Positions 1-64,000 of a stretch of 64,000 nt of DNA are shown here, piece by piece (the stretch's first letter is position 1; the number at the start of each line of letters is the position of its first letter). This DNA comes from Egibacteraceae bacterium (lineage in GTDB: Bacteria; Actinomycetota; Nitriliruptoria; Euzebyales; Egibacteraceae). The notes below the pieces were generated by a model, which did no database searches, had not been told where the DNA came from, and worked only from the letters and a program-made list of their open reading frames with translations. Location of the stretch: NCBI GenBank assembly GCA_030446775.1, contig JAUJMQ010000003.1, positions 1 through 64,000 of the forward strand, in the 5' to 3' direction. The position numbers and the translations under genes were made by a program.

Positions 1-139
1 GGCGCGAGCAGTGCCGCCGTCTCGGCCAGGAGTGCGGGCAGCGGGCGGGTTCCGGCGGGCACGGTGGCGCGAGCACCCCGGCGGCCATGCTGGCCAGGCG
101 CGCGGCCGGGGCGTGGCTCGCGTGACCGGCTGCCGGCGA

Positions 140-300
140 GGTAGCGTGCGGACGCCGCAGTGTTCGGGAAACCGGTGCGAATCCGGTGTGGTCCTCGCCA
201 CTGTGACCGGGAAGCGCGACGCCAACGCGCCACTGGGCCGTAGGTGGCCCGGGAAGGCGGCGTCCGCGGGGATCCGGGAGCCAGGAGACCGGCTGCGGCG
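140..300 (+). promoter_or_regulatory. Cobalamin (B12) riboswitch
   Basis: GGGAAACCGGTGCGAATCCGGTGTGGTCCTCGCCACTGTGACCGGG core, second GCCACTGG, CGGGAAGGCGGC and terminal GAGCCAGGAGACC B12 box; sits directly upstream of an ABC importer operon. Boundaries approximate. Confidence 0.93.
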
Positions 301-339
301 GCTGTGCCCCTATTCCTCGAGGCAAGGAAGGAAGGCTCC

Positions 340-1635
340 ATGGCCGTCCCCGCTCCCCCGACCGCCGGTTCCGGCCGCCGCCTGCTGCCGATCGCGCTGC
401 TGTGCGCGGTCCTCACGCTGTCCGCCTGCGCCGGCTCCACCCCGACCGCCGCCCCCACGCGGGACACACCCACCGCGAGCGCGACGGAGCCCGCCGAGAC
501 CGTCACCGCCAACGCCACCGACGGCTGCGTCGACGAGGTCCGCGCGGGCGTCGACTACTTTCCCGACAAGGTGACGTTCGAGCACGCGACCGGCGTGACG
601 GTGACCTACGCCGACACCTACAAGGTCGTCGAGGTCACGCCGGCCGGCGGCTCGGACCGTCCCATCCGCTACGTCCTCGTCCAGTGCGGCACCGAGCCCC
701 CACCCGCCGAAGGGAAGCTGGCCGACGCCCAGGTGATCGAGGTGCCGGCTGCCGAGGTGATCAGCATGACGACCACGAACCTGCCGCACTTCGACGAGCT
801 CGGCGCCGTCGACACGCTGCAGGGGGTGGGCACCGGCTCCTTCGTCAGCACCCCGTCGGTCGCGGCGCGTGTGGCGGAGGGGACATTGGACGACTTCGCG
901 ACCGTCGAGGGCCAGCCCGACACGGAGCGGATCATCGGCGCCGACCCGGACCTGCTCATCATCGACGGCTTCGGCGACACGGTCCTGGACGACGTCGGCC
1001 GCTTCGTCGACGCGGGGGTGCCCACCGCCATCAACGTCGACTTCACCGAACCGGAGCTGCTCGGTCGCGCCGAGTGGCTGAAGTTCACCGCCCTGTTCCT
1101 CAACGCCGAGGCGGCTGCCAACGCCGCGTTCGACGAGATCGCGTCGGCCTACGCCGAGGTCGCCGCGGCGGCGGCCGGGGCGCCCGAGCGGCCGACAGTG
1201 TTCGCCAACCAGCCGTTCGAGGGCACCTGGTTCATGCCCGGCGGCGCCTCGTACTTCGCCAACGCGGTCGCCGATGCCGGAGGCGACTACGTCTTCGACG
1301 ACGACGACTCGACGGCCGCGCTGGAGCTGGACTTCGAGACGGTGCTGGACCGGGCGGGCGACGCCGACGTCTGGCTCCAGGCGGGCTCGGTGGCCGGGAC
1401 CCTCGACGACCTCCTCGCCGCCGACGAGCGCTTCGACGAGTTCAAGGCCTTCCGCGACGGACAGGTGTGGGCCTACGACCTCGCGACGAACCCGGGTGGC
1501 GGCAACGCGGTGTTCGAGACCGCCTACACGCGCGCCGACCTGTTCCTGTCCGACCTCGTCGAGATCCTGCACCCCGATGTGCTCGACCACGAGCTCCGCT
1601 TCTTCGGCCGGGTGCCCGCCGGCGAGGGGCGCTGA
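340..1635 (+). CDS. ABC transporter substrate-binding lipoprotein (BtuF-like, cobalamin)
   Basis: MAVPAPPTAGSGRRLLPIALLCAVLTLSACAG lipoprotein signal; periplasmic binding protein features; follows the B12 riboswitch. Confidence 0.88.
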   Translation: MAVPAPPTAGSGRRLLPIALLCAVLTLSACAGSTPTAAPTRDTPTASATEPAETVTANATDGCVDEVRAGVDYFPDKVTFEHATGVTVTYADTYKVVEVTPAGGSDRPIRYVLVQCGTEPPPAEGKLADAQVIEVPAAEVISMTTTNLPHFDELGAVDTLQGVGTGSFVSTPSVAARVAEGTLDDFATVEGQPDTERIIGADPDLLIIDGFGDTVLDDVGRFVDAGVPTAINVDFTEPELLGRAEWLKFTALFLNAEAAANAAFDEIASAYAEVAAAAAGAPERPTVFANQPFEGTWFMPGGASYFANAVADAGGDYVFDDDDSTAALELDFETVLDRAGDADVWLQAGSVAGTLDDLLAADERFDEFKAFRDGQVWAYDLATNPGGGNAVFETAYTRADLFLSDLVEILHPDVLDHELRFFGRVPAGEGR

Positions 1636-1643
1636 CGGTCGCC

Positions 1644-2774
1644 GTGACCGCGGTCACCCGGTCGCCGCCGGCACCGGCTGCCGGCCCTGCTTCGGCGGGC
1701 GACGGCGAGCGCGGCCAGTCGGCGAGCCGCGGCCGCGGCGCCCTGGTGCTCGGCGGAAGCGCCGCCGTGCTGGCGACGCTGTTCGTGCTCACGATCGCCG
1801 CCGGCTCGGTCGCCATCCCGCTCGGCGAGGTCGCGGCCGTGCTGCTCGGGCGAGCCCCCTCCGACCCGTCGTGGGCGACCATCGTGTCGCAGGTGCGGCT
1901 GCCGCGTGCGGTGACCGCCCTCCTGGCGGGGGCCGGCCTGGGAGTCGGCGGCCTGCAGATGCAGACGCTGTTCCGCAACCCGCTCGCCGACCCGTTCATC
2001 CTCGGCATCAGTGCCGGCGCCAGCCTCGGGGTGGCGCTCGTCGTGCTCGTGGCCGGCAGCGCCGGGTCGACGCTCGTCGGGGGGCTCGGGGTGCTCGGCA
2101 CCGTCGGTGTCGCGGGTGCCGCGGCCCTGGGGGCGGCGGCGGTCACGGGCATCGTGCTGGCGGTCTCCCGGCGGGTCACGAGCCCCGCGACGGTGCTCAT
2201 CATCGGGTTGATGGCGGGCTACGCGACGAGCGCGATCGTCAGCCTCCTCGTCTACTCCGGCTTCGGCCGGCTCGAGCGGATCCGGGCCTACATCGCCTGG
2301 GGCTTCGGCAGCTTCGGGGGGACCACCTGGAGCGAGCTGCGCGTCCTCGCGCCGGCCGTGGTCGCCGGGCTGGTCCTCGCCGCCCTCACGACGAAGCCGT
2401 GCAACGCACTGCTGCTCGGCGACCGGTACGCCGCCAGCATGGGCCTGAACGTGCGGCGCACCCGGCTGCTCGTCGTCGCGGCCGCGTCACTGCTGGCCGG
2501 CTCCGTGACGGCGTTCTGCGGGCCGATCGCGTTCCTCGGGGTTGCCGTCCCGCACCTGGCGCGGGGGCTGCTGCACACCGCCGACCACCGGGTCCTCGTG
2601 CCGGCCGTGGTCCTGCTCGGAGGCGTCGTCGCATTGGCCGCCGGGCTCGTCGCCCAGCTGCCCAGCAGCGAGGCGACCCTGCCGCTGAATGCGGTCACGT
2701 CGCTGCTCGGCGCGCCGGTCGTCGTCGCCGTGCTCCTACGGCTGCGACGCTCCGGACGGGAGCCGCGAGCGTGA
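1644..2774 (+). CDS. FecCD/BtuC-family ABC transporter permease
   Basis: LPRAVTALLAGAGLGVGGLQMQTLFRNPLADPFILGISAGASLG is typical of FecCD permeases; GTG start inferred. Confidence 0.92.
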   Translation: MTAVTRSPPAPAAGPASAGDGERGQSASRGRGALVLGGSAAVLATLFVLTIAAGSVAIPLGEVAAVLLGRAPSDPSWATIVSQVRLPRAVTALLAGAGLGVGGLQMQTLFRNPLADPFILGISAGASLGVALVVLVAGSAGSTLVGGLGVLGTVGVAGAAALGAAAVTGIVLAVSRRVTSPATVLIIGLMAGYATSAIVSLLVYSGFGRLERIRAYIAWGFGSFGGTTWSELRVLAPAVVAGLVLAALTTKPCNALLLGDRYAASMGLNVRRTRLLVVAAASLLAGSVTAFCGPIAFLGVAVPHLARGLLHTADHRVLVPAVVLLGGVVALAAGLVAQLPSSEATLPLNAVTSLLGAPVVVAVLLRLRRSGREPRA

Positions 2775-2832
2775 CCGCGCCCCGAGACGAGCCGGCGCCT
2801 GGGCTGCGACGCGCCGGCGCGGCGGCCCCGGA

Positions 2833-3866
2833 GTGACGGTGCTGCGCGCCGACGCCCTGACCGTCGGCTACCGGGGTCGGCGCGGGACGCGTCGTGAGGT
2901 CCTCGCCGGGCTGGACCTGACCCTGCCCGCCGGCGAGCTGACCTGCCTGCTGGGTGCCAACGGCAGCGGCAAGTCCACCCTGTTGCGCACCCTCGCCGGG
3001 ATGCAGGCCCCCTTGGCCGGGCGGGTGACGCTGCTCGGCGACGACGTGACGGCCCTCGAGCCGCGAGAGCGGGCCCGCCGCCTCGCCGTCGTGCTGACCG
3101 ACCCCGTCGAGACCGGCGGCCTGACCGGCGCCGATCTCGTGGCGCTGGGCCGCCACCCGCACACCGGCTGGTCGGGCCGGCTGGGGCCCGCTGACCGCGA
3201 CGCGGTCGACTGGGCGCTGCGCGCGACGGGCGCCGCGCCGTTGGCCGCCCGGCCGGTGGGCCAGCTCAGCGACGGCGAGCGGCAGCGCCTCCTCGTCGCC
3301 CGCGCCCTCGCCCAGCAGCCGGCGGTGCTCGCCCTCGACGAGCCCGTGGCCTTCGTCGACCTCCACGGCGGGTGGAGCTGATCCGGCTGCTGCGCCACCT
3401 CGCGCGCGACTGCGGCCTGGCGGTGCTGCTGACGACCCACGACCTCGACCTCGCGCTGCGCTCGGCCGACACCCTGTGGCTCGTCCAGCCGGGGCCGCCG
3501 GCCGGCCTGGCGGTCGGCGCCCCGGAGGACCTCGTGCTCGCCGGTGCCCTGGGCCGGGCCTTCCCGGCCGACGACGTCGCCTTCGACCTCGAGCTGGGCA
3601 CCTTCGTCGCCACCGACGGCCGCGCCCGGACGGCCGCGGTGGCGGGGACGGGCGCCGCGGCGACCTGGGCGCGCCGCGCGCTGGAGCGCGAGGACCTGCG
3701 TGTCGTGGCCGCCGGCGACCCCGCCGACCTGCGCGTCGAGGTGCTGCCCGGCCCACAGTGGCGGCTGCTCGATGCCGGCGCCCTGACCGATCTGGCCACG
3801 ATCGGCGCGCTCGTCACCGAGCTCCGCGGCCGCCACGCCCGCCGAGCGCCGAGCGCCGAGCGCTGA
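2833..3866 (+). CDS. ABC transporter ATPase (FecE/BtuD-like), split by a -1 nt frameshift near 3364
   Basis: Walker A GANGSGKST, signature QLSDGERQR, Walker B VLALDEP in ORF 2689..3381; continuation VELIRLLRHLARDCGLAVLLTTHDLDLAL in ORF 3372..3866. Adding one C restores LPRRVELIRLL. Confidence 0.88.
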
Positions 3867-3950
3867 GCGCTGAGCTGGCTGAGCGCTGTGCGTCGGCCAG
3901 CCCGGTTGGCGGCCCCTGGCACGCACAGTTCGGGACGCGGCCAGCGCTGC

Positions 3951-5094
3951 TCAGTCGCGAGGCATCGGAGGTGGGTCGAAGTGGCGGACCTCTCCTCCCG
4001 GCTTGCGGTCGACGGGCCGGACGGGGACGAGCTCGACCCCCCGCAGGCGGCTGCGCGGCCCCGACCACGCAGCCGGCGGGGCGACGACGGCGTCGTTGAG
4101 GGCGTAGGCGATCGACTCGTAGTTGTTGCGCCAGCCCCGGAAGTGGGGCCATGCCTCCTCGGGCGTGCGCGGCATCGGGAAGTCGACCTGCTGCAGGCGG
4201 GAGATCCCGACGAGGTACTCGCCGTAGGTCAGCGCCAGGTCGGCGTCGGGATCCGGGTCGTCGTCGTATGGGATGGCGAGCACTCGGGCCAGGTCCCGCA
4301 GCGTGGTGAACCCCTGCCGCAGGCACAGGCGGGTCTCGGAGGGGGCGTCGTCGCCGTGCAGCGCGTGGTACAGCGCCGCAGAGTCGAGCACCGCGAGCAG
4401 CGCCAGCGCCCAGGAGCGCAGGTGGTGAGGCGACCGGAAGCTGATCAGCGTCGGATAGTTCGTGTGGCTCTCGGCTACCTCGGCGGCCCACGTCTCCCAG
4501 TCGGCGTAGAAGTGCCGCAGGTTGTCCATGATCCCAACGAGGTGGTGGCGCGCAAGGATCTCCGGCCCCCACGCCGGTGATCCCGCGCGGCTGACGAGCA
4601 TCGTGACGAGCACCTCGCGCCGGCTGAACGCGCCGTAGAGGACCGGCAGGTAGGCGATCTGCAAGGGCGACGGTGAGCAGCCCGGTGATGGCCGCCGCGA
4701 GGTCGATGAACGTCGCGGCCGGCCGGTCGCGGGCGGCGAAGCCGAGGGTGAACAGCGACGAGCCGATCTCGCGCATCGCGGCCGGGAACGAGCCGCCCGC
4801 CAGCGGCCACAGCACCAGCGCGTAGCCGACCTGGAACAGCAGCAGCCAGGTCAGCAGCAGGACGAGCAGCGACACCGGGCCGGCGCTGGCCAGGATGCGG
4901 TCCTTGGCCTCGTAGCTGCGGGCCCGGTCCGCCCAGAGCTGGAAGACGGCCCGCACGAGCGCCGACACCCGGTGCGGCAGCCCGCGCACGCGACCGCGTG
5001 GCACGACGAGGGTCTGCACGAGGTTGACCGCGGTCGCGACGACGGCGACGAGGCCCACGAGCGCACCCGCCCATCGAACGGCGTCCTGCAGCAT
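3951..5094 (-). CDS. Multipass membrane protein resembling two-pore/ion-channel-like family, frameshifted near 4663
   Basis: N-terminal TM part in ORF 3814..5094, C-terminal part in ORF 3951..4664 (QIAYLPVLYGAFSRREVLVTMLVSRAGSPAWGPEILARHH). Removing one base joins TVAL-QIAYLPVLYGAF. Confidence 0.7.
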
Positions 5095-5173
5095 GGCGGC
5101 ATTCTGCCGTCACCGCGGCCGGCCCCGCCGCCGACCGCAACGACCGCACCCCGTCCCCGCGGGCCGCACAACC

Positions 5174-5192
5174 CCCCGCCCCCTCGGCGGGG
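5174..5192 (-). terminator. Intrinsic-terminator-like hairpin downstream of the 5202..5677 gene
   Basis: CCCCGCC-n5-GGCGGGG inverted repeat just 3' of the minus-strand stop. Confidence 0.45.
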
Positions 5193-5201
5193 CGGTCAGC
5201 G

Positions 5202-5677
5202 TCAGCCGCAGGCCAGGTCGTCGGAGGCTCGCGGCCAGCGCTCGACGGTGCCGCCCCTGACCAGGTACACGGCGCGGTCGGCGTCGGAGGGCGCCAGCCA
5301 CAGTTCGTAGTGGTCGGTGCGGTAGCCGGACCATTCGGCATCCGGGGCAGCTCGACGTTCGCACGGAAGGCCTCGATGCGCCCGCCGCTGCCTGCCAGCA
5401 CCCCCAGCGGGTCGCGGACGTACGTCCGGCGCCCGGCGCCCCCGCCGCCGGCGCCCCCCCGCGCCCAGCCGCACCCCCCCCCCCGCGAGGACTGCCCCTC
5501 GCAATGCCGCGGGCCGCGGATCACCGAGATGACGTCGGCGCCGACACGGGCACCGTCACGCCGCCACGGCCCGTCCTGGCTGGGGGTGGTCCGCAGCGAG
5601 GAGCCGAGAACGCCACCCGTGACGACCGCGACGGCGACGGCGACCACCACCACCGCCCACCAGCGCCCATGCCCCAC
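5202..5677 (-). CDS. Membrane-anchored hypothetical protein, frameshifted
   Basis: MGHGRWWAVVVVAVAVAVVTGGVLG... then ...RTYVRDPLGVLAG...AFRANVELP; C-terminal EWSGYRTDHYELWLAPSDADRAVYLVRGGTVERWPRASDDLACG lies in another frame. Confidence 0.55.
5474..5484. repeat. 11-nt poly-C mononucleotide tract
   Basis: Direct reading: gcaCCCCCCCCCCCgcg, inside the frameshifted hypothetical gene. Confidence 0.9.
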
Positions 5678-5695
5678 GGCTGCTCCTCGTCCTCG

Positions 5696-5740
5696 CCGAG
5701 ACTCCTACGGCCGAGACTCCTACGGCCGAGACTCCTACGG
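5696..5740. repeat. Three perfect tandem copies of the 15-bp unit CCGAGACTCCTACGG
   Basis: Direct reading, 3 x 15 bp in the intergenic region between the histidine phosphatase and the hypothetical gene. Confidence 0.97.
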
Positions 5741-5752
5741 TAGGACGCCAGG

Positions 5753-6313
5753 TCAGGTCGGCGCGTTCCAGGTCCCCAGCACCGGGCGGTCGTGGTAGAC
5801 GCTCAGGACCGACACCGTCGCGGTGTCGAGCTTGAACAGCCGCCCCATCTGCGGGCCGAGGCCGAGGTAGCGCGCGGCGAGGATCCGCAGCGTGTGGCTG
5901 TGCCCGACGAGCAGCCCCCGGCGGACGCCCGCGTCCACGAGGCGCTGCAGCACCGCGTCGGCCCGCGCGCCGACGTCGGGAGCCGTCTCGCCGCCCGGGC
6001 AGCCGTCGGTCCACAGGTCCCACGTCGGGCGGCGCGTGCGGACCTGCACGGTCGTCAGCCCCTCGTACTCGCCGTAGTCGAACTCGACGAGCCCGTCGTC
6101 GACGACGTAGTCGCGACCGAGCGCGTCGGCCGTCGCGACGGCCCGTCGTGCGGGACTGACGCGGACGACGTCGAAGTCCAGGTCGCTCAGGCGCTCGGCA
6201 GCGGCGCGAGCCTGCTGCTCGCCGACTGCGGTCAAGGGCAGGTCCGTGGCGCCGGTGTGCTGCCCTGTCCGGCTCCAGGCCGTCTCGCCGTGCCGCAGCA
6301 GCCACAGATCCAC
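5753..6313 (-). CDS. Histidine phosphatase family protein (phosphoglycerate mutase-like)
   Basis: LWLLRHGETAWSRTGQHTGATDLPLTAVGEQQA with RHG motif and GLLVGHSHTLRIL; GTG start inferred. Confidence 0.9.
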   Translation of the reverse strand: MDLWLLRHGETAWSRTGQHTGATDLPLTAVGEQQARAAAERLSDLDFDVVRVSPARRAVATADALGRDYVVDDGLVEFDYGEYEGLTTVQVRTRRPTWDLWTDGCPGGETAPDVGARADAVLQRLVDAGVRRGLLVGHSHTLRILAARYLGLGPQMGRLFKLDTATVSVLSVYHDRPVLGTWNAPT

Positions 6314-6339
6314 GTCGCGGTCCTCCTTGCCCGGCGCCG

Positions 6340-8762
6340 TCAGGTCGAGGTCGGAGCCGGGGCCAGCCCGCGCAACCGGGCCTTCACCGCCGGCACGGCG
6401 GGCGGTGCCACGCTCAGCTCTCGCACCCCCAGCCGCACCAGCCGGGCGGCGGTCTCGGGGTCCGCGGCCAGCTCGCCGCAGACGCCGACCCAGCGGCCGG
6501 CCGCCCCCGCGACCTCGCACACGCGCCCGACGAGCGCGAGCACCGCCGGATGGGCTCCCCGCGCCAGATCGGCCACCGCCGGGTTGGTCCGGTCGGCGGC
6601 CAGGACGTACTGGGTGAGGTCATTGCTGCCGACCGAGAAGAAGTCGACCTCGTCGCAGAAGCGCTCGGCCAGCAGCGCGGCCGCGGGGACCTCCACCATG
6701 ATCCCGACCTCCTCGAGGTCCCCGAACGCGGCCCCCGCGCGGCGCAGGCCGCGGCGGGCGTCGTCCAGCGCCCGGCGCGCCGCGCGGACCTCCTCGACGT
6801 CGGTGACCATCGGGAACATCAGGCTGACCCGCCGGCCCTGTGCCACGCGGAGGATCGCCCGCAGCTGGGTCGCGAACAGCGCGGGACGCGCGAGGCTCAG
6901 CCGCAGGCCCCGCTCCCCCAGCGCGCTGTTGCGGAACGGGTCCAGCCCGAGGGCCGGCGCCGGCTTGTCACCGCCCACGTCGAGCGTCCGCACGATCGCC
7001 GGGCGGCCCTCGAGTGCGTCGAGGACCGCCGCGAGCGCCGTCACCTGCTCGTCCTCGGTGGGCACGCTCGGCCGGTCGGCGACGAGGAACTCCGTGCGCA
7101 ACAGGCCCACGCCGTCGGCCCCCGCGGCCACGGCGGCGCGGGCCTCGGCGACCGAGGCGACGTTGGCGGCGACGACGACGGTGACGCCGTCCGCCAGCCG
7201 CACCGGCTGTTGGGCGGCGGCCACCGCCTCCCGCGCCTCGCGGGCCTGGCGGTCGCGCCGCCGGCGGGCCTCTGCGAGGTCGTCGGCCGCCGGGTCGACG
7301 CGCACCTCGCCGCGACCACCGTCGAGCAGCACGACGGTTCCGTCGGCGACGTCGTCCAGCGCCGGCCCGGCCCGCAGCACCAGCGGCAACCCCAGCGCCC
7401 GCGCGAGGATCGTGACGTGCGCCGTCGGGGCGCCCGCCCGCAGGGCCACGCCCGCGACACCCGCGTCGACGAGCACCGGCACCTGTGAGGGCACGAGGTC
7501 GTCGGCGATCACGACCGCGCCCGCCGGCGGCACCGGTGTCGCGGCCCCGACCCCGAGCGCCTCCAGGACGCGACGGCCCACGTCGACCACGTCGCCGGCG
7601 CGGGCCGCCACGACCTCGCCGGGCTGCCCGGCCAGGCGGTCACGCGCGCCCGTGACCGCCGCCCACCACGCCGCGGCCGCGGAGCGCCCCTGCCGCAGCC
7701 CGTCCTCGGCCGCCGCGACGAGCTCCGGGTCGTCCACGAGCAGCCGGTGCGCCCCGAACACGTCCGAGCCCGTGCCGCCGGCGGCGTCCAGGTCGGCGGC
7801 GACCCGCGTGCGTGCCGCCTCCAGCCGCCGGCGTTCGGCCCAGACGTCTCCGGCCGGCTCCTCGGGGACCTGCGGCTCGACCGCCGCGAGGAGGGCGGCC
7901 GGCCCGACGGCGATGCCAGGAGCACCGGGCGCGGCCACCACGACCTCGTCGCTCTTGCCGGGGAGGGGCGGCCCCGGCCCAGGCGGCACCGGCGGCCCCG
8001 GCGACGAGGCCGAACCCGCCTGCCCAGGCGGCCCAGGCGGCGCCGGCGACCCCGCCGGCGCCGTGGCGGCCTCCCCGAACCCTTCGGCGACCATGCCGGC
8101 CAGCCGCTCCACGGCGGCGGCCGCGTCGGGACCGGCGGCCGACAGCCGCAGCCGTGTCCCCCCGGCGGCTCCCAGCCCCACCAGCCCCAGCAGGCTCCGC
8201 GCCGACACCCCGCTGCCGCCTCCGGCGGAGGCGACCCGGACGTCGGCGTCGAGGTCTGCCAGCGCCCGGACCACCGCCGCCGCGGGGCGGGCGTGCAGCC
8301 CGAGCGGGTTGACGAGCTCCACCTCGCGCACCAGCTCGCCGGCCGGCATTCCGGTCGGCGAGGCGCCATCCCCCGGCGCCGCCGCTGCCGCGAGCTCGGC
8401 CAGCGCCGCCTCGACGTCGGCGACCGAGGCGCCGCCGGCCGCGGTCGTCGCCGCGACCATCGCGCCCTCGACGAGCGGCGCGTCGACGAGCCGGACCCGG
8501 TGCCGGCGGTCGTCGTCCAGCGACTCCAAGGCGAGCTCGGCCGTCATTTGCGCGCTGCCGAGGTCGAACAGCACGACCGCGCCCGCCCCGTCGGCGTCGG
8601 CACGCTCGACCGCAGCCAGCACCTTGTCCAGGCTCGTGCCGACCTCGCCGTCGTCGGTGCCGCCCGCTGCCGCGACCGGCACGTCGGGCGCCATCTGGGC
8701 GACCAGCTCGACGACGCCGTCGGCCAGACGCTCGCTGTGGAGACGATCACCAGCCCGACCAC
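6340..8762 (-). CDS. dhaM: PTS-dependent dihydroxyacetone kinase phosphotransferase DhaM, EIIA-HPr-EI fusion (frameshift near 8739)
   Basis: EIIA part MAPDVPVAAAGGTDDGEVGTS; HPr site GLHARPAAAVV; full EI with GAPTAHVTILAR and GSNDLTQYVLAADRTNP. VGLVIVS is in another frame; one added base gives VGLVIVSHSERLADGVVELVAQM. Confidence 0.9.
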
Positions 8763-8956
8763 GCCGCCCCTGCCCTCCACGGAACCCTTCCCGCCGACGT
8801 CGCCGCCCCGCGAAGGTCGAAGACGTCGGTTCCGATACGGACGCCGGTGGTCAACCTTCGGGCGGCGGGGGCGGGGGCGGCGCGGGCGCGGGCGCGGGGG
8901 CGAGGCAACCGAGAGGCGGCCGTCCCCCGGGCCGTGACCAAGCGGGCCGGGTGAGG

Positions 8957-10474
8957 TCAGTCGACGTCGACCCACCCGTAGGTGCGTTCGACCGCCTTCT
9001 TCCAGCCGGCGTAGGCCGACTCGCGCTGGTCCTCGCTCCAGGTCGGCTCCCAGCGCCTGTCCTCGTTCCAGTTCTCCCGCAGCGCCTCCTGGTCGCCCCA
9101 GAACCCGGTGGCCAGGCCGGCGGCGTACGCGGCGCCGAGGCTGGTCGTCTCGGCGACGACCGGGCGTGACACCGGCACGCCGAGGATGTCGGCCTGCATC
9201 TGCATGAGCAGGTCGTTGGCCGTGGCGCCGCCGTCGACCTTGAGCACGTCGAGGTGGACCCCCGAGTCCTTCTCCATGGCGTCGGCCACGTCACGGGACT
9301 GGTAGCAGATCGCCTCCAGCGTCGCCCGCGCGAGGTGGGCGTTGGTGTTGAACCGTGACAGCCCCACGATGGCGCCGCGCGCGTCGGAGCGCCAGTAGGG
9401 CGCGAACAGCCCGGAGAACGCCGGCACGAAGTACACGCCGCCGTTGTCGTCGACCTGGCCGGCCAGCCGCTCGCTCTCCGCGGCGCCGCTGATGATGCCC
9501 AGCTGGTCGCGCAGCCACTGCACGGCCGAGCCGGTCACGGCGATCGAGCCCTCCAGGCAGTACACCGCCGCGGCGTCACCCATCTTGTAGCCGACCGTCG
9601 TCAGCAGGCCGTTCTTGGAGTGGACCAGCTCGTTGCCGGTGTTGAGCAGCATGAAGTTGCCGGTGCCGTAGGTGTTCTTCGCCTCGCCGGGGGCGAAGCA
9701 GACCTGCCCCACGGTCGCGGCCTGCTGGTCGCCGAGCACGCCGGTCAGCGGGACCTCGCCGCGGATCGCGCCCGGAACCCGGAGGACGCCGTACGCCTCC
9801 GGGTCCGACGACGGCACGATCGTGGGCAGCATCGACCGGGGGATGCCGAAGAAGCCGAGCAGCTCGTCGTCCCAGTCGAGCGTCGCGAGGTCCATCAGCA
9901 TGGTCCGGCTGGCGTTCGTGACGTCCGTGACGTGCACGCCGCCGTCGGTTCCGCCGGTGAGGTTCCAGGTCAGCCAGGTGTCGGTGTTGCCGAACACCGC
10001 CTCCCCGCGCTCGGCCGCGGCCCGCACGCCGTCGACGTTGTCGAGGATCCACTGCACCTTGCCGGCGGAGAAGTACGTCGCCGGCGGCAGCCCGGCCTTC
10101 TGCCGGATGACGTCGCCCTTGCCCTCGCGTTCGAGCGCCGACGCGATCCGGTCGGTGCGGGTGTCCTGCCAGACGATCGCGTTGTAGTACGGCTGACCCG
10201 TCTTGGGGTTCCACACCACGGCCGTCTCGCGCTGGTTGGTCACGCCCACCGCGGCCAGGTCCGACGAGGAGAGGTTGGCGTTGCCCAGCCCCCGCTCGAT
10301 GACGGTGCGGGTCCGCTCCCAGATCTCGGCCGGGTCGTGCTCCACCCAGCCCGACTGCGGGAGGATCTGCTCGTGCTCGAGCTGGTGCTTGGCGACCTCG
10401 TTGCCGCCGTGGTCGAAGACCATGAACCGGGTGCTCGTGGTGCCCTGGTCGATCGCTCCTACGAATTCGGCCAT
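8957..10474 (-). CDS. glpK: Glycerol kinase
   Basis: [48 protein letters not shown]; full-length FGGY kinase. Confidence 0.97.
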
Positions 10475-10553
10475 GTCTTGCGCCTTTCGTGCGTCGGTGC
10501 CGGTTGGATCGGTCGTCGCCCGCCCACGCCGGGTGGTGGCGGGCGTTGGTGAA

Positions 10554-11198
10554 CTACCCCTTGTCCTCGCAGCGCAGCGCGCCGAACAGCAACGCCGAGG
10601 AGGTCGCGCCCGGGTCGACGTGCCCGGCGCTGCGCTCCCCCAGGTAGCTCGCGCGGCCCTTGCGGGCGACGAGGGGGATCGTCTCGTCGCGGCCGGTCTC
10701 GGCGGCCGCCGCGGCGCCGGCAAGGATCGCGGGCAGGTCCTTGCCGCCGTCCAGGGCGGCGTGGGCGGCGGCAACCGCCGGCGTCCACGCGTCGATCATA
10801 GTCTTGTCGCCCACGTCGGCCTTGCCGCGCGCCTTGAGCCCTTCCAGGGCCGCGTCGAGGGCGGCCACCACGGCCGTCTCGTCGAGCTCGACACGCCCGG
10901 CCACGGCGCTCCCGGCGCGCAGGAACGCCGTCCCGTACAGCGGCCCCGCGGCGCCGCCGACCTTGGCGATCAACGTCGTGGCCACGGTCTTGAGGACGTC
11001 GGCCGGTGTGCCGTCGGCGACCTCGGCGAGCTTGGGCACCGTCGCGCGGAACCCACGGTCGAGGTTCTCGCCGTGGTCGCCGTCGCCGATCGCCGCGTCG
11101 AGCTTGGTCAGCCGCTGCCTGTGCTCGGCAACGACAGCGGCGTACCGCTCGACGAAGCCCACGACGTCGGCGGTGGTGACGGCCACGCCGACGCTCAC
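10554..11198 (-). CDS. dhaL: Dihydroxyacetone kinase subunit DhaL
   Basis: [56 protein letters not shown]. Confidence 0.95.
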
Positions 11199-12196
11199 GC
11201 CCCCCGGCGCAGCGCGGGCGTGACGACCGGCGCGTCCCACAGCTCGGTCAGCTCGGCGTCGAGCTTGAGGACCGTGACGCTCGCGCCCGCCATCTCCAGC
11301 GCCGTCATCCACGGGCCGACCAGCGAGCGCGTGACCCGCACGCCGCGCTCGCCGAGCAGCTCGGCCGCGCGCCGGTAGGCGATGTAGAGCTCGATCAGCG
11401 GCGTCCCGCCCATGCCGTTGACGAACAGCAGCGCCTCGTCGCCGTCGCCCAGCGGCATGTCCTCCATGATCGGGTCGAGCAGCCGCGCCACGATGCGGTC
11501 GGCGGGCTCCAGCGGCATCCGCTCGCGGCCGGGCTCGCCGTGGATCCCGATGCCGATCTCCATCTCGTCCTCGCCGAGCGTGAACGTCGGCTCGCCGGCG
11601 TGCGGCACGGTGCACGACGTCAGCGCCATCCCCATGGAGCGGGCGTTGGCGTTCACCCGCTCGCACAGCGCGACGACCCCGTCGAGGTCGTCGCCGCGCT
11701 CGGCCGCGCCGCCGCAGATCTTCTCGGCCAGCACCGTCGCGCCGACGCCGCGGCGCCCCGCGGTGTACAGGCTGTCCTTGACGGCGACGTCGTCGTCGAT
11801 GACGACCTGGCGGACCGACGCGCCCTCGGCCTCGGCCAGCTCGGCGGCCATCTCGAAGTTCACGACGTCGCCGGTGTAGTTCTTGACGATGTGGAGCACA
11901 CCGGCGCCGCCGTCGACCGCGGTCGTGGCGGCCTGCATCTGGTCGGGCGTCGGGGAGGTGAACACCGCGCCGGGGCAGGCCGCGTCGAGCATCCCGCGGC
12001 CCACGAACCCGCCGTGCATCGGCTCGTGGCCGCTGCCGCCGCCGGAGACGATCGCGACCTTGCCGGCGACCGGCGCGTCGGCGCGCACGATGTAGGCGGG
12101 GTCGTGGTTGACGCGGATGAGGTCGCCGTGGGCGGCCTCCATGCCCCGCAGCGCCTCGGCGACGACGTCGGAGGGGTCGTTGATGAGCTTCTTCAC
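11195..12196 (-). CDS. dhaK: Dihydroxyacetone kinase subunit DhaK
   Basis: [67 protein letters not shown]. Confidence 0.96.
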
Positions 12197-12221
12197 GGTC
12201 GGCTCCTGTCCGGCGGCAACC

Positions 12222-12974
12222 CTAGAAGCCGAGGGCTTTCCACACGACCGCGCCGAGGATGCCGCCGACGATGGGTCCCACGACGGGGATCCAGCTGTAG
12301 CCCCAGTCCGAGTCGCCCTTGCCGGGGATGGGCAAGACGGCGTGGGCGATGCGTGGACCGAGGTCGCGGGCGGGGTTGATGGCGTAGCCGGTCGGCCCGC
12401 CGAGCGACAGGCCGATCGACAGAACAAGGAGGCCGACGAGCAGCGGCACGAGTCCCGTGCCGAAGACCGGCGCCAGGCTGATCTCTTCACCGGTGCCGGC
12501 GATCGCGTCGATGTTGCCGACGATGCCCAGCACGCCGAACACGAGGACGAACGTCCCTATGACCTCGCTGACGAGGTTAGCGGGGGTGTTGCGGACGGCC
12601 GGACCGGTGGAAAAGGTTGCCAGCTTGAGGCCCGGGTCCTCGGTGAGGCCCCAGTGCGGCAGGTAGTGCGCGTAGACGATGCAGGCGCCGACGAACGCGC
12701 CGAGCATCTGGGCGATGATGTAGCCGGGCACCAGGGACCATTCCAGCAGCCCGATGCTCGCGAACCCCAGGGTCACCGCGGGGTTGATGTGCGCGCCGCT
12801 GACGCGCCCCACCGCGTACACGGCCACGGCGACGGCGAGGCCCCAGCCGAACGTGATGACGATCCACCCGGCGTTCTCGGCCTTGGACTCGCGCAGCAGG
12901 ACGCCGGCCACGACGCCGTCGCCGAGGATGATGAGAACCATCGTGCCGATGAACTCGGCGAGGTACGGCTCCAT
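12222..12974 (-). CDS. glpF: Glycerol uptake facilitator (MIP/aquaporin family)
   Basis: [12 protein letters not shown] and [16 protein letters not shown] motifs. Confidence 0.95.
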
Positions 12975-13198
12975 GTCGCAGACGTCCTTCCCGTGGGAGC
13001 GCAGCAGGGGGTGGCACGTGCCGCAGCTGCTCGGAGGCCCGTCGCCCTGCGGCGACGGGCTGGTCCCCGTCGGTCCGTCCAGCCGGCATGTCCCGTCGCG
13101 GCGCCCGCTGTCGGTCCCGACCGCTTGAAGCAGTGCGCCGCGACGCTAGCCACGGGCTGGGGCCGCGTCAAGGACGCCGCGAAGCGGCCGGGGCGGGG

Positions 13199-13468
13199 TC
13201 AGACCGCGGGGCCGTCCTCGCGCGGATGACCGGGTAGCCCCGGCTCGTCGTTGAGGTCGGCCTGGCCCTGCGCGAAGCCCTTGCCCGAGTCCGGGTCGGC
13301 CGGGTTGCCGACCTCCTCCAGGTCGGTCTGGTCTTCGGCGAACTGCTTGCCCGACCCCTCGGGGATGACGCCGCCACCGCCCTGGTGACTGTCGGGATCG
13401 CCGCCCTGTCGCCGTCGCTCCTCGTCGGCCACCCGCTCGGCGCCGGTGCTGTTGTCCTGATCACTCAT
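13199..13468 (-). CDS. Small acidic, probably disordered hypothetical protein
   Basis: MSDQDNSTGAERVADEERRRQGGDPDSHQGGGGVIPEGSGKQFAEDQTDLEEVGNPADPDSGKGFAQGQADLNDEPGLPGHPREDGPAV. Confidence 0.6.
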   Translation of the reverse strand: MSDQDNSTGAERVADEERRRQGGDPDSHQGGGGVIPEGSGKQFAEDQTDLEEVGNPADPDSGKGFAQGQADLNDEPGLPGHPREDGPAV

Positions 13469-13608
13469 CTGCGACCCTCCGTGCCCGCGTGGACGTCGGG
13501 CTGACCCTGCCCACGCGCCGCCGGTCCCACACGGCTGCGACCGCTCCGCGCACCAGCCCCAGGATCGGGGTAGAACGCACGCGTCGTGGGCGAGTCGAAG
13601 GGAGCACG

Positions 13609-15324
13609 ATGAGGTCGGCGCAGCTGAGCCCCGAGCACCGCCGCGAGTCGTTGCGGCGGATGCGCGAGGAGGTCTTCGACATCGTCGTCGTCGGTGGTGG
13701 GGTCGTCGGTACCGGGACGGCGCTGGACGCCGCCAGCCGGGGCCTGTCGGTCGCGCTCGTCGAGGCGCGCGACTACGCCGCCGGCACGTCGAGCAGGTCC
13801 AGCAAGCTGTTCCACGGCGGCCTGCGCTACCTCGAGCAGCTCGAGTTCGGGCTCGTACGCGAGGCGCTGCACGAGCGCGGTCTCATGCTGACCCGGCTGT
13901 GCCCTCACCTCGCCCGTCCGGTGCAGTTCCTCTACCCACTGCGGCACCGCATCTGGGAGCGGTTCTACGTCGGCGCCGGCGTGCTGCTGTACGACCTGCT
14001 CGGGGGCGCGCGCGTCATGCCCCGCCATCGCCACCTGACGCGCCGGGGAGCGCTGAAGATCGCGCCTGCGCTCAAGCGCAGCGCCCTGGTCGGAGCGATC
14101 CAGTACTACGACGCCCGGGTCGACGACGCCCGGCACACGATGACGATCGCCCGCACGGCGTCCGCCTACGGCGCGGCGATGGCCACGAGCGCCCGCGTGA
14201 CGGGCTTCTTGCGCGAGGGTGAGCGGGTCGTCGGCGTCCGCGTGCGCGACCTCGAGCAGGGCGGCGAGGAGCTCGACGTCCGGGCCGGGATGGTGATCAA
14301 CGCCACCGGCGTGTGGACCGACGAGGTCCAGGAGAAGGCGGGACGCGGCCGGATCCACGTCCGCGCCTCCAAGGGCATCCATCTGGTCGTCCCCCGCGAC
14401 CGGATCAACTCCGACACGGGGCTGATCCTGCGCACCGAGAAGAGCGTCCTGTTCGTGATCCCGTGGGGTCGCCACTGGATCATCGGCACGACCGACACCG
14501 ACTGGGACCTCGACCGCGACCACCCCGCGGCGAGCAGGGCCGACATCGAGTACCTGCTCGAGCACGTGAACTCCGTGCTGAGCTCGCCGCTGACCGAGGC
14601 CGACGTCGAGGGGGTCTACGCCGGCCTGCGCCCGCTGCTGCACGGCGAGTCGGAGTCGACCAGCCAGCTGTCGCGCGAGCACGCCGTCTCCTCTCCGGTG
14701 GCGGGCCTGGTCACGGTGGCCGGCGGCAAGTACACGACCTACCGGGTCATGGCCGAGGACGCGGTGAACGCCGCCGGCCGCGGCCTGGACAAGCGCGTGC
14801 CGCGGTCGTGCACGAAGGTGACCCCGCTGGTCGGGGCCGAGGGCTACCAGGTCGCCTGGAACCGGCGCGAGCGGCTCGCCGCCGAGTCGGGGCTGCACGT
14901 CGCCCGCATCGAGCATCTCCTGCGCCGCTACGGCACCCGCGTCGACGAGCTGCTCGCGCTCGTCGTCGAGCGGCCGGAGCTCAAAGAGCCGCTGCCCGGC
15001 GCCGACGACTACCTCGCCGTCGAGGCGCTGTACGCCGCGTCCTGTGAAGGGGCGCTGCACCTCGACGACGTGCTCACGCGCCGGACCCGGATCTCCATCG
15101 AGACCTTCGACCGGGGGGTGACGGCCGCCGAGCCGGTCGCGCGCCTGATGGCCGGGGTGCTGGGCTGGGACGAGGCGACGCTGCAGCGCGAGGTCGAGCA
15201 CTACCACGCGCGGGTCGCCGCCGAGCGCGAGTCCCAGGAGCAGGGGGACGACCGCACCGCCGACGCCGCCCGGCTGGGCGCGCCGGACGTGCGGCGCGGC
15301 GTCTCCGCCGGCGTCGACGCCTGA
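13609..15324 (+). CDS. glpD: Glycerol-3-phosphate dehydrogenase (FAD)
   Basis: DIVVVGGGVVGTGTALDAASRGLSVALVEARDYAAGTSSRSSKLFHGGLRYLEQLEFGLVREAL. Confidence 0.96.
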   Translation: MRSAQLSPEHRRESLRRMREEVFDIVVVGGGVVGTGTALDAASRGLSVALVEARDYAAGTSSRSSKLFHGGLRYLEQLEFGLVREALHERGLMLTRLCPHLARPVQFLYPLRHRIWERFYVGAGVLLYDLLGGARVMPRHRHLTRRGALKIAPALKRSALVGAIQYYDARVDDARHTMTIARTASAYGAAMATSARVTGFLREGERVVGVRVRDLEQGGEELDVRAGMVINATGVWTDEVQEKAGRGRIHVRASKGIHLVVPRDRINSDTGLILRTEKSVLFVIPWGRHWIIGTTDTDWDLDRDHPAASRADIEYLLEHVNSVLSSPLTEADVEGVYAGLRPLLHGESESTSQLSREHAVSSPVAGLVTVAGGKYTTYRVMAEDAVNAAGRGLDKRVPRSCTKVTPLVGAEGYQVAWNRRERLAAESGLHVARIEHLLRRYGTRVDELLALVVERPELKEPLPGADDYLAVEALYAASCEGALHLDDVLTRRTRISIETFDRGVTAAEPVARLMAGVLGWDEATLQREVEHYHARVAAERESQEQGDDRTADAARLGAPDVRRGVSAGVDA

Positions 15325-15349
15325 CGCGGGCGCCGGCGCGGGGCGTGGC

Positions 15350-16345
15350 GTGCGGGCTCGGCCGCTGGGGCGGACGGGGCTGACCGTCAGCCCGGTCGGC
15401 CTCGCGCTCGCCGCGCTCGGCCGCCCGGCCTACATCAACCTCGACCACGCCGCCGACCTCGGGGACGACCGCAGCGTCGCCGCGCTCGAGCGCCGCGCGC
15501 ACGCGATGCTCGACGAGGCCGTCGGGGCCGGCGTGCGCTACGTCGACGCTGCCCGCTCCTACGGTCGCGCGGAGGCCTTCCTCGCGTCCTGGCTCGACGG
15601 CCGCGGCGCCGGCGCGGTGCCGGTGACGGTCGGCTCGAAGTGGGGCTCCACCTACACCGCCGGATGGCGGGCCGACGCCGACGTCCACGAGGTCAAGGAC
15701 CACTCGCTGGGCACGCTGCGCCGGCAGGTCGCCGAGTCCCGCGCCCTGCTCGGCGACCGGCTCGACCTGTACCAGATCCACTCCGCCACGCTGGACAGCG
15801 GCGTCCTCGACGACGCCGGCGTGCTCGCCGAGCTCGTCGCCCTCGGCGACGGAGGCGTCGTCGTCGGCGTGAGCGTCAGCGGCCCCCGGCAGGTCGAGGT
15901 CGTCCGCCACGCACTGGCGGCGCAGGTCGACGGGATCGTGCCGTTCCGCTGTGTCCAGGCCACCTGGAACGTGCTCGAGCCCTCCGCCGGCGCCGCGCTC
16001 GCCGAGGCCGCCGACGCCGGCTGGGGCGTCATCGTCAAGGAGGGCGTGGCCAACGGCCGGCTCACCTCCCGCAACGACGACCCGGGTTTCGCGGCGCAGC
16101 GGGGGGCGCTGGACGCGGTCGCCGCGCGCCACGGGGTCACCGTCGACGCCGTCGCTCTCGCGGCCGCCCTCGCGCAGCCGTGGGCCGGCGTCGTCCTGTC
16201 GGGAGCGTCGACGCGACAGCAGCTACGCAGCAACCTCACCGCGGCGACCCTGGCGCTGACCGGCGACGACCTCGACGCCCTCGCGCCGCTGGCCGAGCCG
16301 GCGGACGTCTACTGGCGCACCCGCTCGCAGCTGCCCTGGAACTGA
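15350..16345 (+). CDS. Aldo/keto reductase
   Basis: RPLGRTGLTVSPVGL..., DLYQIHSATLDSGVL, C-terminal LSGASTRQQLRSNL. Confidence 0.9.
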   Translation: MRARPLGRTGLTVSPVGLALAALGRPAYINLDHAADLGDDRSVAALERRAHAMLDEAVGAGVRYVDAARSYGRAEAFLASWLDGRGAGAVPVTVGSKWGSTYTAGWRADADVHEVKDHSLGTLRRQVAESRALLGDRLDLYQIHSATLDSGVLDDAGVLAELVALGDGGVVVGVSVSGPRQVEVVRHALAAQVDGIVPFRCVQATWNVLEPSAGAALAEAADAGWGVIVKEGVANGRLTSRNDDPGFAAQRGALDAVAARHGVTVDAVALAAALAQPWAGVVLSGASTRQQLRSNLTAATLALTGDDLDALAPLAEPADVYWRTRSQLPWN

Positions 16346-16405
16346 GGCCCTCAGCCCTTGACCGGCGGTGCCGGTTGCGCTGGAATGTCCAGTTAGCTGC
16401 GGGCG

Positions 16406-16433
16406 CTTCCGCGCCGCCAAGTGGGCGCGGAGG
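16406..16433 (+). terminator. Hairpin between the AKR and fdh genes (terminator or leader structure)
   Basis: CTTCCGCGCC-n8-GGCGCGGAGG inverted repeat. Confidence 0.4.
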
Positions 16434-16538
16434 GTACGCGGCCAGCAGACCCAGCAGACCGGGGAAGGGCCGGACTCCCCATGGACGCGCTGCGAGGCCG
16501 GCACCCCTCTCCGTCCACCTCGGCACCAAGGAGCCGCC

Positions 16539-17752
16539 ATGGCAGACAACAAGGGCGTCGTGTACCTCGGGCCCGGCAAGGTCGCGGTCCAAGACCTCGG
16601 CTACCCGAAGCTCGAGGTACCGGGGGAGTCTCCGACGGGATCGGCATCAAGCGCCAAGCGCCGCACGCCGTCATCCTGAAGATCGTCACCACCAACATCT
16701 GCGGCAGTGACCAGCACATGGTGCGCGGCCGCACGACGGCCCCGGAGGGCCAGAGCCTCGGGCACGAGATCACCGGCGAGGTCATCGAGAAGGGCGACGA
16801 CGTCCTGTTCCTCGACGAAGGCGACATCTGCTCGGTGCCGTTCAACATCGCCTGTGGTCGCTGCCGGATGTGCAAGGAGCGCAAGACCGGCATCTGCCTC
16901 AACGTCAACCCCGCCCGGCCCGGTGCCGCGTACGGCTACGTCGACATGGGCGGCTGGGTCGGCGGCCAGGCCGAGTACGTCATGGTGCCCTTCGCCGACT
17001 TCAACCTGTTGAGGTTCCCCGACCGCGACCAGGCCCTCGCGAAGATCACCGACCTCACGATGCTGTCGGACATCTTCCCGACCGGCTACCACGGCTGCTA
17101 CACCGCCGGCGTCACGTCCGGGTCGACGGTCTACATCGCCGGGGCGGGCCCGGTCGGGCTGGCGGCCGCGACGTCGGCGCACCTGCTGGGCGCTGCGGCG
17201 GTCATCGTCGGCGACATGATCCCCGCGCGCCTGGAGCAGGCGCGCAGCTTCGGCTGCGAGACGATCGACCTGACGGAGCCGGGCACGCTGCCCGAGCGGA
17301 TCGAGCAGATCCTCGGCGAGCCGGTCGTCGACGCCGCGGTCGACTGCGTCGGCTTCGAGGCACGCGGGCACGGTCCGGACGCCCAGGAAGCTCCCGCCAC
17401 AGTGCTCAACTCCATCATGACCGTCGCACGCGCCGGCGCGTCCCTCGGAATCCCCGGCCTGTACGTGACCGGAGATCCCGGCGGCATCGACGCGAACGCC
17501 AAGAAGGGCACGCTGGGCATCGACATCGGGCTGGGGTGGGCGAAGTCCCACTCGTTCACGACCGGCCAGTGCCCGGTGATGAAGTACAACCGCCAGCTGA
17601 TGATGGCGATCCTGCACGACAAGGTCAGCATCGCCAAGAACGTCAACGCGACGGTCATCGGGCTGGACGAGGCGCCCGAGGGCTACGCCGAGTTCGACCA
17701 GGGCGCCGCCAAGAAGTACGTCATCGACCCGCACGGGATGGTCGCCGCCTAG
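16539..17752 (+). CDS. Zinc-dependent dehydrogenase, glutathione-independent formaldehyde dehydrogenase type (frameshift near 16624)
   Basis: MADNKGVVYLGPGKVAVQDLGYPKLEVPG in one frame; ILKIVTTNICGSDQHMVRGRTTAPEGQSLGHEITGEVIEKG in another. One extra G gives VPGGVSDGIGIKR. Confidence 0.9.
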
Positions 17753-17767
17753 ACCCGCCCGGCCCCC

Positions 17768-17795
17768 GACGGGCCCGCGGCGTCGCGGGCCCGTC
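17768..17795. terminator. Perfect 12-bp stem terminator-like hairpin
   Basis: GACGGGCCCGCG-GCGT-CGCGGGCCCGTC between convergent genes. Confidence 0.7.
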
Positions 17796-17818
17796 TTCGG
17801 GCCCACGTCTCAGCCCCA

Positions 17819-17857
17819 AGGAGAAGGGTTGGTCACGAAGTCGTGACCAAGGCTCCT
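17819..17857. terminator. Palindromic element AGGAG...TTGGTCACGA-AG-TCGTGACCAA...CTCCT (bidirectional terminator-like; family member 1)
   Basis: Direct reading; related copy at 28122..28179, also between convergent genes. Confidence 0.75.
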
Positions 17858-17858
17858 A

Positions 17859-19398
17859 TCAGGGCGGTGGCGTCGCGGGGTTGCGTTGCGACAGCGCGTC
17901 GGGCAGGGCGGCGATCACGTCGCTCGCGATGGTGTAGTCCGCGCCGACGCGCTCCGCGGCGATCCGTCCGCGCGCGCGCGTGCGCGAAGACGCCGGCGGC
18001 GGCGGCGGCGAACGGGTCCAGGCCCTTGGCCAGCAGCGCGCCGACGAGTCCGGACAGCACGTCGCCGGTGCCCGCGGTCGCGAGCGCGGGGGTGCCGCCG
18101 GGGCTGACCGCCACGGGTCCGTCGGGGCCCACGACGAGGGAGTCGTCGCCCTTGAGCACCACGACGGCGCCGCTTTGCCGCGCCACGGCCCGAGCCGATG
18201 CCAGGCGCCGCCGGCCGACCTCGTCGGATGTGGACTGCAGCAGCGTGGCGAGCTCGCCGGCGTGCGGGGTGAGCACGGTCGGCGCACCGCGGGCCCCGAG
18301 CGCGGCGAGGGCGTCCGGCCCGGCGTGCGCGTTGAGGCCGTCGGCGTCGAGCAGCAGCGGCACGTCGACGCTCGCCGCCACGGCACGGGCGAACGCGACG
18401 GCGCCGTCGGAGCGGCCGAGCCCGGGGCCGAGCACGACGGCGCCGGCCCGTCCGGCCAGCTCGGCGACGGCGCCGGCACCGTCGGCGGTGTGGGCGCCGT
18501 CGTGCTCGGGCAGCCCGCGGGCCATGGCCTCGAGCAGCCGCAACTCCATCGCCGGCACGGCCGACGCCGGCACGGCGACCTGCACGTACCCGGCGCCGGC
18601 GCGCATCGCGCCGAGCGCCGCCATGGTCGGCGCGCCGGTGAGCCCGCGCGAACCCCCCGCGACGACGACGACGCCGGAGGTGAACTTGGATCCGTCACGG
18701 GGCCGGGGCGGTACGAGGTCCAGGACGCGCTCGGTGATGAGCCCCGCGGTCCCCGGGGGCGGCTCCCCCGGCGGGATGCCGATGTCGACCACCCGGACCT
18801 CCCCGGCGGCGAACGCACCCGGCGCGACACACAGGCCGATCTTGAGGGCGTGGAACGTGACCGTGACCGTGGCGCGGACCGCCTCGCCGACGATCTCGCC
18901 CGTGGAGGCGTCCACCCCGGACGGGACGTCGCACGAGACGACCGGGGCACCGGCGCGGTTGATCCCGGCGATCGCGGCGTCCGCCGGTGCGCGCGGCGCG
19001 CCCGAGAAGCCGGTGCCGAAGATCGCGTCGACGACGACCGCCGCGCCGTCGAGGGCGGCGCGGCCGAACGGGGCCGGCGGCGGGCCGGGCAGCCGCTCGA
19101 GGTTCGTGCGGGCGTCGCCGGAGAAGGCCGGCAGCGGGGCGACCGTCAGGACGTCGACGTCGCGTCCCGCCGCGCGCAGCAGGCGCGCGGCGACCAAGCC
19201 GTCACCGCCGTTGTTGCCCCGTCCGACGACGATTCTGACCGGGCCGCCCGGTGCGGCGCCGGCGACGCTGTCGGCGAGCGCCGCGCCCGCACGTTCCATG
19301 AGGTCCAGACCGGCGACGCCCCGCTCGGCGGCGCCGGCGTCGGCGCGGCGCATCTCTCCGGCGTCGTAGAGCGCGTCGAGCCAGCCGGGAAGGGCCAT
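17859..19398 (-). CDS. nnr: Bifunctional NAD(P)H-hydrate epimerase/dehydratase (frameshift near 17970)
   Basis: VGRGNNGGDGLVAARLL (epimerase), GTPALATAGTGDVLSGLVGALLAKGLDPFAAAAAGVFAHA (dehydratase); C-terminal RIAAERVGADYTIASDVIAALPDALS is in a second frame. Confidence 0.93.
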
Positions 19399-19460
19399 GC
19401 CGGGTAGCGTCTCCCCGCGGGCCGGCGCCGGCAAGCGCCGGCCCGCGGTCGACGCCACGG

Positions 19461-21551
19461 TCAGGTACCGATGCGGTAGCCCGTCGCCGTGCGGCTCTTG
19501 TAGATGAAGACCAGCGAGGGACGGGGCGGCAGGCCGGGGTCCCGGTCAGGCCAGTCGCTCACCGGAGGTTGCAGCGGCGAGCCGAACACCCCGCCCTCGC
19601 CGGGGTGCTGCACCGCGCAGAACAGCGTCTGGTTGTCGGGTGACAGCTCGGGACCGCAGGCCTCGGCGCCCTTCGGGACGGACAGGAACTGCTGCACGTG
19701 GCCGCGCTCCTCACCGAACGCCGGCACCGCGTGGAAGGCGTCGTTGAAGCCGATCGCGCGCGGCTGGCCGTCGGTCGCGATCCACACGTTGCCGCGGCGG
19801 TCGAACATCACGTTGTCGGGCGCCGCGATCGGGCTCACCAGCTCCGGAGGGAAGCCGGCGAAGTAGGTGTGGGGGTCGTCCGGGTCGCCGCACAGCAGGA
19901 AGATGCGCCAGGCGAACGCCGTGGCGGCGGCGTCGTCGCCCGCCTCCACCCATTCGATGACGTGCCCCCACCTGTTGTCCGCGCGGGGGTTGGCCTCGTC
20001 GACGCCCTGGTAGCGGGGCGTCTCGGGGTCGTCGACGAGCCGGCGGTCGGTGTTGTTGGTCAGCATCGCGTACACCGCGCCGGTCACGGGGTTGGGCTGG
20101 ATGTCCTCGGGCCGGTCCATCGCGGTGGCGCCGAGCAGGTCGGCGGCGCCGCGGGTGTTGATCAGCACGTCGGCCTGGCTGGCGAAGCCGTTCTCGGCGG
20201 TCAGCGGGCCCTCACCCTGGACCAGCGGCATCCAGGTGCCGATGCCCTCGCCGGTGGCGCCGACGTCGAACTTCGCGACGTACAGCGTGCCGGAGTCCAG
20301 CAGGTCCAGGTTGTGGGAGAGGTCGCCCTCGACGTACTGACCGTCGCTCACGAACTTGTAGATGTAGTCGAAGCGCTCGTCGTCGCCCATGTACACCGCG
20401 ACGCGGCCGTCGTCGGTCAGGCGCGTCGTGGCGCCCTCGTGCTTGAAGCGGCCGAGGGCGGTGCGCTTGCGCGGCGTGAAGTCCGGGTCGTAGGGGTTGA
20501 TCTCCACGACCCAGCCGAAGCGGAAGATCTCGTTGGGCTCCTTGCTCATGTCGAAGCGCGGGTGGTACCACTCCCACTTGCGCTCGCTGGTCGCCAGGCC
20601 CGCCTCGAGCTCCTCGATGGTGAACGACTCCAGGCCGTAGCGCTCGTGGATCGCCAGGAGCGGGTCGTCCTCCGGCAGCGACAGGTTGCCGAAGTACTGG
20701 TCGAAGTTCTCCTCGCAGGTCAGTACCGTGCCCCACGGGGTCGTGCCGCCGGCGCAGTTGTTCAGCATCCCCCGCACCATCGTCCCCGTCGGGTCGTACG
20801 ACGTCCGCATCCTCTCCGCGCCGGCGGCCGGACCGGTGATCTCCATCGGGGTCTCGGCGGTGATGCGGCGGTTGAAGCGCCCGCGCTGGATGTGGCGGTA
20901 ACCCCGGTACCGGCCGTTCCAGCGCTTGATCTGCAGGACCGAGCCGCCATGCGCGGCCATCTCGATGTCGACCTGCTCGCGGGTCGGCTGGTCGGGGTCG
21001 TAGTCGGGGAACATCAGCTCGGGGTTGGTGTACTCGTGGTTGACCCACAGCAGCCCGTGGCGGTTGCCGTTGCCCGCCGACCCGCGAGAGAAGAAGGCGA
21101 CATAGTCGTTGTTGTAGCCGAACTGTGCCGCCTGGGCCTGCGCGGTCTGGTGGTGGAAGTCCCACTCCGGAGCGCCGGGCAGCACCGGGTCGCCCCACTT
21201 GCGCAGGATGTCCCAGTCATAGCCGCGCGGGACGACGACGTCGTCGACGACGGTCGGCTCTATCGGCGTGAAGCGCAGCCCCGGGCGCGGCACGACGTCC
21301 GCGGCGGCGCCCGTGCTCGCCAGCGCCCGCTCGGTGCCGGTGAGGACGCTTCCCGCGGTCGACAGGACGATCGCCGAGGCGATGCCGCCCTTGAGGAACG
21401 AGCGGCGGCTCAACCCTCTGGCGACCACCTGCTCGAAGGTCTCGTTGCCGCTGCGGTTGGGCACCTGGGAGAAGCAGGCGTCGCCGCACTTCCAGCGACA
21501 GGTCTCGTGGCTGCCCGGGGTGGCGCTGAAGATCGGCAGGGAGGTCGTCAC
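19461..21551 (-). CDS. PhoX-family phosphatase (DUF839), Tat-exported
   Basis: Tat signal SRRSFLKGGIASAIVLSTAGSVLTG; LLWVNHEYTNPELMFP, NNCAGGTTPWGTVLTCEENFDQYF. Confidence 0.92.
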   Translation of the reverse strand: MTTSLPIFSATPGSHETCRWKCGDACFSQVPNRSGNETFEQVVARGLSRRSFLKGGIASAIVLSTAGSVLTGTERALASTGAAADVVPRPGLRFTPIEPTVVDDVVVPRGYDWDILRKWGDPVLPGAPEWDFHHQTAQAQAAQFGYNNDYVAFFSRGSAGNGNRHGLLWVNHEYTNPELMFPDYDPDQPTREQVDIEMAAHGGSVLQIKRWNGRYRGYRHIQRGRFNRRITAETPMEITGPAAGAERMRTSYDPTGTMVRGMLNNCAGGTTPWGTVLTCEENFDQYFGNLSLPEDDPLLAIHERYGLESFTIEELEAGLATSERKWEWYHPRFDMSKEPNEIFRFGWVVEINPYDPDFTPRKRTALGRFKHEGATTRLTDDGRVAVYMGDDERFDYIYKFVSDGQYVEGDLSHNLDLLDSGTLYVAKFDVGATGEGIGTWMPLVQGEGPLTAENGFASQADVLINTRGAADLLGATAMDRPEDIQPNPVTGAVYAMLTNNTDRRLVDDPETPRYQGVDEANPRADNRWGHVIEWVEAGDDAAATAFAWRIFLLCGDPDDPHTYFAGFPPELVSPIAAPDNVMFDRRGNVWIATDGQPRAIGFNDAFHAVPAFGEERGHVQQFLSVPKGAEACGPELSPDNQTLFCAVQHPGEGGVFGSPLQPPVSDWPDRDPGLPPRPSLVFIYKSRTATGYRIGT

Positions 21552-21838
21552 GCTCGTACTCCTGTCCTGGGGTCGATTCCTGGGGTCGATGTCGGGCCGG
21601 ACCCTCGCAGCCCCGCGTGGGCGAACGCTGACGCAGGGATGAACGGATGAGAATAGTCCCATGAAGGACCGGCGCGGGTCGCGGCAGGCACGCGCGGGTG
21701 CCACGATGCCGGCGTGAGCACGATGACGGCCGACCGGACACGGGCCGCCCCCGCGCACCGGCGGCACGCGCGCGTGCGCCACGCGGTCACCCCCCCTGCC
21801 GGAACCACCCGGGCGGCGTCCTGACCGGACCCTGCCGG

Positions 21839-22801
21839 GTGCTGACCGTCGACCCGAGGACGGCCGAGCCACACACGCTCGCGCCGGCGGCGGCGGTCCT
21901 GCGCCGCGGCGGCCTCGTCGCGTTCCCCACCGAGACGGTGTACGGGCTGGGGGCCGACGCGCGCTCGGCCGCGGCCGTGACCCGGGTCTTCGCGGCGAAG
22001 GGACGGCCCGCGGACAACCCGCTCATCGTCCACGTCGGCTCACTGGCCGCCGCCGAGCGGGTCGTCGCGTCGATGCCGCCGCTGGCCGCAGCGCTCGCCG
22101 CCCGCTGGTGGCCCGGCCCGCTGACGCTCGTGCTCGACGCGGCGCCCGGGCTTGCGGCTGCGACGACCGGCCGCCTGGCGACGGTGGCGGTGCGGGTCCC
22201 AGACCACCCGGTCGCCCTCGCGCTGCTGGCGGCGGCGGACCTGGCCGTGGCGGCACCGAGCGCGAACCGCTCCGGGCGGCCCAGCCCGACGACCGCCGCC
22301 CACGTCTGCACCGACCTGGGCGACGCGGTCGACCTCGTCGTCGACGGCGGCCCGTGCCGGGTCGGCGTGGAGTCCACCGTCGTCGACGCGCGCGGCAGCG
22401 CGCCGGTGGTCCTGCGCGAGGGCGCCGTGACCCGCGAGCAGCTGGGCCTCGGCGCGACCGACACCGGACCGGGCGACCTCGACGCGTCCCCCGGCACCCG
22501 CTACCGCCACTATGCGCCGGCGTGCCGTGTGGAGCTCGCCCCACCCGGCGAGGGGCCCGCCCGCGCGGCGACCCTCGCTGCCGGCGGCGAGACGGTGGGG
22601 CTCGTCGCCCGCCGTCCGGGGCAACCCCCCGTGCGCACCCTGGCCGTCGCGCGCGACACCGCCGACCTCGCCCGCGCCCTGTACGGTGCGCTGCGTGCCG
22701 CCGAGGCCGCCGGCGTGGACGTCGTCGTCGTCGAGGGCGTGGCGGACACGGGCCTCGGCCGCGCCGTCATGGACCGCCTCCGGCGCGCCGCCGCCCGGTG
22801 A
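21839..22801 (+). CDS. L-threonylcarbamoyladenylate synthase (Sua5/YciO family with C-terminal domain)
   Basis: GGLVAFPTETVYGLGADARS, KGRPADNPLIVHV, SPGTRYRHYAPACRVEL. Confidence 0.94.
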   Translation: MLTVDPRTAEPHTLAPAAAVLRRGGLVAFPTETVYGLGADARSAAAVTRVFAAKGRPADNPLIVHVGSLAAAERVVASMPPLAAALAARWWPGPLTLVLDAAPGLAAATTGRLATVAVRVPDHPVALALLAAADLAVAAPSANRSGRPSPTTAAHVCTDLGDAVDLVVDGGPCRVGVESTVVDARGSAPVVLREGAVTREQLGLGATDTGPGDLDASPGTRYRHYAPACRVELAPPGEGPARAATLAAGGETVGLVARRPGQPPVRTLAVARDTADLARALYGALRAAEAAGVDVVVVEGVADTGLGRAVMDRLRRAAAR

Positions 22802-22825
22802 CCGGGGCCCGGGCCCCAGGCGCGG

Positions 22826-23521
22826 CTACTCCAGGTTGGCGCGCAGGAACTGCAGCGTGAGCTCCCAGGCACGGGCTGCGTGCTCGGCGGAGTAGGCCTC
22901 GGGGCGGTCGTCGTTGAAGAAGGCGTGGCCGGCGCCCCGGTAGAAGTGGAAGGTGACCTCGACGCCGGCCTGCTCGTGGATGGTCGCCTCGAGGTCGCGC
23001 GCCTTGTCCGGCGACGCGCCCTCGTCCTCCTCACCGAAGTGGCCCAGCACCGGCCCGGTGATGCCCGACAGGTCCGGGACGTCACCCGCGAAGACGCTGT
23101 AGAACGGGACGGTCGCGCCGACCTTGTCCCCGTTGCGGGCGGCGAGTACGAGCACGAGCCCGCCGCCCATGCAGAAGCCGATGGCGCCGATCCGGTCGCC
23201 GGTGACCGCGTCGGAGCCGAGCAGGTAGTCGACCGCGCCGCTCATGTCGCGCGCCGCCCGCTCGATGTCGAGCTCCATCATGAGCTTGCCGGCCTCGTCG
23301 GGCTCGGTGGTCTTCTCGCCGTGGAACAGGTCGGGGGCCAGGGCGACGAAGCCCTCCCCCGCCAGGCGGTCGCAGAGGTCGCGGATGTGGTCGACGAGCC
23401 CCCACCACTCCTGGATCACGACGACCCCGGGGCCGCTGCCGGCCGGCGGTATCGCGAGGTACCCGTCGGCGGTGGCGCCGTTGCTGCGGAACTGCACCGA
23501 CGAACCTGCGCGCTCAGCCAT
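22826..23521 (-). CDS. Dienelactone hydrolase family protein
   Basis: GVVVIQEWWGLVDHIRDLCDRLAGEGFVALAPDLFHG, IGFCMGGGLVL, HAFFNDDRPEAYSAEHAARAW. Confidence 0.93.
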   Translation of the reverse strand: MAERAGSSVQFRSNGATADGYLAIPPAGSGPGVVVIQEWWGLVDHIRDLCDRLAGEGFVALAPDLFHGEKTTEPDEAGKLMMELDIERAARDMSGAVDYLLGSDAVTGDRIGAIGFCMGGGLVLVLAARNGDKVGATVPFYSVFAGDVPDLSGITGPVLGHFGEEDEGASPDKARDLEATIHEQAGVEVTFHFYRGAGHAFFNDDRPEAYSAEHAARAWELTLQFLRANLE

Positions 23522-23607
23522 GATCTCCCTGTCGCCGTCGAGCTGACGGCGCGCACTCTAAAGCCGCGCGACCGTGCGCCGGAGCCGCCTTCGCCGCCGG
23601 CCGTGCG

Positions 23608-24042
23608 TCAGCGGCGGGCGCGCGCCGACCACACGGGTGTCCCCCGGTAGGCCAGCGCGGCCGGGAACTCCCCGACGACGCGCTCGTCGACGCCGGCGAG
23701 GGCTGCGGCGCTGGCGATGTCGCCGGGACCGGCGTCGCCGGCGACGTACCCCCGCAGGACGGCGACGAACTCCTCGACGAACAGCGGATAGGCGACGTCG
23801 ACGACGCGGCCGGACACGTCGAGCCACAGATGGTCGACCTCGCTGCCGCGCAGGTCCAGCCCGCCGCGGTACACCGTCGAGCGCAACCCCAGCTCCTCGG
23901 CGATCGCGGCGACGCGCCGGACGCAACCGCGCGCGTCGAGCGCCGAGAACGGCTCACGGCCGTGCTCGTCGACCAGACGGACCCGCAGCGCCCGCGCCGT
24001 GGGCGCCGGGAGCGGCTGCGACCGGAACGCGACGGTGCGCAT
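23608..24042 (-). CDS. Hypothetical protein
   Basis: MRTVAFRSQPLPAPTARALRVRLVDEHGREPFSALDARGCVRRVAAIAEELG...; coding-like composition. Confidence 0.6.
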   Translation of the reverse strand: MRTVAFRSQPLPAPTARALRVRLVDEHGREPFSALDARGCVRRVAAIAEELGLRSTVYRGGLDLRGSEVDHLWLDVSGRVVDVAYPLFVEEFVAVLRGYVAGDAGPGDIASAAALAGVDERVVGEFPAALAYRGTPVWSARARR

Positions 24043-24135
24043 CGCACTTTCCTCCTCGACGGCCGAGCTCCCGCAGTATCCGTCGGCGGGAGGCCCGCGT
24101 TGTTGCACGTTCATTCCACCCTGGCTCACCCTCGC

Positions 24136-26331
24136 TCACCCTCGCCCACCCGGCCGAGCGCCGACCGCGACCCGTGGGTCGAGCTCGCCGGCGGCCTCGA
24201 CGAGCCGGTCGACCAGGCACGTGCGCCGGCGCCGCGCGCCGGAGCCGAGCCGGCGGGCTGCCGTCGCCACGAGACCGGCGTCGCCGACGAGCAGCAGCCC
24301 CACCCGGGCACGCGTCACCGCGGTGTAGACGAGCTCGCGCCACAGCATCGCACGGTGGGCGCCGTCGAGGACGAGCACGACGACCGGCCACTCCCCGCCC
24401 TGCGCCTTGTGCACGGTCAGGCACCACGCGGGGGCCAGGTCGCCGGCACGCGCGGCGTCGTAGGTGACCGTCCCGGACGGGAACGCGACCTCGACGGTGC
24501 GCTGGCCGGCGTCGGTCGCCACCACCTCCCCGATGTCGCCGTTGGCGACGTCCAGCTCGGCGTCGTTGCGCGTCTGCACGACACGATCGCCCTCGTGCAG
24601 CCCGCTGACCGCCCGCCGCCCGTTCGCCGGGTTCAGCCGCTCCTTGAGCCGCTCGTTGAGGCGGTCGACGCCGCCGGCGCCCCGGTACATCGGCGCGAGG
24701 ACCTGCACCTGGGACGGCTGGAGGTCGTAGAACGCGGGTGCACGGACCGCCACGATCTCGGCGACCCGGTCGGCGAGGTGCACGGGGTGCTCCGCGACGA
24801 CGAAGACGTCGCCGTCGCGCCCCGGCAACGGCGGTACCGAGCCGGCGTTGATCTCGTGCGCCAGGGTGACGATGCGACTGGCGGCCGCCTGCCGGTGGAT
24901 GCGGGTCAGCCGCACCGACTCGACGACGCCGCTGAGGCGCTCGTCGAGCAGGTCGCGCAGGACGGCGCCGGGCCCGACCGACGGCAGCTGGTCCGCGTCG
25001 CCCACCAGCAGCAGGTGCGCGCCGTCGTCCACGGCCGCGACGAGGGCGGCCGCGAGCGCGGTGTCGGCCATCGACCACTCGTCGGCGACCACGACGTCGA
25101 AGGGCAGCCGGCGCTCGGGGCCGTAGCCGAACGCGAAGCCGACCCCCTCGTCGGGCCGGCCGCGCGCCTCAAGCAGCCGGTGGATCGTCCCGGCCGGCCG
25201 GCCGGTCATCTCCTCCATGCGCTTGGCAGCCCGCCCGGTGGGCGCGCACAGCGCCAGGTTCAGCCCGCTCGCCTCGCAGACGGCGGCCAGTGCGACGATC
25301 GTGCGTGTCTTGCCGGTGCCGGGACCGCCGGACAGGACCGACACGGGGCTCGTGAGCGCCGCGCGTACCGCGCAGCGCTGCTCGTCGGTGAGATCCGTGT
25401 CGAGCGCGGCCTCGCGCGCCGCGGCCGGCAGCGCGGACCGGGCCCGCAGCAGCCTGGCGAGCTCCGCCGCGAGTGCCCGCTCGGCATGCAGCTCTGCGGG
25501 CGCCACACCAGTCCACGGTCGTCGGCCAACGCCTTGCCGGCCAAGGCACGCTGCAGGCCGCGGCGCGCGTCGACAACATCGACGCCGAGCAGCCGGGCGG
25601 CCTCCGTGACGACCTCGTCGGGTGGCGAGGCCAGGTGCCCGCCGCGGCCGCAGCACTCCGCTGCGCCGCGACGGCGCCGGCCGCCAGGCGCCGCACGTCC
25701 AGCCGGTCCAGGCCCGCGGCGCGCGCGAGCGCCTCGGCGTGCGCCCAGCGCGCGCCGCGCACATCGAGCAGCGCGTAGGGATCCCGCGCCAAGACCTCGG
25801 CGGCACCCTCGCCGAACGTCCGCTGCACCGCCAGCGCGACACCGGCGGGCACGCCGGCGCCGGTGAGCTCGGCGACGAGTCCCGCCAGCGCGCCCGCACC
25901 CCGCCAGGCCTCGCCGATCGCGTGGGCGAGGGTGGCGCTGATCCCGGACACCTCCGACAGCCGCCCGGGGTCGGAGGTCGCGACCTCGCCGAACGTCAGC
26001 CCGAACGCGGTGACGAGCCGGCGCGCGCGGACCTCGCCGACCCCGGGAAGCGGTCGGACGCCAGGAACGCGACCAGACCGTCGGCGCTGCGGGGCGGCGC
26101 CTGCTCGTAGGCGAGCGCCTCGAAGGTCGGCCCGTAGCGCTCGGACTCGACCCAGCGCCCGACGAGCCGCACCGACTGGCCGGGGACGAGCGCCGCCAGC
26201 GGTCCGGTGGCGCGGGCCCCGTCGTGCTCTTCGCCGGGCGCCGACAGCTCGACGACCCCGAAGCCGGAGTCGGGGTTGCAGAACACGACCGCCGCGACCT
26301 CACCCTGCAGCTCGTCGGCGTCGGCGGCCAT
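24136..26331 (-). CDS. RecD2-like SF1B helicase, interrupted by three single-base frameshifts (near 26043, 25638, 25500)
   Basis: N-term VVFCNPDSGFGVVEL...RYGPTFEALAYEQ; Walker A LSGGPGTGKTRTIVALAA; RRLPFDVVVADEWSMADT; TVHKAQGGEWPVVVLVL. Segments lie in four successive ORF pieces. Confidence 0.9.
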
Positions 26332-26394
26332 GCCGGCGAGTGTGCCAGGCGGCTGGGACGCCTCACGCCAGCGTCCACAGCCGGGCTGCCGGGC

Positions 26395-27162
26395 TCACCC
26401 GGCGGCGTCGGAGCGGACCTGCATGTCGACGTCGGTGACGCCCTCGACCTCGGCGACGACGGCGCGCAGATCCTCCTCGTCGAAGCCCGGCGGCACCGAC
26501 CCGCGCACAAAGACCGTGGACTCCACGACGTTGACGACGACCGGCGGAAGCGCGGCGGTCCGGGGGTCAGTGCGCAGGGCTGAACGGATCCGCGCGTCCA
26601 GGAGGCCGGCTCGGGAACGCTCTCGGTGGCCGGCCCCGCGCCGCCCGGGTCGGCGGCCACGGAGGCGAGGTCGGCGGACTCCGCCTCGAGCGGATCGGCG
26701 ACGAGGCCGCCCGTCGCGGGGCCGCCGACGTCGAGTCCCTCAGACCACTCGGCGTCCTCGCGCCGAGCGGCCGCCAGACGCGCCACGGCGAAGCCGACAC
26801 CGACGCCGAGCAGGCCGAGCAGCCACACGGGGAAGCGTCGCTTGGGCGGCGTGAGGTTCATCCGCTCGGCTGCGCCGGACTCCGTCAGCCAGGCCCCGAG
26901 GCGGTCGTAGGTGCGGTCGCCCGCCGTCCGGGCCGCCTCGACGGCCTGTTGGGTCGCGGGCGCGTCGCGCAGCCGCGCCTTGAGCTCGGCGGCGCGCTCG
27001 TCCAGACCGCTGTCGTGCAGCTTCTCCCGAGCGAGCCGGGCGAGCTCGGCGCGCTTGGCCGCTGCCGCACGCACGGCCTCGAGCTTCGGCCGCCCGCGCA
27101 CGCGCCGCGGCCTCGGCGGCGCGGTCGGAGACCGCCTGCGCCGTTCGTGCTCTGCGCTTCAT
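26395..27162 (-). CDS. BON-domain, single-TM protein, frameshifted (near 27098 and 26608)
   Basis: MKRRARTAQAVSDRAAEAAARAR / GRPKLEAVRAAAAKRAELARLAREKL...RRFPVWLLGLLGVGVGFAVARLAA / LDARIRSALRTDPRTAALPPVVVNVVESTVFVRGSVPPGFDEEDLRAVVAEVEGVTDVDMQVRSDAAG, in three frame pieces. Confidence 0.75.
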
Positions 27163-27207
27163 CGTGGACCCCTTGGTCGTGGTGTGCGTCGCGTCGTGGT
27201 GTGACTC

Positions 27208-28095
27208 GTGGTGTGGGTCGTGGTGGCGCCGTCGCCGTGCGCCGTCGCGGCGACGCCGAGTCCGGATCTCTCGACCTACCCGGCGGCCCCCGGCGGAAAC
27301 GGGAGCCGGCCGTCACACTGGGCCGCCGTGGCCGCCGCCCGCCTGCTCCTCGCTGTGCTCGTCACCGCTGTGCTGGTGCGCGCCGCGCGCACGGCGTGGC
27401 TCCAGCGCCGACTCGCACTCACCGTGTGGGGGCGCATCCGGCCGCGCCACATCGCCGGCAGCGCGGCCCTGGCGGTGGTCGTCGTGTCGGTCGCCGTGGG
27501 CCTGTCGGTCGCGGTCCCGGCGACCGGCTTGGGCCTGGGCAGCGTCCTGGGCCTGACCGGCAACGCGGTCTTCGCCCCGATCGAGGAGGCCGCCAGCCGC
27601 AGCGGAGCCGCCTCGCCGCTGACCGGCGGCGCCGGCGGGGTGAGCTGGCCCCTGAGCGCGGGCACTGCAGCGTTCCTGCTGCTGGTTGCGGCGCTGTTCC
27701 CGTGGCTGGCCTACGCCGAGGAGCGCACGTTCCGGATGGGCCTGGAGCACGCCGGCCTGCTGGCCCAGGTCCGCTCGGCGCTGCGCTTCGGGCTCGTGCA
27801 TCTCGTCATGCTGATCCCCGTCGCGGCGGCGCTGGCCATCGGCGTCGCCGGGTTCGCCTACGGCCGGATCTACCGCCGCGCGTACTTCCGGGCGCTGCAG
27901 CGACCCGGGCCGCGGCCGGGCGCGCCGGCCGGCCCTGCGACCGTCATCGCGCCCGAAGCGGCGGTGCTGGCGGCCTCCCCCACCGCCGCCCGCGAAGCGG
28001 CGGTGCTGGCGGCGACGGTGTGGCACGCGACCTTCAACACCCTGATCGTCGGGGTCGTGCTGTTCATCGTCCTCGCCGGCGGCCTGTCGGCCTGA
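27208..28095 (+). CDS. CPBP-like intramembrane metalloprotease / membrane protein
   Basis: Multipass; motifs EERTFR, FGLVHLV, WHATFNTLIV match the EExxxR / FxxxH / HxxxN pattern. Start uncertain. Confidence 0.65.
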   Translation: MVWVVVAPSPCAVAATPSPDLSTYPAAPGGNGSRPSHWAAVAAARLLLAVLVTAVLVRAARTAWLQRRLALTVWGRIRPRHIAGSAALAVVVVSVAVGLSVAVPATGLGLGSVLGLTGNAVFAPIEEAASRSGAASPLTGGAGGVSWPLSAGTAAFLLLVAALFPWLAYAEERTFRMGLEHAGLLAQVRSALRFGLVHLVMLIPVAAALAIGVAGFAYGRIYRRAYFRALQRPGPRPGAPAGPATVIAPEAAVLAASPTAAREAAVLAATVWHATFNTLIVGVVLFIVLAGGLSA

Positions 28096-28121
28096 CCGGC
28101 GACAGCGTCACCGCGGCGCCG

Positions 28122-28179
28122 CCCCCGCCGAGAAGGATCGGTCACGCATTCGTGACCAAGCCTTCTCGATGGGCGGGGG
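28122..28179. terminator. Large palindrome, bidirectional terminator-like (family member 2)
   Basis: CCCCCGCC-GAGAAGG-atc-GGTCACG-catt-CGTGACC-aag-CCTTCTC-gatg-GGCGGGGG between convergent genes. Confidence 0.8.
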
Positions 28180-28199
28180 AGCTGGCCCCACCGGGCGCC

Positions 28200-29309
28200 T
28201 CAGTCGAGAAGACGCCAGGAGACGGCGATCTCGTCGAGCACGGTTGCCGGGTCGGTGGCCTGCGAAGGCGTGGCGACGCCGGCTGGGAGCCGGCCCTCGA
28301 GCATGCGCCGCGCACACACGACCGCCGTCACGGCGGCGGTGGCGTAGACGTCGGTGATCTCGGCAACCGCCCTCCGCGTGCCACCCCGCCCGCGGACCTC
28401 CACCAGCACGGCAGCGGTCGTCTTGGCCCGCAGCGGCTCGGCCGGCCCGGTCCGCGCACGCTCGGCGACCGTGTCCAGCAGCTCCCACAGCGGCGTCGCG
28501 GCCACCCCCCGCGTGACCAGCGCCGCCGGTCGGGCGAGCAGGGGGGCGAGCACGGCGAGCCACGGCCCGGTGACGACGTAGGCGCGCGCGCTCGCGACAC
28601 CGATCGATCGCCCCAGCGTCACGACCTCCGCAAGCGGCATCGACACCGCCGACCGCACGCCCAGCGGTGGCGGGAACGGGACGTCCCAGCGGTGGGAACC
28701 GAGCGCCTCGGTGACCAGCCGCCCGTCCACCCACGCCGCGCCTCCCGTCGCGCCGACCGCCAGGGCCGAGCGCAGCGTGCCGCTGGTCACGTTGAGCGAG
28801 TCCACGTGCACCGCGACGCGCGCGCTGTCGGCCGGTCCGCCGAGGTCGGCGGCCGCCACCGCGGCGAGCAGGTCGCCCGGCACCCCGTCGAAGCCGGCGC
28901 CGGGCACCAGCGCGACGTCCGCGGCGACGGCCCGCTCGTGCAGCGCGTGCACCTCGGCCAGGAACGGAACCTCGCCGCAGACGTCGACGTAGCCGCAGCC
29001 GGCGCGCAGCGCCGCCTCGACGACCGGGCGGCCGAGCCGCTGGTAGGGCCCGACCGTCGTGAGCAGGACGTCGCTGGACTCGGCGAGCGCAGCCAGCGCG
29101 CCGGCGTCGGTCACGTCGACCGTGGCGGTGGTGATGTCCCCGCCGAAGCGGGCCGCGAGCGCCTCCAGCGCCTGGGGCCGCCGCCCTGCGAGCCGGACGC
29201 GCAGTCCCCGGCGGACCGCCTCGGCGGCGCACAGCCGGCCGGTGTACCCGCTCGCACCGAGGATCGTGAGCGAGCGGCGGTTCCGCCCGCCGGCCACGCC
29301 GGCGCTCAC
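28200..29309 (-). CDS. Saccharopine dehydrogenase-like / trans-acting enoyl reductase-like NAD(P)-binding protein
   Basis: LTILGASGYTGRLCAAEAVRRGLRVRLAGRR, LLTTVGPYQRLGRPVVEAAL, GYVDVCGEVPFL. Confidence 0.88.
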   Translation of the reverse strand: MSAGVAGGRNRRSLTILGASGYTGRLCAAEAVRRGLRVRLAGRRPQALEALAARFGGDITTATVDVTDAGALAALAESSDVLLTTVGPYQRLGRPVVEAALRAGCGYVDVCGEVPFLAEVHALHERAVAADVALVPGAGFDGVPGDLLAAVAAADLGGPADSARVAVHVDSLNVTSGTLRSALAVGATGGAAWVDGRLVTEALGSHRWDVPFPPPLGVRSAVSMPLAEVVTLGRSIGVASARAYVVTGPWLAVLAPLLARPAALVTRGVAATPLWELLDTVAERARTGPAEPLRAKTTAAVLVEVRGRGGTRRAVAEITDVYATAAVTAVVCARRMLEGRLPAGVATPSQATDPATVLDEIAVSWRLLD

Positions 29310-31282
29310 GCGCGGCGGTGCAGGAAGTCGCGGACGACGAGGCTGCCGAGGTCGTCGAGGTCGGGATAGAAGATCCGACCGCCGTAGGCGGAGACCATGC
29401 GCTCGACGAACGCCGCGGCACCGGGGTCGTGGTCGAGCAGGAAGACGTTGAGCGTCGCCCCCGTGCGGGCCAGGCGCGCCGCCTCGATCATCGTCAGCTG
29501 CAGCGTGCGCGGCTCCGGTGGCCACGCGAACTGCGGGACGTCGCCCTCCAGGTGCGCGGTCGGCTCGCCGTCGGTGACCATGATCACCTGCTGCTCGGCC
29601 TCGGGATGCGCTCCCAGCAGCCGCCGGGCGAGCATGAACGCGTGCTGCATGTTCGTGCCGTACACGCGCTCCCAGCCGGTCTCCAGCAGGTCGCGTGGCT
29701 GCAGGCGCCGTGCGTAGTCACTGAACCCGACGACGTAGAAGCGGTCCTCGGGGAACTTGCCGTCGATGAGCGACTGCAGCGCGAGCGCGACCCGCTTGGC
29801 CGGCACCCAGTTGCCCCGCAGCGGCATCGAGAAGGACATGTCGAGCAGCAGCACCGTCGCGGCCCGCACCCGCCGCTCCGCCTCGGCGAGCTCGAAGTCC
29901 TCGGGGTGCAGGTGCACACGCCCGCTCGCGGCGATGCGCGCTCCCCCCGCCTGTGACCGCATGACCGCGTTGCCGATCGTGCGGGTGACGTCCAGGCGGA
30001 AGGGGTCGCCGAAGCGGAGACGGCGGGTGGCGCCGGTCAGCTCACCGTCGCCGCCGGCGCCCGACGCGCGGTGCGAGCCCGTCCCGCCGTTGACGGCGTG
30101 CTCATAGATCCTGGCCAGGGACCGCTCGCCGAGCCGGCGGATACCGCGGGGCGTCATCTCCAGGCGGCCGTGCCGCCGGCTGGCCGCCCCGGCCTCCTCC
30201 AGGGCGCGCTCCACCTCCTTGAGCGCCCGCAGGTCACGGGCGCCGTCCTCGCCGAGCAGCCGGTGCACCGCGTCGTCGTCGATGTCCTCCAGCCGCGCCC
30301 CCGGGTAGCGCTGCCCGAGAGCCTCGGCGAGGTCGTCGTAGCCCTGCAGATGCTCGACCCAGTCCACGGTCTCGGCCAGCCCGCCTGACTCCTGGCCGGT
30401 CGGCATCGCGTCCGGGACACCCCGGTCCCAGCCGAGCTCCGGGAACAGTGACTGCAGGCTGCGCGACAGCTGCTCGGCCTGGAACGACAGGTCCGCGTCG
30501 CCGAGCAGCTCGGAGGCCATCTGCGCGAGCTGCGCCCGCTGGTCGGCGTCGAGCCCCGCCAGCAGCCGCGACATCGCCGCCATCCGCCGCGCGAGCTCGG
30601 CCAGCAGCTCGTCGAGGGTTCCCGGCGAGCCGGGCAGCAGGTCGCCGTAGCGCGCGGAGAACGCCGCGAAGTCGTCGCTGACGTCCTCGCCGCGGTCGCG
30701 CTTGGCGACCATCGCGTTGAGCTCGGCGAGCATGTCGGCCATGCGCGACAGGTCAGCCGGCTCCATCGAGCCCAGCGCCCCCGCCAGCCGCCCCAAGGCG
30801 GCGTGGGCGACGTCGCGGCGGAGCTCGGCGAGCAGGTCGGCGAACGCCTGCCCGGCGCGCGCGTCGTACCAGTCGTAGTCACGCAGCGCCGACAAGCGGG
30901 CGGCGACGTCGGCGGGCAGCGTGTCGAGCTGGTCGGCGCGGTCCCCCACCGCGTCGTCGTCGGGGGCGAGATCCAGCGCGGCCCGCTCGGTGGCGACGAT
31001 CTCGGCCAGCCGCTGCTCGACCTCGCGCAGCGGTCCCTCCAGGCCCATGCGCCCGAGCTCGCGGCGGCGGGCCTGTTCGACGCGGCGGCGCAGGTCGTCC
31101 AGGCCGGCGACGCGCCCGCCGGACCGTCCGGGAAAGCCGCGTCGCAGCAGGCGCTGGAGCGCGACGTCGGCCTCCTGCCCGGCGAGCAGGTCGTCGGCGA
31201 TCTCGTCGAGGACCGTGTCGGGCGACACCTCGGTCGGGAACGGGTCCTGGCGTCCGGACCAGGGGCCGTAGCGGATGCGCAC
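29306..31282 (-). CDS. VWA domain-containing protein
   Basis: C-terminal TVLLLDMSFSMPLRGNWVPAKRVALAL (DxSxS MIDAS), VIMVTDGEPTAHLEG. Confidence 0.9.
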   Translation of the reverse strand: MRIRYGPWSGRQDPFPTEVSPDTVLDEIADDLLAGQEADVALQRLLRRGFPGRSGGRVAGLDDLRRRVEQARRRELGRMGLEGPLREVEQRLAEIVATERAALDLAPDDDAVGDRADQLDTLPADVAARLSALRDYDWYDARAGQAFADLLAELRRDVAHAALGRLAGALGSMEPADLSRMADMLAELNAMVAKRDRGEDVSDDFAAFSARYGDLLPGSPGTLDELLAELARRMAAMSRLLAGLDADQRAQLAQMASELLGDADLSFQAEQLSRSLQSLFPELGWDRGVPDAMPTGQESGGLAETVDWVEHLQGYDDLAEALGQRYPGARLEDIDDDAVHRLLGEDGARDLRALKEVERALEEAGAASRRHGRLEMTPRGIRRLGERSLARIYEHAVNGGTGSHRASGAGGDGELTGATRRLRFGDPFRLDVTRTIGNAVMRSQAGGARIAASGRVHLHPEDFELAEAERRVRAATVLLLDMSFSMPLRGNWVPAKRVALALQSLIDGKFPEDRFYVVGFSDYARRLQPRDLLETGWERVYGTNMQHAFMLARRLLGAHPEAEQQVIMVTDGEPTAHLEGDVPQFAWPPEPRTLQLTMIEAARLARTGATLNVFLLDHDPGAAAFVERMVSAYGGRIFYPDLDDLGSLVVRDFLHRRA

Positions 31283-31297
31283 GGCGATCCCCTCCTG

Positions 31298-32716
31298 TCA
31301 GCCGCGCGTGAAGCGGACGACCCCGGGGCCGAGGTCGTCGCGGTCGATCTTGCGCTGCAGATGCAGTCCCTCCAGCGCGAACTCCAGCGCGGAGGCCGCC
31401 AGCGCCGGCGACTCCTCCTCGACGTCGAGGGCGCGCAGCAGGCGGGCGAGCCCGGGCACCTCGTCGAGCTGGCCGAGCAGCTCGGCGGCGGGCACGAGGT
31501 CGCCGGTCTCGATCGCCAGGCCCTCGTCGAAGCGACGGACGAGGCCCGACAGGTCCACCCCCGCGGTGCGACGGCGGAACACCTCCTGCAACGCCCGGCG
31601 GAGCAGCCGCTGCAGGATCTCGGCCTCGCGTCCCTCCTCGAACGTCTCGAACTCGACCTTGCCGATCCCCGCACCGAGGACGTGGCCGAGGTCGGTCGGG
31701 CGGGCGGCGGCGCGCTCCTCGCCGGTGCGCAGCGCCCGGCGCACCGCGCTGCCGGCCAGCGTCTCGTAGTTCGCGATGGAGAAGCGCACCGACACGCCGG
31801 ACCGCTGGTTGACCTCCGGTGCGCCGCGCAGCAGGCGCGTGAACGCCGCCAGCACCTCGGCGAGGAAGGCGGGCACCACCACGACCGGCAGGGACGCTGC
31901 GCCCGAGCCGCTCGCCACGTGCGACTCGGCCCGCATCACCGCCACCTCCTCGGCCAGGCGCAGCGGGTAGTGGGTGCGCACCTCGGCGCCGAAGCGGTCC
32001 TTCAGCGGGGTGATGATCCGCCCGCGGTTGGTGTAGTCCTCGGGGTTGGCGGTCGCGACGACGAGCAGGTCCAGTGGCAGGCGCAGCGAGTAGCCGCGGA
32101 TCTGGACGTCGCGCTCCTCCATGACGTTGAGCAGCGCGACCTGGATGCGCTCGGCGAGATCGGGCAGCTCGTTGATCGCCACGATCCCGCGGTTGTGGCG
32201 CGGGATCAGCCCGAAGTGGATGGTGTCCTCGTCGCCGAGGTGACGGCCCTCGGCGACCTTGATGGGGTCGACGTCGCCGATGAGGTCGGCCACGGCGATG
32301 TCGGGGGTGGCGAGCTTCTCGGCGAAGCGCTGCTCGGGCGGCAGCCACGCGATCGGGGTGTCGTCGCCGTGGTCGGCCACGGCGCGGCGGGCCGGCGCGC
32401 TGAAGGGGTGGTAGGGGTGGTCGCAGACCTCGCTGCCGGCGACGACCGGAACCAGCTCGTCGAGCAGACCGACGAGTGACCGCAGGATGCGGCTCTTGGC
32501 CTGCCCGCGCTCCCCGAGCAGGATCATGTCGTGGCCGGCGAGCAGCGCGGTCTCCAGCGCCGGCAGGACGGTGTCGTCGAACCCGATCAACCCGTCCACG
32601 ACGGGAAGGCCCTGGCGCAGCCGGGTGGCGGCGTTCGCCGCGACCTCCTGCTTCACCGTGCGGTCCGGGTAGCCCGAGGCGCGCAACGCTCCGATCGTCG
32701 TCGGGCGAGCTGCCAT
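31298..32716 (-). CDS. MoxR/magnesium-chelatase-type AAA+ ATPase
   Basis: DMILLGERGQAKSRILRSL, GIVAINELPDLAERIQVALLNVMEERDVQIRGY, VVATANPEDYTNRGRIITPLKDRF. Confidence 0.9.
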   Translation of the reverse strand: MAARPTTIGALRASGYPDRTVKQEVAANAATRLRQGLPVVDGLIGFDDTVLPALETALLAGHDMILLGERGQAKSRILRSLVGLLDELVPVVAGSEVCDHPYHPFSAPARRAVADHGDDTPIAWLPPEQRFAEKLATPDIAVADLIGDVDPIKVAEGRHLGDEDTIHFGLIPRHNRGIVAINELPDLAERIQVALLNVMEERDVQIRGYSLRLPLDLLVVATANPEDYTNRGRIITPLKDRFGAEVRTHYPLRLAEEVAVMRAESHVASGSGAASLPVVVVPAFLAEVLAAFTRLLRGAPEVNQRSGVSVRFSIANYETLAGSAVRRALRTGEERAAARPTDLGHVLGAGIGKVEFETFEEGREAEILQRLLRRALQEVFRRRTAGVDLSGLVRRFDEGLAIETGDLVPAAELLGQLDEVPGLARLLRALDVEEESPALAASALEFALEGLHLQRKIDRDDLGPGVVRFTRG

Positions 32717-32963
32717 GGCGGCCACTTTCGCTGGAGCCGTCCGTCGCGCGGTCCGGCTGGGCGGCACCGACCCGTGACCGGGTGCGGGTGTCCCCGCCCG
32801 GTCTACCGCCTGTCGGGGTGTGGTGCCACGACGCGAACCGCCTCGGTTCGCGGGCGCGGGGAGATCCAGCCGCCACAATGGACGTCCGCGGCCGGACGGG
32901 GCCGCCATACGCGGGACGCGATCGGTGGGCAGCACGTTGCGGGGGGAGGCGGCCGGGGCCGGG

Positions 32964-33359
32964 ATGGTACGGGGCGCCCTCGTGCGGATCGCGGTGTCCG
33001 ACGGCTGGTGGGCCGAGGACCTGCCCCCCGTGCCGGCCGGACACGTCGTCACGGTGTCGCTGTCGGACCCCGCGGTCGAACAGGAGCACGCCGACGCGCT
33101 GGCGTTGCTGGGCTACACCGTCGTGGCCGGGCCTCCGCGCGGGTCGGCCGCGGACGCGGGCCGCGCCGACTTCCTCGTCGAGCAGTCGCTGCTGGAGACC
33201 TATCCGACGTACTGGCGGTCCCTCGCCGACCGCGCGGAACGGGCGTACAGCCTGTCGCTCGGTCCCGTGCGTCGCCTGCTCGCCGAGGTGCTCGCCGCCC
33301 ACGAGCCGGCCCACGCCGCCCGGCGCCGGGCGGCGGGGACGGCGGGCGGGGATCTCTAG
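32964..33359 (+). CDS. Hypothetical protein
   Basis: MVRGALVRIAVSDGWWAEDLPPVPAGHVVTVSLSDPAVEQEHADALALLGY...; end overlaps the next convergent gene. Confidence 0.55.
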   Translation: MVRGALVRIAVSDGWWAEDLPPVPAGHVVTVSLSDPAVEQEHADALALLGYTVVAGPPRGSAADAGRADFLVEQSLLETYPTYWRSLADRAERAYSLSLGPVRRLLAEVLAAHEPAHAARRRAAGTAGGDL

Positions 33360-33784
33360 ACCGGGCCCGGCTCCGGCGCCGGCAGGTTCAGGCCCGGCCA
33401 GCGCTTGTACAGCCGCACCCGGGTCTGCTCGTGGTCGCGGATGAACTGCAGGTCGTCGACGAGCTCGCGCATCAGGAACACTCCCCGCCCGGACTCCTCG
33501 TCGTCGGCGATCGGGTCAGTGCCGTCGCTGGGGACGAACCCCGGACCGAGGTCGACGACCTCGACCGTGCAGCCGTCCACTCCCACCTCCAGGCGCACGG
33601 AGTACTCCATCGAGTCACCGGAGTAACGCACGGCGTTCGCGCACGCCTCGGAGACCGCGAGCTGGATGTCGTCGTTCGCCTCGGCCGGGACCCCGAAGTC
33701 GGTCATGACGCAGTCGGCGACGCTCCGCATCATCGACACGTACCGCGCGTCGGTCGGGAGCGCCAACTGCATCTTGACCTGCAC
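33356..33784 (-). CDS. Anti-sigma-factor-type ATP-binding protein (RsbW/SpoIIAB-like HATPase)
   Basis: AVSEACANAVRYSGDSMEYSVRLEV; VEVVDLGPGFVP; GRGVFLMRELVDDL. Confidence 0.9.
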   Translation of the reverse strand: MQVKMQLALPTDARYVSMMRSVADCVMTDFGVPAEANDDIQLAVSEACANAVRYSGDSMEYSVRLEVGVDGCTVEVVDLGPGFVPSDGTDPIADDEESGRGVFLMRELVDDLQFIRDHEQTRVRLYKRWPGLNLPAPEPGPV

Positions 33785-33929
33785 ACTTCTTCCTTCCGGG
33801 GACAGGGGCGGAAGCGGGGCCGTGGTTCGGCGTACCGTTCCCCCCGCCCTGAGCCGTCAACCGAAAGGCCAGCGTGAGCCGCCCGGCGACTGCGAGGCCC
33901 GGCGGAAGCCGCCCGGCGACTGCGGTGCG

Positions 33930-34700
33930 GTGACCCGTCGGCTGCGCCTGGCGTCAACCAACCTGCTGCACGGCATCGACGTCCGCAGCGGGACCGTGGA
34001 CCTGCCCGCGATGCTCGCCGCCCTGGCCGCGCTCGACGTCGACGTGCTCGCGCTGCAGGGGGTCGACCGCGGCCAGCTGCGCTCCGGCGGCACGGACCAG
34101 GCCGCGGCGGCCGCGGCCGCGCTCGGCTGGCAGGCGGCGTTCGCCCCCGCGCTGCTCGGCAGCCCGGACACCCGCTGGACCGCTGTCCGGGGCCATGACC
34201 CGGGAGGCCCCGCCTATGGCGTCGCGGTCGTGTCGCGCCATCCCATCGTCGCCACGACGGTGCGCCGGCTCCCAGGCGGCGGGGACGGCACGCGCGCGTC
34301 CGCGGCCTCACCACAGCGCCCGGGGTGGGACTTCGAGCCCCGGGTGGCACTCAGCGCCGACCTCGACGTCGACGGCCGGCCGCTGCGCGTGACGACCACG
34401 CACCTGTCGTACCTGCCGTGGCGGGGGCTGGCCCAGCTGCGCGTCGCCGCCCGCGCCGCCCGCGGCACCGGGGGGCCGGCCGTGCTCGTCGGCGATCTCA
34501 ACCTGCCGGTGTGGCCGGTGCGGGCGCTGCTGCCGGGATGGCGGCACGCCGGCGGCGCGAAGACCTATCCGGCGTGGGATCCCCGCATGCAGGTCGACCA
34601 GCTGCTCGTGCGCGGCCCGCTCACCGTCGACGACGTCGGCGTGGGGCCGCCGACGACCAGCGACCACCTGCCGCTGCGGGTCGGTCTGTCGCTGGACTAG
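33930..34700 (+). CDS. Endonuclease/exonuclease/phosphatase family protein
   Basis: LRLASTNLLHGIDVRSG, DVDVLALQGVDRGQLRSG, GDLNLPVW, TTSDHLPLRVGL. Confidence 0.9.
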   Translation: MTRRLRLASTNLLHGIDVRSGTVDLPAMLAALAALDVDVLALQGVDRGQLRSGGTDQAAAAAAALGWQAAFAPALLGSPDTRWTAVRGHDPGGPAYGVAVVSRHPIVATTVRRLPGGGDGTRASAASPQRPGWDFEPRVALSADLDVDGRPLRVTTTHLSYLPWRGLAQLRVAARAARGTGGPAVLVGDLNLPVWPVRALLPGWRHAGGAKTYPAWDPRMQVDQLLVRGPLTVDDVGVGPPTTSDHLPLRVGLSLD

Positions 34701-34748
34701 CCCGGACCGCCCGCCGGCGGCCTCACCAGGCCGCCTCGCCGCGCCGGT

Positions 34749-36173
34749 TCAGCCGCACTCCCCCGCCTCGGCGAGCTCCTCCACCGCGTCGACGAAGGCG
34801 TCGGCGACGGCCTCGACGTCGGGCAGCAGGTCGCGGTCGGCGTTGAGCCCGACGTGGACCGTGCCGGCGTAGCTGAACAGGGTCACGTTGAGGCCGCACA
34901 TCTCGTGCACGGGACCGAGCGGGTACATCGCCTCCAGCCGCGCCCCGGCGCAGTACAGCCGCGAGCGGGGACCAGGGACGTTGGAGACCACGACGTTCCA
35001 GATCGGCCGGTGCCGGTCCGCGCCGCGGGTGCGGGTGTACAGGCGAGCGGCGAGCGACTGCAGCGCGCCGGGCGCGATCTCGGCGATCTGTTGCAGGGTG
35101 TGAGCGCCGAGCGCCCCATGCTGCTCCTTGGCTCCTGACGTGCCGGTGCGGACGCGGCGCAGGCGGATGACCGGGTCGGCCTCGTCGACGGGAAGTGCGA
35201 CGAGCATGACCGACAGGTGGTTGCCGGGCGCGCCCCGCTGGTCGCGGCGGCGCACCGAGATCGGCACCATCGCCACGAGCGGCCGGTCGAGGCGCTCGCC
35301 GCGCGCGGCGAGGAACCGGCGCAGCGCCCCGGCGGCGGCGGCGAGCACGACGTCGTTCACCGTCCCCCCGAGCCGGTTCTTGACGTCCTTGACGCGAGCG
35401 AGCGGGATCTGGGTCAGCGCCACCCGCCGGTGCGGCCCGATGGCACCGTTGAGCACCGTCATCGGCGCCCCGAACGGCGCGGGGGGCGGCGGGGAACGGC
35501 CCGGCCCGGGCTCCCCGCCGTCCTCGCGAAGCCGCAGCACGTCCGCGAGGGCGTCCAGCGCCTGACGCCCGACGCGCACCGCCTCCCAGGGGCGTGTGAC
35601 GAGCTTGGCGCCGGCCTGCAGCAGCAACAGCAGCTCGGGCGGCGCGGGCTCGGGCTCCCACACGCGCTCGGGCGGAGGCGGGGAGGCGTCGGGCTCGCGC
35701 TGCAGCAGCGCGGTGGCCAGCTCCACGCCGGAGATGCCGTCGACGGCGGCGTGGTGGGTCTTGGTCACGAGCGCGACGCGGCCGTCGGCCAGACCGTCGA
35801 CGACGTACAGCTCCCACAGCGGGCGGCTGCGGTCGATGCCGCGGCTCATGACGTCGCCGGTGACCTCGGCGAGCTCGGCACGACCGCCCGGCGGCGGCAG
35901 CGACGCGCGGCGCACGTGGAAGTCGACGTCGAAGTCGGCATCCTCCACCCACACCGGGTGATCCAGGCGCAGCGGCACGGGCGCGAGGCGGCGGCGGAAG
36001 GGGGGCGCCAGGTGCAGCCGCGCCGCGACGTAGGCGGCGACGTCGTCGCGGGTGACCGTGCCACCGGGGGCGGTAGCGGGGTCCAGGAGCAGGACGCTGC
36101 CGACGTGCAGGTGCATCGTCGGGGTCTCCAGGTACAGAAAGAACGCGTCGAGCCCCGACAGCCGCGTCGGCAT
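34749..36173 (-). CDS. Wax ester synthase/diacylglycerol acyltransferase
   Basis: MPTRLSGLDAFFLYLETPTMHLHVGSVLLLDPA; catalytic HHAAVDGISG; NVVVSNVPGPRSRLYCAGA. Confidence 0.95.
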   Translation of the reverse strand: MPTRLSGLDAFFLYLETPTMHLHVGSVLLLDPATAPGGTVTRDDVAAYVAARLHLAPPFRRRLAPVPLRLDHPVWVEDADFDVDFHVRRASLPPPGGRAELAEVTGDVMSRGIDRSRPLWELYVVDGLADGRVALVTKTHHAAVDGISGVELATALLQREPDASPPPPERVWEPEPAPPELLLLLQAGAKLVTRPWEAVRVGRQALDALADVLRLREDGGEPGPGRSPPPPAPFGAPMTVLNGAIGPHRRVALTQIPLARVKDVKNRLGGTVNDVVLAAAAGALRRFLAARGERLDRPLVAMVPISVRRRDQRGAPGNHLSVMLVALPVDEADPVIRLRRVRTGTSGAKEQHGALGAHTLQQIAEIAPGALQSLAARLYTRTRGADRHRPIWNVVVSNVPGPRSRLYCAGARLEAMYPLGPVHEMCGLNVTLFSYAGTVHVGLNADRDLLPDVEAVADAFVDAVEELAEAGECG

Positions 36174-36307
36174 GGCACCTCCTCGGTCGACCCGCGGGCG
36201 CCCGACGCTAGCGTCCGCGAAGCAAGGTAGGCACTGCCACCGCCGCTGCCGGCCGCCCGGCGGGCCGCACTAGCGTTCTCGCGGCCGAGCGACGACCAGG
36301 AGTGCCC

Positions 36308-36823
36308 ATGACCGCGACCGAGGAGCTGCTGGCGAACGCGGAGCGCTACGCCGCCGGCTTCGACAAGGCCGACCTGCCGCTGGCTCCCGCCCGGCACGTC
36401 GCCGTGGTCGCGTGCATGGATGCGCGGCTGAACCCCTACGGGCTGCTCGGCCTGGCCGAGGGTGACGCGCACGTCATCCGCAACGCCGGGGGTGTGGTCA
36501 CCGAGGACGTGATCCGGTCGCTGGTGATCTCCCAGCGGCTGCTCGGCACCCGCGAGATCGTGCTTGTCCACCACACCGGGTGCGGGATGCTGACCTTCTC
36601 CGACGACGCGTTCAAGCAGGAGATCCTCGACGAGGTCGGCATCAAGCCGACCTGGTCGGCCGAGTCGTTCAGCGACCTCGACGCCAACGTGCGCCAGTCG
36701 TTGGCGCGCATCTTGTCGAGCCCGTTCATCCCGCACAGGCAGAGCGTCCGCGGCTTCGTCTACGACGTCGGCGACGGACGGCTGCGCGAGGTGGAGCCCG
36801 CCCCCGCGCCGGTGGCGGGATAG
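36308..36823 (+). CDS. Beta-class carbonic anhydrase
   Basis: VVACMDARLNPYGLLGL, GDAHVIRNAGGVVTEDVIRSL, VLVHHTGCGM. Confidence 0.94.
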   Translation: MTATEELLANAERYAAGFDKADLPLAPARHVAVVACMDARLNPYGLLGLAEGDAHVIRNAGGVVTEDVIRSLVISQRLLGTREIVLVHHTGCGMLTFSDDAFKQEILDEVGIKPTWSAESFSDLDANVRQSLARILSSPFIPHRQSVRGFVYDVGDGRLREVEPAPAPVAG

Positions 36824-36924
36824 AGCCGACGGTCTGTCTCGACGTCGTCCCCCCGGGCGCATCCCCGCCCGGCCGTCACTACGCTGGCAGCGGTCAGCTG
36901 CAGCCAGCCAGGAGGAGCACGCCA

Positions 36925-37908
36925 ATGCCCACCAACCCTGACGCGCTCGTGACCACCGAGTGGGTCGCCGAGCACCTCGGCGAGCCGGGGATCGTCGTCG
37001 CCGAGGTCGACGAGGACGCCACCGCCTACGCCGCCAACCACATCCCCGGCGCGGTCGGCTTCGACTGGAAGGCCGACTTCCAGGACCCGGTCCGCCGGGC
37101 GTTTCTGGACCGCGAGGGCTTCGCGGCGTTGATGAACGCGCGCGGCATCTCCAACGACGACCACGTCGTGCTGTACGGCGGCAACAACAACTGGTTCGCC
37201 GCGTACGCGTACTGGTACTTCCGCATCTACGGCCACGACAAGGTCAGCCTCATGGACGGCGGCCGCAAGCTGTGGGAGCTGCAGGGCCGCGAGCTGACCG
37301 ACGAGCCGACGAAGGTCGCCTCCAGCTCCGGCTACGTCGCCGGCGAGCCGGACCCCGAGATCCGCGCCAGGCGCGACCAGATCCTCGCCGACTACGTGGG
37401 CGCGCCCGAAGGCAAGGCGCTCGTGGACGTCCGCTCCCCCGCCGAGTTCGCCGGCGAGCTCATCGCGCCGCCGCACCTGCCCAACGAGGGTGCGCAGGTT
37501 CCCGGCCACATCCCGGGGGCGGCCAACGTGCCGTGGGGCAGCGCGGTCAACCCCGACACCGGGCAGTTCCTGCCGACCGAGCGGCTGCGGGAGCTGTACG
37601 CCGCCAAGGGCGTCACACCCGACAAGGATGTCGCCGCCTACTGCCGCATCGGCGAGCGCAGCGCCCACACCTGGTTCGTCCTCCACGAGCTGCTCGGTTA
37701 CGACCGGGTGCGCAACTACGACGGCTCGTGGACGGAGTACGGCTCGCTCGTCGACGTCCCCGTCGAGCTAGGACGCACCTCAAACGCCGGGCGGCTTGGC
37801 GCGACTCCCTTCGGGAGACAGGGGCTAGGGGCGCGGCCGCACCCTCGTCCCGCCGGCCCGAACCACCCGAGCCGCCGTCACGAGCACACCGTCGTGGGGC
37901 GTTCGTGA
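36925..37908 (+). CDS. Sulfurtransferase, tandem rhodanese; native C-terminus overrun by the CTAG repeat
   Basis: VVAEVDEDATAYAANHIPGAVGFDWKADFQDPVRRAF; AAYCRIGERSAHTWFVLHELLGYDRVRNYDGSWTEYGSLVDVPVEL, then repeat-encoded [20 protein letters not shown]... Confidence 0.92.
   Translation: MPTNPDALVTTEWVAEHLGEPGIVVAEVDEDATAYAANHIPGAVGFDWKADFQDPVRRAFLDREGFAALMNARGISNDDHVVLYGGNNNWFAAYAYWYFRIYGHDKVSLMDGGRKLWELQGRELTDEPTKVASSSGYVAGEPDPEIRARRDQILADYVGAPEGKALVDVRSPAEFAGELIAPPHLPNEGAQVPGHIPGAANVPWGSAVNPDTGQFLPTERLRELYAAKGVTPDKDVAAYCRIGERSAHTWFVLHELLGYDRVRNYDGSWTEYGSLVDVPVELGRTSNAGRLGATPFGRQGLGARPHPRPAGPNHPSRRHEHTVVGRS
37768..37828 (+). repeat. CTAG-bounded dispersed repeat, copy A (61 bp)
   Basis: CTAGGACGCACCTCAAACGCCGGGCGGCTTGGCGCGACTCCCTTCGGGAGACAGGGGCTAG; matches 52375..52439 in opposite orientation. 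Confidence 0.92.
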
Positions 37909-37952
37909 CGGCAGGGCGTGCCGGCTCGTCGCCCGGTGGCACGCTACGGCGC

Positions 37953-38491
37953 GTGGACGCTCGAGACTTTCTCAAGACGGTGCTGGATCCCGAGCGGCTC
38001 GCGGTCGTGGGCGCGGTCGCCGCGCGGCCCGGCAGCGCCGACGCCCTCGCCGAGCGGACCGGGGTGGCGGCGCGCGATGTGCTCGCCACCCTCGCACCGC
38101 TCGTGCAGGCGGGCGTGGTCGACCGCGACGGCGACGCCTACCGGCTGCGACCGGAGGCGCTGCGCGAGCTCGCACAGGACCTGCCGCAGCCCCGCCGCCG
38201 GCGCCCGAGGTGCTGCACGGCATGACCGCCGACGAGCAGGCCGTCCTGTCCCGGTTCTTCCGCGGCACGCGCCTGCTGGAGATCCCCTCGCAGCGGTCCA
38301 AGCGCCTGGTCGTCCTCGAGCGGCTGGCGCTGGAGTTCGAGCCGGGCCGGCGCTACAGCGAGAAGGAGGTCACCGGCGTGCTGGCGCTGTGGTATCCCGA
38401 CTACGCGGCCCTGCGGCGCTACCTCGTCGACGAGGGGTTCCTGGACCGCGCCGCAGGTGAGTACTGGCGCAGCGGAGGCCGTGTGGACTGA
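37953..38491 (+). CDS. DUF2087-type transcriptional regulator-like protein (frameshift near 38191)
   Basis: VDARDFLKTVLDPERLAVVGAVAARPGSADALAERTGVAARDVLATLAPLVQAGVV; second piece EVLHGMTADEQAVLSRFFRGTRLLEIPSQRSKRLVVLERLALEFEPGRRYSEKEV...HPDY-like WYPDYAALRRYLVDEGFLDRA. Confidence 0.82.
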
Positions 38492-38514
38492 GGCCGGCCT
38501 GGGAGACCTTGCGC

Positions 38515-39120
38515 ATGGGCGACCGGACCAGCGACACGGAGCGGAGCGTCACCGCGACCTTCACGAACGCCGAGGCGGCGCGTTCAGCGATCGGTGCTCT
38601 GGAGGATGGCGGCGTCGACGGCTCACGGATCGTGCTGTTGGGCCAACAGGCGGCGGAGGCGAGCCAGGAGGCGACCACGGCGCGCCAGGACGAGCGCTTC
38701 ATCGATCGCATCACGAAGACCATTGCCGGCGGCATGGTGTTCGGCGGCCTGGTCGGCGCAACCCTCGGCTTCATCGCGGCGTTCTTCGCCTTCATCCTCC
38801 CCGAGGGCGGATCCCTGCAGGCCGGAGGGGTCTGGGCGCTGGTGGTGGGCGGCCTCGTGGTCGGCCACATCATCGGCTTTTTGATCTTCGGGCTGGGCCG
38901 CATGAAGCAGTCCCAAGCCTGGGAGCGCAGCTACGCCGACGTCAGCGAAGGGCCCGCGCGTGTTGGTGTGCGGTCACCGGACCCGGCGGAGCTGGCGACC
39001 GCCGTGACGGTCCTTCGTGAGCACCACGCGACGGAGATCGAGGAGAGCGCGGTCGACGTGCGCAACGAACAGACGACCGGAGTGCCGCGGCAGCCGGAGG
39101 ACCGCTCGCGTCCCACCTAG
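38515..39120 (+). CDS. General-stress-protein-like membrane protein (GSP17M/DUF1269-like)
   Basis: SVTATFTNAEAARSAIGALEDGGVDGSRIVLLG then GGMVFGGLVGATLGFIAAFFAFILP glycine-zipper-like TM region. Confidence 0.7.
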   Translation: MGDRTSDTERSVTATFTNAEAARSAIGALEDGGVDGSRIVLLGQQAAEASQEATTARQDERFIDRITKTIAGGMVFGGLVGATLGFIAAFFAFILPEGGSLQAGGVWALVVGGLVVGHIIGFLIFGLGRMKQSQAWERSYADVSEGPARVGVRSPDPAELATAVTVLREHHATEIEESAVDVRNEQTTGVPRQPEDRSRPT

Positions 39121-39125
39121 CGCGC

Positions 39126-39884
39126 GTGGCGCGCGTCCTGGCCGGCGCCGAGCGCTGGTCGGCACCAGGCGCCAGCGGCCCCGCCGGCGACATCGGACTG
39201 CTGCTGCTGCACGGCTTCACCGGGAATCCCGTCAGCATGCGGCCGCTGGGCGAGGAGCTCGCCGACCGGGGCTTCGCCGTCGAGCTTCCGCGGCTGCCGG
39301 GGCACGGCACGCACTGGCGGGACCTGCAGCGCACGACGTGGCGCGAATGGGCTGCCGGCGCCCGCGCCGCACTGGCGGGGCTGCGGACCAGGACCCGCGT
39401 CCAGGCGGTCGTCGGGCTGTCGGGCGGAGCCACCCTGGCGTTGCACCTCGCGGCCGGCGGGGAGCCCTTCGCCGGCGTCGTCGCGATCAACCCGTTCCTC
39501 ACGGTGTCCGACCCGCGGCTGCGGCTGCTGCCGGTGCTCAAGCACGTCGTCGGATCGCTGCCGGGCGTCGGCAACGACATCGCGAAGCCGGGCGCCGACG
39601 AGCGGGCCTACGACCGCCTGCCCCTACGGGCCTTCGCTTCCGTGCTGCAGCTGCAGGACGAGGTCCGGGCCGCGCTCCCCCGGGTGACCGCGCCGCTGCT
39701 GGTGTTCACCTCGCGCGCCGACCACGTCGTGGCGCCATCGGACAGCGCACTGCTCGTCGAGCGGGTCGGCTCCCGGCAGGTCGAGCACCGCTGGCTCGAG
39801 CGCAGCTACCACGTCGCGACGCTGGACCACGACCTGCCCCAGATCGTCTCGGGGACCGCCCAGTTCGTGTCGCGCCTGGCCTGA
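39126..39884 (+). CDS. Alpha/beta hydrolase, carboxylesterase (Est30-like)
   Basis: GLLLLHGFTGNPVSMRPLGEELADRGFAVELPRLPGHGT; GLSGGATLALHLA; LERSYHVATLDHD. Confidence 0.92.
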   Translation: MARVLAGAERWSAPGASGPAGDIGLLLLHGFTGNPVSMRPLGEELADRGFAVELPRLPGHGTHWRDLQRTTWREWAAGARAALAGLRTRTRVQAVVGLSGGATLALHLAAGGEPFAGVVAINPFLTVSDPRLRLLPVLKHVVGSLPGVGNDIAKPGADERAYDRLPLRAFASVLQLQDEVRAALPRVTAPLLVFTSRADHVVAPSDSALLVERVGSRQVEHRWLERSYHVATLDHDLPQIVSGTAQFVSRLA

Positions 39885-40029
39885 CCCGGGGTGCCGCGGA
39901 TCTGTCAATGCCGGGGGCCGGATCCACGCCACCCCGAGGACTGAGCCCGGATCGGGCAGGATGTCGGCTTGCACCCGTATCGCGGGAAGCCGGATCGGAG
40001 CCCGCCGTCGGCCAGAGCGACGAGGAACC

Positions 40030-42282
40030 ATGCGCCTGATGTCCGTTCGCCATCGCCGTGTGGTGGCCGTCGTCGTCGCGCTCGGATTCACCGGGCTGGC
40101 AGTCTCCGCGGCGACGGCGGGGCCACCCCCCGCAGCGCCGCATCCGGTCGATCGGAGCGCGCCGCCACCGGGGGCGGCGGGCACCGACCCCATCGTCGAC
40201 ACCGACGTCCCGGGCCCCACCGTCGAGACGCTCACGGGCACCGTCGGCGGCGACGCCGGCGGTGCGACCAGTCACCCGGTCGTGGTCGACGAGCCGGCGC
40301 TGCTCCGCCTGACGCTGCACCGCGTCGACCCGGCATCCGAGCCGGCATCCGAGGTCGTGCTGTCCCTGGACGACCCGACCGGCACGACCGTCGCTCGCAC
40401 CCCCGGCCGCATGCCGACGGGCGTGCTGCTGGTCGAAGCCGCCACGCCCGGGACATGGCACGCCGGGTTGCGCGCCGCCGCCGGCGCGACGGGCTACACG
40501 CTCACCGTCGAGCGGTTCACCCTGCCGACGTTCGCCACGCGGGCGACGGTGATGCGGGGCGAGGTCGGCCCGGGTTCACGGTCGGCGGTGCACCCGCTGC
40601 CCGTCGCGGCCGGCTCCCGGCTCAAGGTCGTCCTGCGCTGGCCGGACCGCACCGCCGACCTCGACCTCGCAGTCCGGGGTCCGGCCGGCACGCGTGGCGG
40701 GCAGGCGAGGTCGGCGCTGCTGCGACCCGAGGTCGCCGTCGTCGACGCGCTGGGCGGGGGAACGTGGGCCTTCACCGTCCGCGCCCGCCGGGGGTCGAGC
40801 GCGTACACCTTGCGCGTCACCGTGGCCGACCAGCCCGCGGGACTGCTCGCGGCCGACGTGGCGGCGAGCTCGGGCATCGACACCACCCCCACACTGTCGT
40901 GGCGACCGTCGGTGGCCGACGTGGACGCCGACGGGCGCGACGATCTGCTGTTCAACCGCCACTGGGAGGCGCCGGCGACGCTGTACCGCAACACAGACGC
41001 CGGGTTCGTCCGCGACGCCGCCGGCAGCTTTTCGACCAGCGACCGGCACGACTGCGCCTGGGGCGACGTCGACCGGGACGGCGACCTCGACGTGTACTGC
41101 ACCGTCGGCGCGAACCTCGGCGACGTGGTCAAGCGCAACGAGCTGTGGCTGCAGCAGCCCGACGGCACCTTCGCCGACGCCGCCGAGGCGTGGGGCGTCA
41201 CCGACCCGCTGGGCCGCGGCCGCGCCGCGGTGCTGTTCGACGTCGACAACGACGGATGGCTCGACCTGTTCGTCGGCAACTCGTTCCCCCGCAACGACGG
41301 GCAGCCCAGCTCCAACCGGCTGTGGCGCAACGACGGCGGCCGGCAGCTCGTGCCCGCGCCGGAGCTCGGGGTGGACACCGAAGTCGGTGGCCGCTGTGCG
41401 CAGGCCGGCGACTACGACCGCGACGGGTGGACCGACCTGCTGCTGTGCGGTCAGGAGCACCTCGTGCTGCTGCGCAACGACGCCGGCCGCGGCTTCGTCG
41501 ATGTCACGGCCGAGGTGGGGCTGGTGGCCTGGGCGGCCGACGCGGTTCTGGCCGACGTCAACGGCGACGGCCGGCTCGACGTCGTCGACGTCACCCCCGC
41601 CGCGCTGCGGGAGCGGCTCAACCGCGCCGGCCGGTACGGCCGGGTCACCGTCGTGCGTGCGCTGACCGGCGGGGCAGGGCTCGCCGTCGGCGACGCCAGC
41701 GGCGACGGCCGGCCCGACCTGTTCGTGGTCCAGGCGGACCCCGCCGCGCCCGACATGCTGCTCATCAACGACGGGAGCGGTCGTCGCTGGACCGACGTCC
41801 CGTTGCCGGCCGCGCCCGGCGGCCTGGGGGAGGCCGCCGCCGCGCTCGACGCCGACGCCGACGGGTTGGACGATTTCGTGGTCACCAACGGCGCGGAGCG
41901 CGTCCGCGGGGTCACACAGCTGCTGACCATGTTCGGGGTGCCGCAGGACCCGGCCGTCCGCGCCACCGACGACAGCGCGACGCTGCGGGCCGACCGGCTG
42001 CTGCCCGTGCGGGTCCTGGACAACGACTCGCCCGGTTTCGTGCCGGCGCTCGTCGCCGTGCTCGACGCCCCCGCATCGGGCACGGCCGCCGTCCAGCCCA
42101 ACGGGGCCATCGCCTACGAGCCGGCGGAGGGCTGGTCGGGCAGCGACCGCCTCGTCTACTCGGCGTGCGACCGGGCGGGCGCCTGCGACACCGCCACGGT
42201 CGCGGTCACCGTCGAGCCGTCCCCGGCGGAGCCCCCGCCGCCGCAGCCGCCCGAACCGCCGGAACCGCCGCCGGCTCCGTAG
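40030..42282 (+). CDS. Secreted FG-GAP/VCBS-repeat protein with Ig-like domain and proline-rich tail
   Basis: Signal peptide RRVVAVVVALGFTGLAVSAATAG; repeated DxDxDG motifs (DVDADGRDD, DVDRDGDLD, DVDNDGWLD, DYDRDGWTD, DVNGDGRLD, DASGDGRPD, DADADGLDD); tail PPPPQPPEPPEPPPAP. Confidence 0.9.
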   Translation: MRLMSVRHRRVVAVVVALGFTGLAVSAATAGPPPAAPHPVDRSAPPPGAAGTDPIVDTDVPGPTVETLTGTVGGDAGGATSHPVVVDEPALLRLTLHRVDPASEPASEVVLSLDDPTGTTVARTPGRMPTGVLLVEAATPGTWHAGLRAAAGATGYTLTVERFTLPTFATRATVMRGEVGPGSRSAVHPLPVAAGSRLKVVLRWPDRTADLDLAVRGPAGTRGGQARSALLRPEVAVVDALGGGTWAFTVRARRGSSAYTLRVTVADQPAGLLAADVAASSGIDTTPTLSWRPSVADVDADGRDDLLFNRHWEAPATLYRNTDAGFVRDAAGSFSTSDRHDCAWGDVDRDGDLDVYCTVGANLGDVVKRNELWLQQPDGTFADAAEAWGVTDPLGRGRAAVLFDVDNDGWLDLFVGNSFPRNDGQPSSNRLWRNDGGRQLVPAPELGVDTEVGGRCAQAGDYDRDGWTDLLLCGQEHLVLLRNDAGRGFVDVTAEVGLVAWAADAVLADVNGDGRLDVVDVTPAALRERLNRAGRYGRVTVVRALTGGAGLAVGDASGDGRPDLFVVQADPAAPDMLLINDGSGRRWTDVPLPAAPGGLGEAAAALDADADGLDDFVVTNGAERVRGVTQLLTMFGVPQDPAVRATDDSATLRADRLLPVRVLDNDSPGFVPALVAVLDAPASGTAAVQPNGAIAYEPAEGWSGSDRLVYSACDRAGACDTATVAVTVEPSPAEPPPPQPPEPPEPPPAP

Positions 42283-42289
42283 CCGGGCG

Positions 42290-42376
42290 CTACAGCCAGC
42301 CGAGCAGGGCGGCGACGAGGAGCAGGAACGACCAGATCGTCAGGGCGAGCAGGACGCGCAGCCACAGCCGCTTCAC
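42290..42376 (-). CDS. 28-aa single-TM mini-protein
   Basis: GTG start; VKRLWLRVLLALTIWSFLLLVAALLGWL*, immediately downstream of the Nramp-like gene (13-nt gap). Confidence 0.6.
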   Translation of the reverse strand: MKRLWLRVLLALTIWSFLLLVAALLGWL

Positions 42377-42389
42377 CGCGGCGCCCCCG

Positions 42390-43856
42390 CTACTCGCCGG
42401 TGAACAGCCGCTTGCCCTGGTCGATGATGACGATGATCGAGAAGAAGCCGAAGAACAGCACCGACCAGCCCATCGCTCCCAGGCGGAAGCCGCGCAGCTT
42501 GATCGCCTTCGGCAGGGTGAAGTGGTTGAGCTGGATGAGCAGCATCGAGTAGATGAACATCACGACGCCGTTGATGGCCGAGGCGATGACGAGCAGGACG
42601 ATCGGCTGGGTGACACCCGACAGCAGGATGACCGACCCGAACAGGATCTCCAGCCAGATCACCGCGAAGTAGATCTTGCTCTCGGTCCAGGTGGCGTTGT
42701 CGCGCAGCGGCCCGACCTTGAGCACGTCGGCGGTGAGGCGTCCCACGTGGTCGAGCACGCCGAGGTTGGTCGACAGCAGCACGACCACGCCGGTGAGCCA
42801 GAAGAACGTCCCGAACCACGGCGCGACGATGTCCTTGAGCGCCTCGCCCTCCAGGCGGATGAAGTCGAAGTTGTTCTCGACGTTCTGCCCGCCGATGGTC
42901 GAGTAGGTCAGCAGCGACAGCAGGATGATCGACAGCGCTCCGATGACGCCGAACGTCCAGAAGTGCTCGGCGTTGGCGACCTTCCACCAGCCCCGCCAGC
43001 GCGACAGGTTCTCCTCGTCCTGGGGGAAGAAGTACCCGGTGGACGCGGCCGCCTCCTCGTGCCCGGTGAGCGGGGAGACGATCTTGGGGATGTAGGTGCC
43101 CATCGCCAGGCCCTTGTCGCGGATCCAGTTGCTCTGCACCAGGTTGAGCGTGCCCCCCGCGCCGGCGAAGGCCAGCGCTCCCAGCAGCGTCGCGACGGGG
43201 ATGCCCGAGGGAATCCGGCCCACGTTGGCGAACCCGCTGCCCAGGTCCGCCCATGCCTGTCCCGTGATGCCGAGGAAGACCGCGGCGACGAGGAAGACCA
43301 GGATGATCGCGACGAGGACGAACTGGATCTTCTCCACGGCCTGGTACACGACGGGCGAGGCGGTCAGCGCGATGCCGATGGCAACCAGCGCTGCGATGGT
43401 CATCGCCGGCACGGCGGCGTCGCTGACGCCCAGCACGAACGTCAGCGCCGTCGAGGCGCCCGTGGCCCAGCCCGGCCAGCCCCACGCGAAGATCGCCATG
43501 ACCATCATGACGAAGCCCCAGCCCTTCCACAGGCGGGTGAAGCCGGTGACGGCCGTCTCGCCCGTGGCGAGGGTGTAGCGCTCGATCTCCATGTTGATGA
43601 AGAACTGCGTCGCGACGCCGAGCACGGCCATCCACATCGCCACGAGACCGACCTGCGAGGCGATGAACGGCCACAGCACGTACTCGCCCGAGCCGATGGA
43701 GGCGGCCAGGATGATGACGCTGGGCCCCAGGACCCTGCCCAGCGGCAGCGGCGCGGGCATGTCCCGGTAGGGCACACCGGGCAGGTTGCGGTCGGGGATC
43801 TCGGGCGCGAGCCCGCCCCGCGGTCCGGGCCCGGAGCGGTCGACGACCTCGGCCAT
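42390..43856 (-). CDS. Nramp-superfamily transporter lacking canonical metal-binding motifs
   Basis: Multipass Nramp-like protein; TM1 region ILAASIGSGEYVLWPFIASQVG, TM6 region GALAFAGAGGTLNLVQSNWIRDKGLAMGTYIP. Confidence 0.85.
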   Translation of the reverse strand: MAEVVDRSGPGPRGGLAPEIPDRNLPGVPYRDMPAPLPLGRVLGPSVIILAASIGSGEYVLWPFIASQVGLVAMWMAVLGVATQFFINMEIERYTLATGETAVTGFTRLWKGWGFVMMVMAIFAWGWPGWATGASTALTFVLGVSDAAVPAMTIAALVAIGIALTASPVVYQAVEKIQFVLVAIILVFLVAAVFLGITGQAWADLGSGFANVGRIPSGIPVATLLGALAFAGAGGTLNLVQSNWIRDKGLAMGTYIPKIVSPLTGHEEAAASTGYFFPQDEENLSRWRGWWKVANAEHFWTFGVIGALSIILLSLLTYSTIGGQNVENNFDFIRLEGEALKDIVAPWFGTFFWLTGVVVLLSTNLGVLDHVGRLTADVLKVGPLRDNATWTESKIYFAVIWLEILFGSVILLSGVTQPIVLLVIASAINGVVMFIYSMLLIQLNHFTLPKAIKLRGFRLGAMGWSVLFFGFFSIIVIIDQGKRLFTGE

Positions 43857-43882
43857 GCTGCGTCCCTCCTGTTTCTCGGATG

Positions 43883-43915
43883 GTGGAACGATACGACCGT
43901 GCAGTGGAACGCTAC
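43883..43915 (-). promoter_or_regulatory. Two direct repeats GTGGAACGMTAC, 21-bp spacing (putative IclR-family sites)
   Basis: GTGGAACGATAC (43883..43894) and GTGGAACGCTAC (43904..43915) in the 5' region of the Nramp-like gene. Confidence 0.55.
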
Positions 43916-43934
43916 GCCCGACCTCGCAGGAGAA

Positions 43935-44735
43935 TCAAGGATGTCGGTCCCCGCGCCGGGCCGGGTCACCGGCCGAGAGCAGCGCGGCGGACGCGTCGGC
44001 CGACACCCGCAGCATCCGCGGCAGGATCCGCTGCCGGCGGCCGGGCCCCAGGCGGCTCGTAGGCCCCGACACCGACATCGCGGCGGGCGCGTCGTCGGGC
44101 CCGAACACCGGCACCGCGATGCAGCACACGCCCTCCTCTTCCTCCTCGTCGTCGACGGCGTAGCCACGCCTCGCGACCTGCTCGAGCTCGCGGTACAGCC
44201 GCCCGGCGTCGGTGATGGTGCGCCCGGTCCGGCCGGGCAGGCCGTTGCGTGCGATCACGGCACCGGTGACCTCGCGCGGGCGGAACGCGAGCAGCACCTT
44301 GCCCACCGCGGTCGTGTGGGGTAGCAACCGGTTGCCGACCTCGGTGAACATCCGCACCTTGTGGCGGGACGGCACCTGCGCCACGTAGACGACGTGGCTG
44401 TCCTCGAGCACGGCGAGGTTGGCGGTCTCGCCCGACAGCTCCATGAGCTCGACGAGCCACGGGCGCATCCAGGTGCCGAAGCGCCGGCCGGCGCTGCCGC
44501 CGAGGCGGACCAGTCGCGACCCGAGGCTGTAGCGGCGGGTCACGGGGTCCTGGTGGGCGTAGCCGCGCGACAGCAGGGTGGCCAGCAGCCGGTGGATCGT
44601 CGCACCGGGCAGCCCGGTGGCCTCGGTCAGCTCGGTGACGCCCATCTCGTCGGGCGCGGCGGCGAGCACCTCGAGCAGGTCCAGGGCGCGCTCGACCGAC
44701 TGCACCGCACCGCCGCCGCGCCGTCCGTCCGCCAC
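43935..44735 (-). CDS. IclR-family transcriptional regulator
   Basis: VQSVERALDLLEVLAAAPDEMGVTELTEATGLPGATIHRLLATLLSRGYAHQDPVTRRYSLGSRLVRLG. Confidence 0.95.
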   Translation of the reverse strand: MADGRRGGGAVQSVERALDLLEVLAAAPDEMGVTELTEATGLPGATIHRLLATLLSRGYAHQDPVTRRYSLGSRLVRLGGSAGRRFGTWMRPWLVELMELSGETANLAVLEDSHVVYVAQVPSRHKVRMFTEVGNRLLPHTTAVGKVLLAFRPREVTGAVIARNGLPGRTGRTITDAGRLYRELEQVARRGYAVDDEEEEEGVCCIAVPVFGPDDAPAAMSVSGPTSRLGPGRRQRILPRMLRVSADASAALLSAGDPARRGDRHP

Positions 44736-44758
44736 TGCGCCTCCTGTCCGCCACGCCG

Positions 44759-44787
44759 TTGCCGTCGCCGCAAGGCACCGCTAGGGT
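44759..44787 (+). promoter_or_regulatory. Putative sigma70-type promoter of the glcD-like operon
   Basis: TTGCCG-17 bp-TAGGGT upstream of the glcD-like GTG at 44843. Confidence 0.5.
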
Positions 44788-44810
44788 GCGTCTCCGCAGC
44801 GAGCAGCCTA

Positions 44811-44825
44811 TTCCACATGGTGGAA
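44811..44825 (+). promoter_or_regulatory. Putative IclR operator, palindrome TTCCAC-ATG-GTGGAA
   Basis: Perfect 6-bp inverted arms, 17 bp upstream of the glcD-like start and downstream of the predicted promoter; shares the half site with 43883..43915. Confidence 0.6.
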
Positions 44826-44842
44826 GCGATGCGGGGAGACCG

Positions 44843-46297
44843 GTGACGCTCGACCTCGTGCGACGGGAGGTCGCCGCCGCCCTGCCGGACGACTGCCTGG
44901 TCACCCGGCCGGCGCAGCTGCGGACCTACGAATGCGACGGGCTGACCGGCTACCGCGTCGCACCGGGCCTCGTGGTGCTGCCGACGACGACAGCCCAGGT
45001 CGCGGCCGTGGTCCGGGCGTGCGCCCGCCACGGCGTCCCGTTCGTCGCCCGCGGCGCCGGCAGCGGGCTGTCCGGGGGTGCGCTGCCCGTCGCCGAGGGC
45101 GTCCTCATAGGGCTGTCGCGGATGCGGCGGATCGTCTCCGTGGACCTGGTCAACCAGCGGATGGTCGTCGAGCCGGGCGTGACGAACGCCGAGATCTCCA
45201 AGGCCGTGGCGGCGCACGGCCTGTACTACGCACCCGACCCCTCCAGCCAGATCGTGTGCACGATCGGGGGCAACGTCGCGGAGAACTCCGGCGGTGCGCA
45301 CTGCCTGAAGTACGGGTTCACCACCCACCACGTTCTCGGCCTGGAGGTGGTCACCCCGGGTGGCGACGTCGTGCAGCTGGGCGGTGACGGCGTGGACGTC
45401 CCGGGCTACGACCTGCGCGGCGTGTTCGTCGGCGCGGAGGGCACCGTCGGCATCGCGACGAAGGTCACGGTCCGGTTGCTGCGCGTCCCCGAGGCGGTGC
45501 GCACCCTCGTCGCGGACTTCTCCGATCCCGCCACCGCCGGGGACGCGGTCAGCGCCATCATCGCCGACGGCATCGTGCCCGCTGCGGTCGAGATGCTCGA
45601 CACCCTCGCGATCGAGGCCTGCGAGGCCGCCACCGGCGCCGGCTACTCGACCGACACCGGCGCCGCGCTCGTCGTCGAGCTCGACGGGCCGGACGCGGAG
45701 GTGGCGGCCGAGTTCGAGGCCGTCGAGCGCATCTGCCGCGACACCGGCGCGACGAGGATCCGCATCGCCGGCGACGCCGCCGAGCGGGCGCTCATCTGGA
45801 AGGGGCGCAAGGCGGCGTTCGCGGCCATGGGCAGGCTGTCGCCCGACTACTTCGTCCAGGACGGCGTCATCCCCCGCCAGCGACTCGGCGAGGCGCTCGC
45901 GCGGATCGCCGAGATGGCGTCGGCCGAGGGGCTGCGCGTCGCCAACGTCTTCCACGCCGGCGACGGCAACCTCCACCCGCTGGTGCTGTACGACGCCGCC
46001 CGGCAGGGCGAGGCCGACCGCGCCGAGCAGCTCGCGACCGCGATCGTCGTGCTGTGCGTGGAGATGGGCGGCTCGATCACCGGTGAGCACGGCGTCGGGA
46101 CAGACAAGGCCTGCTCGATGCCCAAGATGTTCTCCGAGGGCGAGCTGGCGGTGATGGCGCGGGTGCGCGCGGCGTTCGACCCGGACGGCATCGCCAACCC
46201 CGGCAAGGTGTTCCCGACCCCGCGGCTGTGCGGGGAGCGACCGGGGCCGTACCGCCCCCACCCGCTCGAGGCGGCGGGCCTGGTGGAGCGACTGTGA
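44843..46297 (+). CDS. FAD-linked oxidase, glycolate oxidase subunit GlcD-like
   Basis: VPFVARGAGSGLSGGALPVAEGVLIGLSRMRRI; TIGGNVAENSGGAHCLKYG; GSITGEHGVGTDKA. Confidence 0.94.
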   Translation: MTLDLVRREVAAALPDDCLVTRPAQLRTYECDGLTGYRVAPGLVVLPTTTAQVAAVVRACARHGVPFVARGAGSGLSGGALPVAEGVLIGLSRMRRIVSVDLVNQRMVVEPGVTNAEISKAVAAHGLYYAPDPSSQIVCTIGGNVAENSGGAHCLKYGFTTHHVLGLEVVTPGGDVVQLGGDGVDVPGYDLRGVFVGAEGTVGIATKVTVRLLRVPEAVRTLVADFSDPATAGDAVSAIIADGIVPAAVEMLDTLAIEACEAATGAGYSTDTGAALVVELDGPDAEVAAEFEAVERICRDTGATRIRIAGDAAERALIWKGRKAAFAAMGRLSPDYFVQDGVIPRQRLGEALARIAEMASAEGLRVANVFHAGDGNLHPLVLYDAARQGEADRAEQLATAIVVLCVEMGGSITGEHGVGTDKACSMPKMFSEGELAVMARVRAAFDPDGIANPGKVFPTPRLCGERPGPYRPHPLEAAGLVERL

Positions 46298-46350
46298 CCT
46301 CGCGCGACATGGCCGGCGGGCAGACCGCGGCGCCGGTGCAGCCGCTGTGA
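46294..46350 (+). CDS. 18-codon mini-ORF from tandem duplication of the glcE-like start
   Basis: MTSRDMAGGQTAAPVQPL* vs glcE-like N-terminus MTSPAVTGAQTSAPVPTL; GTGA overlaps at both ends; 53-bp period. Confidence 0.5.
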   Translation: MTSRDMAGGQTAAPVQPL

Positions 46351-47567
46351 CCTCGCCGGCCGTGACGGGCGCGCAGACGTCGGCGCCGGTGCCGACCCTG
46401 CGCCCGGCCGACCTCGGGGAGGCCCGCGACGCCGTGCGCGACACCCCCGGGGCGCTGCTGTTCGCCGGCGGCGGTACCAAGTCGCAGTGGGGCGCGCGCC
46501 CGGAGCGGGTCGACGCGGTCGTGTCGACGGCCGGGCTCGACGCGCTGGTCGACCACAGCGCCGGCGACATGGTCGCCGTCGTGGGTGCCGGCCTGCCGCT
46601 CGCGCGGCTGCAGGCGTCGCTCGCCGGCGCCGGGCAGTGGCTGGCGCTGGACCCTCCGCACACCCCCGACGGGGCCACGCTCGGCGGCCTGTTCGCCGCG
46701 AACGACGCCGGGCCCCGGCGGCAGCGCTACGGCAGCCTGCGCGACCTCGTCATCGGCGTGACCGTGGTGCTGGCCGACGGGTCGGTCGGCAGGGGCGGCG
46801 GCCGGGTCGTCAAGAACGTCGCCGGCTTCGACCTCATGCGGCTGCTGTGCGGCTCGCTGGGAACCCTCGGGTTGGTGACGGAGCTCGTCGTGCGGCTGCA
46901 CCCGCTGCCGGAGAGCGGCGCGACCCTGCGGCTGCCCGCCGACCCCCTCACCGCGACGGCGCTGACGACCGCGCTGCTGGCCTCCACCGCCGTCCCAAGC
47001 GCCATGGAGGCCGGCGAAGGGGCGCTGTGGGTCCGCATCGAGGGACGCCAGGCGGGCGTCGGTGCCCAGACCGAGACGGTGCACCGGCTCGCCCGCGACC
47101 TCGGCGTCGACGGCGTCGAGGAGCTCACCGGCGACGACGAGGCGCGCGCCTGGGAGCGGCTGACCGCGGCGCACGGCGGCGGCGCACAGACGACGACGGC
47201 CCGGGCCGCGACGCTGCCTGACCGTCTCGCCGGCGTCGCCCGGGCGTTGGAGCAGGCTGCCGGCGCGGTCCCGGACGTCCAGGCCGAGCTCGTCAGCTCG
47301 GCCGGGATCGGCCTGCACACCGCCCGCCTGCGCGGCGGCGACCCGGCCGGGCATGCCGCTGTGGTCGCCGGCTGGCGCCGCGGGGTGGCGGCGCTCGGCG
47401 GCACCGTCGTCCTGCGCGACCGTGTGGACGGCGTCGACGCCTCGGTCGACCCGTGGCTGGACCCGGGCGTCGCGCCACCGTCGGCGCTGCCGCTCATGCG
47501 CCGGATGAAACACGCCCTCGACCCGCAGCGGCGCTGCGCGCCGGGACGCTTCCTGGGAGGACTGTGA
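46347..47567 (+). CDS. FAD-binding protein, GlcE-like
   Basis: LLFAGGGTKSQWGARPERVDAVVSTAGLDALVDHSAGDMVAVVGAGLPLARLQASLAGAGQWLALDPP. Confidence 0.92.
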   Translation: MTSPAVTGAQTSAPVPTLRPADLGEARDAVRDTPGALLFAGGGTKSQWGARPERVDAVVSTAGLDALVDHSAGDMVAVVGAGLPLARLQASLAGAGQWLALDPPHTPDGATLGGLFAANDAGPRRQRYGSLRDLVIGVTVVLADGSVGRGGGRVVKNVAGFDLMRLLCGSLGTLGLVTELVVRLHPLPESGATLRLPADPLTATALTTALLASTAVPSAMEAGEGALWVRIEGRQAGVGAQTETVHRLARDLGVDGVEELTGDDEARAWERLTAAHGGGAQTTTARAATLPDRLAGVARALEQAAGAVPDVQAELVSSAGIGLHTARLRGGDPAGHAAVVAGWRRGVAALGGTVVLRDRVDGVDASVDPWLDPGVAPPSALPLMRRMKHALDPQRRCAPGRFLGGL

Positions 47568-47568
47568 C

Positions 47569-48966
47569 GTGACGACGACGAGCGCGGGCGACGGCCTGCC
47601 ACCCGGACAGCCGGGGGTCGGCGACCCCGGGACCGTCGTCACCGGTGTCGACGTCGCGGCCGGGGCCGGCGCCTTCGACGCGTTCCACCCACCCTCGGCC
47701 GACCGCATCGACGACTGCGTGCACTGCGGCTTCTGCCTGCCCACCTGCCCGACCTACGCGCTGTGGGGCGAGGAGATGGACAGCCCCCGCGGTCGCATCT
47801 ACCTGATGCGCATGGGGCTGGAGGGCGACGTCGCGATGGACGACACGTTCGTCACCCACTTCGACCGGTGCCTGGGCTGCATGGCGTGCCTGACCGCCTG
47901 CCCGTCGGGGGTCCGCTACGACGAGCTCATCGAGGCGACGCGCGCCCAGATCGAGCGCAACTACGAGCGCCGCGCCGACGACCGGTGGTTCCGCGCCGCG
48001 ATCTTCGCGCTGTTCCCCCACCCCTCCCGGCTGCGGGCCGCGGCGGTCGGCGGGTGGCTGTACCAGCGGCTGCACGGCGACACGGTCGTCGGCTTCCTGG
48101 GCCTGGACGCGTGGCTGCCGCCCCGCGCCCGGGCGCTGCAGTCGCTGCTGCCCGACATCTCGCTGCGGGACCTGCGCCGGCGCACCCCGGCGCGCACCCC
48201 CGCCACCGGCGAGAAGCGACTGACCGTGGGGCTGCTCACCGGCTGCGTGCAGTCCGTGTTCTTCACGCGCGTCAACGACGCGACCGTGCGGGTCCTGGCC
48301 GCCGAGGGGTGCGAGGTCGTCGCGCCGCCGGAGCAGCGCTGCTGCGGGGCGCTCGGCGTGCACGCCGGTCGGGAAGCCTCCGCCGCCGACCTCGCGCGCG
48401 CCGCGGTCGACACGTTCACCGCCGCCGGCGTCGACATCGTGGTCACGAACGCCGCCGGCTGCGGCTCGACGATGAAGGAGTACGGGCACCTGCTGCGCGA
48501 CGACCCGGCCTACGCCGAGCGTGCGGCCGCGCTCGCGGCGAAGGTCCGCGACGTCACCGAGGTGCTCGACAGCCTCGAGCCGCGCGCACCCCGCCACCCG
48601 ATTCCCGCGACGGTCGCCTACCACGACGCCTGCCACCTGGCCCACGCCCAGGGGGTCCGCGCGGAACCCCGCCGCGTGCTGCGGTCGATTCCCGGCCTGC
48701 AGGTGGCCGAGGTCGCCGAGCCGGAGCTGTGCTGCGGGTCGGCGGGGATCTACAACCTCGTCGAGCCGGACGCCGCCGAGGCTTTGGGACGGCGCAAGGC
48801 GGCGAACATCGCCGCGACCGGCGCCGCCGCGGTCGCGACGGGGAACCCCGGTTGCCTGCTGCAGCTGCGGCGCTACCTCGACCTGCCGATGCTGCACCCC
48901 GTCGAGCTGCTCGACGCCTCCCAGCGCGGCGTCGACCCGCTGCCCGTAGTCAAGGAGCCGCCGTGA
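47569..48966 (+). CDS. (4Fe-4S)/heterodisulfide-reductase-domain protein, GlcF-like
   Basis: CVHCGFCLPTCPTY and CLGCMACLTACPSG ferredoxin motifs; CCG-type motifs RCCGALGVHAG, LCCGSAGIYN. Confidence 0.94.
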   Translation: MTTTSAGDGLPPGQPGVGDPGTVVTGVDVAAGAGAFDAFHPPSADRIDDCVHCGFCLPTCPTYALWGEEMDSPRGRIYLMRMGLEGDVAMDDTFVTHFDRCLGCMACLTACPSGVRYDELIEATRAQIERNYERRADDRWFRAAIFALFPHPSRLRAAAVGGWLYQRLHGDTVVGFLGLDAWLPPRARALQSLLPDISLRDLRRRTPARTPATGEKRLTVGLLTGCVQSVFFTRVNDATVRVLAAEGCEVVAPPEQRCCGALGVHAGREASAADLARAAVDTFTAAGVDIVVTNAAGCGSTMKEYGHLLRDDPAYAERAAALAAKVRDVTEVLDSLEPRAPRHPIPATVAYHDACHLAHAQGVRAEPRRVLRSIPGLQVAEVAEPELCCGSAGIYNLVEPDAAEALGRRKAANIAATGAAAVATGNPGCLLQLRRYLDLPMLHPVELLDASQRGVDPLPVVKEPP

Positions 48967-49913
48967 TCACCGTCCCGTTCTCCTCCCGCGCCGACGACGC
49001 CGCCCGGCCGTCGCGCCTGCGCCGGTCGTGCCTGGCCGTGCCCGGCTCGGACCCGAAGATGATGGCCAAGGCCGCGTCCAGCGAGGCCGACCAGGTCTTT
49101 TTGGACCTCGAGGACGCGGTCGCCCCGAACGCGAAGAAGGACGCCCGCCCGAAGGTCGTGCAGGCCCTCAACGCCAACGACTACGGCGACAAGGTCGTCG
49201 TCGTGCGCGTCAACGACGCGACCACCCGGTACTGCTACGACGACGTCATCGAGGTCGTCCGCGGCGCCGGCGCGAAGCTGGACTGCCTGATGATCCCCAA
49301 GGTCCAGAACGCCGGGCAGCTGTGGTTCGTCGAGAACCTGCTCAACCAGCTCGAGGCCGACCTCGAGCTCGACCGGCGGATCGGGCTGGAGGTGCAGATC
49401 GAGACGGGCACCGGCTCGGTCAACATGACCGAGATCGTCCACGTCACCGACCGCATCGAGGCGCTGATCTTCGGTCCGGGTGACTACGCCGCGAACCAGG
49501 GCGTCCCGCAGCTGGAGCTGGGGATGATCGAGCGTGACTACCCCGGCCACCAGTGGCACTACATCATGGCCCAGATCGTGAACAACGCCCGCGCGGTCGG
49601 CTGCGACGCCGTGGACGGACCCTACGGCGACTACGGCGACGCGGACGGCTACCGGGAGTCCGCGACCCGCGCGAAGCTGCTGGGCATCGACGGCAAGTGG
49701 TGCATCCACCCGTCGCAGATCGCCATCGCCAACGAGGTGTTCACGCCGTCCAAGGATCAGTACGACTACGCCGAGCGGCTCCTGGCCGCCTACACCGAGG
49801 CCACCCAGGCCGGCAAGGGCGCCGCGTCGCTGGACGGCAAGATGATCGACGAGGCCTCCCGCAAGATGGCCGAGAAGCTGGCGGCCCGCGGGCGCGCCGC
49901 CGGCCTTGGCTGA
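48963..49913 (+). CDS. CitE-superfamily lyase, malyl-CoA lyase-like
   Basis: RSCLAVPGSDPKMMAKAASSEADQVFLDLEDAVAPNAKKDAR; GLEVQIETGTGSVNMTEI; LLGIDGKWCIHPSQI. Confidence 0.92.
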   Translation: MITVPFSSRADDAARPSRLRRSCLAVPGSDPKMMAKAASSEADQVFLDLEDAVAPNAKKDARPKVVQALNANDYGDKVVVVRVNDATTRYCYDDVIEVVRGAGAKLDCLMIPKVQNAGQLWFVENLLNQLEADLELDRRIGLEVQIETGTGSVNMTEIVHVTDRIEALIFGPGDYAANQGVPQLELGMIERDYPGHQWHYIMAQIVNNARAVGCDAVDGPYGDYGDADGYRESATRAKLLGIDGKWCIHPSQIAIANEVFTPSKDQYDYAERLLAAYTEATQAGKGAASLDGKMIDEASRKMAEKLAARGRAAGLG

Positions 49914-50421
49914 GGCCGCGCACCTGGTGGACACGGGCCCGGGCGTCGGTGAGCCGGCGCCCGACTTCTGCCTGACCTCCGACGCCTTCGAGCCGGTCAC
50001 CCTGTCGGCGCTGCGCGGCCGGCCGGTCGTGCTCGTGTTCGTGCCGATGGCGTTCAGCCCCACCTGCGAGGGCGAGTTCTGCGCCCTGCGCGACGACCTG
50101 GACGGGCTCGCCCGGCTCGACGCCTGTGTCCTGGGCGTCAGCGTCGACTCCCGCTGGGTGCTCAAGGCCTGGGGCGAGCAGCAGCGCTTCGGCTTCCCGC
50201 TGCTCGCCGACTTCCACCCCAAGGGTGAGGTCGCCCGCCGCTACGGCGCCTACGACGAGCACAAGGGGTACGCCCGGCGCCGGACGTTCGTGATCGACCG
50301 CGACGGGATCGTCCGCGACGTCGTCGCGTCCGACCAGCTGAAGGTCGCGCGCGACCTCGACGCCTACCGGCGCGCCCTGGACCGGCTGGCGCGACAGGGC
50401 GTGGCCGGCTCGGGCGGATGA
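49906..50421 (+). CDS. Peroxiredoxin (AhpE/Bcp-type)
   Basis: GEPAPDFCLTSDAFEPVTLSALRGRPVVLVFVPMAFSPTCEGEFCALRDDL. Confidence 0.92.
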   Translation: MAEAAHLVDTGPGVGEPAPDFCLTSDAFEPVTLSALRGRPVVLVFVPMAFSPTCEGEFCALRDDLDGLARLDACVLGVSVDSRWVLKAWGEQQRFGFPLLADFHPKGEVARRYGAYDEHKGYARRRTFVIDRDGIVRDVVASDQLKVARDLDAYRRALDRLARQGVAGSGG

Positions 50422-50861
50422 TCAGCACGGAGGTCTACGCCGTCGGGCGCATGACCGGCGCGCAGCTGTGGGCGGTGGTCGGCGACCCGTGGCGGCTGCC
50501 GGAGTGGACCGACGCCGACGCCGTCCGCGCCGTCGACCCTGAGCCGGTCGAGGTCGGCACCGCCATCGCGACCGTCGAGGGTGGCGCGGCGCGGACGTGG
50601 CGGGTGACCACCGAGGCCCGCTGGCTGCGGGAGATGAGCGCGACGACCGACGCCGGCGAGCTCGCGCTGGGCTACCGGGTGGTGCGCGACCCGCTCGGCT
50701 GCCGGTTGATCCTCGCCGCGGGGCTGGAGCCCGGCGCGGGCCGGGGTCGCCGGTCGCTCCTGCGGTCGCTGCGCGCACGCGTCGTGGACGCCCCCATGCT
50801 CCGCTCGCACCTGGACCGGTGGTCCGGCGCGGCGCTGCGGGCCGCCGACCCCGACGGTTGA
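50418..50861 (+). CDS. SRPBCC/polyketide-cyclase-like protein
   Basis: MISTEVYAVGRMTGAQLWAVVGDPWRLPEWTDADAV...GYRVVRDPLGCRLILAAGLEP. Confidence 0.75.
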   Translation: MISTEVYAVGRMTGAQLWAVVGDPWRLPEWTDADAVRAVDPEPVEVGTAIATVEGGAARTWRVTTEARWLREMSATTDAGELALGYRVVRDPLGCRLILAAGLEPGAGRGRRSLLRSLRARVVDAPMLRSHLDRWSGAALRAADPDG

Positions 50862-50952
50862 GCCCCGCTGTCGACAGCGCCGGCCCCGGGGGGTGGGCGC
50901 GGTCGGACGGCGCCCAACGGCGGCTTGCCCGTCGGGTCACACGCGGCCGCGC

Positions 50953-51672
50953 TCACCTGTCGCCGGCCGGGCGGCCGAGGTGGACCGGGTCGCCGACGCG
51001 CACCGGCCCCGGCCGCAGCACCTCGGCGTAGACGCCCACGCGGGAGTCGCGGGTCCGGCGCAGCCGAGGCAGCAGATCCGGCTCGGCCGCCAGCCCCGGC
51101 TGGGCCTGGTTGACCACGGTGCACCGGACCGTCGGCTTGACGATCCGCAGCACGACGTCCTCGACCGACACCTCCTCGCCGACCCAGGCGTCCTCGGTGC
51201 CGCCGTCGCGCAGGTCGACGACGAGGTTCGGGCGGAAGCGCCGGCGGTCCCAGCCGTCGGCGTCCAGGGTGGCCGTTGAGACGAGGTGCACCGGGCTGTC
51301 GTCGAGATAGGCGCCTGGCGCGGGTGCGGCCACGAGGCGGACGTCGCGCTGCAGCCACGCCGACAGGCGGTCGCCCGCCCGCGGGTCGTCGGCCGCGACC
51401 TCCGCCCCGGTGGGCAGCCGCAGCCATATCCCGGTGTCGCGCGTGACGGCGGCCGCCTCGAGCATCCGTGGGTCGCGCGCCGCGGTGACGGGCTTGCCGT
51501 CCGCGGCCGCGACCACAAGGTGGTGACGGTCTCCGTGCACTCCTCCCACGGCCACCGTCAGCCCGGCCACGCGCTCGCCCTGCATGCCCTTGACCGGGTA
51601 GCGCCACAGCTCGGCCACCGTGCCGGCGATGCTGCGGGCCGCCGAAAGAGCAGGTGCCGGGGAGGTGCTCAT
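50953..51672 (-). CDS. MOSC domain-containing protein
   Basis: VAELWRYPVKGMQGERVAGLTVAVGGVHGDRHHLVV; FRPNLVVDL; VGEEVSVEDVVLRIVKPTVRCTVVN. Confidence 0.9.
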   Translation of the reverse strand: MSTSPAPALSAARSIAGTVAELWRYPVKGMQGERVAGLTVAVGGVHGDRHHLVVAAADGKPVTAARDPRMLEAAAVTRDTGIWLRLPTGAEVAADDPRAGDRLSAWLQRDVRLVAAPAPGAYLDDSPVHLVSTATLDADGWDRRRFRPNLVVDLRDGGTEDAWVGEEVSVEDVVLRIVKPTVRCTVVNQAQPGLAAEPDLLPRLRRTRDSRVGVYAEVLRPGPVRVGDPVHLGRPAGDR

Positions 51673-51770
51673 CGCCGCCCAGGCTAGGACGCCGTGACAC
51701 GCGTCGCGTCGCGCCTGAGCGCCGCCGACGACGGCCCGGCTCACGCCAGGCCACGGCGTAGCATCGCGGC

Positions 51771-52427
51771 GTGCCCTCCGCCTCGCGCCCGCTGACCGGA
51801 GTCGTCCTGGCGGGCGGGACCAGCGTGCGGATGGGCACCGACAAGGCGCTGCTCGAGCTGGGTGGGCGCACCTTGGTGTCGCGGGTGGTGACGGCGCTCG
51901 CGGGCTGCTGCACCGAGGTGCTCGTCGCCTCCGGGGACGGGCTGCGCCTGCCAGGGCCGGGGCTGCGGCAGGTCGCCGACGTCACCCCCGGCGCCGGCCC
52001 GCTCGGTGGTCTCGTCGCAGGGCTGGAGGCGGCCGGGGACGACCTCGTCGCGGTCGTCGCCGTCGACATGCCGTTCGCCGAGCCGGCGGTCCTGCGCCTG
52101 CTCGCCGAGCGGTGGACGGGCGAGCCCGCGGTCGTGCCGGTCGCCCGTGGACGCCTCCAGCCGCTGCACGCGGTGTGGGCGCGCGCGGCCGCTCCCGCCC
52201 TGCGCCTGCGCATCGACGCCGGGCTGCGGTCGCCGACGGGGGCGGCGGAGGCGCTCGGTGCCCGTCTCGTCGCTGAGCCCGAGTGGCGCGCGGCCGGTGT
52301 CACCGGCGCCTGGGCCGACGACATCGACGACCCCGCCGGCTGGCAGGCGTTGCTCACGGCTGTGACGGGGGGCGCTAGGGCCTGTCTCCCGAAGGGAGTC
52401 GCTGGACATGAGCCGCCCGGCGTTTGA
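51771..52427 (+). CDS. mobA: Molybdenum cofactor guanylyltransferase
   Basis: GVVLAGGTSVRMGTDKALLELGGRTL; VDMPFAEPAVLRLL; C-terminus runs into repeat copy B. Confidence 0.88.
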   Translation: MPSASRPLTGVVLAGGTSVRMGTDKALLELGGRTLVSRVVTALAGCCTEVLVASGDGLRLPGPGLRQVADVTPGAGPLGGLVAGLEAAGDDLVAVVAVDMPFAEPAVLRLLAERWTGEPAVVPVARGRLQPLHAVWARAAAPALRLRIDAGLRSPTGAAEALGARLVAEPEWRAAGVTGAWADDIDDPAGWQALLTAVTGGARACLPKGVAGHEPPGV

Positions 52428-52439
52428 TGTGCGTCCTAG
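52375..52439 (-). repeat. CTAG-bounded dispersed repeat, copy B (65 bp)
   Basis: Reverse complement CTAGGACGCACATCAAACGCCGGGCGGCTCATGTCCAGCGACTCCCTTCGGGAGACAGGCCCTAG; matches 37768..37828. Confidence 0.92.
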
Positions 52440-53368
52440 GCGCGACGCAGGTGCACGCCGCGCACCGCGTGGTCGGGTCCCTTGGACAGGATCAGGTGGG
52501 CGCGCTGCCGGGTCGGCGCGATGTTCTCGCGCAGGTTGACGGCGTTGATCTCGTGCCAGATCCCACGGGCCGTCTCGCGGGCCTGCTCGTCGGACAGGGC
52601 CGCGTAGCGGTGGAAGTAGGAGCGCTCGTCGGCGAACACGGTGCGCCGCAGCGTGAGGAACCGCTCGACGTACCAGCACTCGATGTCACGCTCGTCGGCG
52701 TCGACGTAGATCGAGAAGTCGAAGTAGTCCGACACGAACGACCGCGGGGGCCTGCCCCGACCGTCGCCGGTCTGCAGGACGTTGAGGCCCTCGACGATGA
52801 CGATGTCGGGCCGGTCGACGATCTGCACCTCGCCGGGCAGGACGTCGTACTCGCGATGGGAGTAGCGGGGGATCTCGACGCGGGGACGCCCTGCCTTGAC
52901 GTCGGCGACCACCTGCAGCAGCCGGCGCAGGTCGTAGCTCTCCGGAAACCCCTTGCGCGACATGAGCCCGCGCTCCTGTAGAACCTTGTTCGGCAGGAGG
53001 AACCCGTCGGTGGTGACGAGGTCGACCGCGGGGTGGTCTGGCCAGCGGGCGAGCAGCGCCTGCAGGATGCGCGCGGTCGTGCTCTTGCCCACCGCGACGC
53101 TGCCGGCGATGCCGATGACGTAGGGAACCGGCGTGGCCGGGTTGCCCAGGAACCGGTCGGTGACCTGTGACAGCGCGCGGGTGGCGTCGACGTACAGCGT
53201 CAGCAGGCGCGACAGCGGCAGGTACACCGCGGCGACCTCGTCCAGCGACACCTGCTCGTTGAGGCCGCGCAGCCGCGCGAGCTCGGACTCCGACAGCGGC
53301 AGCGGCGTCTCGGCACGCAGCTGCGCCCACCCTTCGTTGGTGAACGACACGTACCGCGACAGCGCCAT
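52436..53368 (-). CDS. coaA: Type I pantothenate kinase
   Basis: [62 protein letters not shown]. Confidence 0.96.
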
Positions 53369-53487
53369 GACCGGCAGCCTAGAGAGGCGTCCCGCCGCCG
53401 CATCCCGGGCTCAGACGCCGGCGGCGGAACCTGGCGCCGGTCGCGGCCGTCAGCTGCCCGGCACGTCCCCGGAGCGCCAAGCGCGGG

Positions 53488-54174
53488 TCAGGCGGCCCGG
53501 ATGTTGCTCCAGACGCGGCGCGGCGCATCGAACAGCCGGCTGACCAGCGACACGATCCTCGGTGGCTGCTCGACGCCATCGGCGTCGAGGGAGGCGACGA
53601 AGACGATCTGCTCGAGCGAGGGGGGCCCGACGGCCAGGTTGCGACGCAGCGCCGCCCATGCGCTGGCCTCGCCGTCGTGCACCAGATGCGCCGCCGCCAT
53701 GGTGCCGGTGCGGCCGACACCGGCACCACAGTGGACGTAGACCAGACCCTCAGCCGCGTCGAGCACGTCGAAAAAGCGGCGCACCTCGCCCGGCGTCGGC
53801 GTCTGACCGTCGCGGATGGGGATGGCCACCCGCTGGATGCCCAGCTCGGCGAGCCGCTGCTCGGGGACGTCGACGGTCCGCTCGGCGTGCAGGTCCACGA
53901 TCGTGCGCACACCGCGGTCGGCAAGGGCCTCATACCCCACGCCCGACGGCGCGTCCCCGCGCCACAGCTGCTCGTCGACGGCTCGGGCGTGGTCGATCCC
54001 CGGCAGGGCGGACAGGTTGGCCGGCGGCGCGGTCATTCGGGCGAGTCCGAAGCCGGCGAGGATGAGCAGGTTGCCGGCGACCAGGACAGCCACGCCACCG
54101 ATGACGACGCGGCGCGCGGCGCGGCGCGGGGCGGGGGACTTGGCCGCAGGGCGCGGCTGTGCGCTGACGGGCAT
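53488..54174 (-). CDS. Membrane-anchored tyrosine/dual-specificity phosphatase
   Basis: VYVHCGAGVGRTGTMAAAHL (CX5R) after an N-terminal TM VVIGGVAVLVAGNLLILAGFGL. Confidence 0.9.
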   Translation of the reverse strand: MPVSAQPRPAAKSPAPRRAARRVVIGGVAVLVAGNLLILAGFGLARMTAPPANLSALPGIDHARAVDEQLWRGDAPSGVGYEALADRGVRTIVDLHAERTVDVPEQRLAELGIQRVAIPIRDGQTPTPGEVRRFFDVLDAAEGLVYVHCGAGVGRTGTMAAAHLVHDGEASAWAALRRNLAVGPPSLEQIVFVASLDADGVEQPPRIVSLVSRLFDAPRRVWSNIRAA

Positions 54175-54546
54175 GCGGCCACGCTAGCGATGAGACTGCT
54201 CGGCCGCGGCGTCGGCCACGACCGTGACCGCCTCTTTGCGCATCCTCGCCCGTTCGCCGAGGCGACGTTGACCTGGCGTACCTAGGGTGGCCTGGTCAGC
54301 GCTGGACCGCTCCCGCGGCCCGCCGCGTGCGGCGGGCGTGGGATGTCGTGGTCCGCGTCCGCCGGAAGACCACAGGAGGCGGCTGCACAGCCTGTCCGGG
54401 AGCCGAGGAGACCGTCGTGGCAGAGCCAGTCGAGGACCGTGCCGGCGAGTCGAGCGCCCGGTCTCCCTTCCCCCCGGCGTGCCGCCGGCGCGAGCGGTGC
54501 GGCGGTCGCCGAGTACCCCGGCGACGCTGCAGACGTCCGACCGAGG

Positions 54547-56595
54547 GTGCTGCGCCTGGACGACGGGCGCGCCGCCGATGCCCGGCTGACGGGCGGCAAG
54601 GGTGCGGCGCTGGCCCGGGCCACCGCCGCGGAGCTGCCCGTGCTGCCGGGATTCGTCGTGACGACGGCGGGCACGGCCGAGGTCGACCGGGCGGGCGACG
54701 TGCGCCGGCTAGGCCCGGACGCCAGGCAGGCCTTCCAGCAGCTGGTGGGTCCGGGCTCCACCCCCCTCGTCGTCCGCTCGTCGTCCACCGTGGAGGACCA
54801 GGGCGAGGACTCGATGGCGGGACGGTTCGAGTCCGTCGTCGGCGTGTCGGGGTGGGAGGCGTTCCTCGACGCCGTCGCGACGGTGCTGGACTCCCGCGAG
54901 CAGGCGGCACGGGGCAACGCGTCGCTGGACGCCGACCACCCCATCGCGGTGCTCGTCCAGCCGGCTTTGGAGCCGCGCGCGGGCGGGGTGATGTTGGGCG
55001 TCGACCCGGTGACCGGGCGCAGCGACCGGATCGTCGTGTCGGCGGTGAGCGGCGGACCGGACAAGCTCGTCAGCGGGGAGACCGACGGCCGCCGCTACGT
55101 GCTGGACCGCAGCGGTGCGGTGCAGTCGGTCAGCGACGAGCCGGACGGCGTGGACCTGAGCAGCCGGCGGCTGCGCGACCTCGCCGAGATCGCCGCCCGC
55201 GTTGAGCTGCTGTTCGACGGTCCCCAGGACGTCGAGTGGGCCGTGGACCGCGACGACCGCCTGTGGCTGCTGCAGAGCCGTCCGGTCACCACCGCGGTCA
55301 AGGGCGTGCCGACCGGTCCGGTGCTGGGTCCCGGCCCGGTGGCCGAGACCTTCCCCGACCCCCTGGACCGTCTCGAGGAGGACCTGTGGGTCGAGCCGCT
55401 GCGGCGGGCGCTGCGCGAGGCGTTCGGGTTGACCGGCATGGTCGCCGGCCAGGCGCTGGACGCCTCACCCGTCGCCGTGTCCGTCGGCGGCCGCATCGCC
55501 GTCGACCTGAGCCTGTTCGGGCAGGCGGGCGAACGGCCGTCGCTGCGCGAGCGGCTCGACCCCCGACCGAAGCTGCGCCGCATCCGCGCCGCGTGGCGTG
55601 TCGGACGGCTGCGGTCCGCGCTGCCCGGGCTGGCCGAGGACGTCATCGACCGGGTGGACGCCGAGCTGGCGGCGGTGACCAGCCTCGACGTCCTGACCGA
55701 CCGCCAGCTCGTGGCGTTGCTCAAGCGCGCACGCGAGGCGCTGGCGTCCGTCCACGCGCACGAGGTGCTCGTCGGGCTGCTCGTCGACCCGGAGTCGCCC
55801 CGGCTCACGGGGACGTCGGTCGCCCTGCGCGTGCTCGACCACGCCCGCCACGACGGGATGGCCGACGCCGACATCGTCGCCGCCCACCCGGTCGTGCTCG
55901 CGCTGACGTCGCCGCGGATCGCCGCGGCCCCTGCGCTGCCGGCGGCGGCCGAGGCGCCGCCGTGGACGCCGGGCGACGACACGGACCGGGCCGCCGTCGT
56001 GCGTGAGGCGTTGCGGCTGCGCGTGCGCTGGCTGCAGGAGCTCGGCGCGCGCGCCGCGTGGGAGCTCGGGGAGCGCCTGCACCGGGCCGGGCGGCTGCAA
56101 CAGTCCGAGGTCGTGCGCCACTTCTCCCTCGAGGGCCTGGAGATGGCTTTGCGGGGCCGGGCCGCGGTATGGCGCCGCGACGAGCCGGCGCGGCCGCGCG
56201 CCGGCGAGGCGCTGCCCGCACGGTTCCGCCTCACCGCGGACGGCGAGGTGGTGGCCGTCCGCGCGGAGGGCGACGGCGACGGCGGCAGCGGCGCCGGTGG
56301 CGGGCGGGGCCGCGGGCCGGTCCACTCCGGCGACGGCGACCCGCCGGAGGGTTCGGTGCTCGTCGTGCGCAGCCTCGACCCGCAGCTCGCGACCCAGCTG
56401 CCGCGGCTGGCGGGTCTGGTGGCCGAGACGGGCAGCGTGCTGTCGCACGTGGCGATCCTGGCCCGCGAGGCGGGGGTGCCGACCGTGGTCGGCCTCGCCG
56501 GGGCGCTCGAGCGCTTCGGGCAGGGCGGTGTGGTCGAGGTCGACGGCACCAGCGGCGACGTCCGCGTGGTCGACGAGGCAAAGGGTGACGCGTGA
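54547..56595 (+). CDS. PEP-utilizing enzyme (PEP synthase/rifampin phosphotransferase-like: ATP-grasp plus swivelling His domain)
   Basis: LTGGKGAALARATAAELPVLPGFVVTTAG; VVRSSSTVEDQGEDSMAGRFES; C-term TGSVLSHVAILAREAGVPTVVGL. Start inferred. Confidence 0.88.
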   Translation: MLRLDDGRAADARLTGGKGAALARATAAELPVLPGFVVTTAGTAEVDRAGDVRRLGPDARQAFQQLVGPGSTPLVVRSSSTVEDQGEDSMAGRFESVVGVSGWEAFLDAVATVLDSREQAARGNASLDADHPIAVLVQPALEPRAGGVMLGVDPVTGRSDRIVVSAVSGGPDKLVSGETDGRRYVLDRSGAVQSVSDEPDGVDLSSRRLRDLAEIAARVELLFDGPQDVEWAVDRDDRLWLLQSRPVTTAVKGVPTGPVLGPGPVAETFPDPLDRLEEDLWVEPLRRALREAFGLTGMVAGQALDASPVAVSVGGRIAVDLSLFGQAGERPSLRERLDPRPKLRRIRAAWRVGRLRSALPGLAEDVIDRVDAELAAVTSLDVLTDRQLVALLKRAREALASVHAHEVLVGLLVDPESPRLTGTSVALRVLDHARHDGMADADIVAAHPVVLALTSPRIAAAPALPAAAEAPPWTPGDDTDRAAVVREALRLRVRWLQELGARAAWELGERLHRAGRLQQSEVVRHFSLEGLEMALRGRAAVWRRDEPARPRAGEALPARFRLTADGEVVAVRAEGDGDGGSGAGGGRGRGPVHSGDGDPPEGSVLVVRSLDPQLATQLPRLAGLVAETGSVLSHVAILAREAGVPTVVGLAGALERFGQGGVVEVDGTSGDVRVVDEAKGDA

Positions 56596-57137
56596 GGGCC
56601 GCACGAGGGTTCGCATGGCTGGTCGGCGGCCTGACGCTGCTCGCCGCCGGTGTCTACGTGCTGCGCTACCTGTACTTCTGGGAGTGGCACCGGGCGCTGA
56701 TCACCGGGCTGCTGTTCGTGGGCGCCGAGGTCGCCGTGGCGACCGCGCTCGTGCTGCGCAAGCTGTCGGCGGTCGACCGTAACCCGTCGCGCCGGCCGCA
56801 GGCCCCCGACCCGGTCGTGCTCGCGCGGATCCGGCAGGCCGCGCCGCGGCGCGACCACTTCGCCTGGCTGACGCGGCACGACGGCGAGCTCGGCGTGTTC
56901 ATCACGCTGCTGCTGGGAGGCGGGATCATCGTGTCGGGTCTGGCCTGGGTCGTGGAGAAGGTCGCCGGCAACACCGCAGCGCCCGCCATGGAGCACGACC
57001 TCGCCAGCCGGCTGTCCACGATCGCGTTTCCCTCCGGCGGCCTGGTCCCCGACGACGGCGAGCTGCTCGCCCAGGAGGGCCCCTACGCCGAGGACGAGCA
57101 GCTGCGCCTGCTGCTGGGACCGCGGAGCCGGCGGTGA
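56592..57137 (+). CDS. Hypothetical membrane protein
   Basis: Three or more TM segments; overlaps neighbours at both ends (same operon). Confidence 0.75.
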   Translation: MRAARGFAWLVGGLTLLAAGVYVLRYLYFWEWHRALITGLLFVGAEVAVATALVLRKLSAVDRNPSRRPQAPDPVVLARIRQAAPRRDHFAWLTRHDGELGVFITLLLGGGIIVSGLAWVVEKVAGNTAAPAMEHDLASRLSTIAFPSGGLVPDDGELLAQEGPYAEDEQLRLLLGPRSRR

Positions 57138-57511
57138 CGCGCGTCGCAGTGGGCGTCGTGCTCGTCGTGGCCGCCGGCGCCGGCATCTGGTTCCTGCGCG
57201 CGGAGACGATGGCTCGCAACACCCCCGACGAGTTCGGGTCCGCGCTGGCGGTCATCGTGCGGGCCGAGGTCCGCCGCGAGCCGGAGTCCGCGACGCTGGA
57301 GATGGCCCGGGCGCTGGTCAACACCTGCCGGCTGCAGGTCGACAGCACGCTGGTCCAGCCGCTGTTCCGGCAGGTCGACGACGACACCTTCCGCTTCGTG
57401 CTCGAGCCCGACCTCATCGAAAGTGACCGGCGGCAGCTGCGGGGATGCCTCCAGGACGCCAGGCTCCAGCACCTCCAGCTGGACGTCCTCGACATGAGGC
57501 AGCTCGAGTAG
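57134..57511 (+). CDS. Hypothetical membrane-anchored protein
   Basis: VAVGVVLVVAAGAGIWFL N-terminal TM, conserved-looking soluble domain. Confidence 0.75.
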   Translation: MTRVAVGVVLVVAAGAGIWFLRAETMARNTPDEFGSALAVIVRAEVRREPESATLEMARALVNTCRLQVDSTLVQPLFRQVDDDTFRFVLEPDLIESDRRQLRGCLQDARLQHLQLDVLDMRQLE

Positions 57512-57565
57512 GGGGCGGCAACGGGTCTGCCCCGGGCGCCCGCTGACCGTGGCGGCCGCAGCCGG

Positions 57566-59233
57566 TCACACCGGCGTGTCGGCCACCAGCCGCCCGTCGG
57601 CCAGCTCCACGCGGCGGCTGACCCCCACCCGGTCGAGGAACTCCCGGTCGTGGGACACCGCCAGCAGCGTGCCGTCGAACCCGGCGAGCGCCTGCTCGAG
57701 CTCCTCGCAGGCCTCCAGGTCGAGGTGGTTCGTCGGCTCGTCGAGCACGAGGCAGTTCGCGCCCTGCGCCATGAGCACGGCCAGGCCCAGCCGGCAGCGC
57801 TCGCCCGGCGAGTAGGTGGCGACCGGCCGCAGCACGTGGCCGGCGCCGAGGTCGAACTTCGCGAGCAGCGTGCGGGCGTCGGCCTCTGCGCTCCCGGTGG
57901 CCCGGCGCAGCACCGCCAGGCCGGTCGGCCCGTCGGCGCCCGCCCCGTCGGCCGCCACGTTGCCGGCCGCCTCCGCGAGGACCCCGCCCTGGCGCAGCAG
58001 CCCCACCCGCACCCCGTGCCCGCGCCGCACCGCGCCGGCGTCGGGAGCGATCGCGCCGGTGAGCAGCCCCAGCAGCACGCTCTTGCCGGCACCGTTGTGA
58101 CCCTGCAGCGCGACCCGCTCACGCCAGTGCAGCGACAGCGACAGCGGTCCGAGCGTGAACTCGCCGTAGGTCTTGCGCACGTCGGTCAACGCCGCGACGA
58201 GGTCGCCGCTACGCGCCCCGGACGCCAGCGACAGCCGCAGGTCCCAGCCGCTGCGCGGCGCCTCGACCTCCTGGATGCGCTGCAACCGGCGCTCGAGCGC
58301 CTTGGTGGCCTTGCCCGCCTGCCTGCCCGCGTTCTCGATGTGGAGGTTGCGGGCGGACTTGTCGCCGTCGCGGGGCGGGTTGCGGTCGCTGGTCCGGCTC
58401 GCGGTGACCCGGCGGGCCCGGATCTCGGTGCGCAGGCGGCGGACCTCGGCGACGTACTCGGCGTAGCGGGCGGAGCGGGCGGCGAGGACGCGCTCCCGGA
58501 CCTGCCGGTACTGCGCGTACGGCAGCCCGGAGACGGTCGCGGTGTGGTCGTGCTCGTCGATCTCGACGACGTCGGTGGCGGTCGCATCGAGCAAGGCGCG
58601 GTCGTGCGAGACGAGCAGGAACGTCGCGTCGGCACCGGCGACGAACGCCTCGAGCAGCTCCAGGGCGTGCAGGTCGAGGTTGTTGGTCGGCTCGTCGAGC
58701 AGGTACAGCGCGTGACGGGAGGCGAGGATTCCGGCGAGCCCGACGCGCACCTGCTGCCCGCCCGACAGCTGCCCGACGGGGCGGGCGAGCACCGACGCCG
58801 GCAGCCGCAGGTCGTCCAGGACCCGGGCGGCCCGCCCCTCCAGCTCCTAGCCGCCGAGCAGGGCGACCCGCTCCAGCGTGTCGCCGTAGGCGGCCAGGGT
58901 GGCGGGGGCGCCGGCGCCGAGCGATGCCTCGAGGCGGCGCTGCCGCCGCCCGCCCGCGAGGAGTCCGGCCCGGTCGGGGTGGACGTCGGCGACCGTCATC
59001 CCGGCGACGTGCCCGTCGTCCTGCGGCACGTAGCCGACGGTCGCGCCGGGCGCGATGGTGACGGTCCCCGAGTCGGGGGCGAGCACGCCGGCCGCCAGCC
59101 GCAGCAGCGTGGACTTGCCCGAGCCGTTGACGCCGACGACGGCGGTGCGGCTGCCGGCGGCGACGGTCAACGTCACGCCGGTGAGCGCCGGGCGGCCGTC
59201 GAAGGCCTTGGAGACGGCGGCGAAGGTGAGCAA
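57566..59233 (-). CDS. ABC-F family ATPase with an internal in-frame TAG at 58847..58849
   Basis: NBD1 GVNGSGKSTLLRLAAG / LSGGQQVRVGLAG / YLLDEPTNNLDL; NBD2 GHNGAGKSVLLGLLTG / SPGERCRLGLAV / LVLDEPTNHLDLEA; both halves in the same frame, TTG start inferred. Confidence 0.88.
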
Positions 59234-59270
59234 CGGACGATCCTCGTCGGGACGGCAGGCGGGCCGCACG

Positions 59271-59305
59271 ACGTGCCGGAGAGCCGGCGAGCGCCGGTGG
59301 CACGT
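59271..59305 (-). promoter_or_regulatory. Strong hairpin in the ABC-F leader
   Basis: ACGTGCC...CCGGCG-ct-CGCCGG...GGCACGT nested inverted repeat between leader ORF and ABC-F start. Confidence 0.6.
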
Positions 59306-59322
59306 CAGACGAGGAGGTGCAT
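59305..59322 (-). CDS. Putative 5-codon leader ORF MHLLV*
   Basis: ATGCACCTCCTCGTCTGA, about 70 nt upstream of the ABC-F start; stop codon abuts the hairpin. Confidence 0.45.
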   Translation of the reverse strand: MHLLV

Positions 59323-59468
59323 GCGGGCAGGATAGTGCCCGGTCCGGCGTCACGCACGTACCGGGGCAAGGGCGGCCGTCGAGGCGGTCCAGCCGGCCGC
59401 CCCTGCCAGCGGCCGCGCTGCCGGCGCCGTGCGGACTTCGAGCAGGGGCTGCTGACCGGTCGCCCGGG

Positions 59469-61080
59469 TCAGGCGCCGGCGGCGCGCTCGCGCAGCTCGA
59501 GGCGGCGGATCTTGCCGGTGAGGGTCTTGGGCAGGTCGTCGACGAACTCGATCTGACGGGGGTAGGCGTAGGCGGACGGCGCTGCCGGACGTGGTCGGCG
59601 AGCTCGGCGGCGAGCTCGTCGGACGGCGCGGTGCCCTCGGCGAGGACGACGAATGCCTTGACGACGGAGCCTCTGGCGGCGTCGGGCACGCCGACCGCGG
59701 CGGCCTCGACCACGGCGGGGTGCTCCACGAGTGACGACTCGACCTCGAACGGGCCGATCCGGTAGCCCGCCGCGATGATCACGTCGTCGTTGCGGCCCTC
59801 GTACCAGACGTAGCCGTCGTCGTCGGTGCGGGCGACGTCCTTGGTGTGGAACCAGTCGCCGCCGAAGTCCGCCTCGCTCTCGGCGGGCCGGTTCCAGTAG
59901 CCGAGCGGGTAGTGCGGGTTGCTGCGCGCCCGCAGGCAGATCTCGCCCATCTCGCCGGCCGGGACGGGTTGCTCGTCGCCGTCGAGCAGCGCGACGTCCC
60001 ACCCCGGCGCGGGCCGCCCCATCGACCCGGGCCGGACCTCCATCGTGGGGAAGTTCGAGCACAGCGGATACGACTCGGTCAGCCCGTAGTAGTCGAAGAT
60101 CGTCGTGCCGTAGGCGTCGGCGAACCAGCGGATGACCTCGGGGTTGAGCGGCTCACCGGCCGAGCACGCGTGGCGCAGGCGCAGCTTGAAGCGGTCCGGG
60201 TCGGCGACGGTCGCGATGGCGCGCAGCGCCGTCGGGGTGGTGAACAGGTTGCCGACCTCGTGGCGCTCGAGCAGGGCCAGCGTCTCGGAGGGCCGGAAGG
60301 CGCCCTTGCGCTGGTAGACCACGGTCGGGGTGCCGAAGCGCCACGGCCCGAGGATCCCAGGGACGATGCCGGCGATCCACGCCCACTCCCCTGTGGAGTG
60401 GAAGAACTCGTCGTCGCGGACGTCGTGGGCGTACTCGTACTCGTTGTGCCCGATCAGGTAGCGGTGGGCGTGCAGGATGCCCTTGGCCAGCCCCGTGGTG
60501 CCCGACGAGTAGTACAGCTGCGCCGGGTCGTCGGCGCGCGTGTCGAGGGTCGCGAAGTCCGAGGAGGCGGCCGCGACCGCGTCGGAGAACGACACGTCAC
60601 CACCGTCGCCGCCCATCACGACGACGGTCTGCAGCGCGTCGACCCGTGACCGCATGTCGGCGACCCGGGCCAGCGCATCGGCGTGGGCGACCAGCACCTT
60701 GGCCCCGGAGTCGCGCAGGCGGTGCTCGATGCCCTCGTCGCCGTAGAGCATCGACAGGCTGAGCAGGATGGCGCCGAGCTTGTAGACCGCGGTGAACGCC
60801 GCCGCGGTCTCGGGGGTGGCGGGCAGCAGGCACGCGACCCGGTCCCCCGGCTCCACCCCAAGTGAGGCGAGGACGTTCGCGATCCGATTGGCCGTGTCCC
60901 GGACCTCGCCGAAGGTGACCTCCCGGTGGCTGCCGCGCCAGTCCTCCCACACCATCGCGAGCTTGCCGTCGGGGTGCTTGTCGACGGTGTCGGCGGCGAG
61001 GTTGTAGCGCTCGGGCACCTCCCAGCGGAACTCGCGACCATCTCGTCGTAGGGCTTGGGGAACCACCTGCGGTCGACCAT
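59469..61080 (-). CDS. AMP-forming acyl-CoA synthetase (frameshifts near 61037 and 59583)
   Basis: [75 protein letters not shown]-term [20 protein letters not shown] in another frame. Confidence 0.92.
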
Positions 61081-61243
61081 CGCGTCCCTCGATCGTGCTC
61101 GCCGACCGCGTAGCCGACACCCGCGGCCGCACCGTGGCAAGGGGTCGGGCGTCGCGGGGTGTCGAAGGAGGAGCCTGGTCGGTCGCGAGGGGGCGGTGGG
61201 CGCTCCCCGCGCCGCGGCTGCGGCGCCTTGCGGACCTCGCCGG

Positions 61244-61966
61244 TCAGCGCACCGCGAGGGGCAACGGACGGCGGGGCCGGCGGCCGCGGTCGTCGAGGTG
61301 GGCGGCGAGCTCGTCGTAGACGGCGTCGGAGGTCATCGCGCGCAGCTCGGCCTCCATCGTCCGGTAGACGGGCTGCGCTCCGATGTGCGCCTCGGCGGCG
61401 TCGGTGCACCACCAGCCGAAGTCGGCACCGCCCGGACCCCAGGCGCCACGGTCGTAGGACGTGATCGTCGTCGTCCACGACACCTCGCCGTCGTCGGCGG
61501 TGCCCGCGACGACCTCGCGACGCAGCGGCACGATCCAGCAGACCTCGGGCTTGGTGGTCATCGGGTGCACGCCACCGGCGAGGGCGTGCTGGTGCAGCGC
61601 GCACCCCGGCCCGGCTGGCCAGTCGGCGCGGTTGAGGAAGATGCACGCGCCGCGCACGACGCGGGTGCGCAGCTCACCGCCCGGGACCACGGCGGTCACG
61701 CCCCGCCGCACCGCGTCGGCGTGGAACTGCATGCCGGTGGGCCCGAGCTCGGCGACCATCGCCTCGACCCGCGCCCGGTCGGCGTCGTCGACGTAGTGCG
61801 CGCCCAGCGAACAGCAGCCCGTCACCGCCGACGGCTCGGCGCCGATCCCGGGGCACCCGCGGCCGTAGATGCAGGTGTAGCGCGACAGCAGGAAGCTGAC
61901 GTCGAAGACGTAGCGGTCGTGGGGTTCGTCGGGGTCGACCAGCGACACCCACTCGCGCTCGAGCAT
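61244..61966 (-). CDS. Conserved hypothetical, cysteine-rich (DUF3109-like)
   Basis: YTCIYGRGCPGIGAEPSAVTGCCSLGAHYVDDADRARVEAMVAELG; GCALHQHAL; EVCWIVPLRR. Confidence 0.75.
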   Translation of the reverse strand: MLEREWVSLVDPDEPHDRYVFDVSFLLSRYTCIYGRGCPGIGAEPSAVTGCCSLGAHYVDDADRARVEAMVAELGPTGMQFHADAVRRGVTAVVPGGELRTRVVRGACIFLNRADWPAGPGCALHQHALAGGVHPMTTKPEVCWIVPLRREVVAGTADDGEVSWTTTITSYDRGAWGPGGADFGWWCTDAAEAHIGAQPVYRTMEAELRAMTSDAVYDELAAHLDDRGRRPRRPLPLAVR

Positions 61967-62014
61967 GTCGCGCAGAGTAGGCGTTCGGCGGGCCGTCGTG
62001 GATACTGCCTCCCC

Positions 62015-62524
62015 ATGGTCGACTATGAGTACGAGCATGAGGACGACTACGGGCCCCGCGTGCTGTGGGGGCGCATCGCCTTCTACGTGGTCGGCCTGCT
62101 GCTTGCGTTCCTGGCCGGCCGCTGCGTCTTCGGCGGGGGCGAGGGGGACTCCGCTGAGCTGACCGCGGCCCGGCGCCAGGTCCAGGCGCTCGCGTCCGAC
62201 AAGGCCGTGCTCGAACAGCGGCTGGCGGCCAGTCAGCAGGCCGCGAACGAGGGGGAGGACGGCGGCGGACAGGGCGGACAGGGCGACGGGGGGGACGGCG
62301 GAGGGGACGGCGGCGGGGCGACCGAGGGGCAGACCGAGCCCGAGGGGCAGGATCCCGTCGACAGCGAAGGCCAGACCTACACGGTGCAAAGCGGTGACAC
62401 GCTGATCGACATCGCCGAGGAGTTCTACGGCGAGGCCAGCAAGTGGACGCTCATCCGCGACGCGAACAACCTGGACGCTCCCCTGCAGGTCGGCCAGGAG
62501 ATCGTCATCCCGCCGGAGGAGTAG
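62015..62524 (+). CDS. Membrane-anchored LysM-domain protein
   Basis: TM IAFYVVGLLLAFLAGRCVF, coiled region, Gly/Asp-rich linker, LysM TYTVQSGDTLIDIAEEFYGEASKWTLIRDANNLDAPLQVGQEIVIP. Confidence 0.88.
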   Translation: MVDYEYEHEDDYGPRVLWGRIAFYVVGLLLAFLAGRCVFGGGEGDSAELTAARRQVQALASDKAVLEQRLAASQQAANEGEDGGGQGGQGDGGDGGGDGGGATEGQTEPEGQDPVDSEGQTYTVQSGDTLIDIAEEFYGEASKWTLIRDANNLDAPLQVGQEIVIPPEE

Positions 62525-62685
62525 GCGGGCGTCGGACGTCGGGCGCGGCTGCCCCGCGGCGGCTCGTGCCCGTTGCGCCGCGGGTTCCTCGGTGCACCGA
62601 AGGTATCCTCGGCCCGCCGACATCCACCGACCCTCGCGCGCCCCGCCCGTGAGACCGGTCCCGACACGTCCAGGAGGCCATCCCC

Positions 62686-64000
62686 ATGGACCCGTCCAGC
62701 GCCGACGCCCCGCTCCCCTCCCCTTCCTCCGACAGCTCCGACCAGGCTGCCGACACCCTGCCGGCGGTCGACCCCCTGCCCGCGGAGCCCGACCGCGTCG
62801 GCGTCGAGCCCGACCCCGAGACGCTGGACCTGCCCCTCCGGGTCGAGCCGAACCCCGAGGCGCTCAACCCCACCGACGTCGAACCCGACCCCGAGGCCCT
62901 CGACCCCACCGACGGCGAACCCAACCCCGAGGCGCTCGACCCCACCGACGGCGAACCGGACCCCGAGTCCCTCGACCCCACCGACGTCGAACCCAACCCC
63001 GAGGCGCTCGACCCTCCGGCACCGGCCGGCGCGCCGGCGGCGGAGGCTGCCGGCGCCGGGGACCCCGCCGCGGCGGGCCCCGGGCACGGCCGGCGCGGGC
63101 GCAAGGGCAAGGGTGGCGGCGAGGCGAAGCCGGCCTCCCAGCCGGCGGCGAAGCGCCCGGCGAACAGCCCCGACCCGGCGGAGGTCACGCGCCGGATCGG
63201 CTCGACGAACGCGGCGGCGCTGCGCTACGTCCTGTCCCCCGACCCGCAGCTGTCGCGGCTGTCGCGCAAGGTCCGCGAGGCGCTCATCACCGACATCCCG
63301 CCGGTCACGGCCGGCGCGCTGCTCGGTCCCGAGGCGCTGGCGCGGCACTTCGTGGCGTCGGCGGCCGCCGGCCGCTACCGCGACCTGTTCGCGCTGTGGG
63401 AGCTGTTCCGCGCCCGCCCGGAGGCGTGCAAGCCGGTGCTCGCCGAGCGCCAGCGCGCGCTCGAGCGCGCCCGCCAGGCGCTCACGACCGCGGTGCGACT
63501 GGGCCTGCGCGGGCGCGCCGACCGCGTCGTCGGTGACATCGCCCAGGCAGAGGGGCTCATCTGGACATGGCTGCGCGACGCCCTCACGTCGGACCTGGCT
63601 GCCGTCGGACGGCGACCGCAGGTCGTGGCCGCCCTGCTCGCCCGCGAGCCGGGCCTGGACATCCCGCTGCCGCAGCAGCCGTCGGACGCCTGGCTGGCCG
63701 AGGCCGCGGCCGCCAAGCAGTCGGGCGAGGTGCCATCCGCGCTCGACGCCCTCCTCGCGGGGTCCATCGACCGGCTGCCCGCGACCGTGGCGACGCTGTC
63801 CCTCGTCAGCGAGCACTACCCCGAGCGGTTGCCCGCGCTCGTCGACCGTATCGACCTGTCGGGGCCGGACATCGGCTCGATCCAGGCCTGGGCACGCGAC
63901 CACGGCGTCGCCGACCGCATCACGTCGCGGGTCGCCGGGCTCATCGCCGACACCGCCGCGCACGACCGTGCCGGCGGCCTGGCCATCTGGCAGGCGTGGC
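62686..64000 (+). CDS. Large protein with 12-aa N-terminal repeats (runs off the window)
   Basis: Open frame from ATG at 62686 to the window end; MDPSSADAPLPSPSSDSSDQ... then helical region AALRYVLSPDPQLSRLSRKVREALITDIPPV. Confidence 0.75.
   Translation, partial: MDPSSADAPLPSPSSDSSDQAADTLPAVDPLPAEPDRVGVEPDPETLDLPLRVEPNPEALNPTDVEPDPEALDPTDGEPNPEALDPTDGEPDPESLDPTDVEPNPEALDPPAPAGAPAAEAAGAGDPAAAGPGHGRRGRKGKGGGEAKPASQPAAKRPANSPDPAEVTRRIGSTNAAALRYVLSPDPQLSRLSRKVREALITDIPPVTAGALLGPEALARHFVASAAAGRYRDLFALWELFRARPEACKPVLAERQRALERARQALTTAVRLGLRGRADRVVGDIAQAEGLIWTWLRDALTSDLAAVGRRPQVVAALLAREPGLDIPLPQQPSDAWLAEAAAAKQSGEVPSALDALLAGSIDRLPATVATLSLVSEHYPERLPALVDRIDLSGPDIGSIQAWARDHGVADRITSRVAGLIADTAAHDRAGGLAIWQAW
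62806..63015 (+). repeat. Six tandem 12-13-codon units, consensus EPNPEALDPTDV
   Basis: EPDPETLDLPLRV/EPNPEALNPTDV/EPDPEALDPTDG/EPNPEALDPTDG/EPDPESLDPTDV/EPNPEALDPPAP. Confidence 0.95.

Follow-up and report, generated by a model that had tools for sequence, protein, structure and literature searches.

The described elements that most resemble the repeat analysed here are the MITEs of the IS5 family, which are short and present in high copy number, encode no mobility functions and carry 4-bp CTAG flanks and one IS-like terminus. The target that IS5 is reported to duplicate is C(A/T)A(G/A), 4 bp long (PMC11677980). Our repeat, from a 64,000-nucleotide stretch of an Egibacteraceae assembly (GCA_030446775.1, contig JAUJMQ010000003.1, positions 1 to 64,000; hereafter the window), shares the features listed for these MITEs but differs in its length of 61-65 bp (25-61 bp for core units), in a diverged second terminus with no clear inverted repeat, and in having a second class that ends in C(A/G)TG at gene starts, with a Shine-Dalgarno-like motif and minicistrons that appear to be coupled to their neighbours.

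BOX elements of Streptococcus pneumoniae, which give a stop codon to 36 annotated genes (PMC3049150), are likewise modular and intergenic, and the number of modules in tandem varies among them. They appear to differ in sequence, size, composition and anatomy, and the fixed seat on a 4-bp start/stop overlap is a property of the repeat described here. The TAACTGA heptamers of Beggiatoaceae (PMC4679880) are also tandem, lie just upstream of starts, have a patchy distribution and spread by an unknown mechanism, but their unit is 7 bp, target-duplicating insertion has not been described for them and they have no IS partner. REP/BIME sequences with their RAYT transposases are similar in being short, GC-rich, hairpin-bearing, and both dispersed and clustered, whereas our repeat has CTAG flanks on both sides and occurs in genomes in which no RAYT was found. 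The codon-dictated placement of the repeat is the new point of our analysis.

Copies in the window and the genome-wide family

Two CTAG-class copies are present in the window: copy A (37768-37828, + strand, 61 bp), recognized from its sequence, core matches and an alignment of 12 copies, and copy B (52375-52439, - strand, 65 bp). The initial annotation described both as bounded by CTAG and containing a CTCCC-TTC-GGGAG hairpin, and the sequence reads exactly so; 4 bp are missing from the centre of copy A. The consensus for the own genome is CTAG-GACGCACCTCAAACGCCGGGCGGCT-YRTGTCCAACGA-CTCCC-TTC-GGGAG-ACAGGCC-CTAG, and the 12 full copies in this genome differ from one another, with pairwise identities of 82-97%. 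The repeat combines an A module, which reads AGCCGCCCGGCGTYTGAGGTGCACC on the opposite strand and has a core common to all family members, with a hairpin-bearing B module. In copy A (all features on the + strand), the A-side CTAG is at 37768-37771, the A core CACCTCAAACGCCGGGCGGCT at 37776-37796 (with GAGGTG in its reverse complement), the hairpin at 37805-37817 and the B-side terminus, ACAGGGG plus CTAG, at 37818-37828; the reverse complement of this terminus is similar to IS5-family termini, in which CTAG is followed by GGC(C/G)TGTC. Copy B (- strand) has its A-side CTAG at 52436-52439, an A core with one mismatch (CACATC) at 52411-52431, the hairpin at 52386-52398 and the B-side CTAG at 52375-52378. 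CTAG is rare in the window (19 observed vs. 55 expected). Four of the 19 sites are the ends of copies A and B.

Both copies are located at gene 3' ends, as had been noted from the sequence. The TAG in the A-side CTAG of copy B is the stop codon of coaA (52436-53368, -), which encodes a type I pantothenate kinase (NCBIfam TIGR00554, E = 5.6e-137), and a MobA-like NTP transferase gene (51771-52427, +) has a frame that enters copy B and stops at a TGA inside the A module. Copy A is positioned where orthologs of a sulfurtransferase (rhodanese) gene (36925-37908, +) stop; the conserved part of this gene extends to 37767, and the present frame reads through the repeat. The initial annotation missed a third member of the family, a degenerate C(A/G)TG-class repeat at 33874-33933 (+). 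It spans 56 bp from GTGA to GTGA (a 3n-1 length) and has two A-like cores; its frame, read by hand, is an open minicistron whose TGA overlaps the likely GTG start, at 33930, of the endonuclease/phosphatase-like gene immediately 3' of it. Elsewhere in the window there is a cobalamin riboswitch (141-311, +; 90.8 bits).

The proposed genome-wide family was confirmed by a search of the genome. Allowing ≤2 mismatches, TCAAACGCCGGGCGG has 173 matches (74 + 99) in the 2.4-Mb own genome, while the reversed pattern has 5 (3 + 2); allowing ≤1 mismatch, there are 100 matches to CTCAAACGCCGGGCGGCT and 0 to its control. Thirty copies comprise single units and head-to-tail arrays (~57-62 bp), with the A module alone also repeating at a period of ~29 bp; many of the copies and arrays are bounded by CTAG at either end. 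The repeat is short, dispersed, high-copy and without a transposase gene, as expected of a MITE. No Rfam family is matched at the gathering score, and low-threshold matches are those of chance.

Among 61 genomes (own plus relatives), the longer core is confined to the own genome (G000) and two further Egibacteraceae, YX1bin5 (G005) and YX2bin43 (G016); near relatives are without the repeat. These three carriers are 60% (own genome), 85% and 93% complete. The exact 21-mer occurs in no genome of the collection besides the carriers (own-genome records were possibly excluded), and elsewhere in the phylum the longer pattern is no more frequent than expected by chance. In a two-gene tree (HisA and sulfurtransferase), the carriers do not form a single clade, with moderate support. 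Plasmids were considered as carriers and gave matches at chance level only. The density of the repeat in YX2bin43 is uneven, with 5 clusters in the first 800 kb of contig C21 and more in contigs C5 and C3 (~250 kb each); stretches of this genome were partly picked for holding copies, while the 800 kb with 5 clusters were taken from one contig without that choice.

Start and stop codons at the repeat ends

Genes were called with a home-made script using simple codon scores. Two classes of the repeat are present in YX2bin43, one with CTAG ends and the other with C(A/G)TG ends; the remaining ‘other’ clusters are mostly chance matches at a loose threshold (32 control matches vs. 91). In the CTAG class, the A-side frequently supplies the TAG that ends a gene and the B-side frequently the stop of a gene converging on it, with A-sides being coding stops in 15 of 27 cases vs. 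~0.2 expected. Repeats of the C(A/G)TG class have a gene start at one end and the TGA of the preceding gene at the other, and a Shine-Dalgarno-like GAGGTG faces the start of the next gene, 5 bases before it. Of 16 C(A/G)TG clusters, 9 have a coding start on one side paired with a coding stop on the opposite side, vs. 253 of 13,077 RTGA sites (binomial estimate ~1e-11, for copies that are not fully independent events). With respect to ATG vs. GTG, a copy's two flanks show no significant agreement (8, 2, 2, 3).

Most units (38 of 43) are open and have lengths of 3n-1, namely 29 bp (19), 65 bp (18) and 59 bp (1); the exceptions in length are 66 bp (a pair of units from a single array), 27, 28 and 30 bp. 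Based on reading frames, the open 3n-1 units are minicistrons joined to the neighbouring genes through RTGA overlaps. Calls of start and stop codons next to these repeats should not be relied on. In YX2bin43 (L074, C20:430001-450000), one copy of the C(A/G)TG class is bounded at each end by a longer direct repeat, GGCGGTCATGGG, that takes in the initial codons of the gene downstream.

Homologous sites lacking the repeat, which the initial annotation had suggested looking for, were found at hisH-hisA, at coxL-coxM and at the sulfurtransferase stop, using orthologs from other genera rather than sister strains. The hisH-hisA junction of YX2bin43 reads GTGA-GCCGCCCGGCGTCTGAGGTGCAGGC-GTGA, with 25 bp between the tetranucleotides. 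In relatives with readable junctions, hisH leads directly into the hisA start, mostly by a GTGA/ATGA overlap, with short spacers or rearranged neighbourhoods in a few; GTGA is doubled around the insert and single at most of the readable orthologous junctions. Between coxL and coxM there are two repeat units in YX2bin43 and none in relatives. Sulfurtransferase orthologs (e.g., L267, L270) show GTCGAGCGCTAG where the A-side CTAG of copy A is located and stop at CGCTAG or close by; this CTAG lies at the position of the ancestral TAG stop and is read as one side of the target duplication. In the own genome, CTAG and the repeat are found at this position and the CG is lost; because of this 2-bp loss, the frame reads on to 37908. 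The length of coaA is unchanged, with a TAG stop in place of the mostly TGA stops of its relatives.

A probable IS5-family partner and a proposed mechanism

There are 19 matches to PF01609 in YX2bin43, at least nine of equal score, which represent near-identical IS5-family copies. Three of these IS copies, when aligned, are ~1.08 kb long and >99% identical, and two reading frames of the IS match IS5-family models (NF033580). The ends are CTAG followed by GGCGTGTCTGACG, and CCGTCAGACACGCT followed by CTAG, with CTAG flanking both sides in 5 of 5 copies for which both ends are readable (1072-1076 bp). Some of the IS copies, like the repeat, sit between convergent stop codons. The own genome, at 60% completeness, yielded no PF01609 transposase, and the candidate partner IS is thus known solely from the sister genome YX2bin43.

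A second IS terminus, GGACAGGCC followed by CTAG, is close to the repeat end of the own genome, AGACAGGCC followed by CTAG. B-ends of candidate units have ≥8/11 identity (8-9 positions) to the first IS terminus in 12 of 58 cases in YX2bin43 and 6 of 27 in the own genome. Among other CTAG sites, the corresponding counts are 3 of 889 and 1 of 216. The B-end matches are not independent counts because they all come from one family. The A-side terminus is ~5/11 identical to the IS terminus and agrees with the second IS at 11/11 positions in purine/pyrimidine pattern; given the mismatch in sequence, terminal inverted repeats are not established. CTAG fits the IS5 target C(A/T)A(G/A), whereas C(A/G)TG does not (target from PMC11677980). 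The CTAG-flanked IS copies, with a terminus like the 3' end of the repeat, support the earlier suggestion that CTAG is a target-site duplication.

We consider it probable that the repeat, which is very short, is MITE-like and non-autonomous, depending on an IS5-family transposase in trans and preserving codons through a tetranucleotide duplication. For the CTAG class, the best explanation is a MITE-like derivative of an IS5-family IS. A transposase of this family (DDE type, 4-bp stagger), presumably from an IS of the YX2bin43 type, would insert the repeat into CTAG and, probably by the same mechanism, into C(A/G)TG for the second class, duplicating the four target bases. Since TAG can be read from CTAG on either strand and C(A/G)TG contains a start codon, the duplication would return a stop or start to both neighbouring genes, and C(A/G)TG followed by A would hold a TGA as well. 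With these codons restored, insertion at the end of a gene, or where two genes overlap by 4 bp, would do little harm and would therefore tend to survive selection. In the start-codon class, the element would bring GAGGTG to a position five bases before the start, and its open 3n-1 units would act as possibly translated minicistrons sharing an RTGA overlap with each neighbour, by which translational coupling could be kept. The placement at gene junctions may reflect a choice made by the transposase or the survival of tolerated insertions.

A mobile repeat could in this way multiply in a genome that is ~80-87% coding (own gene calls), as the duplicated target rebuilds the codon that is hit. The start-codon class offers a natural test of two questions: whether ribosomes re-initiate across very short overlapping cistrons, and whether insertion sequences choose gene junctions or are only tolerated at them.

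Alternative explanations and similar sequences

A further reading, which we hold tentatively, treats the repeat as a mobile cassette for translation: an element of 25 or 61 bp would invade the 4-bp start/stop overlaps of operons and duplicate the overlap, its own ribosome-binding motif and 3n-1 length making it a relay minicistron that couples both genes. Somewhat more doubtful is a dual origin, with the CTAG class being an IS5-family MITE and the C(A/G)TG class arising through another transposase or through recombination or gene conversion at junctions. Each class does have its own B module, and local spread is weakly indicated in YX2bin43 by rare core variants shared among copies <3 kb apart (4 vs. 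1.4 expected, p = 0.03), with no such excess in the own genome. However, both classes use the same A core and the same four-base logic and occur in mixed-end arrays, and C precedes RTG at 13 of 15 B-sides vs. 60 of 106 native overlaps.

It seems unlikely that the copies serve a regulatory function, as bidirectional terminators, signals for translation or sites of protein binding, for which selection spread or maintained them, with past mobility being incidental. The hairpins, one compensatory pair in the 65-bp units, the orientation of GAGGTG towards the start, the 3n-1 lengths and the abundance of the core in Streptomyces-like genomes would agree with such a function, but occurrence is patchy and relatives manage without the repeat at the same junctions. 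Furthermore, there is no T-tract, the folding energies of single copies are unremarkable, and no selection at the peptide level was seen in the minicistron, where changes are distributed over codon positions 1, 2 and 3 without bias (37, 51 and 56).

We regard as very improbable a REP-type element mobilized via single-stranded DNA by a RAYT (Y1 HUH) transposase, even though the repeat is short, hairpin-bearing, mostly extragenic and present in arrays. Y1 transposases (RAYT/IS200-IS605, PF01797) were not detected in any of the three carriers, while control genomes gave matches, and both the tetranucleotide on the two flanks and the IS5-like terminus argue against this route; a search for IS91-type Y2 transposases gave no match and was uninformative, as the controls were silent too. 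The initial annotation had left the choice between a MITE and a REP-like family, and between an IS and a RAYT with matching ends: the MITE assignment is supported, given the IS5-family IS of YX2bin43 with its CTAG flanks and one matching terminus, and the REP and RAYT options are not. Chance similarity or an assembly artefact, conceivable for draft metagenome-assembled genomes, is refuted by the excess over the reversed control, the sharing of the repeat by independent assemblies and the differences among copies, and has a negligible probability.

Outside the carriers, CTCAAACGCCGGACGG is present in up to 41 copies in Streptomyces-like genomes (G082, G160, G179, G422 and others of family f23), which we take to be Streptomyces from their size and sequence; it was not found printed in the relevant literature searched. 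Like our repeat, it forms dispersed intergenic copies, up to dozens per genome, and it shares 15 of 16 core letters, but it has other flanks, no CTAG/CRTG ends and a variable distance to genes. The resemblance may reflect homology or convergence. A shorter 15-mer of the core is also abundant in these genomes and is not called the same element because its flanks differ. Viral contigs were rejected as carriers, since the eight with the 18-mer (50-57% GC) have it in different contexts and do not represent this element. In viral contigs L122-L126 and L129 (50-57% GC), CTCAAACGCCGGGCGGCT occurs in a similar CCTCAAAC...GGGG...TTTGA-like context.
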